Origin: Fluviicola sp.
GTDB taxonomy: Bacteria; Bacteroidota; Bacteroidia; Flavobacteriales_D; Crocinitomicaceae
Length of the DNA: 64,000 bases
Direction: 5' to 3'
Assembly (NCBI RefSeq): GCF_029266855.1
Contig: NZ_JAQSWB010000002.1
Coordinates: forward strand, 248,001 to 312,000
The position numbers and the translations under genes were made by a program. The notes beneath the pieces were generated by a model, which saw nothing but the letters and a program-made list of their open reading frames with translations, searched no databases and was not told the origin of the DNA. The first letter of the stretch is position 1. Each line of letters starts with the position of its first letter. Shown one piece after another: positions 1-64,000 of the stretch.

Positions 1-541
1 CGTTTTTGTCATAAACTGCAGGTTTCGGATACCATTGGGTGATTTGATACGATTGTCCGACATGTCCCAACCGTGAAACTTCCCCGGAAGGAATTTTGAC
101 ATGAAAAGGAGTAGTAACGGTGATTGATTCGCCCGGTTTAATTGGTGTATTCAAATTTAGTTTACCGATATCCGGGTTTTCGGGATCAAGTGTAAAAGAA
201 ACATCCTGTCCGTTGACCTGGAAATGCAGCGAGTCAATTCCTCCGCGGATGGAATCTTTCCCGAAGCTAAGGATGGGATCTCCCTGTTCATACAACTGTT
301 TCCCCAGTGCTGTTTTTCCGCTCGCATAGGCATTTGGCCACAGGTGAATGTAAATGAAATCCAGGCTTTGGGGAGAATTGTTGTGATAGACGAAACTTTC
401 GAACCCGCTCAGGCTGTGTTTTACATCATCCAGTTTGACCGTGATCGTATAATCGACCTTTTGCTGCCAATAGGATTGGGAATAGGAGGGTGTGTAAATG
501 AACCCTAAAAAAAGGAACGCCAGGAGTAGTTGCGATTTCAT
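1..541 (-). CDS. M1-family metallopeptidase, N-terminal part (runs off window)
   Basis: Reading leftward from the ATG at 541 gives about 180 codons with no stop before the window edge. Residues 1-21 form a signal peptide (MKSQLLLAFLFLGFIYTPSYS). The following text (SYWQQKVDYTITVKLDDVKHSLSGFE, then SPQSLDFIYIHLWPNAY) matches the N-terminal beta-sandwich of Bacteroidota M1 (gluzincin) aminopeptidase-like proteins, which are periplasmic or cell-surface zinc peptidases. The HExxH catalytic region lies beyond the window, so activity cannot be judged here. It is divergent from the glycosyltransferase at 724, and the 182-bp gap holds an 88-bp inverted-repeat element. The family assignment rests on overall N-terminal similarity as I know it, not on a catalytic motif. 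Confidence 0.8.
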   Translation of the reverse strand, partial: MKSQLLLAFLFLGFIYTPSYSQSYWQQKVDYTITVKLDDVKHSLSGFESFVYHNNSPQSLDFIYIHLWPNAYASGKTALGKQLYEQGDPILSFGKDSIRGGIDSLHFQVNGQDVSFTLDPENPDIGKLNLNTPIKPGESITVTTPFHVKIPSGEVSRLGHVGQSYQITQWYPKPAVYDKN

Positions 542-603
542 AGTTTGGAAATAAGAATACAAATTTAAGAATAATGAGTTTCCAGTGGGTAATTTTCTAT
601 TTT

Positions 604-691
604 ACCACAAATGCACAGATTTTTCATGGCGCTTACCAGTCGCCATCTAAGCGAGACCGGTAGGCGAGCAATTAATCTGTGCATCTGTGGG
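604..691. repeat. 88-bp inverted-repeat element, copy 1
   Basis: The ends are 18-bp imperfect inverted arms (604-621 and 674-691; shared core CACAGATT / AATCTGTG). The interior contains GGCGCTTACCAGTCGCC and ACCGGTAGGC. The same element, reverse-complemented, is found at 21787-21875. It carries no gene and looks like a MITE- or REP-like dispersed element. Confidence 0.75.
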
Positions 692-723
692 AAATGAGTG
701 GAGAAAACCTGTACTTTTACTCC

Positions 724-1689
724 ATGCAACGCTTTTTAATTATTCAAACAGCTTTTTTAGGGGACGTCATTTTGGCCACTCCCGTGATCAGTGAATTGAA
801 GCGTCTGCATCCGGAAGCAGAGATCGATGTGCTGGTACGAAAAGGCAATGAAGCGATCCTGCAGAATCACCCTGCCATTCACGAAGTGTTTTCCTTCAAT
901 AAGAAACAAGGGAAGTGGAAAGAGATCAAGCGTTTGATCGGGCTTTTCAGATCCAAAAGATACGACGAGGTGATCAACCTGCAGCGTTTCGGAAGTTCTG
1001 GCCTGATAACCTTTCTTTCCGGTGCAAAGAAGAAGGTTGGTTTCAATAAGAATCCCTTTTCTTTTTGCTACAATATCAAGATTCAACATGAAATAGGAAA
1101 AGGGAAGCATGAAGTGCAGCGCAACCTGGAATGTATTGCCCATCACGGAGCACAGTCTTTGGTTCGTCCGGAAGTTTTTCCTTCAGACCAGGACCGGGCG
1201 AAAGTTGCGGCTTATACAAACGGTCCGTTCTATACACTTGCTCCGGCTTCCGTTTGGTTCACCAAGCAGCTCCCGGAGAAAAAATGGATCGAACTGGCTA
1301 CAAACCTGAAGCGAAAAGGAAGTGTTTTCCTCGTAGGCGGACCTGCTGACTTTGAATTGTGTCAACGCATTCTTCAAGCCGCGGATTTACCGGGTGAGAA
1401 TAACTTAGCAGGAAAACTGAATTTATTGGAATCCTGTGCACTGTTTGAAAAGGCTGTGCGCTGTTTTGTAAACGATTCCGGTCCTTTACACATGGCCACC
1501 GCGGTGAATGCTCCGGTAACCGCGTTTTTCTGTGCTACCGTGCCGCGTTTTGGTTTCGGACCGCTTTCGGATGACAGCGAGATTCGTGAAACGAAGGAAG
1601 CACTGATCTGCCGGCCTTGTGGTTTACATGGCGGAAAGATCTGCCCGGAAGGCCATTTCATGTGCGGAAGGATTGATATAAGCGTTTAA
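724..1689 (+). CDS. glycosyltransferase family 9 (heptosyltransferase-like)
   Basis: The 321-residue protein starts MQRFLIIQTAFLGDVILATPVISELK, the typical N-terminal beta-alpha unit of GT9 enzymes (ADP-heptose:LPS heptosyltransferases). These transfer a heptose or related sugar to the lipopolysaccharide core on the inner face of the cytoplasmic membrane. The C-terminal half has the expected donor-binding pattern: ASVWFTKQLPEKKW, VFLVGGPADF and FVNDSGPLHMATAVNAPVTAFF. The C-terminus is cysteine-rich (CRPCGLHGGKICPEGHFMC), which is common in the Bacteroidota branch. A longer in-frame start exists at 679, but it overlaps the upstream repeat. The ATG at 724 is preferred because it gives the family N-terminus and follows a TACTTTTA -7-like box. 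The actual sugar substrate is unknown. Confidence 0.88.
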   Translation: MQRFLIIQTAFLGDVILATPVISELKRLHPEAEIDVLVRKGNEAILQNHPAIHEVFSFNKKQGKWKEIKRLIGLFRSKRYDEVINLQRFGSSGLITFLSGAKKKVGFNKNPFSFCYNIKIQHEIGKGKHEVQRNLECIAHHGAQSLVRPEVFPSDQDRAKVAAYTNGPFYTLAPASVWFTKQLPEKKWIELATNLKRKGSVFLVGGPADFELCQRILQAADLPGENNLAGKLNLLESCALFEKAVRCFVNDSGPLHMATAVNAPVTAFFCATVPRFGFGPLSDDSEIRETKEALICRPCGLHGGKICPEGHFMCGRIDISV

Positions 1690-1828
1690 CCACAAAGTAC
1701 ACAAAGATCACGAAGTCTATTTATAATTAGTTATTTATATTGTTAGTATAATAACACATACAGTTGTAACTATAATGGGATATAACCAGGTTTAATTATA
1801 CCCTCGTGTGCTTAGTGCTCTTCGTGGT
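1688..1828. repeat. solo inverted-repeat pair with 9-bp word periodicity
   Basis: The left arm (1688-1715) is three 9-bp words, ACCACAAAG, TACACAAAG and ATCACGAAG. The right arm (about 1803-1828) is its imperfect reverse complement, 87 bp away. The pair fills the gap between two convergent genes and overlaps both stop codons. No ORF lies between the arms. The style resembles the arms of the GxxExxY cassettes. Confidence 0.6.
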
Positions 1829-3387
1829 CATTTCAATGGCAAACTCACCCGGATCGTTGTTCCTTTCCCGATCTCGGAGTGAACAACATATACTTTCCCT
1901 TTGTGATATTCTTTTACAATCCGCTTCACCAAAGATAAGCCCAATCCCCAGCCGCGTTTTTTGGTGGTGTAGCCGGGTTCGAAGATGGATTTGAACTGTT
2001 TGGGCAATAAACCTTTCCCGGTATCGGAGATTTCAATGTAGACCCGTTCGGGAACTGTTTTAATACTCACGTCCAGTTTTCCTTTGGATTCCATGGCATC
2101 CACTGCATTCCGTATAATGTTTTCCATTACCCATTCCATCAGTGATTTGTTGTGACTAACCATGATGGGCTCACTTCCGAAATGCGTCGTCATTTCTACT
2201 TTTTGCGAGATGCGCGGACGCAGGTAATCCATCACTCCCTGGATGGTTAAGCGAATATCGCTTTGCTTGAGTTGTGTTTCCGACCCGATCTTTGAGAAAC
2301 GCTGAGAAACGGTATCCAGGCGTTCGATGTCTTTTTGCATTTCTGCAATGATGTTCTGATCCACGTCCTGTGTTTCCAGCAACTGGATCCAGGCCATTAA
2401 AGACGAAAGCGGTGTTCCCATCTGGTGGGCGGTTTCTTTTGCCATTCCGGCCCAAACCTGGTTTTGTTCCGCCTTCCGGAAGGTGCTGAAGAGCAGGTAA
2501 CCGATAAAGATGAATAGCCCGATGATCAGGAACTGGATGTAGGGGAAGAACTGCAGCTGTTTCAATTCATCCGAATTATCGAAATAGAGCAGGTTGACCT
2601 CATCGCCGCCAAAAGAGATCTTGATGGGTTCGTTTACTAATTCGAGCGAATGCAAGGTCTTTTCAAGATTTTCAGCGGAGGTTTTTTCTTTGGGTAAGTT
2701 GCTTGAGATCAGCGAGTCCTTGTTCTTATCCATCAGAACAACCGGGATCAGCTTCGAGTCATTGATGAGTTCGTTGTTGAAAGCTGAAATCAGGGAATCG
2801 CGCTCTTTTTCCAGTTGGATGGTTCGTTTGGTATCGGTATAAAAGGAAGTCATGGTCAGGCCTTGAACTACTTCGATCCGGAAAGGCTCGTGGTTTTTCT
2901 CCCAGATTTTGGTTAATGACAAAAGGCTGTCTTCGTATTTCCGGATCAATTCTTTTTTGGACAGATCGGGGTACATTGAACGCAGATCCGCCGTGTCGAA
3001 ATCGATATTGGTGTAGCTGGAGATCTGGTTTTGATCGTCTACCAGGATTACCGGGATGTCTTTGTTTTCGTTGATGATGCTTATTGGGAAGCGGTAATCG
3101 GGAAATACATCGCCTTCAATAGGTTTGGAGATTTCCTTCGTTGCGTCGAGGTATAATTTGATCTTGCGGCGCTCGTACCCGCGCAGCTGCTGGAATGCCC
3201 TGTTGGTAAACTCCACCAGTTCGGCCTTTTTCTTGATGGCATCTGCCCATTGTTTTGCACGCAAACGTTCCCGGTCGGATACTTTTTGCACGGTTGAATT
3301 CGATACCCAAAGCGAAGCCGCAACTGTGATGAGAGCGATCACCAGCAACACGATTTTCCATTTCTGTTTGTTGGAGTATAAATTCAT
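1828..3387 (-). CDS. membrane-bound sensor histidine kinase
   Basis: 519 residues. A transmembrane helix at about 11-29 and a second at about 282-302 bracket a ~250-residue extracytoplasmic sensor region with no domain I can name. The cytoplasmic part has the H box AKETAHQMGTPLSSLMAW (phospho-acceptor His321), an N box ENIIRNAVDAM, a G1 box DTGKG and a G2 box GWGLGLSLVKRIV, so it should be an active HisKA/HATPase kinase. It probably autophosphorylates and passes the phosphate to a response regulator. No receiver-domain gene is adjacent, so this is an orphan kinase in the window. It is convergent with the GT9 gene. The signal it senses is unknown. Confidence 0.92.
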   Translation of the reverse strand: MNLYSNKQKWKIVLLVIALITVAASLWVSNSTVQKVSDRERLRAKQWADAIKKKAELVEFTNRAFQQLRGYERRKIKLYLDATKEISKPIEGDVFPDYRFPISIINENKDIPVILVDDQNQISSYTNIDFDTADLRSMYPDLSKKELIRKYEDSLLSLTKIWEKNHEPFRIEVVQGLTMTSFYTDTKRTIQLEKERDSLISAFNNELINDSKLIPVVLMDKNKDSLISSNLPKEKTSAENLEKTLHSLELVNEPIKISFGGDEVNLLYFDNSDELKQLQFFPYIQFLIIGLFIFIGYLLFSTFRKAEQNQVWAGMAKETAHQMGTPLSSLMAWIQLLETQDVDQNIIAEMQKDIERLDTVSQRFSKIGSETQLKQSDIRLTIQGVMDYLRPRISQKVEMTTHFGSEPIMVSHNKSLMEWVMENIIRNAVDAMESKGKLDVSIKTVPERVYIEISDTGKGLLPKQFKSIFEPGYTTKKRGWGLGLSLVKRIVKEYHKGKVYVVHSEIGKGTTIRVSLPLK

Positions 3388-3450
3388 TTGTTACGAATGT
3401 AATTAAAAACGTTGTTTTGGGTGTGAAATTGCCTCAGGATACTCTTTTTT

Positions 3451-4028
3451 ACCGCAAAGAGTGAAAGAACGCAAAGTACAATGAATGTTCCATTACTCTC
3501 TGCATTCTAAGAAAAGAATTAAAGGAATTATTTTTTTAAGATGGAAAGAGGAGGTTCCTAAGTTGAAAAATTCTTCTTAACTTAAGAATGATAACTAATT
3601 ACTATTCGAATGACTGAAAACGAATTATCATCGATTATTATTGGAGCTGCTATTGAGGTTCATACAGAACTAGGACCGGGGCTTCTTGAAAATGTTTACG
3701 AAACTTGTTTGTATTACGAATTAAAACAACTTGGGTTAAAAGTTGAAAAGCAAGTAGAACTTCCCTTAACCTATAAGAATATTTATCTTGAAACTGGATT
3801 GAGAATAGATTTGATTGTTCAGGATAAGGTAATTATAGAACTTAAAGCTGTAAAAGAGTTATGCGATGTTCATGTTGCACAAACCTTAACATACCTCAAA
3901 CTGACTGATCTCAAACTTGGTTTACTGATTAATTTTAATGAGGCACGGCTAAAGTATGGGATACAGCGAGTTGTAAACAAGTTATAACGACAATTTAAAA
4001 ACCTCTGCGCTCTTTCACTCTTTGCGGT
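3451..4028. mobile_element. GxxExxY cassette 1: inverted arms enclosing a nuclease-like gene
   Basis: Inverted arms at 3451-3476 and 4003-4028 match at 24 of 26 positions (outer end ACCGCAAAG). They enclose the GxxExxY gene with 133 bp before its start and 15 bp after its stop. A second cassette of almost equal length and the same internal layout, but with arms of different sequence, lies at 46196-46780. No transposase is present. Calling it mobile is an inference from the repeated design. Confidence 0.55.
3610..3987 (+). CDS. GxxExxY protein (PD-(D/E)XK-like, PF13366/TIGR04256 type)
   Basis: 125 residues. The name-giving motif is GLLENVY at residues 24-30, after an EVHTELGPG stretch. A PD-(D/E)XK-like core follows: RIDLIV (Asp67) and IIELKAV (Glu77, Lys79), then a Gln91 and YLK. 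This pattern suggests a small nuclease fold, but no reaction has been shown for the family that I know of. The protein aligns end to end with the 125-residue product at 46233-46610, sharing MTENE, GPGLLE..YE, LKVE.Q..LP, DLIV.DKVI.E.K and LGLL.NFN. It is the only gene inside the 26-bp inverted arms. No -7 box was recognised in the 133-bp leader. Codon use is more AT-rich than in the fumarase next to it. Confidence 0.85.
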   Translation: MTENELSSIIIGAAIEVHTELGPGLLENVYETCLYYELKQLGLKVEKQVELPLTYKNIYLETGLRIDLIVQDKVIIELKAVKELCDVHVAQTLTYLKLTDLKLGLLINFNEARLKYGIQRVVNKL

Positions 4029-4092
4029 TATAAAGTGTCTTATTTATCTTGATTCTGAATTAATGATTTCAATCTTTCAATCCCTTTTTCAT

Positions 4093-4100
4093 TAATTTTG
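4093..4100 (+). promoter_or_regulatory. -7 box of the fumarase promoter (TAATTTTG)
   Basis: TAATTTTG is an exact match to the Bacteroidota -7 consensus TAnnTTTG. It ends 18 bp before the ATG at 4119, implying a very short leader. No convincing -33 element was picked out. Confidence 0.55.
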
Positions 4101-4118
4101 CACCTGCAAAACAAAATT

Positions 4119-5723
4119 ATGGCTGACTTTTTTTACCAGGAACCTTATCCGATCCAAAAGGATACGACCGAATACCGCAAAGTTTCTTCCGACTATGTAA
4201 CTGTGGAACAGATCGGGAACAGGGAAGTGCTGAATATTGATCCCAAGGGATTGGAATTTTTGGCCCAGGAAGCATTGAGTGATGTTTCGTTTTACCTCAG
4301 AACTTCTCACCTGGAGAAATTGCGTGCGATCCTGGACGACCCGGAAGCAACGGATAACGACCGCTTTGTGGCTTACAACTTACTGCAGAATGCAACGGTT
4401 GCAGCTGAAGGACAGCTTCCTTCCTGCCAGGATACCGGAACGGCGATCGTGGTTGGTAAAAAAGGAGAAGACGTTTACACCGGCGCGAATGATGCCGAAT
4501 ACCTTTCGAAAGGAATTTACAATACATACCAGGAAAAGAACCTGCGCTATTCCCAGATCGTGGCTTTAGACATGTTCGAAGAAAAGAATTCGGGTTCCAA
4601 TCTTCCTGCACAGATCGATCTTTACGCCGGTCAAGGTGCGAAATACGAATTCCTGTTTTTGGCAAAGGGTGGTGGTTCTGCCAACAAAACATTCCTGTAC
4701 CAGAAAACAAAATCCTTACTGAACGATGCTTCACTGGAGGAATTTATCAAGGAAAAGATCAAAGACCTTGGGACTTCCGCTTGTCCGCCGTACCATTTGG
4801 CCTTCGTAGTAGGCGGAACTTCCGCTGAAGCGAACCTGGCGGCTGTGAAAAAAGCTTCTGCAGGTTATTACGATCATCTGCCTACGGAAGGAAACATGGG
4901 AGGTCAGGCTTTCCGTGATTTGGAGTGGGAAAAACGCATCAACAGGATTTGCCAGGAAAGTACGATCGGTGCGCAGTTCGGTGGGAAATACTTTACGCAC
5001 GATGTACGGGTGATCCGTCTTCCGCGTCACGCGGCCTCTTGTCCGGTTGGATTAGGAGTCTCGTGCTCGGCTGACCGCAATATCAAGGCGAAGATCACCA
5101 AAGACGGTTTATTCGTTGAGCAGCTGGAGAAAAATCCGCGCCGATTACTACCTGAAATTCCTCCGCATTTGGAGCCGCCGGTAACTATTGACCTAGACAA
5201 ACCGATGGCTGAAGTATTGGCCGAATTATCCAAATATCCGATCAAAACGCGTTTGAAGTTGAACGGAACATTGATCGTTGCGCGCGACGCAGCTCATGCC
5301 CGCATCAAAGAAATGCTGGATGCAGGTGAGCCGATGCCGGATTACTTCAAGAATCACCCGGTATATTATGCAGGTCCTGCGAAAACCCCGGAAGGAATGG
5401 CTTCGGGAAGTTTCGGTCCTACAACGGCCGGTCGTATGGATTCCTACGTGGACTTGTTCCAAAGCAAGGGCGGAAGTATGATCATGCTGGCAAAAGGAAA
5501 CCGTTCGAAAGACGTAACGAATGCCTGTAAGAAATACGGCGGATTCTATTTGGGATCGGTTGGTGGCCCGGCAGCGATCTTAGCGAAGGAAAACATCCTT
5601 TCGGTAGAGGTTGTTGACTTCGAGGAAATGGGAATGGAAGCAGTGAGAAAGATTACGATCAAGGATTTCCCGGCGTTTATTATTACGGATGATAAAGGAA
5701 ATGATTTCTTTGAGAATTTGTAA
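4119..5723 (+). CDS. class I (iron-sulfur) fumarate hydratase
   Basis: The 534-residue protein starts at [20 protein letters not shown]. Family signatures are [41 protein letters not shown] and [19 protein letters not shown]. These carry the three cysteines expected to hold the [4Fe-4S] cluster that activates water in the fumarate/malate interconversion of the TCA cycle. The C-terminal part ([29 protein letters not shown], then [13 protein letters not shown]) matches the beta-domain, so both domains of the FumA/FumB type are fused in one chain. The in-frame ATG at 4098 is less likely because it lies inside the -7 box. It is a single-gene unit. A class II fumarase is encoded at 29287-30675, so the organism has an oxygen-sensitive and an oxygen-stable enzyme. 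Confidence 0.95.
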
Positions 5724-5752
5724 AAAACTCATCTCAAAATAATTTCCACCTT

Positions 5753-5961
5753 TTTGTCATTGCCACAAAAAAGTGGAGCCAAAAAGGTCTAGGCCTATAC
5801 TCGAAAATCTAAAAACTACGCGACATTCCGCGAAAGCATTCGAAACTCACCGTCATACTGACGGTTCAAACAAGGAATGCTTTTTTTCGCTTCATTTGCT
5901 TGTTTTTAACGATTTCCAGCGTAAGGGCCGGTTTTAGATTTCCCTTAGTTGATCTATTTCT
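5753..5961. repeat. ~205-bp intergenic direct repeat, copy 1
   Basis: This is nearly identical over its central part to 18317-18518, in the same orientation. It contains a 9-bp stem (AAAGCATTC 5833-5841 with GAATGCTTT 5875-5883) enclosing a second perfect hairpin CCGTCA-TAC-TGACGG (5850-5864). A run of seven Ts follows, which also makes it terminator-like for the fumarase. Its short ORFs have no coding character. The two copies bound the restriction island. Confidence 0.8.
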
Positions 5962-6076
5962 GGCTGCGAACGAGAAAAGAAAAAGGGATCACCTTCATAT
6001 AGATAATCCCTTTCACACTAAACAAATAAAACCTCGTGCTCTTTGTGTGCTTCGTGGTTAATAAAAACGGACCTTA

Positions 6077-6762
6077 CTATGCTGCGGCACTTCCTTTTGG
6101 TCCGTTCTTCGGTCCTCCGTTGTTCCCGATGATCTTCCGGGAGGCTTTGTAGGTGTCGAAGAAGGGCTTGTTGGTGCTTTGGAAGAGGCTGATAAAGCGG
6201 TCGAGCTGGTTGATGAGCAGGGCGTTGAGCTGTTTCTCCAGTTCGCGGATGCTTTTCGTCTCGATGGAGCGTTCAATGATCGCTTGTCGTACGGAGTTCT
6301 TGCGTTCTTCGAGGACTGTTGCCATGTCTCGGAATTCCTGGATGCGCTGTGCATCGATTCCTACACTTGTCAAAAAGCTTTCATAGGTTTCAAGATCTTC
6401 CAGTAATGTGGCACTGACAATTTTCAAACGTTCTGCTCCCATGCTTTTGAGTTTGGTGAGCGACTCCCTGTGGCGTTCAAGCAGAATGAGGTTGTTTGTC
6501 TGTGTTGCATGGAGGAACAATCCTTTTTTGAGGTAGCTGATGTCCCGGATCAGTTGATCCATGAAGGCTTCTTTGTCTTTAGTGATCCCCTGCGTTACGG
6601 TGTTTTGCTGGTTGAGCCTGTTGTTCAGCTCGTTGAGCAAGCTTTCGAATTGATCTACTGTGTTTACGAATGCCGGAACTCCGCTCCAGGTGCTTTGATG
6701 GTCTTTACCACTGCGAGTACATTCTGGTACATGGCCAGGTGGTTCAATGTGGTCTTTTTCAT
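6077..6762 (-). CDS. coiled-coil protein of unknown function, apparent -1 frameshift near the N-terminus
   Basis: I do not recognise a named family. The body (from about 6690 leftward) is predicted helical and soluble: WSGVPAFVNTVDQFESLLNELNNRL, then long heptad-rich stretches, ending in a Gly/Pro/Ala tail. Its own frame runs upstream to 6811 through implausible text (HIEPPGHVPECTRSGKDH). The overlapping frame starts at an ATG at 6762 and reads MKKTTLNHLAMYQNVLAVVKT before stopping at 6664. That text continues naturally into the body if a -1 shift occurs around 6690-6708. The intended product would be about 228 residues. The shift could be a sequencing or assembly error, a real mutation or recoding. 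It is divergent from the gene at 7260, with the 22-bp repeat array between them. Confidence 0.6.
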
Positions 6763-6929
6763 GATTTACCGAATTAATGGTTAATACCTGCATAATGAAA
6801 ATGGGTGCCAACTTATTGTTTCACCGATTGTTAAGGGCCGTTAAAACCCGGGGTTTATTGAGCAAAGTGCAGTTGCTTTTTTTCAAAGCGGCGGTTTGAA
6901 TGAGCGACTATTTTCGTTTCCGGAGCTTC

Positions 6930-7244
6930 TTGTGGGGTCACTTAAGAGTACTTGCAGGGTTCACTTCGTTCACTTGTAGGGTTGGTTGGAAGTACCTGTG
7001 GGTCTAGCTGCTTTTGGTTGTGGGGTATCACGGGAGTACTTGCAGGGTAGTCTCTTCTTACTTGTAGGGTTCATCTACTTTAAAGGGAGAGAATGAGAGC
7101 GAGCATGATGATTTAATTCCTCATTCTGTTTCTGATTCTCGTTCTGATCTGTGGGGTTCACTTTGTTCACTTGTAGGATATGATGGAAGCAGTTGTGGAG
7201 CATGCTTCGATTACTTGCGGGGTAGGATGGAGATATTGTAGGAT
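6930..7244. repeat. 22-bp-phased degenerate repeat array (core ACTTGYAGGGT)
   Basis: The core TTG(T/C)(A/G)GGGT begins at 6930, 6952, 6974, 6996, 7018, 7040 and 7062, exactly 22 bp apart. After a ~78-bp interruption it recurs at 7149, 7171, 7193 and 7215, again 22 bp apart, and at 7236 (21 bp). About 11 bp of each unit is conserved and about 11 bp varies. The period is not a multiple of three and no ORF runs through it. It occupies most of the divergent spacer between the coiled-coil gene and the gene at 7260. Confidence 0.8.
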
Positions 7245-7259
7245 TCCCGGGTTTCGTAT

Positions 7260-7847
7260 ATGAACTACCTCGAAGTACTTGTGGGCTTAGTTGTTTTCAG
7301 TTGTTGGGTGATTTACTATTTTTATTGTATGGAAAAACCTGACTGGGTAAATGACGATAAATTGCGGACGTGGAATAATGGCTGGACAATTGGATATTAC
7401 GCACTTCTTTTTTTGACCTTTCCTTCCGGATTTATTTTAGGATTTAATCGCAATCCGTCAAACTATGTACTATTAATTATTGGAATCGTTATTTTCTACT
7501 CGGTTTATGAGTTAATACTTTTGTCTTATACCCGTGTTACCTATTTGAACGGGAATCTGGAGTTTAAAAGACCGCTTCTTAAGTTCAGTCTCTTATTTCG
7601 CAATAAAAACAACAAAATGCGCATTCGACCCGATGAATGGACAGAAGTGTACCGCTATTGGCATAAAGGCGGCACGGCTTATTATTTTCGGAATAATGAC
7701 TCTGATGCTTATTTTGTATCAGCCGAGGGATTGACTATTTTCTATTCGGATCTGGGGGCCCTTTTTTCTCATGGGGTTAAAATAACTAATGCTTTTCCGA
7801 GAGATGCGAAAAGGAGGATGAGGAAGGTGCAGGGGAGGGTGATGTGA
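7260..7847 (+). CDS. hypothetical membrane protein, 195 aa
   Basis: No family recognised. Hydrophobic segments lie at about residues 4-22 (EVLVGLVVFSCWVIYYFYC), 45-62 (IGYYALLFLTFPSGFILG) and 69-89 (VLLIIGIVIFYSVYELILL). A soluble C-terminal half follows, rich in Arg, Lys and aromatic residues and including TAYYFRNNDSDAYFVS. The layout of short N-terminal membrane anchors and a beta-rich tail recalls PH-like bacterial membrane proteins, but that is only a resemblance. The start codon directly follows the 22-bp repeat array. It is convergent with the restriction locus. The small membrane protein at 17783, on the other side of that locus, has a comparable layout. Confidence 0.6.
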   Translation: MNYLEVLVGLVVFSCWVIYYFYCMEKPDWVNDDKLRTWNNGWTIGYYALLFLTFPSGFILGFNRNPSNYVLLIIGIVIFYSVYELILLSYTRVTYLNGNLEFKRPLLKFSLLFRNKNNKMRIRPDEWTEVYRYWHKGGTAYYFRNNDSDAYFVSAEGLTIFYSDLGALFSHGVKITNAFPRDAKRRMRKVQGRVM

Positions 7848-7877
7848 TCGGAGCGATGGAAAAAATCGGAGATAAAG

Positions 7878-8402
7878 TTATTTATCTAATGCGTTCAACA
7901 ATTCATCAATCCGATTATTTGAAAAGTCATAAACTCTGGAGCCATTTTCACCAACATGTTTCATTTTCGAACCCCTAATCCACAATTGATCTTTTTTCAG
8001 CCGTCCTTTCAAGTCATCAAACTCATTTATATAGAAACCAACTGGAATGAAATTCTCATCTAATGCGATCAGATAAAGTTTGTCAAACGCGCCTGTCCCC
8101 ATGTTCAACGGTGCAATTGTTTTTGTATTAGAATGAGCAGAAACACATTTTACTTGAACTTTGATCTTACTCTTTGTTTTAGAATCGACATATTTAATAT
8201 CATATTTCTTTCCAGATTTCGCATATTCAATCAATTCACTATTTGATAATGATTCGATATGTTTTTTTGCATAGTACTCACCTATAACACCTGTCTTCTG
8301 ATCGCCTTTTGGAAGGATTTCACTATGTTGAATCGTTTCAAATTCTTGGTAAACACTGGCATAAGCCTTTATGAGGTCTGTAATGGTTTTGTGGTTTGAC
8401 AT
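7878..8402 (-). CDS. small PD-(D/E)XK-type nuclease-like protein, last gene of the restriction locus
   Basis: The 174-residue protein starts at MSNHKTITDLIKAYASVYQEFE. A start 19 codons upstream would lie inside hsdR; the internal ATG leaves a 38-bp gap and is preferred. Sequence features are KTGVIGEYYAKKHIES, then KKYDIKYVD and KIKVQVKCVS. This is the order Glu ... Asp ... Gln-x-Lys seen in PD-(D/E)XK restriction-fold proteins. The C-terminal part (FDKLYLIALDENFIPVGFYIN) resembles domains that follow such cores. It is the last gene of a leftward operon and is probably an accessory nuclease of the type I system. DNA target and activity are unknown. Confidence 0.6.
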   Translation of the reverse strand: MSNHKTITDLIKAYASVYQEFETIQHSEILPKGDQKTGVIGEYYAKKHIESLSNSELIEYAKSGKKYDIKYVDSKTKSKIKVQVKCVSAHSNTKTIAPLNMGTGAFDKLYLIALDENFIPVGFYINEFDDLKGRLKKDQLWIRGSKMKHVGENGSRVYDFSNNRIDELLNALDK

Positions 8403-8440
8403 AGTTGTAATTATTTTTATTGTTACGATGATGGAATATT

Positions 8441-11400
8441 TTAACCTACCAACGGCCAATCCTTAAATTGACCCTCTGCTTGTTCTATAATTACTTTTAG
8501 TATGTTATCGAGTTCAGAAAATGGAACTTTACCTTTCAGTTCTTTTTTGACTGCCAAACGAATAGCTGCTTTTGCATTTTCTTTCTTCGTCCAGTCCAAT
8601 TGCAAATTTTTCTTCATAGAATCTACCACGCGGTGAACCAAATCTTGAATTGGTCCTTGTACGTTCAGTAGTTCGGTCCTAGTGGAAAGCAAATCATAAA
8701 AAGCCAATTCATCTGTAGTTAAACCAAGCTCTTTCAATCGTTTGTCTTCTTCCAAAAATTCCTTCGCAATATCCAAAAGGTGCTTGATTGTAGCAATGCT
8801 ATCTAATGTGTTTTTGTGGTAACTGCTCAAAACTTTTTCCAAAGCTTCTTTCAACGATGACATCTTGGTCATATTAGACATTAAACGTGCACGGATTTCA
8901 TCGTTGATGATGCGTTTGAGTAATTCAATTTTTACGTTTTCGTTTCCTTTGCTCTTCGCAATGGCTTGAAAACGATCGTCAATAATAGAGATGTCGGCGT
9001 TCTCAATATCATACATTTCCGCCAAATCAACAATCTTATTGGCAGCAAGGGATTTGCTAATCAAATCCTTTATAGCTTCTTGTTTCTCTCGTTTTTGTCC
9101 GGGTGGAATTTTTATTTTTCGGATAACCTGTCTGAATTTTTGAATGACTGCAACGTCTTCCTGAATTTCCCAAATCCGTTCATCTGAAGAAGTCATCGCG
9201 ACCAGTTCTGTCAACTTCCTTTCTTCTTTCAAGAAATTGTCAGTAGTGGCGTCATCTTTCATTAACGCATTTAAAACTTCACTAGACCAATTCATAGATT
9301 GGGAAGCGGAAAATTGTTCGATTTCGGTTATTTCAAATCCGCCAATTAAGGTTTTTGTAAGGTCTAATTGATTCAAACACAATTCCACTGCTCCATCCAA
9401 ATCAAATGTTGGTTTACCTGTTCCACCACCACTGGTATATTTTTTTGTTGCGTCTGCGAGAAAATTTGAAATACCAATGAAATCCACAACTAAACCGGAA
9501 GGCTTATTCTCAAAGACACGATTTACGCGCGCAATAGCTTGCATCAGGTTATGGCCTTTCATGATTTTGTCAACATACAGAGTATGCAAAACCGGAGCAT
9601 CCATTCCTGTAAGCCACATATCTCGTACGATGACCATTTTCAAAGGATCATTCGGTTTTTTCAAACGCTCTTTGATGGCTTCCATTTCATTACTGGTGCG
9701 AATGTGCGGATTCCACGCAATAGGATCTTTCGCGATGTTTCCAGTCATTATTACCGCTATTTCCGGACAACCTTCTAATGCATTCAGAGCATCAAACATT
9801 TTAACACAGTTTCTTCTGCTCATGCAAACAATCATAGCTTTCCCATCTAGTGTTTGGGTACGCTTAGTGAAATGTTCGAGAATATCTTTTGCGATTTTAT
9901 CTACTCGTTCTTTTGCTCCGGCAGCATCTTCGATAGCTGCCCAAACTGCATTGCTTTCGTCAGTGTCATCGGCAGTTGTGGCTTCCAATTCCTGGGTGTA
10001 TTCCCCTTTGATATTCATCGGAATCATCTTCGGCTCATAATAAATAGGAACCGTTGCTCCATCCTGAACCGCTTGTTTTATATCATAAGTATGTATTGTT
10101 GGACCAAATACCAGTTCGGTATCTGCATCTTTTCCATCTACCGGTGTTCCTGTAAATCCCAGGAAGGAAGCATTTGGCAGAGCGCGACGTAAATTTTGAG
10201 CGTATCCACCATCATTAAAACCGTATTGTGTTCTATGGGCTTCATCCGCCAGGACTATAATATTTGTTCGTTCTGAAAGAACCGGATGTTTATCTTCCTT
10301 CCCCCTTTGTTGTGAATCAGAGGATTGAGTTTCCCCCTTTGGAGGGGGATTAAGGGGGAGGACATCTTTTAACCGAAACTTTTCAATGGTCGTAAATATT
10401 ACCCCACCACCGTCTGAACTTAGTAAATGTCTCAATTCATCGGTTGACGTAGCGTGTTGTACATCTCCTACCAAATCTTTGCAGAAAACAAAATTATCGT
10501 AAAGTTGTTCATCCAAATCATTACGATCTACCTGAATAACAATAGTCGGATTCTTCAATTCTGCCTTGGCACGAAGAATTCCTGTAAGAATGGCCATTGA
10601 AATACTTTTTCCGGAACCCTGGGTATGCCAGATAACACCTAAGCGACCATCACCTTTCGGTTTGATATTTTCTAAGGTGCTTGAAACAGCTTTCCTGATT
10701 CCGTAGAATTGATGATACTTTGCTCCTTTCTTGATCAGTTTTCCATTGTGATCTTCATGGAAAATGAAGTTTTGGATATAGTTCAACAATACTTGCTTCG
10801 GAAATAAGCCTGCAATTAAGGTGTTTAATTGTTGTTGATTGTTTTGAATAATTGTTTCACCATCTATGGTCTTCCAGGGAGCAAACCATTGGAAAGCTGC
10901 ATGATACATTCCGTGCAATGCTTCTCTACCGTCTGAAATAATTGTCAGGGCATTGAAATCAAAAAGCTGTGGAATATCCAGGGTATAGTGCTGTATCTGA
11001 CGATGTGCTTCCTCTACGCCAACTTCCTGATCGAATAAATTCTTAAACTCGAAAAGCACCAATGGCAAACCATTAATGAATACAACTAAGTCCGTTCTTC
11101 GTTTGTTCTTTCCCAGAATAGTAATTTCATCGGAACAAATGAACGAGTTGGCCTCCGGGTTTTCATAGTTAATAGGATAGAGATGTTGTGCACATTCTTT
11201 TCCATCTTTGTCTTTCCAACTAACCGCTTTTCCTTGTGTTAATTTCAAATGAAACTCACGGTTGCGGTAATCCAGATCCATACTTTGCAGCTGAGTAAAC
11301 TCTGCCATTGCTTCATTGATGGCAGTTGATGGAATATTCGGATAAGTCTTAGTAAGAAAGGAACGCAGTTCTTCTTCCAAAACCACTTTTTTGAGGTCAC

Positions 11401-11494
11401 GCTGCAAGGCATTTCCTCCAATATAGAGATAACCCAGATCTTGCAACCATTCGATGGCTGCTTTTTGGATGGTTATTTCGAGGAGGTTGGACAT
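8441..11494 (-). CDS. hsdR: type I restriction endonuclease subunit R
   Basis: The 1017-residue motor and nuclease subunit starts at MSNLLEITIQKAAIEWLQDLGY. An upstream in-frame ATG at 11533 is unlikely because it lies inside the preceding gene. The N-terminal nuclease domain has SDEITILGKNKRRTDLVVFINGLPLVLFEFKN (Asp135, Glu149-x-Lys151). The SF2 translocase has Walker A TQGSGKS (291-297), DEAHRTQYG (417-425) and GFTGTP. In the assembled R2M2S complex it translocates and cuts unmodified DNA. Between Walker A and DEAH, residues about 378-402 (PLNPPPKGETQSSDSQQRGKEDKHP) are an insertion coded by a palindromic mini-element, described separately. The gene starts 2 bp after the stop of the gene at 11497. 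Confidence 0.96.
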   Translation of the reverse strand: MSNLLEITIQKAAIEWLQDLGYLYIGGNALQRDLKKVVLEEELRSFLTKTYPNIPSTAINEAMAEFTQLQSMDLDYRNREFHLKLTQGKAVSWKDKDGKECAQHLYPINYENPEANSFICSDEITILGKNKRRTDLVVFINGLPLVLFEFKNLFDQEVGVEEAHRQIQHYTLDIPQLFDFNALTIISDGREALHGMYHAAFQWFAPWKTIDGETIIQNNQQQLNTLIAGLFPKQVLLNYIQNFIFHEDHNGKLIKKGAKYHQFYGIRKAVSSTLENIKPKGDGRLGVIWHTQGSGKSISMAILTGILRAKAELKNPTIVIQVDRNDLDEQLYDNFVFCKDLVGDVQHATSTDELRHLLSSDGGGVIFTTIEKFRLKDVLPLNPPPKGETQSSDSQQRGKEDKHPVLSERTNIIVLADEAHRTQYGFNDGGYAQNLRRALPNASFLGFTGTPVDGKDADTELVFGPTIHTYDIKQAVQDGATVPIYYEPKMIPMNIKGEYTQELEATTADDTDESNAVWAAIEDAAGAKERVDKIAKDILEHFTKRTQTLDGKAMIVCMSRRNCVKMFDALNALEGCPEIAVIMTGNIAKDPIAWNPHIRTSNEMEAIKERLKKPNDPLKMVIVRDMWLTGMDAPVLHTLYVDKIMKGHNLMQAIARVNRVFENKPSGLVVDFIGISNFLADATKKYTSGGGTGKPTFDLDGAVELCLNQLDLTKTLIGGFEITEIEQFSASQSMNWSSEVLNALMKDDATTDNFLKEERKLTELVAMTSSDERIWEIQEDVAVIQKFRQVIRKIKIPPGQKREKQEAIKDLISKSLAANKIVDLAEMYDIENADISIIDDRFQAIAKSKGNENVKIELLKRIINDEIRARLMSNMTKMSSLKEALEKVLSSYHKNTLDSIATIKHLLDIAKEFLEEDKRLKELGLTTDELAFYDLLSTRTELLNVQGPIQDLVHRVVDSMKKNLQLDWTKKENAKAAIRLAVKKELKGKVPFSELDNILKVIIEQAEGQFKDWPLVG
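10331..10362. repeat. G/C-run palindromic mini-element inside hsdR
   Basis: A hairpin CCCCCT-TTGG-AGGGGG followed by a further AGGGGGAGGA box forms a 32-bp unit. A second copy, reverse-complemented, lies in hsdM at 16283-16314. Both are in frame with their genes and add a Pro/Gly-rich loop. They resemble the in-gene palindromic elements known from other bacteria. Confidence 0.7.
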
Positions 11495-11496
11495 GC

Positions 11497-12225
11497 TTAC
11501 TTTTTGATGATGAAAGTTAAAAACTTTCTGCAAATATCGGTAACAATATATTTCGAAGTACTTGTTCCTCTTGGGGCCGTTTTCCTAGAAATTTCCTTGA
11601 TTAATCCAAGTGAAGCTAATTCCAACATATAAAATTCAATTTCTCCGTTCTTATCTTTTGTTGCGTATTCGTTTAAAGAATCACCAGGGAAGCTTGGTTT
11701 AGTTGAATGTAGGTTCACATACGATTCCAGTATTGTATAACTCTTATGTAAACCTATACCAAGTTCAAACTGTTCGTTCTGCGCCAATTCCTGGATAAGG
11801 ATAATTTGAATCTCGTTTACTTTATCCAACAGATCCACAAACTTCATGAACAATAAGTGATCGGTATCTATTTTAATCTTCAATAGGAGAATATCCCTAT
11901 AACGGTCTTTTTTAAACTCCGATTTGGTGTTCTCCACTTTTTTCAATACCTGGTCCAGCAGGTCGCTGAACGATTCATTTTTTAAATTGTCGAAATTGAA
12001 GTCTTCACCAAATTCCGAACGGATTTTTGTGATTAAATCATCCAAAAAAGAGAGTGCACGTTTTGTTTTTACATCTGACTGGAAATTCAGGATATCATGA
12101 ATTATTGGTCCGTAAATCGGAATATTTTGAAGGATATATTTTTGAGCCAGCCCGGATGCTTGCAGCAGTGAGTCTTTCCATTCCTTGTTTTTCTCAAATT
12201 CATCATTAACGCTTAGATCGTTCAT
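11497..12225 (-). CDS. restriction-locus accessory protein, helical with winged-helix-like C-terminus
   Basis: 242 residues, no named family recognised. Residues 20-75 carry an amphipathic or weakly hydrophobic segment (AQKYILQNIPIYGPIIHDILNF, then KRALSFLDDLITKI). The middle is a charged helical bundle. The C-terminal ~60 residues (ELASLGLIKEISRKT...TSKYIVTDICRKFLTFI) look like a winged-helix unit. The first codon overlaps the hsdS stop by four bases (ATGA), so translation is probably coupled, and hsdR starts 2 bp after its stop. Its position inside the hsd operon suggests a role in restriction or its control. It could also be a separate abortive-infection-type component. Confidence 0.6.
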   Translation of the reverse strand: MNDLSVNDEFEKNKEWKDSLLQASGLAQKYILQNIPIYGPIIHDILNFQSDVKTKRALSFLDDLITKIRSEFGEDFNFDNLKNESFSDLLDQVLKKVENTKSEFKKDRYRDILLLKIKIDTDHLLFMKFVDLLDKVNEIQIILIQELAQNEQFELGIGLHKSYTILESYVNLHSTKPSFPGDSLNEYATKDKNGEIEFYMLELASLGLIKEISRKTAPRGTSTSKYIVTDICRKFLTFIIKK

Positions 12226-13397
12226 ATTGATTCGTGGATTAGTTTTTCCGCATCTTTTACACGGATTTCACCACTGATTAGTTTGGGGAGAAGGGTGTCG
12301 CGGAGAGTGGTGAGGGCTTGGTTTTCGAGGATGTTAGCATCTACTTTGTTTGCAAATCTTTGAAGCTGATCTTCTATCTTATCTTGTATTGTCAGGGGTG
12401 CAACTATAACTTTAATTTCACCTAATGCTATTCTACTTAATTCCGTTTGCCCTGTACTGCCCTCGCCTAATGATTCAACAATTTTCTCTATTGAAATCAT
12501 TAGTCTTCCGAAAGTGTATAGTCTTAATTTCTCAAGGTCACATCTAACAACAGTGACATGAGAATCAACCACAGTATCTTCGTCTAAAGATAAAATTGGG
12601 GCTAATCTACCTAGAGTTCCAACTCCAGTCGAGTTGACCAAAACATCTCCAACTCTTAACAAACGACCTTCTACCGATTTACTAATTGAATCATGACGTC
12701 TTGTTAAAGAGAAATCAATTAGGTGGTTTCTGATACATTTTTGATTGATTACTCTCACTCCTTTTTCTTCAATATATTTTGGAGAAACTCCTCTTCTCAA
12801 TTCAGTTGATATCTCAGACAAATTTTTCACCTCCCAATCTTTTGGAATCATTCCCAATTCACTTTCCACAAATTCGCTATCCTGAAACGGACCAAAATCC
12901 ACAAACCAATGCTTGTAAAGGGTCATGGCCATTTCCTCCAGGGTTTTGTTTTGTTGGAGGTTGAGCTCAATCTTATCGTCCAAGGCAGAGAGGATGGAGG
13001 CTATGGCTTTTTGTTCTTCAATTTCTGGGAAATTTAAGTTAACTTCATTTAAAGTACTCTGGGTTAATAATGGTTGGCTTGATCCGCCAGCGAATTGATT
13101 TAAATTGGTTTTTTTTAATAAATAGAAAAGAAACTTACTGTCGAAACCTTCTAAACACACCGCTTTCATTGCGTTATCTGATAACCAAATAGGTCTGTTT
13201 TCAAAGTATACCGAACCGCAATATGCACCAACTCTGCCAATAATTATAATAGTGTCAACTGAATTGAATTGGTTTGTATAACCTAAAATTCCGTTTCCTC
13301 CGTATATGGGAACTTCACCAGTTTCATTAGGTTTGGATTTACCATTGCTTATTGCTGCAACTTCAGAAAGTTTATATGTTTTCCAGTTTTCCGGCAT
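12222..13397 (-). CDS. hsdS: type I restriction specificity subunit S
   Basis: 391 residues with the standard arrangement of two target-recognition domains and two conserved helical spacers. The first TRD is at about 1-130 (MPENWKTYKLSEVAAISNGKSKP). Its helical spacer is IEEQKAIASILSALDDKIELNLQQNKTLEEMAMTLYKHWF. The second TRD begins at ELGMIPKDWEVKNLSEISTELRRGVSP. The C-terminal spacer is IQDKIEDQLQRFANKVDANILENQALTTLRDTLLPKLISGEI. It dictates the bipartite DNA site methylated by HsdM and restricted by HsdR. It starts immediately after the stop of the NTPase gene and overlaps the next gene by ATGA. The recognised sequence cannot be read from the protein. Confidence 0.95.
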   Translation of the reverse strand: MPENWKTYKLSEVAAISNGKSKPNETGEVPIYGGNGILGYTNQFNSVDTIIIIGRVGAYCGSVYFENRPIWLSDNAMKAVCLEGFDSKFLFYLLKKTNLNQFAGGSSQPLLTQSTLNEVNLNFPEIEEQKAIASILSALDDKIELNLQQNKTLEEMAMTLYKHWFVDFGPFQDSEFVESELGMIPKDWEVKNLSEISTELRRGVSPKYIEEKGVRVINQKCIRNHLIDFSLTRRHDSISKSVEGRLLRVGDVLVNSTGVGTLGRLAPILSLDEDTVVDSHVTVVRCDLEKLRLYTFGRLMISIEKIVESLGEGSTGQTELSRIALGEIKVIVAPLTIQDKIEDQLQRFANKVDANILENQALTTLRDTLLPKLISGEIRVKDAEKLIHESI

Positions 13398-16004
13398 TTA
13401 TTTCTTCTCCAGATTAATTCCTAAAATATTAGCAAGTTGTTCTGCTTTCATTTCTCCGCCGTGTTTGCTTTCCTTGTCAAAATACAATTTATCGAATTTT
13501 TCTTTGTCTTCTATTTCAGCAAAGAGTTTCTCCATTTTAGTGGGATCAGGTGAACTGAGATTACTTTTAATTTCTGATGCAATAATTGGATACGAACTTT
13601 CCAGAATGATCCAACGGAAAAGGATATCACTGTTGAATTGAATGCGTTCCGCCCATAAAATATTACGGTACATAGTATATTCATTCGCTAAGCGAATAAT
13701 AGATCGTGGGTTTGGCTCAATCAATGCATGATGTTCAGTCAACAAATGTTTGATGTCTTCCTGGTTTTCATCCAATATTTCGAGCATGACATCCGATACT
13801 TCGGCTTCAGTTGCTCCGTATCTTGTTTCTAGTTCATTTAATTGAGACATATCCGTATTTCTTCCTGTTTGATTCAAGCTTCTCAATTCCTGCTTGATAT
13901 CTTCACGTGTTCTTTTGGAGATTGCTGTTGGTTCTTCATCATTACTCCCCAAAATATAATTCCAGTACTTCTTTTTGGACGATTCGCTCATTTGAGGCAA
14001 GCGGATAGACAATTGAAAGGCTTTTTCGAGGAACAGCTCACCTAATTTTTGGTTTCCACTAACCACTTTATCAAATTCCACATAATTCTTTTCGAAACAG
14101 GTTGCGATCCAGTCCTTGTCGCCGGCCACAACATACAAAACACGCTTTTCTTTAAACAAAGTTTGAATGCCTTCAAGCAGTTCTATAGTGTATTTCTTAT
14201 TACAACGGTCTAAATCATCAATAAAAACAGCTACTTCATTTTTTTCGCGATTGATATTATTGATTAATCCCTCAAAGTGAGATTTAATGGATTGCATAGG
14301 ATCTGCAGATCTTTTTACAAAAGATTCAGCGTCGGATGCATTTCGCATAAAAAAGGGAGTAGAAACGAATTTCGACATGGTATAAATGACACCTACTGTT
14401 GCGCCAATACTAACAATGAGTTTTGCAAAAACATCCAAGGCAAGCCCTTTCGTTTCAGGATCGTTTTTAACACTTGACGGATAATTTGCTGCTGCTTCAA
14501 CAAAAGATTTACCATATATCACTAAAAGAAAAACGGAAAGTAAGAATACACCGAACTGAATTACCTTTTGCCATTTGGTGTATCTAAGAATCCGTCGTTT
14601 GTTCTCTGACCATTTCATACTTCTTCTGCTGCACCAATTTGCGTTTTCTTTTCTTATCGACTGTTGATAGATTTGGTCAATGAACGACCACCAAGGTGGA
14701 GTAATATGTTGATTTTGCCAAGCATTGTATTTTACAACAATCCAGTTTCTTTTATCCGTTTTCAGATTCTTTTCAAGAAGATTTAAAAAAGTGGATTTTC
14801 CGGATCCCCAGGAACCCTGAAGATGTACCATGAACGAGTTCCTAGGATTCTTATCGAAAATATCCTCGTTAATTAATCTCGCCAAAGATTTTGCAACCGG
14901 TTCTCGATTTAATCGATCAATCGTTTCTACAACATCAAGGTGGAAGGGGATTTTGTCATTGCTTAATTCTATTTCTGGCTCTTCCGGTAGGCGATCAAAT
15001 TCTCCACTTCTTTTAGTTGTGTAACTCATTAATGAATCGTCACTCAACAGAAAATCAAACTCACCTAAACTTAACCCATTGAGTTTTAAAAGTCTTGTAA
15101 ATTGGTTTGCGTTAAGGGTATTTAAAGGTGAGCTCCATTTACTTTTAATTAAGCTACTCTCATTGAAATAAGAATCAGACAATAATTTAGCTCTTTCAAT
15201 TCCTTCCCGAAAAAGAAAAATAACCTTAAGAGTTGCGAATTCAGCGGATTTATTGACAACAATTAAAAGACCGTAAGTTCTTTTCGTTCCTTTAACATCA
15301 AATCCAATAAGTAAATCACCAACTTCTAATTTTTTAAAATTATTTTTGAATTGACTGTTTTTGTCTCGTATTGGGTAATCATAGGTAGATCCAACTTTTA
15401 GTTGCTCTTCTTCATAAAACTGAATAGAAGCATTGATCCACCATAATGATCTTTTTGACTCAAGGATATATAGTTGGAAGTTTATTAATTCTTCACTTTC
15501 ATCATAATTTTCAGAATCAATTAGTTGTGTTTTATCCAAATCGATAAATTGAAATGAACTAGACAGTTTGTTAGAACCTTTTTGACTTTTTAACCAATCC
15601 CTTGTACAGGTAACAAAAATTGACAGGTTTGGATAATATTCTGTCAATTCAGCAACTTCTTCAATATTTCTGTCAACACGGTCAATGTTTTCAATAAACA
15701 CAGTCGTTTCTGCAGATTCGATATTATGAGATTGAAATCCAATTCTTTCTACAACTTCCTTCAGGGGAGTATGTTCATTAATTGCAAATAAGTCTATAAG
15801 AATGCTATTATCAAATTTTTGTTTGAGTTGTTCAACCAAGGTAGTCTTCCCGGTACCCCATTCACCAACTATAATAGCACGATGAAACAATTCAGGAATA
15901 TCGTCAGTTATTACAGATATGTAGTGAACACCAGAAATTAAGCTAGAATAATCTTTGGCAACCTTTAGAAGTCCAAAATCACTTGACTCTACTACTTTTT
16001 TCAT
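13398..16004 (-). CDS. KAP-family P-loop NTPase fused to an N-terminal NTPase and EVE-like domain
   Basis: 868 residues, lying between hsdM and hsdS. Module 1 (about 25-180) is a P-loop unit with Walker A GEWGTGKTT (47-55), a hydrophobic strand ending in an acidic pair VFIENIDRV (102-110) and a sensor-like VTCTRDW (131-137). Module 2 (about 188-312) begins WWINASIQFY, has LEVGDLLIGFDV (226-237) and TYGLLIVV, and ends NANQFTRLLKL. This is the pattern of EVE/PUA-like domains, which read modified bases. Module 3 (about 355-868) is a KAP NTPase with Walker A GSWGSGKST (397-405), Walker B VAVFIDDLDRC (591-601) and the late motif NPRSIIRLANEY. Two membrane helices (about 481-497 and 525-545) are inserted between its Walker motifs, as is usual for KAP proteins. 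Base composition is noticeably AT-rich. Likely role: a membrane-linked, modification-sensing defence partner. That role is inferred. Confidence 0.8.
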   Translation of the reverse strand: MKKVVESSDFGLLKVAKDYSSLISGVHYISVITDDIPELFHRAIIVGEWGTGKTTLVEQLKQKFDNSILIDLFAINEHTPLKEVVERIGFQSHNIESAETTVFIENIDRVDRNIEEVAELTEYYPNLSIFVTCTRDWLKSQKGSNKLSSSFQFIDLDKTQLIDSENYDESEELINFQLYILESKRSLWWINASIQFYEEEQLKVGSTYDYPIRDKNSQFKNNFKKLEVGDLLIGFDVKGTKRTYGLLIVVNKSAEFATLKVIFLFREGIERAKLLSDSYFNESSLIKSKWSSPLNTLNANQFTRLLKLNGLSLGEFDFLLSDDSLMSYTTKRSGEFDRLPEEPEIELSNDKIPFHLDVVETIDRLNREPVAKSLARLINEDIFDKNPRNSFMVHLQGSWGSGKSTFLNLLEKNLKTDKRNWIVVKYNAWQNQHITPPWWSFIDQIYQQSIRKENANWCSRRSMKWSENKRRILRYTKWQKVIQFGVFLLSVFLLVIYGKSFVEAAANYPSSVKNDPETKGLALDVFAKLIVSIGATVGVIYTMSKFVSTPFFMRNASDAESFVKRSADPMQSIKSHFEGLINNINREKNEVAVFIDDLDRCNKKYTIELLEGIQTLFKEKRVLYVVAGDKDWIATCFEKNYVEFDKVVSGNQKLGELFLEKAFQLSIRLPQMSESSKKKYWNYILGSNDEEPTAISKRTREDIKQELRSLNQTGRNTDMSQLNELETRYGATEAEVSDVMLEILDENQEDIKHLLTEHHALIEPNPRSIIRLANEYTMYRNILWAERIQFNSDILFRWIILESSYPIIASEIKSNLSSPDPTKMEKLFAEIEDKEKFDKLYFDKESKHGGEMKAEQLANILGINLEKK

Positions 16005-16037
16005 ACCATATAGTTCAGATAATGTTTTATTGCCTCG

Positions 16038-17666
16038 CTATTTTTTAATTTTTGAAAAATTCTTTTTTATTCGCTCTTGCAATTCCTTACCCTTCTCAAA
16101 CTGTTCCAATAACTGCGCTTGCAAACGTGCTATTTTTTCTTCAAAAGGTTCACTGTCTTTTTCAGCAGCTTCTGTTCCTACATAGATTCCGGGAGTGAGT
16201 TTGTAATCTTGTTGTTGTACTTCTTCCAGCGTTGCTGCTTTTGAGAAGCCGGGTATGTTTTCATACTTATTAGTACTGGTCATCCTCCCCCTCGGTCCCC
16301 CTCCAAAGGGGGAAGTTTGCAAATTCCGCCATAAATGATACGTTTCAGCTATTTTTTGGATATCCGCATCGGTGAATACGCGTAATTTACGGCTTGCCAT
16401 GGTTCCCATTTTGGAAGCGTCCAGAAACAAGATTTCATTGTTGCGTTTGCGGTGAACTCCGTCTTTACCATCCCGATTTTTACTCAGGATAAAAATGCAT
16501 GCAGGAATTCCTGTAGTCAGGAATAATTTATCCGGTAAACGCACAATGGCATCAATCATGGAATTGTCCACCATAAACTGGCGTACATTCTTTTCGCCTT
16601 TGTTGTTGGAAGTCATAGCGCCATTAGCCATTACAATTCCGGCTGTTCCGGTATCACTTAAATGACTCCAGAAGGTCTGCATCCACATATAATTGGCTGA
16701 ACCATCTGTAGTAAATTCATCCCGTGGCCCAAATAATCGTGGATCTGTTTCTGGTAAATCTTCCGGATGCCAGTTACTCACATTAAATGGAGGATTGGCC
16801 AGGATGAAATCTGCTTTCAGGTTCGGGAATTTATCATCTAACAAGGAGTTCCCAACTTTGATGTCAAAAGATAAACCACGCAGCATCAAATTCATCATAC
16901 ATAAACGGGATGTTTGCGCTGTCATCTCTTGTCCATAAATGGAGATGTCTTCTTTATTTCCACCATGCTCCTGAATGAACTTCAAACTTTGAACAAACAT
17001 TCCTCCGGAGCCGCAGGCAGGATCAAATATTCTTCCTTTATAGGGCTCTAATAATTCGGTTAAAACACGTACAACACTCCCTGGAGTAAAGAATTGCCCT
17101 GCACCAGAACCTTCTGCTTGTGCGAAACGCCCAATATAAAATTCATAGATTCGCCCAAGAATATCACTTTCGGGATTTTCCTTTTCAGAAAATTTCGGGT
17201 GAGAAAGTAGGTTGATAATTCCAGCAGTTTGCTTATTGGAAAGTTCACTGCGGACAAAGATGCGTGGCAGGATGTTTATCAATTGCGGATTGTATTCAAC
17301 TAATAACTCTTGAATCGTTTCAAATGCATCATCAATGATTACTTTAATGTTGTCTTGCTCTGCATTGTCTTTCAGAAATTGCCAGGAAGCGGTTTTCGGA
17401 ATCACAAACGTATTTCGTGCACGGTATTCGTCACGATCCTCCATTACATAATTCTTTTCTGAATCATCTATAGTGTAATAGGAAGATTTCGGATCATTCA
17501 GTTGTTCTTTGATTTCTTCCCGGACGATTTCAAATCGCTCACTTAAGTGTTTCAAAAACACAAGTGGCAGAATGTAGTTTTTATAATTGTTCTCAGAGAC
17601 AGCACCTCTCAATTCGTTAGCTGCGTCCCAGAGTTCTTTTTCAAAATTGATATCGGCTTTAGCCAT
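16038..17666 (-). CDS. hsdM: type I restriction DNA methyltransferase subunit M
   Basis: 542 residues. The N-terminal HsdM domain starts MAKADINFEKELWDAANELRGAVSENNYKNYILPLVFLKHLSERF. The N6-adenine methyltransferase core has the AdoMet motif DPACGSGGM (215-223), preceded by GQFFTPGSVVR, and the catalytic NPPF (291-294). With HsdS it forms the modification enzyme that protects host DNA. Residues about 449-464 (LQTSPFGGGPRGRMTS) are an insertion from a palindromic mini-element near the C-terminal YENIPGFSKAATLEEV motif. It is the first gene of the leftward operon and lies 33 bp upstream of the NTPase gene. No clear TAnnTTTG box was found upstream. Confidence 0.96.
   Translation of the reverse strand: MAKADINFEKELWDAANELRGAVSENNYKNYILPLVFLKHLSERFEIVREEIKEQLNDPKSSYYTIDDSEKNYVMEDRDEYRARNTFVIPKTASWQFLKDNAEQDNIKVIIDDAFETIQELLVEYNPQLINILPRIFVRSELSNKQTAGIINLLSHPKFSEKENPESDILGRIYEFYIGRFAQAEGSGAGQFFTPGSVVRVLTELLEPYKGRIFDPACGSGGMFVQSLKFIQEHGGNKEDISIYGQEMTAQTSRLCMMNLMLRGLSFDIKVGNSLLDDKFPNLKADFILANPPFNVSNWHPEDLPETDPRLFGPRDEFTTDGSANYMWMQTFWSHLSDTGTAGIVMANGAMTSNNKGEKNVRQFMVDNSMIDAIVRLPDKLFLTTGIPACIFILSKNRDGKDGVHRKRNNEILFLDASKMGTMASRKLRVFTDADIQKIAETYHLWRNLQTSPFGGGPRGRMTSTNKYENIPGFSKAATLEEVQQQDYKLTPGIYVGTEAAEKDSEPFEEKIARLQAQLLEQFEKGKELQERIKKNFSKIKK
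16283..16314. repeat. G/C-run palindromic mini-element inside hsdM
   Basis: This is the reverse complement of the hsdR copy at 10331-10362: CCCCCT-CCAA-AGGGGG with an adjoining CTCCCCCT-type box. It lies in frame close to the 3' end of hsdM, in a loop between conserved blocks. Confidence 0.7.
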
Positions 17667-17758
17667 TGTTTGTGTTGTAAAATTTGAAGAGTATAAAGCT
17701 AGTGAAATTGTTGGTTTTGGGAGGGTATTGAAACATTGTTTTTAACCAAGTATTCCCC

Positions 17759-17766
17759 TACCTTTA
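17759..17766 (+). promoter_or_regulatory. probable -7 box (TACCTTTA)
   Basis: Seven of eight positions match TAnnTTTG, 16 bp before the ATG at 17783. No distinct -33 box was seen. Confidence 0.35.
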
Positions 17767-17782
17767 CCAAAAAAATCAATCA

Positions 17783-18307
17783 ATGGAACCACTCGACCAA
17801 CCAATCGACCTTCATTTTAGAAACGGGAAGGTATTTCCTTCGAATGTACTCATCCTGGGATATATTTTTCTGGGATTGTCTCCGCTGGTCTTTTTTGGGA
17901 ATATGTTCCTGGGGGCCGGTTTGTTTTTGGGTGGGGTGTTTATCGCCTTTACGAGCAATCATGTGGTGGTGGATCTGGAAACTCAGACCATCAGGGAGTA
18001 TACAGCTTATTGGGGGTTTATCAGGATCGGGATAACAACGGATTACCGGAAGTATGGCATTTTAACGGTGGTTCCGGTCAGACAAACTACAACAACATAT
18101 GCCCGCTCGATACATTCTACCAGTTATACGGATTATTTGTTCGCTGTTTGCCTGCTGGGAAGCAATTATCGGGGGAAAAAGGAGCTCACTAAATTTCCGC
18201 AAAAGTCACTGAGTGAGAACCTGGCAAAAGAATTGACCCACCGCATGGGAATGGAGTACTTTGATTACGATCCGATGGTGATCCGAGAGAAGATGCTGGG
18301 AAGGTGA
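17783..18307 (+). CDS. hypothetical membrane protein, 174 aa
   Basis: No family recognised. A long hydrophobic hairpin at residues 21-58 (NVLILGYIFLGLSPLVFFGNMFLGAGLFLGGVFIAF) is followed by a beta-rich soluble tail containing VVVDLETQTIREYTAYWGFIRIG and TTTTYARSIHSTSYTDYLFAVCLLG. This is the form of small membrane-anchored PH-like proteins and may describe a membrane-associated tail, but no function can be named. It is divergent from hsdM and ends just before copy 2 of the ~205-bp repeat. It is therefore the rightmost gene of the segment bounded by those repeats. Confidence 0.6.
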   Translation: MEPLDQPIDLHFRNGKVFPSNVLILGYIFLGLSPLVFFGNMFLGAGLFLGGVFIAFTSNHVVVDLETQTIREYTAYWGFIRIGITTDYRKYGILTVVPVRQTTTTYARSIHSTSYTDYLFAVCLLGSNYRGKKELTKFPQKSLSENLAKELTHRMGMEYFDYDPMVIREKMLGR

Positions 18308-18316
18308 TTACCTTAC

Positions 18317-18518
18317 TTTTTCATTGCCAAAAAGTAAGCAAAAGGCTAGGCCTGTACTCGAAAATCTAAAAACTACGCGACATTTCGCGAAAGCATTCGA
18401 AACTCACCGTCATACTGACGGTTCAAACAATGAATGCTTTTTTTCGCTTCATTTGCTTGTTTTTAACGATTTCCAGCGCAAGGGCCAGGTTCAGATTCCT
18501 CTTAGTTGATCTATTTCT
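18317..18518. repeat. ~205-bp intergenic direct repeat, copy 2
   Basis: Same orientation and nearly the same sequence as 5753-5961. The 9-bp stem is at 18390-18398 with 18432-18440, around the CCGTCA-TAC-TGACGG hairpin, and a T run follows. The repeat starts 9 bp after the stop of the gene at 17783. Confidence 0.8.
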
Positions 18519-18745
18519 AAGAAGTGAATAGCTGACTCATTTTTTAACTCCAAATCTACCTGTCGGCGGAAAGCGAGTGGGAGAACACAAAGTTAAATGC
18601 TTTAACCTCCCGTCCTCTGCGCCTTTGCGTTTAAAGAAAATGAGGATCGTTGCAGGCACGATTTTTGTTGCAACCAGCATTTTTCCGGCGGGGGAATAAA
18701 CCTTTCGCGCCGGGAGGAATCAAAGCTTGTACACAAACCCATTTT

Positions 18746-21595
18746 ATGCAGATCCGATTCAAACTCGTTGTACTTCTCATTTCCTTTCTATCCTGCTGTA
18801 TTGGCTACGCACAAACCGAACTTTCCGGTAAGATCACCGACAAGCAAACTTCCCTGATGGATGCACGCATTGAGCTGCTTTCGTCCATGGATTCTTCTGT
18901 GGTCAAAGTCACGGCTTCGGATGAGAACGGGGCGTACAGGCTCACCGGATTGATACCTGGAAGCTACATCGTGAAGGTCAGTTTCTTTGAATATACCGAC
19001 CAACTGAAACGCATCGTACTTCCGGAAGGACTTACGGTGATGGATTTCGAGATGAAAACCGATGCCAAACTGATCGAGGGGGTGACAGTGGAAGCAAACG
19101 CTGTGCGGGTAGAACAAAAGGGAGATACCACGCAGTACAATGCGGATGCTTATAAAACGAACCCGGATGCAACGGTACAGGACCTCATCACGAAGATGCC
19201 GGGAATTACGTTGGAAAACGGAGTGGTAAAGGCACAAGGCGAGCAGATCACGAAGGTGATGATCGACGGACAGGAATTCTTTGGCGATGATGCCGCAGCG
19301 GCGATGAAGAATCTCCCGGCTGAGATCGTTTCGAAGATCCAGGTTTACGACCAGGCAAGTGACCAGTCGAAGTTTACCGGGATCTCGGATGGCAATGAGG
19401 CGAAGGCTTTGAATATCGTAACGAAAGCGGGAAAGAACCAGGGACAATTCGGGAAGATCTACGCGGGTTACGGAACTCCGAACGACTTGTACATGGCAGG
19501 AGCAAATGTGAATTTCTTTAAGGGCACGCGCCGCATTTCTGTTGTCGGGATGTCGAACAATGTGAACCAGCAAAACTTTTCTACCGATGATATCTTAGGA
19601 GTTACAGGTTCTTCCGCCAGCTCACAGGGCAGGGGCGGACGTGGCGGAATGGGCGGCGGAGATAATGAGAATTACCTTGTGTCGCAGCAAAACGGGGTAA
19701 GTACCACGCACGGGATCGGCCTGAACTATTCCGATAAATGGGGCGTGAAAAAGAATACGCGCGTTACGGGAAGTTATTTCTTCAACGGATCGGAAACGGA
19801 TAATTCACAGGTCACTAGTCGGAACTATGTCTTATCAACCACTGCCGGTCAGCGCTACGACGAAGACTTTAATGCCTTGATGAAAAATGCCAATCACCGC
19901 CTGAATTTCAAATTCGATATCGCACTGGATTCGATGAATTCCTTGGTAATCACTCCGAAACTGAGCTACCAGGGGAACGACCGCACGCAGGGGACATACG
20001 GAACAACTGTGGATGGAAGCAACGTCCTGATCAATCAGGTCAATAACAACACTTTCAGTGACAATAAAGGTTTGAACGCAAGTACAAGTGTATTGTGGCG
20101 TCACCGCTTTGCCAAACCGAAACGCACGTTTTCAGCGAATATCACAGGAACCTATAACATCCGGGAAGGAAACAGCGGTCAGCAATCTGTTTCACACTAT
20201 TACGACGAATTCGGTCAGGATTCGATTGCGGGAATCAACCAGCATTCGGACAATGAAACGAACGGTTACGGTGTGAACGGCCGCTTTTCGTACACGGAGC
20301 CGCTAAGCGAAGCCTGGTCGAGCGAGTTTTATTATGCTCCGGCGTATTCCGTAAGTAACGCGGATAAACGCACCTACGATTTTGATTCGCTGACAAATAC
20401 CTATGCTTTTATGGACACGACGCTTTCGAATGTGTTCGAGAACCAGACCGTAGTGCAGGAGGGCGGAACCAATTTCCGGTTCCAAAAGAAGAAAGTGGGA
20501 TTGCAGTTGGGAATTGCTTACCAGAATTCGGTCTTGATGAATGTACAGGAATTTCCTACTACGCGCAATGTGAATTTACCGTTCAACTCCATCCTGCCGA
20601 ATGTGCGCTTCAAATACGATTTCACGAAGTCGAAAAGCATGATGCTGGCTTACAGGGCCGGAACGCGGAACCCTACAATAGATCAGCTTCAGAATGTCAT
20701 CGACAACTCGAATCCCTTGTCCCTTTCCTCAGGAAATCCCGATCTGAAGCAGCAGTACAATCACCGCTTATTCGGTCGCTTCAACGCAACGAATGTGCAG
20801 AAGGCAACGAATTTCAATGTCTTCTTCGGCGGCGAAGTAAACAACAACTACATCTCGAACAGTACCATTATTGCAACAAGCGATACCGTGGTAAACGGGA
20901 ACGTGGTCCTGCAGCGCGGCGCGCAGTTTCGTCAGCCCGTAAACCTGGAGGGAAGCTGGAATGCACGTTCAACGATCTCCTATGGTTTTTCACTGACGAA
21001 ATTGAAACTGAACGTGAACTTCTACCTGGGCGGAGCTTATACGGTTGCACCGGGCTTAATCAACAATGTGGTAAACAAAGCGAAGACAGCCAATTCAAAT
21101 GCCGGGCTGACCCTTTCGAGCAATATCAGTGAGAACCTCGATTTTACGGTCGGGTATACGATCAATTACAACAACGTGGTGAATACCCGTCAGAATGTAG
21201 CTCAAAACGAATACTTCGTGCACAATGTCAGCGCGAAATTCAACTGGATCATCAAAGAACGTTTGGTAATCAATACGAATTACTCGTTGAACTCCTATGC
21301 CGGTTTGGGCTCGGGCTTCAACCAGACGATCATGCTGTGGAATGGCGGGATCGGCTATAAGCTCCTGAAGAAGAAACAGCTCGAATTGCGTGTTTCGGTA
21401 TTCGATATCCTGAATAACAATAACAGCATTACACGCAACGTCACGGAATCCTATATCGAAGACGTGAAGTCGAACGTGTTGAACCGCTATTATATGTTCA
21501 CGGTGACGTACAACCTGCGCAATTTCGGAACGAAGGCCCCGGCTCCGGAACCTCGTGGCGAAAGATCCCCCTTTGAAGGTCCGCCAGCGCATTGA
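18746..21595 (+). CDS. outer-membrane beta-barrel / TonB-dependent receptor-like protein
   Basis: 949 residues. The signal peptide MQIRFKLVVLLISFLSCCIGYAQ decides the start; the frame is open from 18650, but no signal peptide fits there. A carboxypeptidase-regulatory-like domain follows (ELSGKITDKQTSLMDARIELL...DENGAYRLTGLIPGSYIVKVSF). A plug-like region comes next (YNADAYKTNPDATVQDLITKMPGITLENGVVKAQGEQITKVMIDGQEFF). After a Gly/Arg-rich loop (QGRGGRGGMGGG) there is a long beta-barrel. This matches the Bacteroidota outer-membrane beta-barrel family 3 (PF14905) branch of TonB receptors. Substrate unknown. It is monocistronic as far as seen; the sigma factor downstream is separated by 440 bp. 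Confidence 0.88.
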   Translation: MQIRFKLVVLLISFLSCCIGYAQTELSGKITDKQTSLMDARIELLSSMDSSVVKVTASDENGAYRLTGLIPGSYIVKVSFFEYTDQLKRIVLPEGLTVMDFEMKTDAKLIEGVTVEANAVRVEQKGDTTQYNADAYKTNPDATVQDLITKMPGITLENGVVKAQGEQITKVMIDGQEFFGDDAAAAMKNLPAEIVSKIQVYDQASDQSKFTGISDGNEAKALNIVTKAGKNQGQFGKIYAGYGTPNDLYMAGANVNFFKGTRRISVVGMSNNVNQQNFSTDDILGVTGSSASSQGRGGRGGMGGGDNENYLVSQQNGVSTTHGIGLNYSDKWGVKKNTRVTGSYFFNGSETDNSQVTSRNYVLSTTAGQRYDEDFNALMKNANHRLNFKFDIALDSMNSLVITPKLSYQGNDRTQGTYGTTVDGSNVLINQVNNNTFSDNKGLNASTSVLWRHRFAKPKRTFSANITGTYNIREGNSGQQSVSHYYDEFGQDSIAGINQHSDNETNGYGVNGRFSYTEPLSEAWSSEFYYAPAYSVSNADKRTYDFDSLTNTYAFMDTTLSNVFENQTVVQEGGTNFRFQKKKVGLQLGIAYQNSVLMNVQEFPTTRNVNLPFNSILPNVRFKYDFTKSKSMMLAYRAGTRNPTIDQLQNVIDNSNPLSLSSGNPDLKQQYNHRLFGRFNATNVQKATNFNVFFGGEVNNNYISNSTIIATSDTVVNGNVVLQRGAQFRQPVNLEGSWNARSTISYGFSLTKLKLNVNFYLGGAYTVAPGLINNVVNKAKTANSNAGLTLSSNISENLDFTVGYTINYNNVVNTRQNVAQNEYFVHNVSAKFNWIIKERLVINTNYSLNSYAGLGSGFNQTIMLWNGGIGYKLLKKKQLELRVSVFDILNNNNSITRNVTESYIEDVKSNVLNRYYMFTVTYNLRNFGTKAPAPEPRGERSPFEGPPAH

Positions 21596-21786
21596 TTGGG
21601 TATTGTGCTGCTTCTCCCCTTGAGGGTCTGATGACTCTGACGAGTATCAGACTCCGTCATGAGGAGACCGAGAGGGGTGGTATCGAGACAAACACGTGCG
21701 GGATACTCGAACTGACAAGCGGAACGCGAGATACATTATGGTGTTACATATGTGTGCAGTATTTTCCTCTGACACTTGTCTGTTTT

Positions 21787-21875
21787 ACCACAGATACACA
21801 GATTAGAGCTAGCCTACCGGCCTCGCTTTAAAGAGGCGACTGGTAAGCGCCTCAAAAAATCTGTGCATCTGCGGG
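21787..21875. repeat. 88-bp-type inverted-repeat element, copy 2 (opposite orientation)
   Basis: Arms at 21787-21804 and 21858-21875 are inverted 18-mers. The interior, read on the minus strand, repeats GGCGCTTACCAGTCGCC and GGCCGGTAGGC of copy 1 at 604-691. It lies in the 440-bp gap between the receptor gene and the sigma gene. Besides this, the gap holds only the palindrome at 21900 and the sigma promoter. Confidence 0.75.
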
Positions 21876-21899
21876 AGAAAAATAGGAGTGGGTGTCATC

Positions 21900-21915
21900 C
21901 CCGATAGCTATCGGG
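21900..21915. repeat. perfect 16-bp palindrome CCCGATAGCTATCGGG
   Basis: Degenerate relatives occur at about 34091-34106 (CCCGATAACTATCGG) and about 32032-32046 (CCCGGTAGTTATCGG). All are intergenic. Probably a short dispersed palindrome, possibly weakly terminating. Confidence 0.5.
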
Positions 21916-21980
21916 AGTAATTAATTCCCGATGCTCGCGTACCTACCACAGGTCTTTTCAAAAAAATCTCAACCTCCCAT

Positions 21981-22006
21981 AGGGGTAAATTGATTCTCAG
22001 TTGTCT
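21981..22006 (+). promoter_or_regulatory. candidate ECF-sigma promoter of the sigma/FecR operon
   Basis: TAGGGGTAAA, 8 bp, then CAGTTGTC. The same motif with the same 18-bp offset between GGGG and GTTGTC lies before the head-GIN gene at 25509-25534. Its position (about 30 bp before the GTG start) fits autoregulation by the encoded ECF factor. Confidence 0.6.
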
Positions 22007-22035
22007 TAAATTCAAAAGATGATAACTTTGCCCTT

Positions 22036-22614
22036 GTGAAATACACCGGGGTGGAAGAAAAACAAGTGATAACACAAGTTGTGACAGGAGATCTAAAGAC
22101 ATTTGAGATGGTATTTCGCGATTATTATAAACCGCTGGTTCGCTACGGCAACACTTTTCTGAAGGATTCGGATGAAACGGAGGACGTTGTTCAGCAGGTA
22201 TTTGTCTCCCTTTGGGAAAAAAGAACGCAGTTGGATATTCATACTTCAATCCGGGCGGTTTTGTACAAGTCTGTACAGAATGCCTGTTTGAATAAGATCA
22301 AGCACCTGAAAGTCCGCGATACTTATGCGGAAGAAATGATGGCAGTGGCTGTTCCCGAAGAGACTTCCGACCCGGTCCAGGTGAATGAACTCAATGAACG
22401 GATTCAACAGGCACTGGAAAGTATGCCCGAACAATGCGGACGCATTTTTAAGATGAGCCGCTTCGAACAGTTGCGTTACCAGGAAATTGCCGATCAATTG
22501 GGCTTGTCGGTGAAAACCGTGGAGAATCAAATGGGGAAAGCCCTCAAAATTGTACGTGAAGAGTTGAAAGACTATTTGCCGATACTTATCCTTTTTTTCA
22601 TTCAAACGCTATGA
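22036..22614 (+). CDS. ECF-type RNA polymerase sigma factor (FecI-like)
   Basis: 192 residues from a GTG start (MKYTGVEEKQVITQVVTGDLKTFEMVFRDYYKPLVRYGNTF). Region 2 is DSDETEDVVQQVFVSLWEKR. Region 4 is ESMPEQCGRIFKMSRFEQLRYQEIADQLGLSVKTVENQMGKAL. It directs core polymerase to a small regulon, usually envelope genes, and is held by the anti-sigma protein encoded next. Its stop overlaps the fecR-like start by ATGA, and that gene overlaps the third gene in the same way, so the three are translationally coupled. A promoter-like motif shared with the gene at 25564 points to at least two targets. Confidence 0.93.
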   Translation: MKYTGVEEKQVITQVVTGDLKTFEMVFRDYYKPLVRYGNTFLKDSDETEDVVQQVFVSLWEKRTQLDIHTSIRAVLYKSVQNACLNKIKHLKVRDTYAEEMMAVAVPEETSDPVQVNELNERIQQALESMPEQCGRIFKMSRFEQLRYQEIADQLGLSVKTVENQMGKALKIVREELKDYLPILILFFIQTL

Positions 22615-23561
22615 AAACAGTACATGATATGGATGCGCTGATCGGCAAATTCCTTACGGGCGAAGCGAGTCCAGAAGAAGCAATGTTCCTGGAGGACTGG
22701 ATTGCTGAGTCGGAGGATAACAAGCGGTATTTTGAACAAAGTGCCAAAGCATTGGGCTTGGTGGAGAAAGCGGTTTCAAGTGATGCTGCCTGGACGAAGG
22801 TGGAAGCACAGCTGAAAGAAACTCCGGTCCGGAAACTGAATGTCGGATGGATCTCTTCGATTGCTGCGATCCTGATCATTTCTTTTGGTGCGTTACTATA
22901 TATGCTGAATCCGGGTGAGGAAAACACTGTTTTCACTGCCGGGAATAAGGAAAAGAAGATTGAGCTTAACGATGGGACGGATATTCGCCTGGCTGCACAT
23001 TCGAGCATGGAATTATCTGCCGGTTACGGAAAGGAGAACCGTTCGCTGAAATTGAAGGGCTCGGGCCATTTCTCTGTAAAACACAGTGAAAAACTTCCGT
23101 TTATTATTGATGCCGGACCGATTCACATCAAAGATCTCGGGACCGAATTCGATGTAATAACGACCGATGACACGATTTATGTCCGCGTGGAAGAAGGAAT
23201 TGTGGTAATCTACGACAACAAAGGAATGCAACTTACCCTTCATGCAAATGAAAGTGCTCATTATATTATTTCCAGCGGTGATTTGAAGTTGGACGTGCTG
23301 GCGGAAAACCTGAAGAAACAGTATAAAACCATCCTGCTTGACAACCAGCGCCTGGAAGATGTGGTTGATCTGCTCAATAAAACTTATAAAGTAACTATTC
23401 GAATTGATAATCCCGCCTTGAAAGATTGCCGGATTACGACCGAGTTTTTGAATGAAGATCTGGACACCGTCCTGATGGTCATCTCCCAGACACTCGAAGT
23501 AACTATTATCCGGGAAAAAGAGAATAACTATGTGATTAAAGGACTGGCATGTATACAATGA
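22611..23561 (+). CDS. FecR-family anti-sigma factor
   Basis: 316 residues. The N-terminal ~85 residues are cytoplasmic (MDALIGKFLTGEASPEEAMFLEDWIAESEDNKRYFEQ, the anti-sigma segment). One membrane helix lies at about 81-100 (ISSIAAILIISFGALLYML). The periplasmic FecR domain follows (FTAGNKEKKIELNDGTDIRLAAHSSMELS...LPFIIDAGPIHIKDLGTEFDV). A C-terminal DUF4974/STN-like unit closes the protein (DNQRLEDVVDLLNKTYKVTIRI...EDLDTVLMVISQTLEVTI). It should sequester the sigma factor and release it on a periplasmic signal. In Bacteroidota that signal is normally relayed by a TonB receptor. The next gene carries only an STN domain and no plug, which is unusual. Confidence 0.93.
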   Translation: MKTVHDMDALIGKFLTGEASPEEAMFLEDWIAESEDNKRYFEQSAKALGLVEKAVSSDAAWTKVEAQLKETPVRKLNVGWISSIAAILIISFGALLYMLNPGEENTVFTAGNKEKKIELNDGTDIRLAAHSSMELSAGYGKENRSLKLKGSGHFSVKHSEKLPFIIDAGPIHIKDLGTEFDVITTDDTIYVRVEEGIVVIYDNKGMQLTLHANESAHYIISSGDLKLDVLAENLKKQYKTILLDNQRLEDVVDLLNKTYKVTIRIDNPALKDCRITTEFLNEDLDTVLMVISQTLEVTIIREKENNYVIKGLACIQ

Positions 23562-25456
23562 TCCGTTTTTTAGGTACCGTTTTCCTTTGCTGCATTGTTT
23601 TTACTTCAAACGCGCAAACTCCTTACCTGGAGAAAAGTGTAACCATTCGCTCGGGGATGTATGCTTACGAGGATTTGTTCAAACAGATTTCCAGTCAGAC
23701 CGGTGTGGTGTTTTCCTATACCGGCTTCGACGATAAACAGCGTGTATCTGCAAAGTTTGACAAACAGCCGCTCCGGATTGTTTTGAATACGCTTTTCGAT
23801 AACGGGAGTTGTGGCTTCAAGCTAAAAGGAAAATACGTGATCATTACCTGTAAATCAGCTCCGAAACCGAAGACGGATAATGCCTCGGCAAGTAAGTCCG
23901 GTGTCATTGTGAACGGGTACATCCTGAATGCGGAAGATTCTTCGGAAGTGGCCGAATCCAGTGTTTATTTACGACAAAGCAAACAATCGGCGCTGACCAA
24001 TGAGTACGGTTATTTCAACCTGTCCCTGCCTAAAACTGCCGATGTGCTTTCCATTTCCGTGGCAAAAGAAAATTTCAGGGATACGACGGTTGTGATCTTT
24101 TCCCAGCAGCGAAACACGATCGTGATTTACCTGCAGCCCAAATCGACTCCGGTAAGCATACTGACAGATGATTCCACGCGTGTAACTCTTTCGATCGATT
24201 CCGTAAAACCGGCAGCAGCACAAGTCCGGGATACCATTCCGAACCCGACTCCATTCTGGAAAAAGTTCGCAGAAAGCCGTGCCAACCTGAGAAATATTTC
24301 AGACACTTTGTTTACCAACGTTTCGTTTTCATTGATTCCGCCTCTTAGTACCAATCGCCTGCTTTCGGTAAATACCGTGAACAAATTTTCATTCAATATA
24401 TTGGCAGGATCTTCTAAGGGAATTGATGTTTTCGAGCTGGGAGGCCTGTTCAATTTCGATTACGGGAATGTACGATATGTACAGGTCGGTGGTTTGGCTA
24501 ACCTGGTTTCGGGAACATCATCCGGGGTGCAGGTGGGCGGATTGTTCAACACGGTTGGAAAAGATGTGAGCGGAGTGCAGGTCGCGGGTTTACTCAATCT
24601 CGACCGCGGAAAAGTAAAGTATGTCCAGGTAGCCGGAATTGCCAATGTGGTGAAGGATACGGTTACAGCTATCCAGGTTGGCGGAATTACGAATATAAAC
24701 CGTTCTTACACGCAGGGAATTCAGATCGCAGGGATTTATAACCAGTCGAAAAATGTGTTTGGAGGCCAGCTTGCCGGAATTGCCAACTACGGTGATACGG
24801 TTTCCGGTGTGCAGATCGCCGGGTTGGTGAACACAGCGCGCGCAGTCAATGGGTTCCAGCTTTCAGGCTTGCTTAACAGGGGCGGAAAAGTAAACGGTTC
24901 GCAGCTCGGTTTCATCAATGTGGCCGATTCCATTACCGGAGTGCCTATCGGATTTTTGAGTTTTGTAAAAAAGGGATACCACAAAGTGGAAATTGCCTGT
25001 GATGAAAATTTACTGACAACGCTCAGCTTCCGCACCGGTGTGGATGTGTTTCACAATATACTTATCGCCGGTGTGCAAATTGACAAAGGACCTGCCTTGT
25101 GGACCTTTGGTTACGGCTTGGGATCTGCCATTCGACTAGGAAGAAAATGGTACCTGGACCTGGATCTTACGATGCAGCACCTATATTTGAACAACACCGA
25201 CTTTAGCTACAATACGCTGACGAAAAGTTTTCTTGGTGTCGAATACCGTTTCGGAAAGAATTTCAGCATTGCCGCCGGACCTACTTTGAACTGGTACAGC
25301 ACCGAAACCACTGCTGCGGATACGGATCCGATCTGGAGTAAGATCAGTCAGCGGACATTGGAGAGTCCTGAAGGATCTTATTCCAATGGAAATCCTGTTA
25401 GCTCTTATACCAATCGTTTGTGGATCGGGGCAAGATTGGCTTTGCGGTTTTTCTAG
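23558..25456 (+). CDS. STN-domain outer-membrane protein with GxQxxGLxN repeats (LA_2272-like)
   Basis: 632 residues. The ATG at 23558 overlaps the fecR stop as ATGA and begins a good signal peptide (MIRFLGTVFLCCIVFTSNAQ). Then come an STN domain (about 25-80), a carboxypeptidase-regulatory-like beta domain (about 115-190) and a linker. At least ten repeats of about 21 residues follow with the pattern VQV(G/A)G(L/I)xN, from about 275 to 455. The C-terminal part looks beta-barrel-like (GYGLGSAIRLGRKWYLDLDL...YRFGKNFSIAAGP) and ends in Phe. The repeats resemble those of LA_2272 surface proteins. There is no TonB plug motif. It may be the signal input of the sigma/FecR pair, or a product of it; both are inference. 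Confidence 0.75.
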   Translation: MIRFLGTVFLCCIVFTSNAQTPYLEKSVTIRSGMYAYEDLFKQISSQTGVVFSYTGFDDKQRVSAKFDKQPLRIVLNTLFDNGSCGFKLKGKYVIITCKSAPKPKTDNASASKSGVIVNGYILNAEDSSEVAESSVYLRQSKQSALTNEYGYFNLSLPKTADVLSISVAKENFRDTTVVIFSQQRNTIVIYLQPKSTPVSILTDDSTRVTLSIDSVKPAAAQVRDTIPNPTPFWKKFAESRANLRNISDTLFTNVSFSLIPPLSTNRLLSVNTVNKFSFNILAGSSKGIDVFELGGLFNFDYGNVRYVQVGGLANLVSGTSSGVQVGGLFNTVGKDVSGVQVAGLLNLDRGKVKYVQVAGIANVVKDTVTAIQVGGITNINRSYTQGIQIAGIYNQSKNVFGGQLAGIANYGDTVSGVQIAGLVNTARAVNGFQLSGLLNRGGKVNGSQLGFINVADSITGVPIGFLSFVKKGYHKVEIACDENLLTTLSFRTGVDVFHNILIAGVQIDKGPALWTFGYGLGSAIRLGRKWYLDLDLTMQHLYLNNTDFSYNTLTKSFLGVEYRFGKNFSIAAGPTLNWYSTETTAADTDPIWSKISQRTLESPEGSYSNGNPVSSYTNRLWIGARLALRFF

Positions 25457-25508
25457 GGTTTTTGTTTCCTCCCTCAAGGGGAGAGGCTGAAAAAAAATCA
25501 TTTTCCAA

Positions 25509-25534
25509 TAGGGGTAAATCCGGGCTCAGTTGTC
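25509..25534 (+). promoter_or_regulatory. candidate ECF-sigma promoter before the head-GIN gene
   Basis: TAGGGGTAAA, 8 bp, CAGTTGTC, identical in the fixed positions and spacing to 21981-22006. The GTTGTC box is 30 bp before the ATG at 25564. Confidence 0.6.
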
Positions 25535-25563
25535 ATAGATACAACTAACAAAATAAAGTCTTT

Positions 25564-26289
25564 ATGAAACATTTAAAATTGATGATTCCGGCGCTTGTGA
25601 TCCTTGCCGCTTCATTTACATCTTGTAAGAAACACCTGTTTAATTCGATTAAAGGAAAAGGAGAAAAAGTAACTGAGACCCGGAATTTGAGTGGTTTCAA
25701 TAAAATTTCATTTTCTATTGACGGCGATCTGAGTTATGTGCAGGACTCGGTTTATTTTATTGAAATAACGGCACAGCAAAATGTTTTGGAAGTTATTACG
25801 ACAGAAATGGACGGCGGAACGCTGAAAATCGATTCCGATAAATGGATTCGTAAGCACAGCGGAATTAAGATCATTGTCCATTCACCCAACATGTATGAGT
25901 TTGACCTGAGCGGAAGCGGAAACATCGAATCATCATCCGCAATTTTAACGACGCAGCTGGACTTAAATATCAGCGGTTCCGGGAATATAACACTTGCTTC
26001 GGTTCATGCAGATGAGTTGGAAGTGAAGATCAGCGGTTCGGGAAATATTGCAGTTTCAGGCGGAGTGGCTACTAATCAAAAAGCGACGGTAAGCGGCTCC
26101 GGGGATATTGAAATGGCGGGTCTGACAGCAAATTATTCAGACTCTAAAATCAGCGGATCGGGATCTGTTACCGTTTGGGTATTGGATCAGCTGAACGCTA
26201 ACATTTCGGGAAGCGGGGATATCCGGTATAAAGGAAATCCGATCGTAAATACAACAATCAGCGGTTCAGGTTCCGTAATCCATCTCTAG
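25564..26289 (+). CDS. head-GIN domain lipoprotein (DUF2807)
   Basis: 241 residues. A lipoprotein signal (MKHLKLMIPALVILAASFTSC, Cys21 in the lipobox) is followed by the DUF2807 beta-helix core. It starts at EKVTETRNLSGFNKISFSIDGDLSYVQDS and carries regularly spaced SGSGNI/SGSGDI turns, seven of them between about residues 118 and 238. Such proteins are anchored in the outer or cytoplasmic membrane, and no enzymatic role is known to me. The upstream ECF-type motif suggests it is a regulon member of the sigma factor at 22036. It is transcribed in the same direction as the sigma operon, 107 bp after it. Confidence 0.85.
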   Translation: MKHLKLMIPALVILAASFTSCKKHLFNSIKGKGEKVTETRNLSGFNKISFSIDGDLSYVQDSVYFIEITAQQNVLEVITTEMDGGTLKIDSDKWIRKHSGIKIIVHSPNMYEFDLSGSGNIESSSAILTTQLDLNISGSGNITLASVHADELEVKISGSGNIAVSGGVATNQKATVSGSGDIEMAGLTANYSDSKISGSGSVTVWVLDQLNANISGSGDIRYKGNPIVNTTISGSGSVIHL

Positions 26290-26290
26290 C

Positions 26291-26428
26291 TAATTACGAA
26301 TTTCTAATTACGAGTTACGAATTGATTGATTTGAGACAGCTTTACGATTTGCTTGACTAGTAAAAAAGCGTCTCTTTAAGGTCAATTTCTTTAACTCGGA
26401 ATTAGGAATTCGGCATTCGTAATTTAAT
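26291..26428. repeat. imperfect inverted pair built of AATTACGAATT-like words
   Basis: The left arm at about 26291-26325 and right arm at about 26395-26428 repeat TAATTACGAATT and its complement. They fill the gap between the head-GIN and receptor genes. Related words recur at about 29265-29285 and 36209-36318. Confidence 0.45.
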
Positions 26429-26440
26429 CTTTCAAAAATC

Positions 26441-28801
26441 ATGTTTCAAAAAACAACGAAATACTTCGTGTCGGGAATCCTTTGTTTTATTGTCAATGCC
26501 TGTTTCTCCCAAACACAAACGGTTCGGGGCACAGTTATCGACAATATTTCCCAGTCTTCCATTCCGGGTGCGGTCATTCAAATAGCCGGACCGGATTCCG
26601 TGATCCGTGCCGTAACAGATGAGGCCGGTAAGTTCAGCCTGTCACATATTCCCGTAGGAAGCAGGACGATTGAAATCACAGCTTATGACTACAAACCGGT
26701 AGTAATGCAGAATGTTACCGTGAATGCGGGGAAAGAATTGGTCCTGACTATCAACATGGAAGAAGACCTGAAAAAAATAAGCGAGGTTGTCATCACGGCC
26801 AAAGCTGATAAGAACAAACCGCTGAATGAACTTTCTACTGTCAGCACCCGGACGTTTTCCGTTGAAGAAACACAGAAGTTTGCAGCTGCGGTAAATGATC
26901 CGGCGCGCATGGCGACTTCTTTTGCCGGTGTGGTAGTTGCCGGCGACGGGAATAATCATATTTCGATTCGCGGAAATTCACCCAACGGTCTTTTATGGCG
27001 AATGGAAGGTGTGGAAATTCCAAACCCGAATCATTTTTCGAATGTTGGAACAGCGGGCGGCGGAATCTCTATTTTAAGTGCACAGCTTTTGAGTAATTCC
27101 GACTTTTCAACCGGTGCTTTTGCCGCTGAATACGGGAATGCGCTTTCCGGGGTATTCGACCTGCGATTGAGAAAGGGAAATAATGAAAAGCGCGAATACA
27201 CCGTGCAGCTCGGAATTTTGGGATTGGACCTGGCAGCTGAAGGGCCGTTTAAAAAAGGGTACGAAGGTTCTTATCTCATCAATTACCGCTATTCTACTTT
27301 AAACGTATTGGGGAAGATCGGCATTCCGATCGGAGACGCAAATACCAATTTCCAGGACCTTTCGTTCAATGTTTATCTCCCGACCAGGAAGCTGGGCAAG
27401 TTTACCCTATTTGGTTTCGGCGGATTGAGCTACCAGACAACTACCGCTGAAAAAGATTCTGTTCGCTGGGAGCAGGATGATTTTCTCCGCTTGAACACGA
27501 ATTTTTACAGTAACACAGGTGCGGTTGGAGTTACAAATACCAAGCTTTTCAAAAACAAATCGTATTTAAAAACTGCTTTGGTTTTTTCCGGGACTGAGAA
27601 CGGATACAAACAAGATCGGCTGGAGTTTGATTATGCTACATTTACACGCGAATACGAGCAGCGATTTGTACAGAATAAACTCACGCTTTCAAGCACCTAC
27701 ACTCAAAAGATCAATGCAAAGAACAACATCCGGACCGGGTTCATTTTGAATCATCTTGGCTACAGCTTAATCCAGAGCGATATGGGAGATTCTACCGTTT
27801 TACAGGAACAGATCAATGAAAAAGGCGGAACAGAAACCATGCAGGTGTTTTTCCAGTGGAATATGCACCTCACGGAAAAGCTGACAGCGAACCTGGGAAT
27901 CCATTCTTTTCAATTATTCCTGAATAACAGCAGTTCGTTGGAGCCGCGGGCATCGCTGCGGTATGATGTTCATCCGAAACACCACCTTACCTTGGGTTAC
28001 GGTTTACACAGTCAGCTGCAGCCAATAGGTGTTTACTTCGTGGAGCATACTGAAAACGGCACAACCACACTTCCGAACCGCAATCTGAAGTTAAGCAAAG
28101 CACATCACTTCGTTTTCGGGTATGATTTCGTCCTGAACGAACACGAGCACATCAAAACAGAAGTGTATTACCAGCATTTATTCGGTATTCCGATCAGTAA
28201 AGATCCCACAAGCACGTATTCGATCCTGAATTCAACAGATGGATTCCCTTCCGAACCTTTAAGTAATTCTGGGCTTGGGAGAAACTACGGTTTGGAGCTG
28301 ACTTATGAACGCTTCCTTTTCAAAAATCTTTATTACCTGCTTTCTGCTTCCTTGTATGAGTCCAAATACAAAGCAGCTGACGGAGTTTGGTATGATACGC
28401 GATTCAATACCAATTATGCAACTTCCTTAACTATCGGGAAAGAATGGAATTTGAAAAACAAAGAGAAAAGCAGAACTCTTGGTGTAAATATTAAATCCAT
28501 CTATGTCGGAGGGTTCCGCTATACCCCGATTGATCTGCCTGCATCCGTAGCAGCCGGTGAAGCGAAGTATGACAGGTCGCAAACTTATCAAAAGAGAATG
28601 CCCGATTATTACAGACTGGATATTCGTTTGAGTTTGAAACGGAATTATAAAAAGGTTACAAGTACTGTTGCGATTGATATTCAGAACACAACAAACCGAA
28701 AAAATGTCGGAGGGCAGTATTTCAATAACAAAACCGGCGAAGTGAAGTACTGGTACCAAACAACCCTGATCCCGATATTAAGCTATCGTCTGGAGTTTTG
28801 A
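26441..28801 (+). CDS. TonB-dependent receptor
   Basis: 786 residues. The signal peptide MFQKTTKYFVSGILCFIVNACFSQ is followed by a carboxypeptidase-regulatory-like domain (TVRGTVIDNISQSSIPGAVIQI...DEAGKFSLSHIPVGSRTIEITAYDY). A plug domain follows (ISEVVITAKADKNKPLNELS...VAGDGNNHISIRGNSPNGLLWRMEGVEIPNPNHF). The 22-strand barrel ends at YRLEF. It imports an unidentified ligand across the outer membrane using TonB energy. There is no SusD-like partner. The 151-bp gap to the head-GIN gene contains an inverted pair and no obvious ECF motif, so its link to the sigma factor is uncertain. Confidence 0.92.
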   Translation: MFQKTTKYFVSGILCFIVNACFSQTQTVRGTVIDNISQSSIPGAVIQIAGPDSVIRAVTDEAGKFSLSHIPVGSRTIEITAYDYKPVVMQNVTVNAGKELVLTINMEEDLKKISEVVITAKADKNKPLNELSTVSTRTFSVEETQKFAAAVNDPARMATSFAGVVVAGDGNNHISIRGNSPNGLLWRMEGVEIPNPNHFSNVGTAGGGISILSAQLLSNSDFSTGAFAAEYGNALSGVFDLRLRKGNNEKREYTVQLGILGLDLAAEGPFKKGYEGSYLINYRYSTLNVLGKIGIPIGDANTNFQDLSFNVYLPTRKLGKFTLFGFGGLSYQTTTAEKDSVRWEQDDFLRLNTNFYSNTGAVGVTNTKLFKNKSYLKTALVFSGTENGYKQDRLEFDYATFTREYEQRFVQNKLTLSSTYTQKINAKNNIRTGFILNHLGYSLIQSDMGDSTVLQEQINEKGGTETMQVFFQWNMHLTEKLTANLGIHSFQLFLNNSSSLEPRASLRYDVHPKHHLTLGYGLHSQLQPIGVYFVEHTENGTTTLPNRNLKLSKAHHFVFGYDFVLNEHEHIKTEVYYQHLFGIPISKDPTSTYSILNSTDGFPSEPLSNSGLGRNYGLELTYERFLFKNLYYLLSASLYESKYKAADGVWYDTRFNTNYATSLTIGKEWNLKNKEKSRTLGVNIKSIYVGGFRYTPIDLPASVAAGEAKYDRSQTYQKRMPDYYRLDIRLSLKRNYKKVTSTVAIDIQNTTNRKNVGGQYFNNKTGEVKYWYQTTLIPILSYRLEF

Positions 28802-28813
28802 TGAAGGTTTTTT

Positions 28814-28885
28814 AGACTCTAAGACCAGAGACACAAGACTAAAGACAGGAATCCGTCTAAAGGCTTGTGTCTTATAGCCTGATCT
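28814..28885. repeat. imperfect hairpin made of AGAC words
   Basis: The left arm (28814-28847) repeats AGAC at short intervals and includes ACACAAGAC. The right arm (28855-28885) contains the complement GTCTAAAGGCTTGTGTCTT. The 7-bp loop would make this a long imperfect hairpin after the receptor gene. Confidence 0.5.
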
Positions 28886-28941
28886 TTTAATTCTTTCGAA
28901 AACGCAATAAACACTATCTTAGATGCAATAACAAGATGTAA

Positions 28942-29235
28942 ATGCTCGATTTTTATTTCATACCTAACGATCAGACAAAACCACCTTATCCCACGGATCT
29001 GGAGTTTGCCGGTGAATTGGATGGGAATGTTTTTGGACGCCTGCAATCGAAAGGAATTATTGATAAGCGCTTTGACTATTATTCAGATTTTCGATGGAGT
29101 GAAGTGCTTTTGAAGCAGATACGTAAAACAATTGATGATAAACAACTGCATTCGGATACGGATGTGAAGAAATTGCTTCAATTCGTGGATACTGCACTTG
29201 AAAAGCAGAGTGGATTGATTGCTTATGGAGATTAA
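28942..29235 (+). CDS. small conserved-looking hypothetical protein, 97 aa
   Basis: No family recognised. It is soluble and acidic, starting MLDFYFIPNDQTKPPYPTDLEFAGELDGNVFGRLQSKG, with a helical C-terminal half (WSEVLLKQIRKTIDDKQLHSDTDVKKLLQFVDTALEKQ). No signal peptide or membrane segment. Codon use is like that of neighbours, which supports a real gene. It looks like small cytoplasmic immunity-like or stress proteins encoded singly in Bacteroidota genomes, but no partner lies beside it. It is convergent with fumC. Confidence 0.6.
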   Translation: MLDFYFIPNDQTKPPYPTDLEFAGELDGNVFGRLQSKGIIDKRFDYYSDFRWSEVLLKQIRKTIDDKQLHSDTDVKKLLQFVDTALEKQSGLIAYGD

Positions 29236-29286
29236 GCTGTGTTAATCCCTTGCCCATGGATTTTCCAATTCGGCATACGTAATTAT

Positions 29287-30675
29287 TTAAACCATATTCT
29301 CAGGAACGACCCATTGATCAAATTCTTCAGCAGTCAAATAACCCAATTTCACAGCCATTTCTTTTAAGGTTGTTCCTTCTGCGTGTGCTTTTTGAGCAAT
29401 TTCCGCTGCTTTGTAATAACCTATTTTGGTATTGAGTGCAGTTACAAGCATTAAGCTGTTGTTGACGTGTTTTTTAATGTTAGCTGTGATGGGTTCGAGT
29501 CCCACGGCGCATTTGTTGTTAAAGGAAACACAGCCGTCGCCGATCAATCGTGCGGAATGCAGGAAGTTGGCAATCATAAGGGGTTTGAATACGTTCAGTT
29601 CGAAATGTCCGTTTGAACCGCCGATACCGATTGCTACGTCATTTCCCATAACTTGTGCAGCGATCATTGTCAGGGCTTCACATTGTGTGGGATTTACTTT
29701 TCCTGGCATGATGGAAGACCCCGGTTCGTTGTCGGGAATGTGGATTTCACCGATCCCACTGCGCGGACCTGAAGAAAGCATACGGATGTCGTTGGCAATT
29801 TTCATTAAGCTTACGGCCACTGTTTTCAAAGCGCCGTGTGCTTCTACGATCGCATCATGTGCTGCCAATGCTTCGAATTTATTTTCGGCTGTAACGAATG
29901 GTAAGCCGGTCAGGCTTGCAATGTGTTTCGCTACATTTTCGGAATATCCCGGAGGTGTGTTGATGCCGGTTCCAACTGCTGTTCCGCCAAGAGCTAATTC
30001 GCTCAAATGGTCGAGTGAATTCCTAATGGCTTTCAGTCCGTGGTTCAGTTGGCTCACATATCCGCTGATCTCCTGGCCTAAAGTCAGGGGAGTTGCATCC
30101 ATGAAATGCGTTCGTCCGATCTTCACAACATGCATGAAGTCTTTGCTTTTTTGAGCAAGCGTATCACGCAGCTTCTCTATTCCGGGAATCGTGACATTGA
30201 TCAAAGTCTGATAGGCAGCAATGTGCATGGCGGTGGGGAAGGTATCGTTGGAAGACTGTGATTTGTTCACATCGTCGTTCGGATGCAGCACTTTTTCCTT
30301 GTCTGTCAAAGATCCGCCGTTCAATACGTGTGCGCGGTAGGCAATCACTTCATTGACGTTCATATTGCTTTGTGTGCCGCTTCCTGTTTGCCATACAACC
30401 AAAGGGAACTGCTCGTCCAGTTTTCCTTCCAGGATCTCGTCCGCCACCCGACCAATGAGGTCGGATTTTTCCTGTGACAGAATTCCGGCATCCAGGTTTG
30501 TGAGGGCAGCAGCTTTTTTGAGATAGGCAAAAGCGCGGATAATTTCTTTGGGCATTCTGCTAATATCCTGAGCGATTTTGAAATTCTCGATGCTGCGTTC
30601 GGTTTGGGCTCCCCAGTAGGCGTCGGCCGGGACTTTCACTTCTCCCATTGTATCTTTTTCGATGCGGTATTCCAT
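29287..30675 (-). CDS. fumC: class II fumarate hydratase
   Basis: 462 residues. Hallmarks of the fumarase/aspartase superfamily are present: [55 protein letters not shown] and the signature loop [16 protein letters not shown], which carries the catalytic serine. It interconverts fumarate and L-malate without a metal and therefore backs up the iron-sulfur fumarase at 4119 under oxidative or iron-poor conditions. It stands alone and is divergent from the LpxR-like gene across 385 bp. Confidence 0.97.
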
Positions 30676-31060
30676 GGTGTTTTTGATTGAATTTAAAAAA
30701 GAATCCGTCTAATAAGTCTCCCGCAGAGGAGAACAGATGTATGTAGCGGATTTTTCACTTTTTGTTTGTGTGTTTTAACTCCTAAAATTATCGATTATTA
30801 AGTTACGGAATAATCGTCTTTTTGGGTTGTTTTTTTGGAATTAGTTTGTCTCTGCCGGTTCGAATAATTCTGCTTTATGTCGTTCCGGATACATTTCACT
30901 GCGTCATGAGACGAAAAAGAAGTGAAAGAGATCTATTTCTTAAAAAAACATAAGCCACTATACTAAAAGTGATAAAGTGCGTAAATTTAAGAGTACTCCG
31001 ATTCCAGGTTGTCTCCATAAGAAATTAATTCACATCCAATACTGTTTAAACTGCGTAGTT
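30676..31060. other. 385-bp divergent intergenic region
   Basis: It separates fumC and the LpxR-like gene and has no ORF of coding character. An AT-rich TCGATTATTAAG...AATAATCG pair near 30790-30816 could be a weak inverted site. No clear TAnnTTTG box was found for either gene. Confidence 0.4.
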
Positions 31061-32002
31061 ATGGAGATGAATATTCGAATGAGTTTACTGGTACTGTTGT
31101 TCCCATTGATGAGTTATGGACAATTGGCAGATTCACTTTACGAATTCCAGTCTTTCCGGCTAACGTATGAGAACGACATTTTCACAGCAAGTGACCGTTA
31201 TTATTCACAGGGAATTTTTCTTCAGTACGAGCATCACAATATGAAGCTCAACTGGCTGGAAAAGTTTTTCATCCGGGTTCCGGATATTGAGCGAAACTTT
31301 CAAACCGGGGTATCACAAAGGGCCTATACTCCTTCAACGATTTTGTCGGATACCTTACTGGTTGGCGACAGGCCTTACGCCGGGACAATAACTTATGGCG
31401 CTCAATTTTTTTCAAGGAGCAGAAGCAGGAATTATACCCTGAACTGGGGCGTCAACGCCGGCTTCATTGGAAAACCCGCATTCGGAGAGTACACCCAGAC
31501 AACTGTCCATAAGTGGATTGATAATGCCATTCCGATGGGGTGGGAGCACCAGTTAAATACCAGTTTTGTTGTGGACCTGAACTTCGGGGTGAGCAAGTCT
31601 TTCTTTAGCAGAAGCAGGTGGATCCGCCTGAGTCTGACTGACCTGGTAACGATGGGGACACTAACGAATGATATGCGCTTGCAGGGATATTTGAAGCTCG
31701 GTTACATCGGACTACGCAGGCAGTTTTACCTGTATTATTTACCCGAATTGCGGATTGTCGCCTATGACGGGACTCTTCAGGGAGCTATTTTTGCCGTGCC
31801 GAGTAAAGCCGCGCTCCCGGCCAGATCGATCGAACGCCTGGTCTCTGAGCAGCAAATCGGGATTTACCTGCAATACAGTCCTTTCTTTGCAAGCGCTCAT
31901 TTTCACTACCAATCCCGCTTGTTTAAATATGCCTGGAACCATATGTGGGGTGGACTTACAATTGGTTACATGATGTGGGATAGTTATAAGAAAAAACGGT
32001 AG
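31061..32002 (+). CDS. LpxR-like outer-membrane lipid A deacylase family protein (DUF2219)
   Basis: The 313-residue protein starts MEMNIRMSLLVLLFPLMSYGQ, a signal peptide; an ATG two codons later is equally possible. The family N-terminus FRLTYENDIFTASDRYYSQGIFLQYEH contains the Asn-Asp pair and Ser that form the active site and metal site in LpxR. RPYAGTITYGAQFFS follows, and GWEHQLNTSFVVDLNFG supplies the expected His. LpxR removes the 3'-acyloxyacyl chain of lipid A in a 12-strand outer-membrane barrel. Substrate range in Bacteroidota is not known to me, so the enzymatic call is by family. Confidence 0.8.
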   Translation: MEMNIRMSLLVLLFPLMSYGQLADSLYEFQSFRLTYENDIFTASDRYYSQGIFLQYEHHNMKLNWLEKFFIRVPDIERNFQTGVSQRAYTPSTILSDTLLVGDRPYAGTITYGAQFFSRSRSRNYTLNWGVNAGFIGKPAFGEYTQTTVHKWIDNAIPMGWEHQLNTSFVVDLNFGVSKSFFSRSRWIRLSLTDLVTMGTLTNDMRLQGYLKLGYIGLRRQFYLYYLPELRIVAYDGTLQGAIFAVPSKAALPARSIERLVSEQQIGIYLQYSPFFASAHFHYQSRLFKYAWNHMWGGLTIGYMMWDSYKKKR

Positions 32003-32125
32003 GGACGCGATGGATGGGGGAACAATCACTCCCGGTAGTTATCGGATCGCATCTATCCTCGTGTGCTTCGTGTTCCTTGTGGTTAATCTACCACGAAGAA
32101 ATTTTCCCTGATGTTGGTGGAGGGT

Positions 32126-33493
32126 TTATTTTTTATGAACCGTCAAATATGTACTCACCACCCGGAACCCGATGGTTGGCCGAGCATCAATAATTCCTGT
32201 GTTGGGATCGGGAGCATAAATTTGAATTTCCTCTCCACTACTTCTCCATGAACCTCCTGCTGTTCCGGGTTCAGTTTTATCAATTCCTTCATAAACCATT
32301 TCAGCAACGTTACCCGACATGTTGTATAAACCCAATGCATTCGGCCAGAATGATCTGGATGGAGCCGTTAAGTCGGAATTATCATATTTAATCTTAGAGA
32401 ATCCGGTTGTATCAACTTGATCTTTGATAAGGTCATGTGTGAAGTTGGCCTGGTACATTCCGTCTGAATTTCTACGATATTGCCCATTCCACGGATAGGG
32501 AAGCTGTTTGCCCTCGTTTGATGCAGCTTTGACCCATTCTACACGAAGCGGCAAACGAACATCGTTGTATTGCACCTGTTTTTCATCACCGACATATTTT
32601 CGCACTTCTTCCGAAAGCCATTTACAGTACAATTCGGCCCCTTCGCGGGAAACGTTCACAATCGGGAAGTCATTATAAGCTTTGTGAGAAAAGTAATGCT
32701 CCTGATAAGTGTTTCCACCGTTCTTGAATTCTTTGCTCCATGCCGATTGATCCGGCTTCGCTTTCATGAATTCGTCTTTCCGTCCCTGGATGATCAAATC
32801 AAACAAAAAGGTGCGGTATTCGAAATTGGTAACTTCCCCGATTCCCATATAGAAGGCCTGAACGGAAACTTGTTTACCGTTATAGTCAAACGTACCGCTT
32901 GGAATGTAGACATAGGCACTCTTGTCGTGCTTTGCCAGGGCTTTCAGCATGGACCGTTTTTTCTTTTTGGTGATGGCAATTTCTTCTTCCGTCAGCCTGG
33001 GGAACTGGTAGGGAAGTTCGTCCATTCCTTTCGGCGGAAGCATTCGGCGGTTTTGGTTATTTTCTTCCGGTTCTGCCATTCCCGTGTTTTCAGGAATGAA
33101 AGGAAGTTCGGTAAACAATTCCTGGATTGCGACCAGGGAGGAGGTGGATTTGTGAATGGAGTTTTGCTGACTTTTAGTTTCAGGCTGAATTTGCTCTGCT
33201 TTCACGGAACTGTTTTGTAAAACTACTTCTTTGACAGGTTTATTGACTGAATTTTGATTCGGGGTTTTGCTTTCTCCCTTATTCCATAACAGGAATACAG
33301 AAAGGCTTATTGTGCTTACAGTTGCTAACATGATGATCCATTTTTTGGTGAATACTCGGGTTGTTTTGGTCTTATTCACCGAAGGGCTGTTTACAGCAGA
33401 AATGAATCGCTCTTTGGTCTGTTCAAACGACTGTACGGCCTGATCCTGCTTTGCAAGCCGGAAGAGCTGGTCTAAATTTCGTTGTTTATCCAT
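32126..33493 (-). CDS. anti-sigma-like membrane protein with C-terminal SUMF1/FGE-type domain
   Basis: 455 residues. The N-terminal ~48 residues are cytoplasmic and charged (MDKQRNLDQLFRLAKQDQAVQSFEQTKERF). One membrane helix lies at about 50-70 (WIIMLATVSTISLSVFLLW). A low-complexity linker follows, and then a formylglycine-generating-enzyme/SUMF1 fold (about 193-450). That fold reads YVYIPSGTFDYNGKQVSVQAFYMGIGEVTNFEYRTFL, FPIVNVSREGAELYCKWLSEE, DVRLPLRVEWVKAA and LGLYNMSGNVAEMVYEG, then GGSWRS and RPTIGFRVV. Its start overlaps the sigma gene by 8 bp. The arrangement suggests an anti-sigma factor whose periplasmic sensor is a SUMF1 domain. SUMF1 domains also occur as structural parts of gliding lipoproteins (GldJ/GldK), so catalysis is doubtful. 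Confidence 0.75.
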   Translation of the reverse strand: MDKQRNLDQLFRLAKQDQAVQSFEQTKERFISAVNSPSVNKTKTTRVFTKKWIIMLATVSTISLSVFLLWNKGESKTPNQNSVNKPVKEVVLQNSSVKAEQIQPETKSQQNSIHKSTSSLVAIQELFTELPFIPENTGMAEPEENNQNRRMLPPKGMDELPYQFPRLTEEEIAITKKKKRSMLKALAKHDKSAYVYIPSGTFDYNGKQVSVQAFYMGIGEVTNFEYRTFLFDLIIQGRKDEFMKAKPDQSAWSKEFKNGGNTYQEHYFSHKAYNDFPIVNVSREGAELYCKWLSEEVRKYVGDEKQVQYNDVRLPLRVEWVKAASNEGKQLPYPWNGQYRRNSDGMYQANFTHDLIKDQVDTTGFSKIKYDNSDLTAPSRSFWPNALGLYNMSGNVAEMVYEGIDKTEPGTAGGSWRSSGEEIQIYAPDPNTGIIDARPTIGFRVVSTYLTVHKK

Positions 33494-34007
33494 GGCTTTG
33501 TACTGTTTTTAAAGCAGATTCATAAGTAAGGATCTCCATCAGTTTTTCGCGTCCGCGTTTCAGCCGTTGTTTTACCGCTGATTCGGATGCGTTTTGAATG
33601 ATGGTAATCTCCTGAATACTGAATCCCGAAATTTCAAAAAGGATAATGCTCTCGCGCTGTTCGGCAGATAACTGCGCCAATGCTTCGTACAAATAATGAA
33701 TATCTGCATGCGACTGTGGATTGGCGTTTCTGTCCGGAACTTCCAAATGAACATTTCCTTCCGGAATCCGGTTTTCCCGCTTCTTTTGGTGATAATTCCC
33801 TAAAACACGTACACAAATGCTAAACAGGAAGGAGAGGAAGGCTTCTTTTGATCTGAGGGAATCGAACTTTTCGTAGGCAACCAACAGGCTGTCGTTCATC
33901 AGATCCCTGAAATCCATTTCATTGTAAACCCGCGCTCTGCAGAAGCGTTCAAACCGTTCATGAACCGGTTCGTAGAGTTTGAGAAATGCGTCTTGCTTGT
34001 CCTTCAT
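33486..34007 (-). CDS. ECF-type sigma-70 family factor
   Basis: 173 residues. Region 2 is FCRARVYNEMDFRDLMNDSLLVAYEKF. Region 4 is ALAQLSAEQRESIILFEISGFSIQEITIIQNASESAVKQRLKRGREKL. It overlaps the downstream SUMF1 gene and is probably controlled by it. A 5-bp inverted pair CATAC...GTATG at 34019-34041 lies just before the start. It could be an operator or an ECF promoter element (it includes GTTGTA on the minus strand), but this is weak. It is the second ECF factor of the window and, unlike the one at 22036, has no FecR partner. Confidence 0.9.
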   Translation of the reverse strand: MKDKQDAFLKLYEPVHERFERFCRARVYNEMDFRDLMNDSLLVAYEKFDSLRSKEAFLSFLFSICVRVLGNYHQKKRENRIPEGNVHLEVPDRNANPQSHADIHYLYEALAQLSAEQRESIILFEISGFSIQEITIIQNASESAVKQRLKRGREKLMEILTYESALKTVQSHG

Positions 34008-34113
34008 TCGTGTTAATCATACATTGGGTACAACTGTATGTTTGACAAAAATGGAAAAAGTTACATTGATAATTGAAAATTAAAATATAATCCCGATAAC
34101 TATCGGAATCAAA

Positions 34114-34155
34114 AAACCCAGCAGGGGCGCGATTAATCGCGCCCCTGCTGGGTTT
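34114..34155 (-). terminator. perfect 42-bp palindrome, intrinsic terminator
   Basis: The two 21-bp halves are exact reverse complements centred on GATTAATC, with GC-rich arms (CAGGGGCGCG). On the minus strand a T run follows, so it ends transcription from the vWA gene at 34207. Confidence 0.75.
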
Positions 34156-34206
34156 ATAACGGATAAGTATTTGTTTTTTTACGATATTAATGATTGCGTC
34201 GTGTGC

Positions 34207-36144
34207 CTAACTTGTTCTCTGCAACACCACTTTCCCGCTCAGCCAATGATTGTTTTCATCTAAATAGCGGATGAGGTAGATCCCGGTGGCGTAATTCGAT
34301 AAATCGACCTGGATGCGTTCGTCTTTTTTCAATTTCGGAAGGATCTGAAGTACTTTCCCGCTCAGATCGGAGACATACAATTCTTTGATATCTGTATTCG
34401 GAAGGATGGTGATCATTCCATTTGTCGGATTGGGATAATAGCTCCAGGTAATGTTCAGGGCTTTCGGATCGGGTTTCACTCCGCTCGTATCACTTGAATC
34501 TGCAGCAGGAATTGTCGACACAATGGAATCCGGGATATTCAACGCCAGGTCGGGAATGTTCTGCTGGCAATCCGGCATGTAGGTATAACTTTTCAGGATG
34601 CGGACCATGATGGCATTCAGCGTTTCCACTTCGTAACTGTCTGTCGATGGTTTGATGTGGCTGTTCCCGATTCCGCTGTGATCGGTCAGGAAAGTATAGG
34701 TTCCGTTCGTTCCCAAAGCCAAAGTGCGCATTAAGTATTCGGTACTTTTGTCGATCCCGCTCGCCCCGATAGGAACAATGCGAATGCCTTTCTCAGCTGC
34801 TTGGAGAATTAAACGCTGAAGGCGTTCGTTTACAACGGCATTCTGGTGCGGCGGTGCATCCAGAACCAAAAATAAGATCCGCGCCCGTGCATTTTCGCTC
34901 CAACTCAGGTTATTAATGGCAGAATCGAGACCCACGTCCATCGCTTCGGGGAAGTCGCCACCACCACCGGCATACTGCTGGTTAATGAAAGCGTCTGATT
35001 CGGATAAAATGCGGTTAAAATCCATGCTTTTAGTAACATATGAATCTCCTGCGTCCCTGTAATAGACATTCGCGAACCGGAAATTCAATTTGTTACTAAT
35101 TTGTTTTGACTGGAAAATGACATCACTCATTTCCGCTTGCAAAAAGCTGATTTCATCGCCCATGGATCCGGTTGCATCTACTACAAAGGCCACGTCGACA
35201 TTTTCCACTTCCTGGCAGGAGATATCCAATTTTTGGTGATTCAATCCGTTTTCAAAAGCTTTGACTTTATTGATGGTGGACGTTTTCCCGTTATATGAGA
35301 TTTGGATGGATAGTTTTCCATCGATCACTGGTGTTTCGTTTTTAATGGTCAGCCAGCATTCTGCTTTCCCGCTATTATCGGTTCTGCTTGTAAAAACAAC
35401 ATCCCGGTTCAAAAGCAATTGAACAACCGCATCCACAATTGGAATTCCGCTTTCGGATTGAAGCATGACCGTATATCTTCCGGATGGAGCGATTTGCCAG
35501 GTTTTTTGGTAGCTTGCCAATTCTCCTTTGGAAAGATCCTGCCACATTTTCCACTTGGAAAAATCATTTATTTCACCCGCTGTAAGTAGTTTTGAACTGG
35601 CAGAAGCTCCAACACCAAGCCCGCCAGAGGTTCCGTCGACAGAAGCCCAACCGCTTGTGGTGACACCGGGCGTAGTAGCCATGACGGCCCCAACCCGGGT
35701 GGGTGTTCGGGAAAGATCTTCCCGCTTGTACGCTTTGGCAGATTTGGATTCAACGCGATAAGATTCAACGGCAAGTTCTTCCAGGGCTCTTCCTTTAAAA
35801 TCGCCGTCTTCGGATCTGGTGGTGTGCGTTGGAGGTTTACTCGGATCAGCTTTCATTTTGAAATCAGCGACTTCATCTCCGGTAACTTTAATTTCTTTCG
35901 TGATGGGTGAGTAGCCGGCATAATTCATGACACAGACGTATGTTCCGGTGTCAAGCGCAACGGCAAAGTTCCCCAGTTTATCCGTGAGGACAGAAGCAAC
36001 TAATTTATCTCCTTTGTAAATGTCCACATTCCCGTAGCGAAGGGCTTCACTGTGGGCCTCCGTGTTCATGTTTCCGGAAAGTGATTGGGAAAAGGCAGCG
36101 CCGGTTCCAAGTAAAAGGATGCAAAGTAAGGTAACGAATCTCAT
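34207..36144 (-). CDS. vWA-domain surface protein with type IX secretion sorting domain
   Basis: The 645-residue protein starts MRFVTLLCILLLGTGAAFSQ, a signal peptide; the frame is open 29 codons further upstream without one. A carboxypeptidase-regulatory-like domain follows (YGNVDIYKGDKLVASVLTDKLGNFAVAL). Next come a plug-like or receptor-like remnant (YKREDLSRTPTRVGAVMATTPGV) and a vWA domain (about 325-520) with the MIDAS motif DATGSMGDE and GGGGDFPEAMDVGL. The C-terminal ~75 residues (YYPNPTNGMITILPNTDIKELYVSDLSGKVL...YATGIYLIRYLDEN) are a type A T9SS sorting domain. It is therefore exported and attached to the cell surface, possibly as an adhesin or chaperone-like surface protein. It is transcribed leftward and ends at the palindromic terminator. 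Confidence 0.9.
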   Translation of the reverse strand: MRFVTLLCILLLGTGAAFSQSLSGNMNTEAHSEALRYGNVDIYKGDKLVASVLTDKLGNFAVALDTGTYVCVMNYAGYSPITKEIKVTGDEVADFKMKADPSKPPTHTTRSEDGDFKGRALEELAVESYRVESKSAKAYKREDLSRTPTRVGAVMATTPGVTTSGWASVDGTSGGLGVGASASSKLLTAGEINDFSKWKMWQDLSKGELASYQKTWQIAPSGRYTVMLQSESGIPIVDAVVQLLLNRDVVFTSRTDNSGKAECWLTIKNETPVIDGKLSIQISYNGKTSTINKVKAFENGLNHQKLDISCQEVENVDVAFVVDATGSMGDEISFLQAEMSDVIFQSKQISNKLNFRFANVYYRDAGDSYVTKSMDFNRILSESDAFINQQYAGGGGDFPEAMDVGLDSAINNLSWSENARARILFLVLDAPPHQNAVVNERLQRLILQAAEKGIRIVPIGASGIDKSTEYLMRTLALGTNGTYTFLTDHSGIGNSHIKPSTDSYEVETLNAIMVRILKSYTYMPDCQQNIPDLALNIPDSIVSTIPAADSSDTSGVKPDPKALNITWSYYPNPTNGMITILPNTDIKELYVSDLSGKVLQILPKLKKDERIQVDLSNYATGIYLIRYLDENNHWLSGKVVLQRTS

Positions 36145-36313
36145 AACATGCAGTTTAGAATTATTACTAGTTACACTTGAGATGCGTTTGGGTTCAAAAA
36201 TCCATAAATAATTACGCATGCCGAACTCCAAGTTCCGAATTAAAAAGAGTATGCTTAGAAAACACCTTATTTACGACTATCCTGAAGTTTACATCGGATC
36301 AAATAATTCGTAA

Positions 36314-38992
36314 TTATTCAACGGTAAATTCCTCCTTTTCATCCGGTTTGGATTTTTCTTTCAGCTTTTCACCGAACTTTTTGAGTCCTTTTTTCTCCTT
36401 TTCGATCTTTTTCTTTTCTTCGAAGGGATTCACTTCTTCTTCCTTTCCGAATTCGATTTTCAGTACTTCGTAATCTTTCTTCGGCGGCTGGTATTTTTTA
36501 ATGGTGGTATCTTTTTTGAATAAACCCAATTCTGACTTAAGAATGGAGATTGCTTCCTGTTTTGCTTCCTCGCGGTTTTGTTTTGCATCTTCCTTGCGCG
36601 AAGTTTTATCCCATTCGATGATCGGATTGTCCAGGTTTCCGTACATGCGCACGAAGACTTTGATTCCCGTTCCGTCGTCTTCTACAATCCCGAATTCGGA
36701 TTCGTCTTTTTGCTGCTTTAACTCGCGGAAACGGAAGGCAAATTTGTAGTCAATATCGTTATTGAACTTGTGTTTTCCGTCTACAGTAATATTAAGAGCG
36801 CTGGTTTTGATCTCCATTTTCGGGATAATGATCACGCTCTTTTTGATGAAAATGGTGTTTTCGAGCGTTTCGAACTGGATGTTGTTTAATTTATCCTGCA
36901 AAGCATCAATTTCCCTCGACTTCAGGATCATTTTGGTCTTGGTGGTTTTCAGATCTTTTGTAAGAGCTGTAAAAGTGCTGACGTTTTTCAACTGTCCACC
37001 GATTATTTTCAACTGGATCTGGGCCTCGAGTTCGTCTTTCAGAATACCGTAACTTAAATCAAAGGGAGCTTTCAGGTCCAGAATGGCTTCGGCACGACCG
37101 CTGATATTATCTTCTTTAATCACCTCCTGGTCAAAGTTGTTCCATTCGCGGAAGATCGGTTTGAAATAAATGTCTTTTGAGCTCAGACTGGTTGCCAGCT
37201 GAAAATATTCAGGAGCAGATTCTACAACGGCAAACGTTCCGCGAACAGTTGCATTTGCTGTGATTCCATGCAGTTTTTGAATTGAAATACTCCTGTTTCC
37301 AACCGTCATCTCACCATTGATCTGTGAGAAGGTATGATGATCCATGTGAATTGCATCCACGTTCAATTTGACATTTCCGTTGATCAGGGTAGGGAGCATC
37401 CACTCCCGGTTTGTGGTCGTGGTTTTCGGATCTCCTGCAATGCTGTTGGTAAAATCTTTCAGGTTGATTTTTTTACTTTCTGCAATTACGGCTACATCAA
37501 GAGTGTGCTTATCCTGCAAGAACAGATCAATGTGATTAAAGCTTCCGTTCAGTTCCAAATCCGATTCACCCAGGCGTACTTTCAGGCCTTCCAAAACAGC
37601 ATCGCTCCGGTTTAGAATAAGATTCCCGTAAATATCATAGAACTTGCGTGAATCGTTTTGGAGCCTGAGATCGACATTATCCATCAAAGCTGTTCCATTT
37701 CCGTCAACGATCTCAACAAGGGCTTCACCGTTTTCAATCACAGTTTCCAGGTAAAAATTGGTGTTGACCTTTACTTTTCCGGAAAGCTCTTCGATTTTCG
37801 GTATTTTGAACAGGGCGTGAATTACTTCCAGGTCCAGTGAACCTTTTGCCGCACCGCGGTAGTTGGGTTTCGAGAATCTGTGAATAGCCAGGTGTCCTGA
37901 AAAGGGACCGCTGATGGTTTGGAAGGATACGTTCTTAATGCTTAGTTCTTCTCTGTCCTTGCCCTTCAAGGTGGAATAATAGCCTTTCAGATCAATGTTG
38001 CGAAGTGTCAATCCTTTGGTTGGTTCCGTTAGTCTTCCATTGTCAATAGAGAAATTACAATCCACTTTCGGATAGGAATCTTTTTTTAATTTGTTTTGGA
38101 AATCCAGGTGAAATGTTGCAGTTCCGGAACCTTTCAGTTCGGAAACGGTTTTCACTTCCTTTACCGCCAATTTATTCGCCAGGTCAGCTAAGGGGATTTT
38201 ATTCGCATCAATGCGGAGTTTGACCTCACTTGTATCCACATTCACATCAAAGTCAAATGGAATTCCCGAAAGCAGTAGTTTTCCGCGTGTAATATTGAAG
38301 GTCTCAGCCACCTGGTCAATATGAACGGAAACATTTGTTGAAGCCTGCTGATTAATGATAAAGGGAACCAACCCGTTTTGAATCCGCTGAATATAGAAAT
38401 TGGCTTTTGTTGCAATATCAAATTTATCCTGGGTGAAATTACCAACCAGGCGAATATCCTGAACATGTGTTCTGTAGCTGTTTTCATTCACCCTGTTCGA
38501 ATAGGAAAAGCGGATCCCGGTTGCATGGATGGCTTCCAGGGTCAGGTTGAAACTCGTTTTTTCTCCGGATTCAGACTCCTTAAAAATATCGTAATTGACG
38601 GCTCCTTTTTTGTCGACCTTGAGTTTAAGAGTTCCCGGACGGATATCAATTTTCTTTACATTGTATTTCTCGTTCCAGATATCCATCGGGTTGAATTTCA
38701 GACGGATTTGTTCGGTAAACAATAAGGTGTCGTTCTTCGTGGAGTAGGAGAAAGCATCCTGGATGAAGACATTATTGAAGTCGAGGCTCAGATTTGGGAA
38801 GGTTCCCCAAAATGTAACGTCGATCTCATCCACATGAACTTCGGTTTTTAACGTTTTATTAATTTCAGAAATAGCGTAATTGATAATGTCGTCTTTGAAG
38901 ACATAAAGCAGGAAGCTGATGACCATAACAAGGCTCACAAGGATCCCAAAGAACCACTTCACAGATTTCACCAGCCACTTCTTCCACTTCAT
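36314..38992 (-). CDS. AsmA-family protein
   Basis: 892 residues. An N-terminal membrane anchor (MKWKKWLVKSVKWFFGILVSLVMVISFLLYVF) is followed by the AsmA start motif IINYAISEINKTLKTEVHVDEIDVTFWGTFPNLSLDFNNVFI. A very long beta-rich periplasmic body comes next, then an AsmA-like C-terminal region and a highly charged Lys/Glu tail. AsmA/TamB-like proteins bridge the periplasm and are implicated in lipid transport to the outer membrane and in outer-membrane assembly. TAAATTTG, an exact -7 box, lies at 38997-39004 on this strand, only 4 bp before the ATG, so the transcript may have almost no leader. It is upstream of the vWA gene in the same direction, but an inverted pair lies in the 169-bp gap. 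Confidence 0.9.
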   Translation of the reverse strand: MKWKKWLVKSVKWFFGILVSLVMVISFLLYVFKDDIINYAISEINKTLKTEVHVDEIDVTFWGTFPNLSLDFNNVFIQDAFSYSTKNDTLLFTEQIRLKFNPMDIWNEKYNVKKIDIRPGTLKLKVDKKGAVNYDIFKESESGEKTSFNLTLEAIHATGIRFSYSNRVNENSYRTHVQDIRLVGNFTQDKFDIATKANFYIQRIQNGLVPFIINQQASTNVSVHIDQVAETFNITRGKLLLSGIPFDFDVNVDTSEVKLRIDANKIPLADLANKLAVKEVKTVSELKGSGTATFHLDFQNKLKKDSYPKVDCNFSIDNGRLTEPTKGLTLRNIDLKGYYSTLKGKDREELSIKNVSFQTISGPFSGHLAIHRFSKPNYRGAAKGSLDLEVIHALFKIPKIEELSGKVKVNTNFYLETVIENGEALVEIVDGNGTALMDNVDLRLQNDSRKFYDIYGNLILNRSDAVLEGLKVRLGESDLELNGSFNHIDLFLQDKHTLDVAVIAESKKINLKDFTNSIAGDPKTTTTNREWMLPTLINGNVKLNVDAIHMDHHTFSQINGEMTVGNRSISIQKLHGITANATVRGTFAVVESAPEYFQLATSLSSKDIYFKPIFREWNNFDQEVIKEDNISGRAEAILDLKAPFDLSYGILKDELEAQIQLKIIGGQLKNVSTFTALTKDLKTTKTKMILKSREIDALQDKLNNIQFETLENTIFIKKSVIIIPKMEIKTSALNITVDGKHKFNNDIDYKFAFRFRELKQQKDESEFGIVEDDGTGIKVFVRMYGNLDNPIIEWDKTSRKEDAKQNREEAKQEAISILKSELGLFKKDTTIKKYQPPKKDYEVLKIEFGKEEEVNPFEEKKKIEKEKKGLKKFGEKLKEKSKPDEKEEFTVE

Positions 38993-38996
38993 ACAT

Positions 38997-39004
38997 CAAA
39001 TTTA
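38997..39004 (-). promoter_or_regulatory. -7 box (TAAATTTG) almost touching the AsmA start codon
   Basis: An exact TAnnTTTG match on the minus strand, ending 4 bp before the ATG at 38992. If used, transcription would begin at or just inside the start codon. Confidence 0.35.
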
Positions 39005-39190
39005 CACCGAAACCAGGCTTGAAATTAGCCGGCACCCAATAGTAATTAACGTTCGATTTTTAATTTGTTTCAGTTTTGGGTAGATGATGTTTGAAATGGT
39101 GGGGCTATTTGTAGGTTTTAAGCGTATAGTTATTTTGGAAAGTCACTTTTTTAGTGGCTTAATTGATTGTTGGTCAACTTGTTATTGCGG

Positions 39191-39363
39191 GTTTGTAAAC
39201 CATTTTATTAATACGTTAACGGATTAAGAGTATAAAGTTGATTTACAGGTTTTACACCGGATTTGTAAACCATTTTATTAATAGGTTAACAAATAGGTGC
39301 TCTCTTAATTGATTCACAAGTTTTTTACACTGGGTTTGTAAACCATTTTATTAATTGGTTAAA
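39191..39363. repeat. three tandem ~70-bp repeats (GTTTGTAAACCATTTTATTA core)
   Basis: The core begins at 39191, 39261 and 39334, each followed by a TTAATWSGTTAA tail. The stretches between are also related (TTGATTTACAGG / TTGATTCACAAG), so the whole ~70-bp unit is repeated. The units contain GTTTGTAAAC-like palindromic boxes. They lie in the 493-bp gap upstream of the AsmA gene and downstream of the VWD gene. Confidence 0.75.
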
Positions 39364-39450
39364 AAAAATAGCTTCTAACAGCTTGATTCAGACACCTAAT
39401 CATCCCCGTAAGTAATTTACTTACAATTCATCTTGATTCACGGTCAGACA

Positions 39451-39478
39451 AAAAAAGGAGCCAGCTGCGACTGACTCC
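39451..39478 (-). terminator. intrinsic terminator of the VWD gene
   Basis: GGAGTCAG/CTGGCTCC stem with one mismatch and a 6-nt loop, followed by seven Ts on the minus strand, just after the stop at 39486. Confidence 0.7.
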
Positions 39479-39485
39479 TCTCGTG

Positions 39486-41285
39486 TTAACCTCCTCTTCT
39501 TCCAGGGGACGTTATTGGTTTCGATGGTGTTGAACTTGGTGTCGAAACGGGAGCGCTTACGGGGCGCTGCACCGGAGTTGACACCGGTTTTACCGGTGGT
39601 GGTGTATATCTTGGTTCTGTTTTGACAGGTTCCGTTCTAACCGGCTCCGTATAAACAGGACGTGTTCTGATTACTTCCGGTTCTTTGTAAGGTTCAGGTG
39701 TTTTAACCGGTTTTACAGGCTCATTTTCGGTGGACGAACCGGAATTTGTTGTTTCTACAGGCTTGCTGCTAATCGGCTCTTTTTTAACCGGTCTTGTTAC
39801 TCCTGTTGATGTGCCTTCTTTTCCGGTTGACTCAGGATTGCCGGAACTTGTAGTTTCACGGTTATTAACAAGGGGTTTATCACTTACTGTGCCAGGAGCA
39901 GATCCTCCGGAAGCTTGGTCTCTTGGAACTCCGCCATTGCCTGTGCTCCCGTGATCACCTAGTCGAGGTTCCGGATAACGCTCTCTATATGGTTTTTGTC
40001 CCGGGTTTACATTTGGTGTCGGATTTCTGATCGGATCCAATTGTCTTCCTGCTGTACGATCCGGAATATTCGGTTTTGGAGTTGGCTCGATACGAAGGAA
40101 ACCGTTGTCGTAGATACATGCACTCAAATCACTTCCTGTAAATCCTCTGCGCTCACATTCTCTTTGTGCTCTTCTGCGGTCGTCTTCATTCATATCACCT
40201 AAAGTTCTGTGAACTCTTGGGAAAGATTCATCCGTGAATGCATAAGTGCTTTGGTTGAATCCGTAATCAAATAAAGATTCTTCCGGAGTTATGCGGTATT
40301 GTCTTGCAAAATCCTTCGCTAAAAATGCCAGGTATTCTTTTTCCAGTACCTGGTCACGCTGATTGGTCGAACCGAAAACTCCCATGTTCCAGTTAGAGGA
40401 AGCAATTCCTCCTTGCTGGTTGCGAACATCAAAGTCGTCTGAGCTTCTTCCGTTTGCGTTCCCGAGGATTCCGTCGTAATTATCTGCACATGGGTAAATT
40501 TCTACTGCAATATTGTAAAAGCCCATTCCACCGGTTTGAGAAGCGTCTAATTTTACGCGCTCTCCTGTAGGCCAGGTTACTACATAGTCGTTTTTACCTG
40601 AACGGCTGATTGTTCCTCCATGTTCCAGGTAGTAATTTGTTCCCTCAACGTAAACCGGCTCTCCGCCGATTCGAAGCGGTGTTGTGGTGTTTCCGTCCGG
40701 TTTTTCATTGGCATAAAAGCAAACGCGGTCGCCACCGACATTCATCGCTACGGCAGTGTTCAGCGAAAAGTCGTCTGATTGATTGCGCTGGCGAACCTGC
40801 ACGTTGACATTTCCGCTTCCTGATTTTACAAGTGTAAATTCTCCTACGGTCTGGAACGAATAAGTAGCTCCGTCAAAAGATTTTAAATGCGGGTCACCGT
40901 AAGTTCTTCCCATGACCGGTTTACAATCAGGAGTTCTGCTTGTGAAGCTGTTTAATCGTGACCATTGGGAACGTGAAGCACTATCGCTTGTGTTGGTACT
41001 CGATCGCTGAATATGAGATCGGACTCTGTCTTGAGTAGTACTTGGCATTGCGCCAAACATTTCTGCGGGGGTGTATTCTTCCGGGAAATTACGATCCGGT
41101 GTCGGTTTTTTATTCGCCATTGCTTCCATAGAGGAAGCAAGCCACTCGCCCCGAACGGCATCCCAGGCAACCAAATCTTTCCTGATTGGCTGGAAGTCTG
41201 TTCCGAAGTTTGATTTTTCCTGCGCGTTTACTGTTCCAAGCACTGCAAGAGCGAATAATCCAAAGAATGTAACGTGTTTTTTCAT
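39486..41285 (-). CDS. secreted VWD (von Willebrand factor type D) domain protein
   Basis: 599 residues. Signal peptide MKKHVTFFGLFALAVLGTVNAQ. The VWD domain spans about 115-290, from GRTYGDPHLKSFDGATYSFQTVGEFTLVKSG through AVEIYPCADNYDGILGNANGRSSDDFDV. The C-C-GILGN pattern is that of animal VWD domains. A conserved post-domain region (ESLFDYGFNQSTYAFTDESFPRV...RAQRECERRGFTGSDLSACIYD) follows. The last ~200 residues are Pro/Thr/Ser/Lys-rich repeats such as PVRTEPVKTEPRYTPPPVKPV. It is probably an extracellular structural or adhesive protein. There is no T9SS sorting domain and no membrane anchor. An intrinsic terminator follows. Confidence 0.88.
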   Translation of the reverse strand: MKKHVTFFGLFALAVLGTVNAQEKSNFGTDFQPIRKDLVAWDAVRGEWLASSMEAMANKKPTPDRNFPEEYTPAEMFGAMPSTTQDRVRSHIQRSSTNTSDSASRSQWSRLNSFTSRTPDCKPVMGRTYGDPHLKSFDGATYSFQTVGEFTLVKSGSGNVNVQVRQRNQSDDFSLNTAVAMNVGGDRVCFYANEKPDGNTTTPLRIGGEPVYVEGTNYYLEHGGTISRSGKNDYVVTWPTGERVKLDASQTGGMGFYNIAVEIYPCADNYDGILGNANGRSSDDFDVRNQQGGIASSNWNMGVFGSTNQRDQVLEKEYLAFLAKDFARQYRITPEESLFDYGFNQSTYAFTDESFPRVHRTLGDMNEDDRRRAQRECERRGFTGSDLSACIYDNGFLRIEPTPKPNIPDRTAGRQLDPIRNPTPNVNPGQKPYRERYPEPRLGDHGSTGNGGVPRDQASGGSAPGTVSDKPLVNNRETTSSGNPESTGKEGTSTGVTRPVKKEPISSKPVETTNSGSSTENEPVKPVKTPEPYKEPEVIRTRPVYTEPVRTEPVKTEPRYTPPPVKPVSTPVQRPVSAPVSTPSSTPSKPITSPGRRGG

Positions 41286-41473
41286 AACAGTTGGTTTAAT
41301 TCGAAATGCAACTAAACAATAAACGTACCGAAAAATGAAGAGATTAAAAAATGTTAAAATAAAAACGAATTATCATTGAATAAAATAAAAATTTAAAACA
41401 AGATCTATTCCTATAGAAGTATTACCAACAAATAGTTAATGGATTCCGAGCGATTTATACCTAAATATTTGCG

Positions 41474-41481
41474 TACATTTG
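41474..41481 (+). promoter_or_regulatory. -7 box (TACATTTG) of the PfkB kinase promoter
   Basis: Exact TAnnTTTG match ending 18 bp before the ATG at 41500. No clear -33 box. Confidence 0.55.
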
Positions 41482-41499
41482 CCCAAATAAATTAAGAAA

Positions 41500-42429
41500 A
41501 TGAGTCTATTGACAGTTGGTAGTGTGGCATTTGATGCTATTGAAACACCATTCGGAAAAACAGATAAGATCGTAGGTGGTGCAGGAACCTTTATTGCATT
41601 GTCTGCTTCAAACTTTATAAAAGATCAGCGGATCGTTTCGGTAGTAGGAGATGATTTTCCACAGGAAACATTGGATCTGCTTCGTTCTAAAGGTGTTGCG
41701 CTTGAAGGGCTGCAAATCAAAAAAGGCGAAAAGACATTTTTCTGGTCAGGTCGTTACCACAACGATATGAATTCAAGAGATACTTTGGTGACGGAATTAA
41801 ATGTATTAGGTGATTTTGATCCGATCATTCCGGAATCATACCAAGGTGCAGAATATTTGATGTTGGGGAACTTGAGTCCGCAGGTACAGCGCCAGGTGAT
41901 CGAGCGTTTGACGAAACGTCCGAAGCTGATCGCAATGGATACGATGAACTTTTGGATGGATATCGCTTTGGACGATTTGAAGGAAACCTTAAAGCTGATC
42001 GATGTGTTGATCATCAATGATGAAGAAGCTCGTCAGTTGTCTGGAGAATATTCTTTGGTAAAAGCGAGTCGTGTAATTCGCGCAATGGGTCCTAAGACTT
42101 TGATCATTAAAAAAGGAGAACACGGAGCATTGTTGTTCCAGGACGATAAAGTATTCTTTGCACCGGCTTTGCCTTTGGAGGATGTATTCGATCCGACCGG
42201 AGCAGGTGATACGTTTGCGGGTGGATTTATCGGGTACATTGCGTCAACGGATGACACTTCTTTTGAAAATATGAAACGTGCTATTATTGCAGGTTCTGCA
42301 TTGGCATCTTTCTGCGTAGAAAAATTTGGAACACAACGTTTATTGGAAATTACAAAGGATGAAATCGAGGCGAGAATTGATCGTTTTGTTTCCCTGACAA
42401 ATTTCGAAATGTCAACTGTAGTTGGTTAA
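41500..42429 (+). CDS. PfkB-family carbohydrate/nucleoside kinase
   Basis: 309 residues. The N-terminal ribokinase pattern is VGSVAFDAIETPFGKTDKIVGGAGTFIALSASNF. The C-terminal signature DVFDPTGAGDTFAGGFIGYIA (about 227-247) carries the catalytic Asp and the anion-hole GAGD. The lid strand FWSGRYHNDMN is typical of the adenosine/ribokinase-like Bacteroidota orthologue. It phosphorylates a sugar or nucleoside using ATP in the cytosol; the exact substrate cannot be read from sequence. It lies 36 bp upstream of the DUF349 gene and may be cotranscribed with it. Confidence 0.92.
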   Translation: MSLLTVGSVAFDAIETPFGKTDKIVGGAGTFIALSASNFIKDQRIVSVVGDDFPQETLDLLRSKGVALEGLQIKKGEKTFFWSGRYHNDMNSRDTLVTELNVLGDFDPIIPESYQGAEYLMLGNLSPQVQRQVIERLTKRPKLIAMDTMNFWMDIALDDLKETLKLIDVLIINDEEARQLSGEYSLVKASRVIRAMGPKTLIIKKGEHGALLFQDDKVFFAPALPLEDVFDPTGAGDTFAGGFIGYIASTDDTSFENMKRAIIAGSALASFCVEKFGTQRLLEITKDEIEARIDRFVSLTNFEMSTVVG

Positions 42430-42465
42430 ATATTTGTAAATTGAGAAACCACTAAAAGCTTTATC

Positions 42466-44163
42466 ATGGAAAAGGCAAGTTTATTAGAGTCGTTAAAAAA
42501 TCTCGTGCAGCAGGAAGATGCGCTGGCTGTAGCGCGCGAAGTGAGTGAATTACGGAATCAGTTCGAGGATGTAATTCTGGAGGAGGATCGTCAGTTCCAA
42601 ATAAAACAACTGGAAGCTCAGGAAAAAGGAGAACCGGTTGAGGAACGTCCGACAGATCCGGTACGAGAAGAATTTTATAAACTACACAATGAATTCCGTG
42701 ATCGCAAAGGAGGATTGCAGAAAGCTAAAAAAGAAGCTGAAGAATCAAACCTGCGCCGTAAAAAAGCATTGCTGGAGCGTCTCAAGGATGTGGTAGAAAA
42801 AGAAGAGAACATTGGTGCGGCGATGACTGCATACAAAGAGATTCACGATGCCTGGAAAGAAGTGGGAGATATTCCCCGCGAAAAGCGCCAGGACATTCAA
42901 TCGGAATATTCCCGCTTATTGGAAACATTCTTTTACCATATCAAAATTTACCGCGAATTACGCGAACATGACCTTCATCGGAATCACCAGCTGAAACTGG
43001 ATGTGATACGCCGGATCCAGGAATTGTCAAAAATAGAACACGTTAAGGATATTGAACAGGCGATCAAAACGCTTCAGAACGAATGGGACGAAACAGGTCC
43101 GGTTGGAAATGACGCATGGGAAAGCCTGAAAAACTCGTATTGGGATGCCGTAAGAGCAGTTTACACACGAATCCAGGCATTCTACGACGAAAAACGAACG
43201 GAACTGGCGGCAAACCTGGAACTGAAAAAGGAGATTGCACGAAAAGCAGCCGAACTGGTAAAGGATTTCACTTCAAGTAATACGAAGGAATGGGATACGG
43301 CAACGGCTTCTCTTTTGACTTTGCAGGAAGAGTGGAAGAAGATCGGTTTTGGTCCGCGGAAGGAAAACGAAGAGGTTTGGAAGGAATTCCGTGCTTCTTG
43401 TGATGACTTCTTTGCTAAGAAAAAAACATTCTTTGATTCGATCAGGGGGAAGTTTGATGAGGTAGCTGCCAAGAAACAACAATTGGTTGATAAACTGGAA
43501 GCCATTAAAGATTCTACGGATTGGAAGAAGACCACCGACCAGATTTTAACGATCCAGAAAGAGTGGAAAGCATTGGGAAGTGCCGGACAGCGGTTTGAAC
43601 AAAAATTGTGGAAAGAATTCCGTGCTGCCTGTGATCATTTCTTTGAAGCAAAACAAGCTCATTTCAGTTCGAAAGACAAAGAGTTTGAAGAGAATTTAAC
43701 GAAAAAGATGGAATTGATCGACCGGATCAAAGCGGTTACGATTCCTGAAGATAAAAAAGAAGCATTGAACCTCCTGAAAGGCTTTGCAACCGAATTCAAC
43801 GAGATCGGACATGTTCCGATGAAAGAAAAAGACCGTGTTTTCAATGCATACAAAGAGGCTTTGGATTCTCATTACAAGAAATTGAAATTAGAAGGTGCGG
43901 AGCAGGAAAAAATGCTCTTCCAGGCACGTTTGGATACAATGAAAGGCGATCCGAATGCTGAAAGGGCTCTGGCAAGAGAGAAATACGACCTGCACGATAA
44001 AATTAACAAGCTGAAATCCGATATCTTACAATTTGAAAATAACCTTGGTTTCTTTGCGAAATCAAAAGGGGCAGACTTGTTGAAGAAAGAAGTGGAAGCG
44101 AAAATTGCCGCTGCTCAACGCAAAATCGAAGAGCTGAAAGCAAAGATTAAAATGATCCAATAA
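42466..44163 (+). CDS. DUF349-repeat protein
   Basis: 565 residues, highly charged and almost fully helical. It carries a series of DUF349 units marked by WKE(V/I)G(D/F)(I/G)PR or EWKALGSAGQRFEQKLWKEFRAACDHFF. Examples are AWKEVGDIPREK, EWDETGPVGND, EWKKIGFGPRKENEEVWKEFRASCDDFF, EWKALGSAGQRFEQKLWKEFRAACDHFF and the degenerate FNEIGHVPMKEKDRVFNAYKEAL. A long coiled coil closes the protein. It is cytoplasmic. Molecular role is not established; members are widespread in Bacteroidota. It is followed after 3 bp by a small membrane-protein gene, so the two are probably one transcript. Confidence 0.9.
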   Translation: MEKASLLESLKNLVQQEDALAVAREVSELRNQFEDVILEEDRQFQIKQLEAQEKGEPVEERPTDPVREEFYKLHNEFRDRKGGLQKAKKEAEESNLRRKKALLERLKDVVEKEENIGAAMTAYKEIHDAWKEVGDIPREKRQDIQSEYSRLLETFFYHIKIYRELREHDLHRNHQLKLDVIRRIQELSKIEHVKDIEQAIKTLQNEWDETGPVGNDAWESLKNSYWDAVRAVYTRIQAFYDEKRTELAANLELKKEIARKAAELVKDFTSSNTKEWDTATASLLTLQEEWKKIGFGPRKENEEVWKEFRASCDDFFAKKKTFFDSIRGKFDEVAAKKQQLVDKLEAIKDSTDWKKTTDQILTIQKEWKALGSAGQRFEQKLWKEFRAACDHFFEAKQAHFSSKDKEFEENLTKKMELIDRIKAVTIPEDKKEALNLLKGFATEFNEIGHVPMKEKDRVFNAYKEALDSHYKKLKLEGAEQEKMLFQARLDTMKGDPNAERALAREKYDLHDKINKLKSDILQFENNLGFFAKSKGADLLKKEVEAKIAAAQRKIEELKAKIKMIQ

Positions 44164-44166
44164 TCG

Positions 44167-44832
44167 ATGAATCGCTCCATAAATATTTTACTGATATTCT
44201 TCTCTTTCCCGGCATTTGCATTTATAATCTGTGTAGCGTTCGACATCCGCTTTTTAAATATTGCGATTGCGGAGCTTCCGTTTAAGTTTCACATTTTCAT
44301 AGGAGTAGCAACCTTTTTATTGCTGCTGATCATCCGGAGATCTGTGAGTCGTTGGGTGGGAGTTTCCATGACGCGAAAACCCGAACGTTTTTTGTGGAGC
44401 ACACCGGTTTCGGCTGAAAGGAAGAAGCAGGTTCGCTTATTTTTGACCATTGAAGCGCTGATAGCACTTTTCGCCATGATCACGGTATTTCTTATTACTA
44501 TGGAAGCCTGGCCGATTGGGCTTGTCTACGGAATTATGGCGCTTGATCAATTGGTGTTTTTGGCGATTGCACAATCGTGGTTCCGGGTGGGTGTTACTCA
44601 TAAGGCAGTAGTTGTGGCGGATCGCGAGGTTCGTTTGTTGTTCTTTTCCGGATTGAGAAGAATAGAAACGCATCAACAAACACTTTATTTCGAATACATT
44701 GAGGACCTGCAGCTCTTTTTTCCCATAAACTGTATTCCGGAAGGAAAGTATGGCGAATTCAGAACGGTATTGGAAGAACGGATTAATCGCGACCGGGTGT
44801 TCTTTTCGGAAGGATTTAAAGCATTAAAGTAG
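44167..44832 (+). CDS. hypothetical membrane protein, 221 aa
   Basis: No family recognised. Four hydrophobic segments lie at about residues 5-25, 43-58, 91-112 and 118-137. A basic, aromatic C-terminal domain follows (VGVTHKAVVVADREVRLLFFSGLRRIETHQQTLYFEYIEDLQLFF), which looks like a membrane-anchored PH-like domain. It begins 3 bp after the DUF349 stop, so translational coupling is likely. It may support the DUF349 protein at the membrane; this is inferred from position only. Confidence 0.75.
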   Translation: MNRSINILLIFFSFPAFAFIICVAFDIRFLNIAIAELPFKFHIFIGVATFLLLLIIRRSVSRWVGVSMTRKPERFLWSTPVSAERKKQVRLFLTIEALIALFAMITVFLITMEAWPIGLVYGIMALDQLVFLAIAQSWFRVGVTHKAVVVADREVRLLFFSGLRRIETHQQTLYFEYIEDLQLFFPINCIPEGKYGEFRTVLEERINRDRVFFSEGFKALK

Positions 44833-44911
44833 CCAGGATTGCAGGAAGCAAGATTAGAAACACTTGACTTCTGTCTCTTCAAAAGAATAGTTAACGATCA
44901 AAATAGCACTG

Positions 44912-45286
44912 ATGAGAGGATTACTGAAAAAACCATTATTACTCGGATTTTTGATCGGGCTGATTTTATTGGTCTTATGTATTTTTGTTCCCATTCCGAT
45001 GTACGACGGGATCTTTTACTATGATCGGGAACTGGTTCATTTCCAAGTAGAGTCGAAAGTTGCTTTGAGTTATTATTTTGGGTTCGGTTTGGATAAAACG
45101 CTAAGTAATGGAGTATTGCCGACCCGCTTCGAATTGAAACCGATAGGATATGCGCTTTTTGTACTGATCCATGTTGGTTTACCCGCTTTAGTTGGTATTC
45201 GCTTCAAGATGAGCAATGCCCGTAACGCTTATTCCGAATCCTCTTCGGCGAAGACAGAAGAAATCGAAAACACTTCGAATGACTAA
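44912..45286 (+). CDS. hypothetical membrane protein, 124 aa
   Basis: No family recognised. Hydrophobic segments at about 8-27 (PLLLGFLIGLILLVLCIFVP) and 79-95 (IGYALFVLIHVGLPALVG), separated by a ~50-residue soluble stretch. The C-terminus is short, polar and cytoplasmic-looking. The 3' end overlaps the EamA transporter start by 8 bp in another frame, suggesting cotranslation. Confidence 0.7.
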   Translation: MRGLLKKPLLLGFLIGLILLVLCIFVPIPMYDGIFYYDRELVHFQVESKVALSYYFGFGLDKTLSNGVLPTRFELKPIGYALFVLIHVGLPALVGIRFKMSNARNAYSESSSAKTEEIENTSND

Positions 45287-46181
45287 AGATTTCCGCAGCT
45301 GGCTGTTATTATTTATTTTAGCATTGATCTGGGGCAGTTCGTTTATTCTGATGAAAAGAGGGATGTATGACGAAGCAGGAATACCCATTTTTTCAGATTC
45401 GCAGGTCGGAGCACTAAGAATAGCCATTGCCGGTTTGGTGATGCTGCCTTTTGGCTTGATGAATTTGCGTAAGATTAAGAATTGGAAACAAGTTGTATAT
45501 CTTTTACTGGTCGGGACTTGCGGCAATTTCTTTCCAGCCTTTTTATTCACTTTTGCCGAAACCAAATTATCGTCAGGCTTAGCCGGAATGCTCAACAGTT
45601 TTACCCCGTTTTTCACTTTGATCTTAGGCTTTTTGTTCTTTAAGCAGACCATTAAACTAAAGCAGGTGATCGGACTTTTTATTGCCTTTTCCGGGATTTG
45701 CATCCTGGTTGGAATTTTGAACAATGCTCCCCTTGAAATTTCCCTATTGCATGTAGGAGCAATTTTGCTGGCAACGGTGATGTATGCAACCAGTTTGAAC
45801 ACGATCAAATTTAAGCTTAGCGAATTCAAATCTTTGGAAATTACTTCCTTGTCTTTTAGCTTCCTGGCAATACCCGCCTGGATTATTGTCTTGAGTTTGG
45901 ATACATCGAGCGTTCTCAAAACAAATGAACATGCCTATGAAGCCTTGGGCTATATCAGTATTCTGAGTATTTTCGGAACCTGTTTGGCTTTGCTTTTGTT
46001 TAACCGGATCATTGCTTTGAAATCACCAATGTTCGCAAGTTCGGTAACTTATATGATCCCGATCGTTGCTGTCATCCTGGGAGTATTTCTAAATCACGAG
46101 CAGTTCCATGTTTCCCAGTTCCTGGGGATGATTGTGATTGTCGGCGGGGTTTATCTGGTGAATTCGAAGAACCAGAGGTAA
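45279..46181 (+). CDS. EamA/DMT-superfamily transporter
   Basis: The 300-residue protein starts MTKDFRSWLLLFILALIWGSSFILMKRG. Ten predicted membrane helices form two EamA repeats. The first carries the family IWGSSF motif and the second (FKSLEITSLSFSFLAIPAWIIVL...YMIPIVAVILGVFLNHEQFHVSQFLGMIVIVGGVYLVN) shows the usual P-(I/V)-x-A-x-x-x-G-x-x-x-x-x-E end. It moves an unidentified small metabolite, as such transporters commonly do with amino acids or nucleobases, across the inner membrane. A start 21 codons earlier is open but lies deeper in the preceding gene and is not hydrophobic. It is the last gene before the GxxExxY cassette. Confidence 0.9.
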   Translation: MTKDFRSWLLLFILALIWGSSFILMKRGMYDEAGIPIFSDSQVGALRIAIAGLVMLPFGLMNLRKIKNWKQVVYLLLVGTCGNFFPAFLFTFAETKLSSGLAGMLNSFTPFFTLILGFLFFKQTIKLKQVIGLFIAFSGICILVGILNNAPLEISLLHVGAILLATVMYATSLNTIKFKLSEFKSLEITSLSFSFLAIPAWIIVLSLDTSSVLKTNEHAYEALGYISILSIFGTCLALLLFNRIIALKSPMFASSVTYMIPIVAVILGVFLNHEQFHVSQFLGMIVIVGGVYLVNSKNQR

Positions 46182-46195
46182 TTCCACATTATAAG

Positions 46196-46780
46196 CACGC
46201 AGATTTGCAGATTTTCGCAGATAATTAGTTCATTAGATCTTATTTGCTATACGAGCAATTCCTTCCCGCATGTTTGATGCATTGAAATTAACTAATAGTC
46301 CAAGTTTTACTTTTGTCAATTTAAGATAAGTTGTTAACTGCTTAAAATGGATAGCGGAAAAATCAGTCACTGATTTAATTTCAACTATTACTTTGTCTTC
46401 CACAATTAAGTCAAGTTTATAACCAACATCCAGTTTTACATCCTTGTATTGAAATGGTAACTGTAACTGGCGTTCAACTTTTAATCCGGCTTTTTTAAGT
46501 TCATAATATAAGGCTGCTTCATAAGCGCTTTCTAATAGTCCGGGACCAACCGTATTGTAGATTTCAAAGATCGCTCCTCTTATTTTATAAGATATTTCAT
46601 TTTCTGTCATAGATTGAAACTAGTAACAAAAAAGAAAAATTGAGCTATTGATTTTTTAGAAAATTATGTTTAACTTATTGTAAGTGAGTTGTTAATGTGC
46701 TTTTCGCGCTCTTTTGTTAAGTGTCCTTTTAAACTACTAACTAAAGCAATGGGATCTGCGAAAATCTGCTAATCTGCGTG
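46196..46780. mobile_element. GxxExxY cassette 2: inverted arms enclosing a nuclease-like gene
   Basis: Arms at 46196-46222 and 46754-46780 are inverted 27-mers with one mismatch (outer end CACGCAGATT). Measured in gene orientation there are 143 bp from the arm to the start codon and 10 bp from the stop to the other arm. This is the same layout as cassette 1 (3451-4028), although the arm sequences are unrelated. Confidence 0.6.
46233..46610 (-). CDS. GxxExxY protein, second copy
   Basis: 125 residues, the same length as the product at 3610. The motif GLLESAY lies at residues 24-30. The PD-(D/E)XK-like core is KLDLIVEDKVIVEIKSV (Asp67, Glu77, Lys79), followed by LTTYLKLTKVKLGLLVNFN. By eye roughly half the residues are identical to the first copy, so they are diverged paralogues and not a recent duplication. 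It lies alone within 27-bp inverted arms. Function as for the first copy: a probable small nuclease fold of unproven activity. Confidence 0.85.
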   Translation of the reverse strand: MTENEISYKIRGAIFEIYNTVGPGLLESAYEAALYYELKKAGLKVERQLQLPFQYKDVKLDVGYKLDLIVEDKVIVEIKSVTDFSAIHFKQLTTYLKLTKVKLGLLVNFNASNMREGIARIANKI

Positions 46781-46799
46781 TGTTTTAAAATATTCAAGC

Positions 46800-49253
46800 T
46801 CACACGATTTTCTTTCGGAACCACTTCCCGGCATCTATATAGAAAAGACCTTTCACTGAAAAGGAGTTCAAATAAGGATTGTCGAACAAATTGCGGAAGG
46901 TATTGAAGTAACCGTAATCCAGCCCGTTTTTCGAAGCATAAATGTTGTATTTCCAGACGAAGCGAATCTCACTTCCGGGATAAATCACCCAACGCAGGTC
47001 AAAATCAACTGTAAAGGCATTAAAACTGGTGTTATGGTAGCTCTGACCTAAAGAATCTGTTCCGCTATAAGAAGACGCATGATAACTTCCGTCATCCGAT
47101 AATGCCATAAATGATCGGTAAGAAACTTCCTGCCAGTAGTGATTGAACTGCAGTTTTAAACGAAAGGTTTTTGTAAAGGTGTAATCCAGGGAAATGGAGT
47201 TGGTAACAATCCAGCGTTCCCGGTTTCCAAGTGTGATCTGATCTGTGTAATTGGTATCACTGACTCTGACGTACCCGAAATTATGGAAGTAACGGTTAAC
47301 GGTAGAGCTTAATACGGTGAAAACCTTTGGAGCAATTCGAATCCGCGGACTGATGTTCAAATCCAGGTTCGACATACCCTTTCTGTCGAAAATACGGTGA
47401 TATGCATAGAAATCCAGTGCAAATCGCTTGGAATAATCGCTTGAATAAAAACCTCCGTACTGGAAGGATGCGGGAAAGTGAACCGGGATTCCGAATGTGC
47501 GCGATTCAAAGTAGTCTCTTTCCCCCAAGGGATAATAATTCAGAGATACTCCCGTGGAAAGGAATTTTTTAGTAGTTACAATGTATTCCGAATTGATCGA
47601 CCAGTAGCCCAGTTTGGTAGGCTTGTACAAATACTCGATGTTGCTTTCTGCAGAAAAGTTTCTTCTCAAAAGCCGCTTGGTAGCCTGGTAACCTGTCCAG
47701 CGGTAACGCCCGTAAAAACCTAAGAAGTTATTCCGGGGTAAAAAGCCCAGTTCATTGGAATTGTAATTATTATCGGAATCATAGTAGTCGATATTGAACT
47801 GGTTAACTCCCTTTACTTTTTGAAAACTAATGGAGGAAGCACGACCTACACTTACATTGTTCCCGGTGGAATTAATTGAAACTTGCGTATTTGCCGAAAT
47901 ACTGTAGACTTTCGATTTATTGAACACCAAACCTTCCAGTGTGCTGACATTGGAAACAAGATTGATCTCCGGCCGGAATACATTTGTGTTTAAGAGCGAG
48001 ATATTGGCGTTGTTTTTTAAGTTCTGGGATAAAACGAAAACATTGTAATTCGAAAGGGGATGAGCCAATACTTTGTGGTCGTTTCCAGCAGAGTCTTCAT
48101 AGTGAAGAAAGGATCTGTTTTCAATGGCATTGAACACCCCGATTCCCAAACCACCTTTTGTTCTTCCCGATATTTTCAGGGCATTAATCAATTGTGCCCG
48201 GGCAGGAATGGAACTGATGCGGTTGTTCGGATCTTGTGCAGCTGAGTCGATTGCCTGCTCTTTCAAATAGCTTTCTGCCCCGATTCGTCGTGAGTAGAAG
48301 AGATCTCCGATTCCAAATAAATCCATTCCTTCCAGGAAGAAAGGCCTGTTCTCCGGGTAGCGGACTTCAAACGGAGAAAGATTCAAAATCAGCCGGTCAG
48401 AAACGGTTTGACCGAAATCCGGTATCAATGTGGCATCCAGTGTAAATGATTCGCTTAGTCCGACCTTCATGTCCATGCCGAATCTTGGACGGAATCCCCA
48501 GTTTTGAGTCTGGGTGTTTTCATCGTAGCTGTCTTCCAGGTACATGGTGGAGTAGGGAGAAAATGAAAGTCGCAGGGGATTGCCTAAGTTTTCAAGGCCT
48601 TTCAGGTAACCACTTTGTGCAATTTCACCGTATTGCTGCGGATCAACGGCTGACCAGTGAGAAGTTTCGCGGTTCCTGCGTATGTTTCGAACGTAATTGA
48701 TCCGCCAATTCTGGATCAGTTCTTTAGGAAAGCGCAATTGGGTAAGCGGAATCCGGATCTCAATGCTCCACCCTTCAGCGATCCGTTTTACTTTACTCCT
48801 CCAGACTGCATTCCAGGAATAATCTTCTTCGTTTTGATTGATAATTGCATCCAGTTCGGTTCCGGCAGCGGTTACGTAAAACCCGAAAGCATTTTGTCCC
48901 GAACCATAAGGATCAATTAAAACTCCGAACCAGTCCGCATTTCCGTAGTCATCTCGCTCGGATAAGAAAGCGATAATGGAGTCTGGCTGGTTGTCTGTCA
49001 GTTTAGCACCGATGTAAATGTATTGGTCGTCGTACAAAAACTTCACTTCGCTTTTGAACCGGCTTGCAATTCCCGGATTCGGATAGTTATTGATAAAGTC
49101 CGTTGCTGTCTCGGCTTCATCCCAGGCAACTTCCAAAAGCATACCGTCTAAAAGAATGGCATGATTTGTTTTCTTCCCTGAAACAGTTTTTTGAGCCAGA
49201 AAGGAAAATGAAATCAGAATAAAAGTTAGAAGTATATGGTAGCTTAATTTCAC
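46800..49253 (-). CDS. DUF5916 protein with CBM9-like N-terminal domain
   Basis: 817 residues. Signal peptide MKLSYHILLTFILISFSFLAQ. A carbohydrate-binding-module-9-like sandwich occupies about 28-220 (ILLDGMLLEVAWDEAETATDFINNYPNPG...VKFLYDDQYIYIGAKLTDNQPDSI...GWSIEIRIPLTQLRF). The DUF5916 outer-membrane beta-barrel follows (FEVRYPENRPFFLEGMDLFGIGDLFYSRRIG) and ends RKKIV. Members are thought to sit in the outer membrane; a role in binding or uptake of glycans is plausible but unproven. It is divergent from the lipoprotein gene at 49295 across 41 bp. Confidence 0.85.
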   Translation of the reverse strand: MKLSYHILLTFILISFSFLAQKTVSGKKTNHAILLDGMLLEVAWDEAETATDFINNYPNPGIASRFKSEVKFLYDDQYIYIGAKLTDNQPDSIIAFLSERDDYGNADWFGVLIDPYGSGQNAFGFYVTAAGTELDAIINQNEEDYSWNAVWRSKVKRIAEGWSIEIRIPLTQLRFPKELIQNWRINYVRNIRRNRETSHWSAVDPQQYGEIAQSGYLKGLENLGNPLRLSFSPYSTMYLEDSYDENTQTQNWGFRPRFGMDMKVGLSESFTLDATLIPDFGQTVSDRLILNLSPFEVRYPENRPFFLEGMDLFGIGDLFYSRRIGAESYLKEQAIDSAAQDPNNRISSIPARAQLINALKISGRTKGGLGIGVFNAIENRSFLHYEDSAGNDHKVLAHPLSNYNVFVLSQNLKNNANISLLNTNVFRPEINLVSNVSTLEGLVFNKSKVYSISANTQVSINSTGNNVSVGRASSISFQKVKGVNQFNIDYYDSDNNYNSNELGFLPRNNFLGFYGRYRWTGYQATKRLLRRNFSAESNIEYLYKPTKLGYWSINSEYIVTTKKFLSTGVSLNYYPLGERDYFESRTFGIPVHFPASFQYGGFYSSDYSKRFALDFYAYHRIFDRKGMSNLDLNISPRIRIAPKVFTVLSSTVNRYFHNFGYVRVSDTNYTDQITLGNRERWIVTNSISLDYTFTKTFRLKLQFNHYWQEVSYRSFMALSDDGSYHASSYSGTDSLGQSYHNTSFNAFTVDFDLRWVIYPGSEIRFVWKYNIYASKNGLDYGYFNTFRNLFDNPYLNSFSVKGLFYIDAGKWFRKKIV

Positions 49254-49267
49254 CCGACAAAATTCGT

Positions 49268-49275
49268 TATTTTTG
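49268..49275 (+). promoter_or_regulatory. -7 box (TATTTTTG) of the lipoprotein promoter
   Basis: Exact TAnnTTTG match ending 19 bp before the ATG at 49295. It shares the 41-bp divergent spacer with the DUF5916 gene. Confidence 0.5.
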
Positions 49276-49294
49276 ATAATATAAAGTCATACAT

Positions 49295-50179
49295 ATGTCA
49301 GGAATAAACTTTCTAAGTCGTTTTACCCTTATTTTCCTCATTGCCGGAGCAGTTACTTCCTGTGGTTTAAAGTATGTTCCGGGACCAAGCCTGGAAGATT
49401 TGGCACAAAGCCGGAAAGCAAGCCTGGAAGCACAACTGGGAAGAGATTTTGCAGCGGTAAACAAGAAATATATTCCGCTGACTTATGGTGAGACGGTGGT
49501 TGTAAAGCCGCAGTCTTATGAGCGTTTGGATTCGCTTTTCGAAGTGAAATACCGTTTGAGCCAAAATGGTTTCCCGACTAAAGAGATTGATCCGCTCATT
49601 GAAGATCAAAAGATGGCTTTGCTTGCGGATACTACTGAAGTTCTGTATATGGAAACTCATTGGTTCGAGCTCGTTCAGGATACGACCTGTGAATTTATCG
49701 TTGCCCAGTGTTTTTTAAATAACCGCAATGTACTTCGCAAAATGGATTTCATTGATGAATTTAAAACAGGGATTTCCAACCAGTTTTGGGCGGAGAAGTA
49801 CATGAAGGAAGAATGGCTGACAAGAGATTTGGGCTACACTTCTAACGATGATCTGAGCTTTTACACGATGATGAAGAACAAGGAGTTTAGCTTACAGGGA
49901 GAAGAAAAGACCCTTTTCCTGGAAAACCTGTTCGTCGTAATGCGTATTGCAAGTGAAAATAGAAGTACGGCAGCTCAGGGGATTGTACTCAAACTGGCTG
50001 CCCGTCAAATGAAAAATGAGATCCCTGGTTTCCAGGTCGCAGATTATGTCTTTTCATTCAAAAAAGAACTGGATCCCGAAACCAAACAAAGTATTTATGT
50101 TGTAGAAGCGGCCTCGAATAAGGATAAAAATGTTGTAGTTACCAGAAGGTACGATAGTTTTTTTATGCCTTTAAATTAA
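49295..50179 (+). CDS. hypothetical lipoprotein, 294 aa
   Basis: The N-terminus MSGINFLSRFTLIFLIAGAVTSC carries a lipoprotein signal with Cys23. The rest is soluble and mostly alpha/beta with no repeat and no recognised domain; SLEDLAQSRKASLEAQLGRDFAAVNKKYIPLTYGETVVVKPQSYERLDSLFEVKYRL is the best-structured part. It is probably anchored in the periplasm. Its last four bases overlap the 3' end of the convergent comEC gene. Function unknown. Confidence 0.75.
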   Translation: MSGINFLSRFTLIFLIAGAVTSCGLKYVPGPSLEDLAQSRKASLEAQLGRDFAAVNKKYIPLTYGETVVVKPQSYERLDSLFEVKYRLSQNGFPTKEIDPLIEDQKMALLADTTEVLYMETHWFELVQDTTCEFIVAQCFLNNRNVLRKMDFIDEFKTGISNQFWAEKYMKEEWLTRDLGYTSNDDLSFYTMMKNKEFSLQGEEKTLFLENLFVVMRIASENRSTAAQGIVLKLAARQMKNEIPGFQVADYVFSFKKELDPETKQSIYVVEAASNKDKNVVVTRRYDSFFMPLN

Positions 50180-52116
50180 ATCGAAATGCAAAACGGTTTG
50201 ATCTTCTCGTTCGGATATAGATAATGCTGTAGTCGCTGTGAAAGCAATTCCTTCCTGTGGTGTTTTCCGGGAGTTCCGCTCATTTGGTAGTGGAATGTGA
50301 GTGTATCAATCTTCAGATTCCAGCCGGTGTTGGCTTTGGTGAACAAAATTTCTTTCTCTCCCAGGCGGATCTTATTGCCGGATTTCAGAATGATCGATTT
50401 ATTCGGATTGAGTCCCGAATCCCGTACAGCATTTTTGAGTGTCTGAAGGATTTGCTTGTTTTTCGGTGTGTTTTCAGCAAAAGTAAGAAGCTTCCCTTCG
50501 TATTGGATCATTCCGCAAAAGGATTTTCCTGAAAAGATCTGAAGTTGGTTCTTCTCAAATTTCTGTTCTCTTTTCCATGAAATAAAAATAAAACATACGC
50601 ATAAACCAATTAGTGAATTTCGTGGAATGCTTTGTTTGATCAGTAATTTGTACGAACAATACCCGATGAATGCTCCGATCACCAGGAATTGAATGAAATT
50701 GAGTTCAAATCCGGCGGAAACTCCTCCCGGAATTTGATTCACGTACTGAATTCCGATAACCAGCACCTGGAGTGAAATGACTGTCAAAAAGATGATCAGT
50801 AAATTGAAGTAGGGAATCCATGCTGTGAAGATGAGTATGATCAAAAATAACAGGACCACAAATCCCAGGAGCATTACCACAACATTGGAAAGTAGGAAAT
50901 AATTCGGGAATTGGTGAAACCAGTAAAGCATGAAAGGAGTTGTTGCGATGGTTGCTGCAATTCCCACTGCACTTCCTTTCCAAAGCCAATCCAGCCATTT
51001 TTGCTTCACTAAAATGAGCTTGTAAACGGGTGTTTGAAATAAAAGGATCCCGATCAAAGCAACATAGGAGAGCTGAAAACCAATGTCGAATAAATAATAA
51101 GGATCGTACATCAATAGTACAATTGCAGATAAAATCAGGTTGTTCATTCCGCTGTTTTTCCTGCTGAGTAATTGTCCCAAGGCCAGGATGCTGAACATCA
51201 CAACTGCCCGGATAACCGAAGGTGAAGCGCCACTTAGCAACCCGAATCCCCAAATAAGGATCACAGAAAAAAGAATGGCTTGTTTCTTTGAGATCCACCG
51301 GCTGAAGAAACCGAGGACATATTGGAAAATGATCAAAATAATTCCCACGTGTAAACCTGAAACTGCAAGTACATGCATTGCTCCGGTATTGGAAAAAGAA
51401 TCCAAAACTTCCTGGTCAATATCGGCTTTGTTTCCCAGGAGAAGTGCAGTGCCGATTCCGGCTACGGATCCGGGAAGCCAGGATTTCAGTTTGTCTCCGA
51501 TCTGGTTTTGCCACTTCGAAAAGAAAATACTCGGGTTTTCACGCGAACCGACCTTTGAAATAAAATTGGACGCAATGAAAGCCCGCCCCGAATAATAATG
51601 TGTTCCGTAGTAGTATTCGGCATCAAAACTGCCCGGATTAGTTTCGTTCCTGAAAGCTTCTACTTCGGTTCTGAATGCGACATAATCACCGATAGTATAT
51701 TCTCCTTCCAGCGTATCGAGTGTTAAAATGATATTTCCCTGTGCAGGAACCTGGCTGCTTCCGGTGCTTGTTTTTTCAAGAGATATATGAATGGTTTGAT
51801 AACCGGATTCGGAAAGTTTACTTTTAAAAACAGTTCCGAAGTTTACTTTGTTTGAAAGTTCTTCCGGACGGGAAAGATCTTTTTTTGCCAGTTCCAGTTT
51901 GCAAAATCCCATCAGCATGAAAAAGCAGCTGAAGGCAGCAATTGGAATACTTCTGAAAAAAGAACCTGTTTTAAACAGATGACCGAATAACAATGCTAAA
52001 AGGCAAAGAGCAAAAACGGAGGTAATTGTTAGTCCGGCAACTTCGGAATTTTCCCCGGAAATAAATGAAAAGAGAATACCCAGTATGAGACCCAGTGAAA
52101 TCGATAATAGTGGCAT
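50176..52116 (-). CDS. comEC: ComEC/Rec2-family DNA uptake channel
   Basis: 646 residues. Two N-terminal membrane helices and an OB-like DUF4131 domain (about 95-190: GNIILTLDTLEGEYTIGDYVAFRTEVEAFRN) precede the competence domain (LPGSVAGIGTALLLGNKADIDQEVLDSFSNTGAMHVLAVSGLHVGIILIIFQYVLGF). That domain continues through multiple helices with GLLSGASPSVIRAVVMFSILALG and ENSGMNNLILSAIVLLMYDPYYLFDIGFQLSYVALIGILLFQ-type text. Family members form the inner-membrane channel for single-stranded DNA during transformation. The metallo-beta-lactamase domain seen in many ComEC proteins is absent here, as is often the case in Bacteroidota. It is monocistronic and convergent with the lipoprotein gene. Confidence 0.93.
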   Translation of the reverse strand: MPLLSISLGLILGILFSFISGENSEVAGLTITSVFALCLLALLFGHLFKTGSFFRSIPIAAFSCFFMLMGFCKLELAKKDLSRPEELSNKVNFGTVFKSKLSESGYQTIHISLEKTSTGSSQVPAQGNIILTLDTLEGEYTIGDYVAFRTEVEAFRNETNPGSFDAEYYYGTHYYSGRAFIASNFISKVGSRENPSIFFSKWQNQIGDKLKSWLPGSVAGIGTALLLGNKADIDQEVLDSFSNTGAMHVLAVSGLHVGIILIIFQYVLGFFSRWISKKQAILFSVILIWGFGLLSGASPSVIRAVVMFSILALGQLLSRKNSGMNNLILSAIVLLMYDPYYLFDIGFQLSYVALIGILLFQTPVYKLILVKQKWLDWLWKGSAVGIAATIATTPFMLYWFHQFPNYFLLSNVVVMLLGFVVLLFLIILIFTAWIPYFNLLIIFLTVISLQVLVIGIQYVNQIPGGVSAGFELNFIQFLVIGAFIGYCSYKLLIKQSIPRNSLIGLCVCFIFISWKREQKFEKNQLQIFSGKSFCGMIQYEGKLLTFAENTPKNKQILQTLKNAVRDSGLNPNKSIILKSGNKIRLGEKEILFTKANTGWNLKIDTLTFHYQMSGTPGKHHRKELLSQRLQHYLYPNEKIKPFCISI

Positions 52117-52230
52117 TGTGTGTCGTTCTTTTTCAATTAAACAGTACTAATCTAATAAATTGTTCAATTGAGAACACCCCAAATTAATTTTTCTTTGTTT
52201 CTTTACAATCAAAACTTTACAAACCAAATT

Positions 52231-53085
52231 ATGTTGAAACTGAATTATTTTGTACCTGCTATTGCCCTAACCCTAAGTCTGGCATCGTGTGGAGGTAGCG
52301 AGACTGAAAAGAAAGAAGTCGCTACTATAGAAACTACAGAAGGAACAGATGGATCATCCGATGATGATTATGTATTGCCTCCTCCTATTAGTATTGCAAA
52401 TGCGTTTAAAGCTGCAGGTTTGGCTTACAAAGCCAATAAAACTAACCCGGTTGAGAATGCTGATAATTATTCGGTGAAAATCGATCAATTGATCAATTTG
52501 GGAGTTTATTCTACCGACATGGCTTATTGCGCAATTAATTCGAAAACACAGGAAGCGCGCGATTATTTGGCGGCGATCCAGAAAATGGGATCGAAAGTAG
52601 GATTGGAAAGCGTGTTTTCAGATAAAGAATTGATTACCAAGTTCGATAAAGGATTGGGGGATACAGAAGCATTGACCGATGTGATTTATGAGATCCAGGA
52701 CAAATCCGATGAATATATGGAAAATAACGACCTGAAATATTTGGGAGCTATTCAATTCTCAGGAGCATGGATCGAAGGACTGTATTTGGCAATCGACAAT
52801 ACCAATGATAAAACAAATGTTGGAAAATCCCTGGTTGAACAAATGAGTTTGTTGAAAAACATTATCAAAGGTTTCAAAAGCCATCCGGCACAGGAAGATG
52901 CCCGCTTAAAAGCAGTAATTAAAATGTATGAAGGTATTTTGAGTACTTACGAGGGCCTTGCATCCGTAAAGAAAGTGTCAAAAAACATCAATATTGAAAC
53001 GCCGCAATTGACAGAAGCTGAATACCAGGCTTTGGCAAAAGAAGTGAAAATGGTACGTTCAAATATTGTTAAACCTGGAAAATAA
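52231..53085 (+). CDS. hypothetical lipoprotein, 284 aa
   Basis: The start at MLKLNYFVPAIALTLSLASC gives a lipoprotein signal (Cys20); the open frame upstream to 52168 has none. After an acidic Ser/Thr/Glu linker, the body is helical (ISIANAFKAAGLAYKANKTNPVENADNYSVKIDQLINLGVYSTDMAYC, then DSVIYEIQDKSDEYMENN-like and SLVEQMSLLKNIIKGFKSH). No domain recognised; similar predicted lipoproteins occur across Bacteroidota. It is followed after 5 bp by a second exported protein gene, so the two are probably cotranscribed. Confidence 0.75.
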   Translation: MLKLNYFVPAIALTLSLASCGGSETEKKEVATIETTEGTDGSSDDDYVLPPPISIANAFKAAGLAYKANKTNPVENADNYSVKIDQLINLGVYSTDMAYCAINSKTQEARDYLAAIQKMGSKVGLESVFSDKELITKFDKGLGDTEALTDVIYEIQDKSDEYMENNDLKYLGAIQFSGAWIEGLYLAIDNTNDKTNVGKSLVEQMSLLKNIIKGFKSHPAQEDARLKAVIKMYEGILSTYEGLASVKKVSKNINIETPQLTEAEYQALAKEVKMVRSNIVKPGK

Positions 53086-53090
53086 TTTTT

Positions 53091-53594
53091 ATGATCAAGC
53101 TATTTAAGATAAGTCTGCCGTTTGCCATTTGTTTATTGTGGATCGGATTAGTTTCCGGAGGAAATGATAGTGTACTGGAAGCTCAAATGAGCACCCTGAA
53201 ACAAGAGTGTAAAGAACTAATCAAAGGAACCCGTTACGAAGGTTCTAAAATAACCTACTTTACATTGGGTTCTTCCAAACAGATTAAGAATATCGAGGTT
53301 TACACCTTTTTACTGGATGAGTATAAATTTGCAATCAGTGCAAAGAAATGTTCTGCACCGCTGACAGTGAAGATTTATGATGCTCCTGCTGATAATAAAG
53401 AACGCGTTTTAATCAAAGAGTTTAAAAAAGCGCAGGGTAAAAACCTGAAATTCAGCACCGCTGAATTGAATGACGCATACGTGGCAAAAATCCCGGATGC
53501 AGACCGTTTAAGAAATATACATATCGAATATACGATCGGTTCCGGAAAAGGAAGTAAAGAAGGAATTGTTTTAGTATACGGTATTGAACCTTAA
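53091..53594 (+). CDS. hypothetical exported protein, 167 aa
   Basis: Signal peptide MIKLFKISLPFAICLLWIGLVSG. The mature part is beta-rich (YFTLGSSKQIKNIEVYTFLLDEYKFAISAKKCSAPLTVKIYDAPADNKERVLIKEFKKAQGKNLKFSTAELND), which looks like a single Ig-like or C2-like sandwich. No named family. It lies 5 bp after the lipoprotein gene and is likely its partner in the periplasm. Confidence 0.75.
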   Translation: MIKLFKISLPFAICLLWIGLVSGGNDSVLEAQMSTLKQECKELIKGTRYEGSKITYFTLGSSKQIKNIEVYTFLLDEYKFAISAKKCSAPLTVKIYDAPADNKERVLIKEFKKAQGKNLKFSTAELNDAYVAKIPDADRLRNIHIEYTIGSGKGSKEGIVLVYGIEP

Positions 53595-53629
53595 TTGCAG
53601 AAAGCAGGCATATTATCATAGATAAAGCC

Positions 53630-53637
53630 TATCTTTG
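53630..53637 (+). promoter_or_regulatory. -7 box (TATCTTTG) of the thrS operon
   Basis: Exact TAnnTTTG match 18 bp before the ATG at 53656. It would transcribe thrS-infC-rpmI-rplT. Confidence 0.6.
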
Positions 53638-53655
53638 CACTAAATTTTATAAGTG

Positions 53656-55599
53656 ATGATTAATGTAACTCTTCCTGACGGATCAGTTAGACAATACGAA
53701 GCAGGAGCAACAGCATTGGATGTTGCTCTTAGCATTTCTGAAGGATTGGCCCGTAACGTATTGGCAGCCAAAGTGGATAACGTGGTAATCGACGCAAACC
53801 GTCCGTTGACCGGTGACTGTGCATTGCAGTTGCTGACCTGGAACGACGCGGAGGGAAAATCGACCATGTGGCACTCTTCAGCTCACTTAATGGCAGAAGC
53901 ACTCGAGTTTTATTATCCGGGAATTAAACTGGCTATCGGACCTCCGATCGCAAACGGATATTATTACGATGTCGATTTTATGGATTATACTTTCAAGGAA
54001 GAGGATCTGGAAAAAGTCGAACAAAAAATGAAAGAGCTTGCAAAGCTGAAAAATCCTTATGTACGTAAGGAAGTTTCTAAAGCGGATGCATTGGCTTACT
54101 TCACTGAGAAAGAAGATCCGTACAAATTGGAATTGATCCAGGATTTACCGGATGGCTCCATTACCTTTTATACACAGGGGAATTTTACGGATCTGTGTCG
54201 CGGACCTCATATTCCGGATACAGGCTTCATTAAAGCTGTAAAACTGATGTCGATCGCTGGTGCTTATTGGCGTGGTGACGAAAAAAATAAACAGCTGACG
54301 CGTGTTTACGGGATTACTTTCCCGAAACAGGCCGAGCTGACTGAATACCTGGAGAAAGTGGAAGAGGCAAAACGCCGTGACCACCGTAAGCTGGGTAAGG
54401 AATTGGAATTGTTCACATTCTCTCAGAAAGTAGGACAAGGTTTGCCATTGTGGTTGCCGAAAGGAGCTGCACTGCGTGAACGTTTGGAAAATTTCCTGAA
54501 GAAAGCACAGCGTAAAGCAGGGTATGAGCAGGTAATTACTCCGCATATCGGGAATAAAGAATTGTATGTGACTTCCGGTCACTATGAGAAATATGGAGCA
54601 GATTCTTTCCAGGCAATTAAAACTCCGGATCCGGATGAGGAATTCTTATTGAAACCGATGAATTGCCCGCATCACTGTGAGATCTTTAAAAGCAAGCCGC
54701 GTTCGTACAAAGACTTACCTGCCCGCTTTGCGGAGTTTGGAACGGTTTACCGTTATGAGCAAAGTGGTGAGCTGCACGGTTTGACTCGTGTTCGCGGATT
54801 TACCCAGGATGATGCACACATTTTCTGTACACAAGACCAGGTAAAAGAAGAGTTCAAGAAAGTAATTGACCTGGTGTTATATATTTTTAAGACACTTGAT
54901 TTTCAGAATTTCAAGGCGCAGATTTCTTTGAGAGATCCTGAGAACCCTTCAAAATACATTGGTTCGGATGAGAACTGGGCGAAAGCTGAAAATGCAATCA
55001 TTGAAGCAGCTGCTGAGAAAAACCTTCCAACCATCGTTGAATTGGGTGAAGCGGCATTTTACGGTCCGAAACTGGATTTCATGGTTCAGGATGCTTTGGG
55101 AAGAGAGTGGCAGCTTGGTACAATCCAGGTGGATTACAATTTACCTGAGCGTTTTGAGTTGGAATACACAGGTGCGGATAACCAAAAACACCGTCCGGTA
55201 ATGATTCACCGGGCACCGTTTGGTTCGATGGAACGCTTCGTTGCCGTATTGTTGGAGCACTGTGCGGGAGACTTCCCTTTATGGTTGGCAACAGAGCAAT
55301 TTGCCATTTTGCCGATTAGTGATAAATACAACGATTATGCGAAAGATGTTTTAGAATTGCTAAATAATTCCGATATTCGCGGATTCGTTGATGACCGTAA
55401 CGAAAAGATAGGCAAGAAAATACGTGAGGCGGAACTGAAAAAAATCCCGTTCATGCTGGTTGTAGGAGAGAAAGAAGCTGAAGAAAAGCAAGTATCTGTA
55501 AGACAGCGTGGAGATGGGGATAAAGGTTCGATGGCAGTAGAAGCTTTCGAAACTTTGGTTCGTTTAGCGATAGAAAAAGAATTGTCGACAAATGTTTAA
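53656..55599 (+). CDS. thrS: threonyl-tRNA synthetase
   Basis: The 647-residue protein starts [17 protein letters not shown]; an upstream in-frame GTG is adjacent, but the ATG matches the family. It has a TGS domain (1-60), a second additional domain with the [11 protein letters not shown] editing motif (about 75-225) and the class II core with motif 1 ([26 protein letters not shown]). Further motifs are [14 protein letters not shown] (Zn-binding Cys), motif 2 ([34 protein letters not shown]) and motif 3 ([18 protein letters not shown]). The anticodon-binding domain completes it. It charges tRNA-Thr. It is the first gene of the thrS-infC-rpmI-rplT cluster, a conserved order. Confidence 0.98.
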
Positions 55600-55607
55600 T
55601 TAACTGA

Positions 55608-56153
55608 ATGAGAAAAGACAGTAGAAAACCAGTAAGAAAAGAAAATAACGACGAACACAAAATAAACGGGAAGATCACCGCTCGTGAAATTCGTTTAGTT
55701 GTTGAGGGAGAAGAACCACAAGTATTGAGCTTGGCTGCAGCATTGCAATTAGCCGAAGAGCAGGATTTGGATTTGGTTGAGATCTCTCCGAATGCCGTTC
55801 CCCCGGTTTGTAAGATTATGGATTACCGTAAATTCTTATACAACCAAAAGAGAAAACAAAAGGAGTTAAAAGCGAAGCAAAGTAAAGTCATCTTGAAAGA
55901 GATTCGTTTTGGTCCGAATACAGATGATCACGATTTCCAGTTCAAACTGTCGCATGCGCGTAAGTTCCTGGAGGAAGGTTCAAAAGTAAAAGCATATGTA
56001 TTTTTCCGTGGTAGAACGATTGTCTTCAAAGACAGAGGAGAAATTCTCTTATTGAAATTTGTTCAGGAATTAGCTGATTTGGGAACATTGGAGCAAATGC
56101 CGAAATTGGAAGGGAAGAGAATGATTGTAATGATCAACCCTAAGAAAAAATAA
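55608..56153 (+). CDS. infC: translation initiation factor IF-3
   Basis: 181 residues. A short basic N-terminal extension precedes [70 protein letters not shown], the N-domain and linker helix. The C-domain is [40 protein letters not shown]. It binds the 30S subunit and secures start-codon choice. The start here is a normal ATG, not the rare AUU/AUC seen in enterics, so the enteric form of autogenous control is not indicated. It begins 8 bp after thrS. Confidence 0.98.
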
Positions 56154-56220
56154 ATGTAGAATGCCGAATGAAGAATGCAGAGAGAATCTTCTCATCATTC
56201 TGAATTCTACATTCTGAATT
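56153..56220. repeat. imperfect hairpin of GAATG words between infC and rpmI
   Basis: The left arm (56153-56186) repeats GAATG at short steps. The right arm (56189-56220) contains its complement CATTC/ATTCTACATTC with a tiny loop. Because it lies inside an operon it would be transcribed as a long weak hairpin. Confidence 0.5.
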
Positions 56221-56264
56221 AGAATAAAGTTGATAAAGTGTTCATTTTTTAAAAGAGAAAAGAA

Positions 56265-56462
56265 ATGCCAAAAATGAAAACAACATCCAGTGCAAAGAAG
56301 AGATTCACTGTAACTGGGTCTGGTAAGATCAAGAGAAAACACGCTTTCAAAAGCCACATTCTTACGAAAAAAACCAAGAAGCAAAAACGTAATTTGACTC
56401 ACGCAGGTTTGGTTCACCAAGCTGATTTGTCGAACGTTAAATTAATGTTGAATATGAAGTAA
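56265..56462 (+). CDS. rpmI: 50S ribosomal protein L35
   Basis: 65 residues, basic. The typical L35 N-terminus [44 protein letters not shown] is complete, as is the C-terminus. It is the usual neighbour of infC and rplT. An AAAGAGAAAAG purine tract before the ATG could serve as the ribosome site. Confidence 0.97.
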
Positions 56463-56468
56463 AGCAGG

Positions 56469-56540
56469 TCCGCTAATGCGGAACGCTTCACTTTGTAAAA
56501 TTTAAGCTCCGATTCGATACGAGGTATCTGTTTACGGAGC
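56469..56540 (+). promoter_or_regulatory. candidate structured leader of rplT
   Basis: Two predicted hairpins in the 152-nt rpmI-rplT spacer. The first is TCCGC-TAAT-GCGGA (469-482 of 56xxx). The second, two-tiered, is GCTCCG (56506-56511) pairing with CGGAGC (56535-56540) around GATAC-GAG-GTATC (56516-56528). It may be a ribosomal-protein autoregulatory site, as L20 controls its own mRNA in other phyla. Confidence 0.4.
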
Positions 56541-56614
56541 GGTATTGTTAACCAAGTAATGAGTACAAAGTCAGTTGAAAAAATACTGCACTCCTTATTA
56601 AAAACGAAAAAGTT

Positions 56615-56962
56615 ATGCCAAGATCGGTAAATCACGTTGCTTCAAGAGCTCGCAGAAAGAACTTTATGAAGTTGGCCAAAGGATACTACGGCCGTAGAAA
56701 AAATGTTTGGACAGTAGCAAAAAATGCTATTGAAAAAGGATTGAACTATGCTTACGAAGGACGTAAGCAAAAGAAAAGAAACTTCCGCTCATTGTGGATC
56801 ACGCGTATTAACGCTGGTGCACGTTTACACGGAATGAGCTATTCTCAATTCATGGGAGCTGTAAACAAAAGCGGTGTCGAATTGAACCGTAAAGTTTTAG
56901 CTGACTTAGCAATGAACCACCCTGAGGCGTTCAAAGCTGTAGTTGACTCTGTGAAAAAATAA
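56615..56962 (+). CDS. rplT: 50S ribosomal protein L20
   Basis: 115 residues. The full-length family pattern is [99 protein letters not shown]. It is an early-assembly 23S rRNA-binding protein of the large subunit. It ends the thrS operon, and an intrinsic terminator follows. Confidence 0.98.
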
Positions 56963-56989
56963 AAATCGAAAATACACTTTATCAATAGG

Positions 56990-57020
56990 AAAAGGCGGTT
57001 CGTAAGGATCGCCTTTTTTT
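56990..57020 (+). terminator. intrinsic terminator of the thrS-rplT operon
   Basis: Stem AAAAGGCG (56990-56997) with CGCCTTT (57010-57016) and a T run to 57020, located 28 bp after the rplT stop. Confidence 0.85.
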
Positions 57021-57067
57021 GTGTTTGCTATTTGAATAAAACTTATTTTAGAATAATAAAAAACACC

Positions 57068-58714
57068 ATGATAAAATCCCTGTTCTTTTTGTTACTGCTC
57101 TTTTTTACAAATTACACTTTGTTTGCCCAATATCCGGACATAGTAAAAAGCGACTCGATCACTTATCCGGTTCACAAGAATAATATTGGTAAGATTACTT
57201 TCATGGGGAAGACTATTCCTATTGAAGTGTTTAAAGAATCCGACTTTCTAACCAATTTCGTGCTCAAAGAGAAAACAGATTTGAATATCCGGGTTTTTAT
57301 GGGGAATTCATTAACCAATTACCTGCACGTACTTTCGCCTCAATTACCTGTTGATGAGCTTGTCAAAAACGGAAACTATCAATTTACTTTTCGGGTTGAC
57401 GGAAAAAAAATATACGAAGAGAATCTGAATCCAGGAGCGGGAAGTGCTGAGAGTAAAAATCAGAAAACGATTTTTCGTGTTCCATTCATCAGCTCTTCAA
57501 ATGAAGATTCGTGGGGAATATTCCTCTGGAATCGGTTTTTAATGAGTGGTGGACAAGATGCATTAACAAGTGGGGAACATACACTCAAAATAGAAATCAG
57601 GCCTTATGTGAAACTAACGGAGGTTCTCGTTGGAGAACTCATTGCTGAAGGACAAATCAAGTTAGTGGTTCCGGAAGTAAAAGTCGCTGAAAAATTGGCC
57701 AGGATCCAATCAATTAAACCACTAAAAGATTGGGTGCTGTCAACCGATCATATCGATACAGCGAAAATAGAACTATTGAACAAAAAGATTCTCACAAAGG
57801 ATTACAAAGACATTACAAGTATTGTGGTGATCAAAGAGGGGAAACTGTTGTTGGAAGAATACTTTAACGGTGCTAAAAGGAATACGCTACATGATACGCG
57901 GTCTGTGGGGAAATCTTTTGCTTCGACCTTATTGGGAATTGCTATCCGGGATGGATACATTAAAAGTGAAACACAACCGTTGAATGCATTTTACGACCTA
58001 AAGAAGTATCAAAATTATTCACTCTCCAAAGACAGTATCCAACTCAAAGATTTGTTGACAATGAGTTCGGTCTTAACGGGTTTTGATATGGATCAGCAAT
58101 CTCCCGGAAATGAGGAAAAGATGTATCCAACAGCTAATTGGGTCGATTTTACTTTAAATCTTCCTGTAGATGAATCAAAATTGATAGAAAAGAGGTGGGA
58201 ATATTTTACAGCTGGTGTTGTTGTGTTGGGAGATGTAGTTCATAAATCTGTTCCGGATGGTTTGGAAAACTATGCAGCCAAAAACCTTTTTCAACCACTT
58301 GGAATTACCAACTACAAATGGCAATTCACACCTCAAAAAGTAGTAAATACGGCGGGAGGTTTGCAGATGCGCTCTTTGGATTTCGCTAAATACGGACAGC
58401 TTTATCAAAATCAGGGTTTATGGAATGGGAAACAGATTTTACCGAAAGATTGGGTGGGGAAAAGCCTTTCCCATCAAATACCCATTGCGAAAGATGAGTA
58501 TTACGGTTACCTGTTTTGGAATAAGATCTACGAGGTGGAAGGCAAGGAGTACGAGGTTTATTATTGCAGTGGAAATGGCGGGAATAAAGTCATCATTTTC
58601 AAAGATCAGCCTTTTGTGATTGTTATTACTGCAACAGCCTATAATCAGCCATACTGTCATTCCCAGGTAGATTCGATGATCCGGAATTATTTGATTCCGG
58701 CGGTTGTGAAATGA
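57068..58714 (+). CDS. exported beta-lactamase-family serine hydrolase
   Basis: The 548-residue protein starts MIKSLFFLLLLFFTNYTLFAQ, a signal peptide; a frame opening at 57032 has a less suitable start. Residues about 22-225 form an N-terminal beta-rich domain without a name. The C-terminal ~320 residues are a class C beta-lactamase/PBP-like fold. It has the SxxK motif in DTRSVGKSFASTLLG, Tyr in RWEYFTAGVVVLGDVV and a CSGNGGNKVII block replacing the KTG strand. Such periplasmic enzymes act as esterases, peptidases or beta-lactamases, so the substrate is open. It is isolated between an operon terminator and a convergent gene. Confidence 0.85.
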   Translation: MIKSLFFLLLLFFTNYTLFAQYPDIVKSDSITYPVHKNNIGKITFMGKTIPIEVFKESDFLTNFVLKEKTDLNIRVFMGNSLTNYLHVLSPQLPVDELVKNGNYQFTFRVDGKKIYEENLNPGAGSAESKNQKTIFRVPFISSSNEDSWGIFLWNRFLMSGGQDALTSGEHTLKIEIRPYVKLTEVLVGELIAEGQIKLVVPEVKVAEKLARIQSIKPLKDWVLSTDHIDTAKIELLNKKILTKDYKDITSIVVIKEGKLLLEEYFNGAKRNTLHDTRSVGKSFASTLLGIAIRDGYIKSETQPLNAFYDLKKYQNYSLSKDSIQLKDLLTMSSVLTGFDMDQQSPGNEEKMYPTANWVDFTLNLPVDESKLIEKRWEYFTAGVVVLGDVVHKSVPDGLENYAAKNLFQPLGITNYKWQFTPQKVVNTAGGLQMRSLDFAKYGQLYQNQGLWNGKQILPKDWVGKSLSHQIPIAKDEYYGYLFWNKIYEVEGKEYEVYYCSGNGGNKVIIFKDQPFVIVITATAYNQPYCHSQVDSMIRNYLIPAVVK

Positions 58715-58760
58715 ATCCTTTTAGAATAGACGGTAGATAAGTTTATGAATAAATAAATTC

Positions 58761-59159
58761 TTATTCTTTCTCCTTCAAAATAATCCGTGCAAACTTCCAG
58801 GTGCGGTTCACTTCCGGACTGAAATTAAAAACGTATTGCATTTCGCTATCCATCAGTTTGGGACTTATCGTTTGCTGAAAATCCGCTTCGAATTTGGAAA
58901 TTAGTATCAGCTCATCCACTTTTTCACTGCTTTGGTAATCAAAAACACTGATGGAGGAATGTTCGGTTCCTCCCCAATCGGTCCGAACTTCAAATTTTAA
59001 AATATCTCCCACAGAAACTTTCAGCTCCAGTATTTGATTGTTTCCCTCGTAAACGGTTGCAACTAACTTCTGGTTAACGTAGATCCGCACTTCATCCAAA
59101 CCGTCCGCATAGGTAAACTTTCCCACCAGGAGCATGAGAAGAAAAAGAAACTGTTTCAT
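58761..59159 (-). CDS. small exported protein, 132 aa
   Basis: The start MKQFLFLLMLLVGKFTYADG gives a signal peptide; the frame is open 29 codons upstream but without one. The mature part (LDEVRIYVNQKLVATVYEGNNQILELKVSVGDILKFEVRTDWGGTEHSSISVFDYQSSEKVDELILIS) looks like one small beta-sandwich. No family recognised. It is convergent with the serine hydrolase gene. Confidence 0.65.
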   Translation of the reverse strand: MKQFLFLLMLLVGKFTYADGLDEVRIYVNQKLVATVYEGNNQILELKVSVGDILKFEVRTDWGGTEHSSISVFDYQSSEKVDELILISKFEADFQQTISPKLMDSEMQYVFNFSPEVNRTWKFARIILKEKE

Positions 59160-59250
59160 GACACTTATTTTGTTTAAAAGGTACGGAAAATCTACAAATT
59201 TCTCATCTTTTTTTGAACCTAAATAGGAAAAATTGGAAGTCTTCACTGGT

Positions 59251-59306
59251 CGTAAATACTTTACGTGGTTGATAAGTATCTTTGTATTGTTGATTAATTA
59301 TTAATC
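59251..59306. promoter_or_regulatory. two palindromic sites upstream of dinB
   Basis: CGTAAA-TAC-TTTACG (59251-59265) and GATTAAT-T-ATTAATC (59292-59306) are perfect inverted repeats in the 377-bp region between the small exported protein and dinB. Two exact TAnnTTTG boxes lie alongside (TATCTTTG 59277-59284 and TAATTTTG 59336-59343). They are operator-like, and a damage-response repressor would be a plausible binder. That is inference. Confidence 0.4.
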
Positions 59307-59536
59307 ATTTTATGATTTTTAATTAATCAAAAGTGTAATTTTGTAATAGGAATGAAGATAAGAAAAAATTTTAAAATGCAAGTGAATATGCTCACTTCGC
59401 ATTAAAAGATTTATCGCGACTTAGTGTTCAAAAAACCATTGTTTGGTAGTTGATTCCACACCTGTCGTATTTCAAAAACTTCGTTTTCTCTTGTTCGGAA
59501 ACGTTATGCAGTCGTAAAAATTTAAAAATACGAGAC

Positions 59537-60757
59537 ATGAACGAACAACAACGCAGTATCGTTCACATGGATTTAGATACCTTTTTTGTCTCCTGTGAAC
59601 GCTTGGAAGATAGCCGCCTGAATGGTTTGCCAATCTTGATTGGCGGAGCATCCGACCGTGGGGTGGTAGCCAGTTGCAGTTACGAGGCCCGGAAGTTTGG
59701 TATCCATTCCGCAATGCCGATGAAAATGGCCAGGGAGCGCTGTCCGGAAGCAATTGTTATTAGTGGAAATTCGGCGAATTATACGAAGTATTCCCGCATG
59801 GTGACGGATATTATCCAGGAAGCAGTTCCGGTGGTGGAAAAATCATCTATTGATGAGTTCTATATGGACCTTTCAGGAATGGATCGCTTTTTTGGCTGCT
59901 ATAAATATGCAGGTGAATTGCGGCAGAAGATTATGAAGGAAACAGGACTCCCGATCTCGTTTGGCATGTCGGTAAACAAAACGGTTTCGAAGATCGCAAC
60001 GGGAGAAGCGAAACCTAACAACCAGATCAATATCATTGACGGAGCAGAGAAATTGTTTTTGAATCCGCTGTCAGTGCAGAAGATCCCAATGGTCGGGCTG
60101 AAAACCTATCAGCTTCTTTGCAATTTGGGAGTGAAACGCATTGGAACCATTCAGCAAATGCCGGTAGAAATGCTGGAAAGCGTGCTCGGGCAAAACGGAA
60201 TTGCGATTTGGAAAAAAGCACAAGGAATCGATAACAGTCCTGTAATCCAATACAGTGAACGAAAATCGATTTCCAGTGAGCGCACATTTGAAAAGGATAC
60301 GATCGATATAGTCCGATTGCGTTCCATTGTTTTCGCTCTGGCTGAGAACCTGGTATTCCAGTTGCGCAAAGAGAAAAAAGTGTGTGCCTGTGTGACGGTG
60401 AAGATCCGCTATTCCGATTTTCAAACCAAAACCTTGCAGCAGCGCATTCCTTATTCTGCAGCAGATCACGAGATTATCCCGATTGTGATGAACCTGTTTG
60501 AAAAATTGCATAATCGCCGGCTTTTGGTGCGCTTGGTTGGAGTACGGATGAGTGAGTTGGTTCATGGGAATTACCAGATGCGCCTGTTCGATGAAGGTTC
60601 CAGGTTAGCCACCCTGTATCATTCGATGGATGATATCCGGGAGCGGTTCGGTGAACGGGCAATTCAAAGAGCTATAGGAATGCGTGTGAAAAGTATCGGG
60701 CATTTCAATCCTTTTAGAGGGGAAACTCCAATGATAGTTGCAAACCGGATTGTCTGA
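59537..60757 (+). CDS. dinB: Y-family DNA polymerase IV
   Basis: The 406-residue protein starts MNEQQRSIVHMDLDTFFVSCERLEDSRLNGLPILIGG; the frame is open upstream to 59450, but the family N-terminus is here. Catalytic Asp residues lie in HMDLDTFF, and SSIDEFYMDLSGMDRFFG carries the Asp-Glu pair. The thumb helix-hairpin-helix follows (VQKIPMVGLKTYQLLCNLGVKRIGTIQQMP), and then the little finger. It performs error-prone translesion synthesis. A short-type dnaE follows in the same direction after a 486-bp structured spacer, forming an induced-mutagenesis pair. Confidence 0.95.
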   Translation: MNEQQRSIVHMDLDTFFVSCERLEDSRLNGLPILIGGASDRGVVASCSYEARKFGIHSAMPMKMARERCPEAIVISGNSANYTKYSRMVTDIIQEAVPVVEKSSIDEFYMDLSGMDRFFGCYKYAGELRQKIMKETGLPISFGMSVNKTVSKIATGEAKPNNQINIIDGAEKLFLNPLSVQKIPMVGLKTYQLLCNLGVKRIGTIQQMPVEMLESVLGQNGIAIWKKAQGIDNSPVIQYSERKSISSERTFEKDTIDIVRLRSIVFALAENLVFQLRKEKKVCACVTVKIRYSDFQTKTLQQRIPYSAADHEIIPIVMNLFEKLHNRRLLVRLVGVRMSELVHGNYQMRLFDEGSRLATLYHSMDDIRERFGERAIQRAIGMRVKSIGHFNPFRGETPMIVANRIV

Positions 60758-61243
60758 CATTTCCGCTGAAGGAAGAGAAATGGGAGCGGAATTATCGAAT
60801 ATCCGGATCAACCAGGGTTTAAAACTATTCGGAGAAATACTTTACTGAAAAACAGAACTGATTATTACCGAACCAACCACGAATACAACTAACCTGACTG
60901 CACCGGTTGTTTCCCTCCGTTTACCACCTGAAACCTAACAAACGGAGGGGAATGACTTTTACAAAATGAAACAAATGAAAACCTAACCACAACATAGATC
61001 AGTTTCCCTCTGTTCACTAACAGCTGCCTAACCTGCTGCCATCTGAACACCTAACCACAGATGGAGGGGAATGATTGGATCAGGTTCCTGGATGTCACGG
61101 CTGCTGCCGGATTAAAAGAGAAGGTATAAGTACCGTGACATCAGGAATTTGGTTTTTTTGTTGCGAATTCGCGATATCGCGAACAGCCCTTTGTTTTAAA
61201 GGGATTCAGAGCTTTTTTAGGTCAAATAATTAAATAAGATGAT
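60758..61243 (+). promoter_or_regulatory. 486-bp hairpin-rich spacer between dinB and dnaE
   Basis: No coding ORF was found. Hairpins are as follows. CCCTCCGTTT (60913-60922) pairs with AAACGGAGGG (60940-60949). CCATCTG (61039-61045) pairs with CAGATGG (61058-61064). GATGTCACGG (61091-61100) pairs with CCGTGACATC (61133-61142). TTCGCGATATCGCGAA (61168-61183) is a perfect palindrome overlapping GCGAATTCGC. CCCTTT (61187-61192) pairs with AAAGGG (61198-61203). The first two loops share CCTAAC and both 3' arms run into GGAGGGGAATGA. Confidence 0.55.
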
Positions 61244-64000
61244 ATGCTGAATGTTCATTCGTGTTACAGCTTAAAATACGGAATGGTTAATCCGGAAGAA
61301 TTGGTTAAATGGGGCATGACCTCGGGATACGAACGCATCGCATTGACGGATATTAATAATACTTCAGCGGTCTTGAATTTTGTCCGTTACAGCCAGGAAA
61401 ACGGTCGGATTCCGGTTGTAGGGGTTGATTTCCGGAATGGGGTTTCCTGTTGTTATGTGGTACTGGCTAAAAATAACGAAGGGTTTACCGAAATAAATCA
61501 GTTCCTGAGCAAGCATACGCATAAAGAAGAGCCTTTTCCGTCCAGGGCCCCGAAGTTTGAACATTGCCTGGTGATCTATCCCTGGGGAAAGGAACCTGAT
61601 AATCTTGAAACCTATGAGTTTATCGGTGTGGATGTCTGGCAGTTAAATCGCTTCCGGATGAATTCTGCCAACCACTCCGATAAGTATCTGGCACTTCCGG
61701 TTATGACCTTTCGATCCAAACGCGATTTTAATACCCATCGTCTGCTTCGCGCGATCGATGAAAATGTACTGCTTTCAAAACTCACCCCTGAGAATCAAAG
61801 CAGGGAAGATGCACTGTTTTTGAAGAGATCGGATTTATTAAATAATTATGGAGAGTTTGAATATTTGGTCCTTCGTTCGGAGGAAATACTGAAGCAATGT
61901 TCCATTGAATTTGACTTCGCTCCAGTAGCAACTTCCCAAAACCTGGCACTTTATACGGATTCCCGGGAAAATGACCTGGCACTAATCCGCTCGCTTTGCG
62001 AAAAAGGATTAATGCAGAGATACGATATCAGTACGACTGAAATCCGGGAACGAATTGAAAAAGAGATCAAAGTCATTGATGAGAAAAATTATGTGACCTA
62101 TTTTTTGATCGCCTGGGATATTATTTCGTACGCAAAATCAAAAGGATATTATTATGTGGGAAGAGGAAGCGGTGCAAATAGTTTGGTCGCTTATTTACTG
62201 GGGATTACAGATGTTGATCCGCTGGAACTGGATCTGTATTTTGAGCGTTTTATCAACCTGTACAGGCAGAATCCACCTGATTTTGATATTGATTTTTCAT
62301 GGCGTGACCGGGACGATGTGATCGAATATATATTTAATCGTTTTGAAAATACAGCTTTGATCTGCACGTACAATACCTTCCAATACAAAGCTACACTGCG
62401 CGAGTTGGGTAAAGTCTTCGGTCTGCCGAAAACGGATATCGATATTCTTTCGGGTGATAAAAATGATTTGCGGAAAAATGATCCTATCCAGGAATTGGTG
62501 TTGAAGTATAGCAAGCTGATTGCCGGGCTGCCTTCACATTTGAGTGTTCATGCGGGAGGAATGATAATCAGTGAAAAACCGATCAATTATTTTACGGCCA
62601 CATTTTTGACTTCAAAAGGGTATAAAACTACCCGGTTTTCAATGATAGAAGCCGAAGATGTAGGTTTGTATAAGTTTGATATCCTTTCGCAAAGAGGCTT
62701 GGGAAAGATTCGGGATACACTGGATATTATCGCATATAATCAGCCTGAAAATCCGCCCCATGATATTCACGACGTGCGGAGATTTATTGCAGATGATAAT
62801 ATCAATAAACTACTTCGGGAGGCAACAGCGATAGGTTGTTTTTATGTCGAATCTCCCGGAATGCGTATGTTGATGATCAAATTAAGAACGAATACTTACC
62901 TGGAGTTGGTTGCCGCAAGTTCAATTATCAGGCCGGGTGTAGCTTCTTCGGGAATGATGCGGGAATACATCCTCCGGCACAGGGATCCCGAACGAATCAG
63001 GCAGGCACATCCTGTTTTACTGGATATTATGCCGGATACTTACGGAGTAATGGTTTACCAGGAAGATGTGATTAAGGTAGCCAACCAATTCGGTGGATTG
63101 GACCTGGCTGAATCGGATGTGCTTAGGAGGGGAATGTCGGGCAAGTTCAGATCCCGCGATGAATTTATGCTTGTTCAGAATAAATTCTTTGAAAATTCAA
63201 AGCAAAGAGGCCATTCGGAAAAGGACATCCGGGAAATTTGGCGGCAGATCGAAAGTTTCGCCGGGTATGCTTTTTCCAAAGGTCATTCGGCATCGTATGC
63301 TGTAGAGAGTTACCAGTGCCTGTATCTGAAAGCTTATTATCCACTGGAATATATGGTTGCAACGATCAATAACTTCGGAGGCTTCTATCGTACAGAAGTT
63401 TACGTGCTGGAGGCAAAAAAACTTGGCGCGCGTATTGAAGCTCCATGTATCAATAAAAGCAGGGGAGAGACAATGCTTGAGGGAAAGGTTATTTACCTGG
63501 GATTTCAACACATTGCAGGAATTGAATTGAAACAGCTTCAGCGCTTAGTTCGGGAACGCGACCTGGGTGGTGAATTCAAGGGGTTTAATGATCTTTTACA
63601 ACGGATTTCTCTTCCCCTGGAACAATTATTATTGTTGATCCGTGTCGGAGCACTTCGTTCATTTGGAGTTCCAAAGAAGGAGCTTATGTGGAATGCGCAT
63701 TTAAACTTTCACAAAGTACTGGTGAAATCGGAAACTCAGCCGCAGTTATTTTTACAGGAACACCGTGAATTTGTGTTTCCCGAATTAAGTGAGACTGATT
63801 TCGAAGAGGTTTTTGAACACATGGAATTGCTGGAATTCCCCTTATGTAATCCCTTCGATATTTTGGAAGAAAAACCGGTTGATTATGTACTGGCAAAAAA
63901 CCTGGTGAATCATATCAATCAAAAAATCTGCGTTTATGGTTATTTTATTGCATTGAAAAAAATTGTGAGTGCCAAAAACCAGATCGTACATTTCGGGACG
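61244..64000 (+). CDS. dnaE: DNA polymerase III alpha subunit, short error-prone type (partial)
   Basis: Open for 919 codons from ATG 61244 to the window edge. The PHP domain begins MLNVHSCYSLKYGMVNPEELVKWGMTSGYERIALTDINN. The polymerase active site is present: VGRGSGANSLVAYLLGITDVDPLELDLYFERF, the catalytic Asp pair in PDFDIDF and the third Asp in KFDILSQRGLGK. The fingers and later motifs (YQEDVIKVANQFGGLDLAESDVLRRGMSGK, SFAGYAFSKGHSASYAVESYQCLYLKAYYPLEYM) follow, and then an OB-like C-terminus. It is shorter-spaced than the replicative alpha subunit and is typically a second, damage-induced copy. Its position behind dinB suggests a translesion mutasome. Confidence 0.93.
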   Translation, partial: MLNVHSCYSLKYGMVNPEELVKWGMTSGYERIALTDINNTSAVLNFVRYSQENGRIPVVGVDFRNGVSCCYVVLAKNNEGFTEINQFLSKHTHKEEPFPSRAPKFEHCLVIYPWGKEPDNLETYEFIGVDVWQLNRFRMNSANHSDKYLALPVMTFRSKRDFNTHRLLRAIDENVLLSKLTPENQSREDALFLKRSDLLNNYGEFEYLVLRSEEILKQCSIEFDFAPVATSQNLALYTDSRENDLALIRSLCEKGLMQRYDISTTEIRERIEKEIKVIDEKNYVTYFLIAWDIISYAKSKGYYYVGRGSGANSLVAYLLGITDVDPLELDLYFERFINLYRQNPPDFDIDFSWRDRDDVIEYIFNRFENTALICTYNTFQYKATLRELGKVFGLPKTDIDILSGDKNDLRKNDPIQELVLKYSKLIAGLPSHLSVHAGGMIISEKPINYFTATFLTSKGYKTTRFSMIEAEDVGLYKFDILSQRGLGKIRDTLDIIAYNQPENPPHDIHDVRRFIADDNINKLLREATAIGCFYVESPGMRMLMIKLRTNTYLELVAASSIIRPGVASSGMMREYILRHRDPERIRQAHPVLLDIMPDTYGVMVYQEDVIKVANQFGGLDLAESDVLRRGMSGKFRSRDEFMLVQNKFFENSKQRGHSEKDIREIWRQIESFAGYAFSKGHSASYAVESYQCLYLKAYYPLEYMVATINNFGGFYRTEVYVLEAKKLGARIEAPCINKSRGETMLEGKVIYLGFQHIAGIELKQLQRLVRERDLGGEFKGFNDLLQRISLPLEQLLLLIRVGALRSFGVPKKELMWNAHLNFHKVLVKSETQPQLFLQEHREFVFPELSETDFEEVFEHMELLEFPLCNPFDILEEKPVDYVLAKNLVNHINQKICVYGYFIALKKIVSAKNQIVHFGT

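Follow-up and report, generated by a model that had tools for sequence, protein, structure and literature searches.

A putative modified-base reader joined to a membrane KAP NTPase within a type I restriction-modification operon

Introduction

Phages escape restriction by modifying their DNA, and the locus described here raises the question of what a membrane NTPase with an apparent reader of base modification might be doing inside a restriction operon. The window, a stretch of 64,000 nucleotides from Fluviicola sp. (contig NZ_JAQSWB010000002.1, positions 248,001 to 312,000), contains such a gene, here called EVE-KAP. An earlier sequence-only reading had described it as a double P-loop NTPase with an EVE-type segment and a KAP module, placed between hsdM and hsdS. 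If one operon reads modification at the membrane, escape from HsdR would trigger a second response. If true, this would provide a testable input signal for KAP defence proteins, whose trigger goes undescribed in the portions of the literature that were searched.

The EVE-KAP gene and its operon

The features on which the argument depends are as follows, in window coordinates.

13398..16004, minus strand: EVE-KAP gene, 868 aa, P-loop, EVE-like reader and KAP with inserted membrane helices
15543..15875, minus strand: N-terminal P-loop domain, residues 44-154 (Pfam AAA_14, 6.6e-10)
15075..15455, minus strand: EVE-like reader, residues 184-310 (profile made without the window protein, E 2.5e-9)
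13659..14906, minus strand: KAP NTPase domain, residues 367-782 (PF07693, 4.4e-42)
14385..14555, minus strand: two predicted membrane helices, residues 484-502 and 522-540 (Kyte-Doolittle scan)
16038..17666, minus strand: hsdM, 542 aa, type I methyltransferase subunit (Pfam N6_Mtase 4.8e-93, HsdM_N 9.8e-22)
12222..13397, minus strand: hsdS, 391 aa, specificity subunit (Pfam Methylase_S 9.7e-33, two stretches)
11497..12225, minus strand: 242-aa protein between hsdS and hsdR, 4-base overlap with hsdS
8441..11533, minus strand: hsdR, 1030 aa as listed, type I restriction subunit (Pfam HSDR_N, SWI2_SNF2, T1RH-like_C)
7878..8459, minus strand: 193-aa protein at the end of the operon after hsdR (sequence read by eye)

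The EVE-KAP frame is intact, with 868 codons running from 16004 to 13398 on the minus strand. Walker A motifs start at residue 47 (GEWGTGKT) and residue 397 (GSWGSGKS), and a DDLDR motif is found at residue 596. The KAP_NTPase model scores 144.8 bits on residues 367-782 against a Pfam cut-off of 20 and AAA_14 scores 39.5 bits on residues 44-154 against a cut-off of 27, with further AAA models also above the Pfam cut-off on both P-loops; this Pfam scan of the operon lists the best 25 of 46 families. The two helices predicted by hydropathy sit between the KAP Walker A motif and DDLDR. Residues 31-208 are 30% identical to the KAP protein of a related locus (L036). An AlphaFold model of the whole protein from a three-row alignment gave a mean pLDDT of 36.6 and was set aside. 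The earlier observation on this gene is confirmed: its coordinates were correct, the gene lying on the minus strand, and its two Walker A motifs and KAP NTPase with membrane helices are borne out by the KAP_NTPase score, the DDLDR motif and the helices within residues 484-540. The same genome also encodes a second KAP protein, a 470-aa open frame above the Pfam cut-off (L001, G000:C2).

Six genes lie in a row on the same strand in the order hsdM, EVE-KAP, hsdS, the 242-aa protein, hsdR and the 193-aa protein. The start codon of hsdS abuts the stop codon of EVE-KAP and a 4-base overlap joins hsdS to the gene after it, so that a single operon fits. The position between hsdM (16038-17666) and hsdS (12222-13397) was thus read correctly at the outset. 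Open frames are present for hsdM, hsdS and hsdR, making up an apparently complete type I restriction-modification set, and the true start of hsdR is probably a few codons further in, judged against L036. Promoter-like and terminator-like sites were no more frequent in the window than in shuffles.

Neither the 242-aa nor the 193-aa protein has an above-cut-off Pfam match or a PADLOC match. The 242-aa protein has counterparts in L036 (52% identical) and L037 (50% identical), and an alignment scan of a genome contig collection with it returned two loci, the contigs of those same loci; an alignment of the protein against the PDB gave two matches, both at chance level. It was rejected as a defining companion of EVE-KAP on the grounds that it is present in only 3 of the 12 loci with a close HsdM (see below), and it may be a small partner of some EVE-KAP-type systems. 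The 193-aa protein contains a YD...VQVK pattern that, by eye, recalls PD-(D/E)xK nucleases, and it may supply the operon with an additional nuclease.

Evidence for an EVE-like reader

The segment between the two P-loop domains had been read as EVE-type. Pfam gives no EVE match in EVE-KAP, either at full length (best 25 of 46 families listed) or in the cut-out segment; this concerns the cut-off of a single model and not a property of the fold. A profile built from six relatives, with the window protein excluded, was run against 916 ORFs together with 500 shuffles. It found residues 184-310 (E = 2.5e-9) over its own positions 4-136 of 145. The remaining rows at E <= 10 all came from profile members or from duplicates or fragments of either those genes or EVE-KAP, and none of the 500 shuffles was listed at that threshold. 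Two of the six profile members, L004 and L005, are above the Pfam EVE cut-off and both are AAA_5 (McrB-like) proteins. When residues 1-350 were searched against 395 genomes of the phylum three matched, namely the window's own genome and two others; the genomes of L004 and L005 match EVE-KAP at residues 164-250, and the matched part is the above-cut-off Pfam EVE domain. In an alignment with members cut to the segment (A3), four of the six match Pfam EVE at E <= 1, the best at 2.8e-8. The best two of the eight PDB matches to A3 were 1zce (E 0.049), which we take to be an EVE protein, and 6yex (E 0.066). The latter is described as VcaM4I, an EVE-HNH enzyme (PMC12707154).

Structure prediction on residues 180-316 from a nine-row alignment gave an AlphaFold model with pLDDT 66.2 and pTM 0.62. 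This alignment drew on viral loci L100-L106, seven of the 12 collected; left out were L107 and L108 (near-repeats of L100), L109 (no match to the profile of the second reader type, EVE2, described below) and L110 and L111 (no fitting frame). The top of 1071 Foldseek matches to the model was THYN1 (probability 0.82, E 0.056, TM 0.37, rmsd 6.7), and none of the 1071 reached E <= 0.001. This match is to the DUF55 domain of human thymocyte nuclear protein 1, described as an EVE protein (PMC7897488). With E only 0.056 and TM 0.37, from a middling model, the support for the PUA core of the EVE fold (five strands, with a sixth beside strand 1) is weak. We take residues 184-310 to be a diverged EVE domain mainly on sequence kinship. 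The EVE-type reading of the segment is upheld by the profile made without the window protein, although the segment itself goes unmatched by Pfam EVE.

Recurrence of KAP genes after hsdM

When the full EVE-KAP protein was searched against 240 genomes of the family, 27 matched, its own included, mostly by the KAP part alone. Eight regions were taken from these matches and the order hsdM-KAP-hsdS was found in three (L036, L037, L040). A search with HsdM at E <= 1e-60, in which the best candidates per genome were scored, matched 103 of 394 genomes of the phylum and 29 of 240 of the family. All 12 listed places with an HsdM at least about 68% identical, the window's included, were inspected. The remaining listed places are all at most 50% identical, and 32 of these, with HsdM 38-47% identical and mostly from the tops of the lists, formed the comparison set. 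L044 and L045 were not counted, being repeats of L036 and L037; L097, found by the reader search, stands outside the 12.

A KAP gene follows hsdM in nine of the 12 close-HsdM loci (the window, L036, L037, L040, L048, L049, L051, L052 and L053) against none of the 32 distant-HsdM loci, which were scanned after hsdM up to hsdR or for nine genes, some on short contigs and a few with no visible hsdS or hsdR. Fisher's test on these counts gives p = 3e-7 (1e-6 when L052 is omitted), a figure that is not a true probability because the rows are related. A Fic gene precedes the KAP gene in L040, a 316-aa gene lies between KAP and hsdS in L049, and the L052 contig stops before hsdS. KAP genes after hsdM occur in three families (f1, f6, f57) and EVE-KAP in two (f1, f57). 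The sequence-only reading had named absence from other hsd loci as evidence that would count against it; a KAP gene is present in the nine loci above, and six of these nine KAPs carry an EVE-like reader.

Scanning the genome contig collection with the whole EVE-KAP protein gave no match. In a plasmid collection 54 records matched, none covering 80% of the query, and the listed matches were mainly to the KAP part. The lowest listed E-value belonged to a Rhizobium leguminosarum record that lacks annotation. Another R. leguminosarum record has KAP genes after a RelA/SpoT-domain gene, with no hsd gene annotated within 13 kb. On this plasmid (L116:1096-4580) the RelA/SpoT-domain gene directly precedes a KAP NTPase annotated as two genes, a pair that might represent an alarmone-type effector with KAP.

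The slot after hsdM and the architectures of its KAP proteins

The other three close-HsdM loci carry different cargo after hsdM, and one KAP locus carries an additional gene there.

L050, 6821-8668: SLFN/AlbA protein after hsdM
L046, 4132-5690: DUF2971 protein and a short exported-looking protein after hsdM
L047, 4120-5492: pair of small proteins, membrane-like by eye, after hsdM
L040, 4729-5868: Fic protein ahead of KAP

On the best HsdM tree the EVE-KAP label requires four changes, two of them forced by the well supported branches alone, and 57 of 500 shuffles were as low. The membrane-KAP label requires three changes, with one so forced, and 500 of 500 shuffles were as low. On these figures a swapping of genes in the slot is probable but not established, and KAP is likely to be an exchangeable cargo of this slot in the type I locus.

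Two types of reader, EVE1 and EVE2, were assigned to ten hsd-linked KAPs by leave-one-out profiles. The window protein has EVE2, L037 and L049 have EVE1, and L036, L051, L052 and L097 have both. Neither is found in L040, L048 or L053, in which the membrane helices lie ahead of the NTPase domain and not within it. One or both readers are therefore present in all seven KAPs in which KAP is on the C-terminal side and in none of the three with N-terminal helices. The N-terminal parts vary, with a P-loop in the window protein and L036, an HU-like domain in L037 (Pfam 7.4e-11), a PD-(D/E)xK-like part in L051, L052 and L097, and an unassigned part in L049. Full-length Pfam scans of L036, L037, L049, L051 and L052 gave no EVE match at E <= 0.1 or 0.05, and in L097 Pfam EVE was below the cut-off (E 0.014).

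The PD-(D/E)xK-like N-terminus, seen by eye, is followed by two readers in L051:9228-12497, L052:287-3598 and L097:3-2396, and these chains possibly combine a nuclease, readers and a membrane motor. A VRR_NUC match to the L097 N-terminus is below the cut-off (E 0.018), and the PD-(D/E)xK reading found no support in a PDB search with the L097 part or in Pfam for L051 and L052.

Profile-profile comparison of EVE1 and EVE2 gave no link (probability 4.5%), and for this reason the two are kept as separate types. EVE1 forms the N-terminal part of proteins with McrB motifs (identified by eye) in all five viral-contig relatives. One of five EVE1 members has a Pfam EVE match, which is weak (E 0.044), and the EVE1 alignment had one unrelated match in the PDB (E 0.75). 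A search with EVE1 of 299 genomes of the order matched six, comprising four known KAPs, the McrB-like L096 and a new hsdM-KAP locus (L095/L097) from another family, in which the contig ends inside KAP. The same search of 395 genomes of the class matched four, three McrB-like by motif and one short protein, with no further KAP. The EVE1-bearing KAP form looks rare in the sampled genomes. By profile matching, one reader type, EVE1, is common to hsd-linked KAPs and McrB-like proteins. A 143-aa protein that matches the EVE1 profile (L115:1288-1719) is fused to neither McrB nor KAP.

A possible role for EVE-KAP

We give about even chances to a reading in which EVE-KAP, an exchangeable passenger of the type I operon, is a KAP NTPase anchored in the membrane that detects modified bases through its reader and responds to modified DNA. 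Sequence comparison shows how the domains are ordered, that the arrangement recurs in hsd loci and that the N-termini change, and it also lends support to the sensing step; base binding, the trigger, NTP use and the effect are what we infer. The EVE-like domain would flip out and hold a modified base of incoming DNA that HsdR may fail to cut. Once a base is bound, the KAP NTPase would be switched at the membrane, the N-terminal module serving as the link from sensing to response. Infection would be halted there by the KAP assembly, either through a block on DNA uptake or through membrane damage. The sequence-only reading had proposed a second line against phages with modified DNA, and it is supported in part: an EVE-type segment, a KAP module with predicted membrane helices and a position flanked by hsdM and hsdS are borne out, its link to PifA is loose and the fold match weak. 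Together with the swapped versions in related loci, the operon suggests that a back-up defence directed at viruses whose DNA is modified is built into the locus. A bolder form of the proposal, possible but tentative, is that EVE-KAP belongs to a separate class of modification sensing, in which readers of the McrB type sit on a membrane KAP motor with no McrC, inside type I operons. HsdR would then deal with unmodified DNA and the membrane response with modified DNA, N-termini and readers being swapped to follow phage DNA.

The location directly against hsdS within the hsd operon, and the tie of the KAP-bearing slot to one HsdM subtype in the sample, would also suit a guard of the restriction system. 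PrrC, which sits in a type I locus, is reported to be activated upon inhibition of its restriction enzyme (PMC12707154). EVE-KAP might similarly be kept inactive by HsdMRS or by host methylation, its EVE domain reading the host mark, until a phage dilutes that mark or inhibits HsdR and so releases it to act at the membrane. We regard a guard as unlikely: the differing N-termini and the one or two readers suggest triggers that come from outside and are of several kinds, and KAP is missing from three close-HsdM loci. The combination of membrane helices, reader and hsd linkage could instead indicate a protein, not itself toxic, that tethers the type I complex to the membrane or helps to assemble it, the reader holding incoming DNA near the membrane for HsdMRS at entry; the KAPs with N-terminal helices found in this slot could do likewise. 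We consider this improbable, given that none of the 32 sampled distant-HsdM loci carries KAP and that KAP proteins are described as defending in the absence of hsd elsewhere (Tmn, Qat).

The range of cargo in the slot (SLFN/AlbA, DUF2971, Fic and small membrane-like proteins) and an HsdM tree that fits exchange are what would be expected of an independent defence cargo in a permissive slot, whose EVE-like domain no longer binds bases, or binds RNA instead, and whose KAP answers a phage protein, unrelated to restriction. This seems quite improbable when all seven C-terminal KAPs keep an EVE-like reader while their front parts change. To return to the preferred reading, a membrane-bound assembly set off by modified DNA is what we infer from the literature on VcaM4I, McrB, PrrC, Tmn and QatA taken together.

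Comparison with known systems

No EVE-KAP fusion is described in the literature searched, mostly the main texts of open journals, insofar as these were available. Within the same scope nothing was found on type I restriction together with KAP, hsdM and hsdS, or combining KAP NTPase, EVE, anti-phage and restriction. In the CoCoNuTs study, which exists in two versions, the one textual match to KAP is Kaposi. A census of EVE and DCD domains has no KAP in its main text, where EVE genes that stand alone are described as neighbours of type I systems (PMC7641849). Excerpts of a phosphorothioate-system study describe KAP NTPases in operons with Orc/CDC6 proteins and no EVE (PMC10853773), and those of a retroelement study contain one mention of KAP and none of EVE (PMC10907252). 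The parts of EVE-KAP are of known kinds, and their fusion and placement appear to be new.

EVE-KAP has in common with the KAP family (PifA, Tmn, QatA), several members of which are listed as anti-phage, the KAP domain, the DDLDR motif and membrane helices between Walker A and DDLDR. The insertion of membrane helices in the NTPase domain is named in the title of the founding KAP paper. It differs in that neither a base reader nor placement between hsdM and hsdS is described for PifA, Tmn or QatA in the excerpts available. PADLOC matches EVE-KAP to PDC-S20 (6.3e-29), QatA (5.9e-26) and PifA (2.9e-21); the kinship with PifA proposed from the sequence is thus real as a profile match but loose, with PDC-S20 and QatA scoring above it. 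Tmn, compared by description only, is likewise a KAP NTPase with membrane parts. It is described as having two membrane domains and as inhibiting T2, P1, phiVi and phiX by a mechanism called unexplored (PMC11846954). Purified QatA is reported to bind DNA and seems to be a heptamer or octamer, and some Qat defence persists in its absence (PMC13279940). Membership of QatABCD was rejected on a QatA score of 104.3 bits against an NCBIfam cut-off of 600 and on the lack of PADLOC matches to the 242-aa and 193-aa proteins.

The reader of EVE-KAP is related by sequence to those of McrB-type restriction systems with EVE or YTH readers, in some of which YTH or EVE is reported to stand in for an SRA domain (PMC12707154). 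The C-terminal motor of EVE-KAP differs from these in being a KAP domain, predicted to be membrane-bound. AAA_5 scores 26.4 bits on EVE-KAP (cut-off 22) over residues 44-90 only, where AAA_14 is better. Membership of McrBC type IV was rejected, no McrC nuclease being found by Pfam in the six operon genes. VcaM4I similarly joins an EVE reader to another module, and its EVE domain is described as flipping 5mC or 5hmC into a pocket (PMC7897488); EVE-KAP differs in having no visible HNH nuclease and in placing the reader between two P-loop domains.

Accessory genes in type I loci offer a further comparison. Stand-alone EVE genes, PIN-GNAT-EVE genes and ShdA of Shield are likewise described as readers or membrane effectors in such loci (PMC7641849, PMC11090510, PMC10270631). 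In the EVE genes the reader is separate or joined to GNAT/PIN, whereas here it is joined to a membrane KAP, and ShdA differs in carrying an RmuC domain. PrrC, inside EcoPrrI, is also an accessory gene within a type I locus. EVE-KAP differs from it in having no anticodon-nuclease model among the best 25 of 46 Pfam families, ABC_tran matching on the KAP P-loop stretch only. By analogy with these systems EVE-KAP would most likely work like PrrC in its position and like McrB in its recognition.
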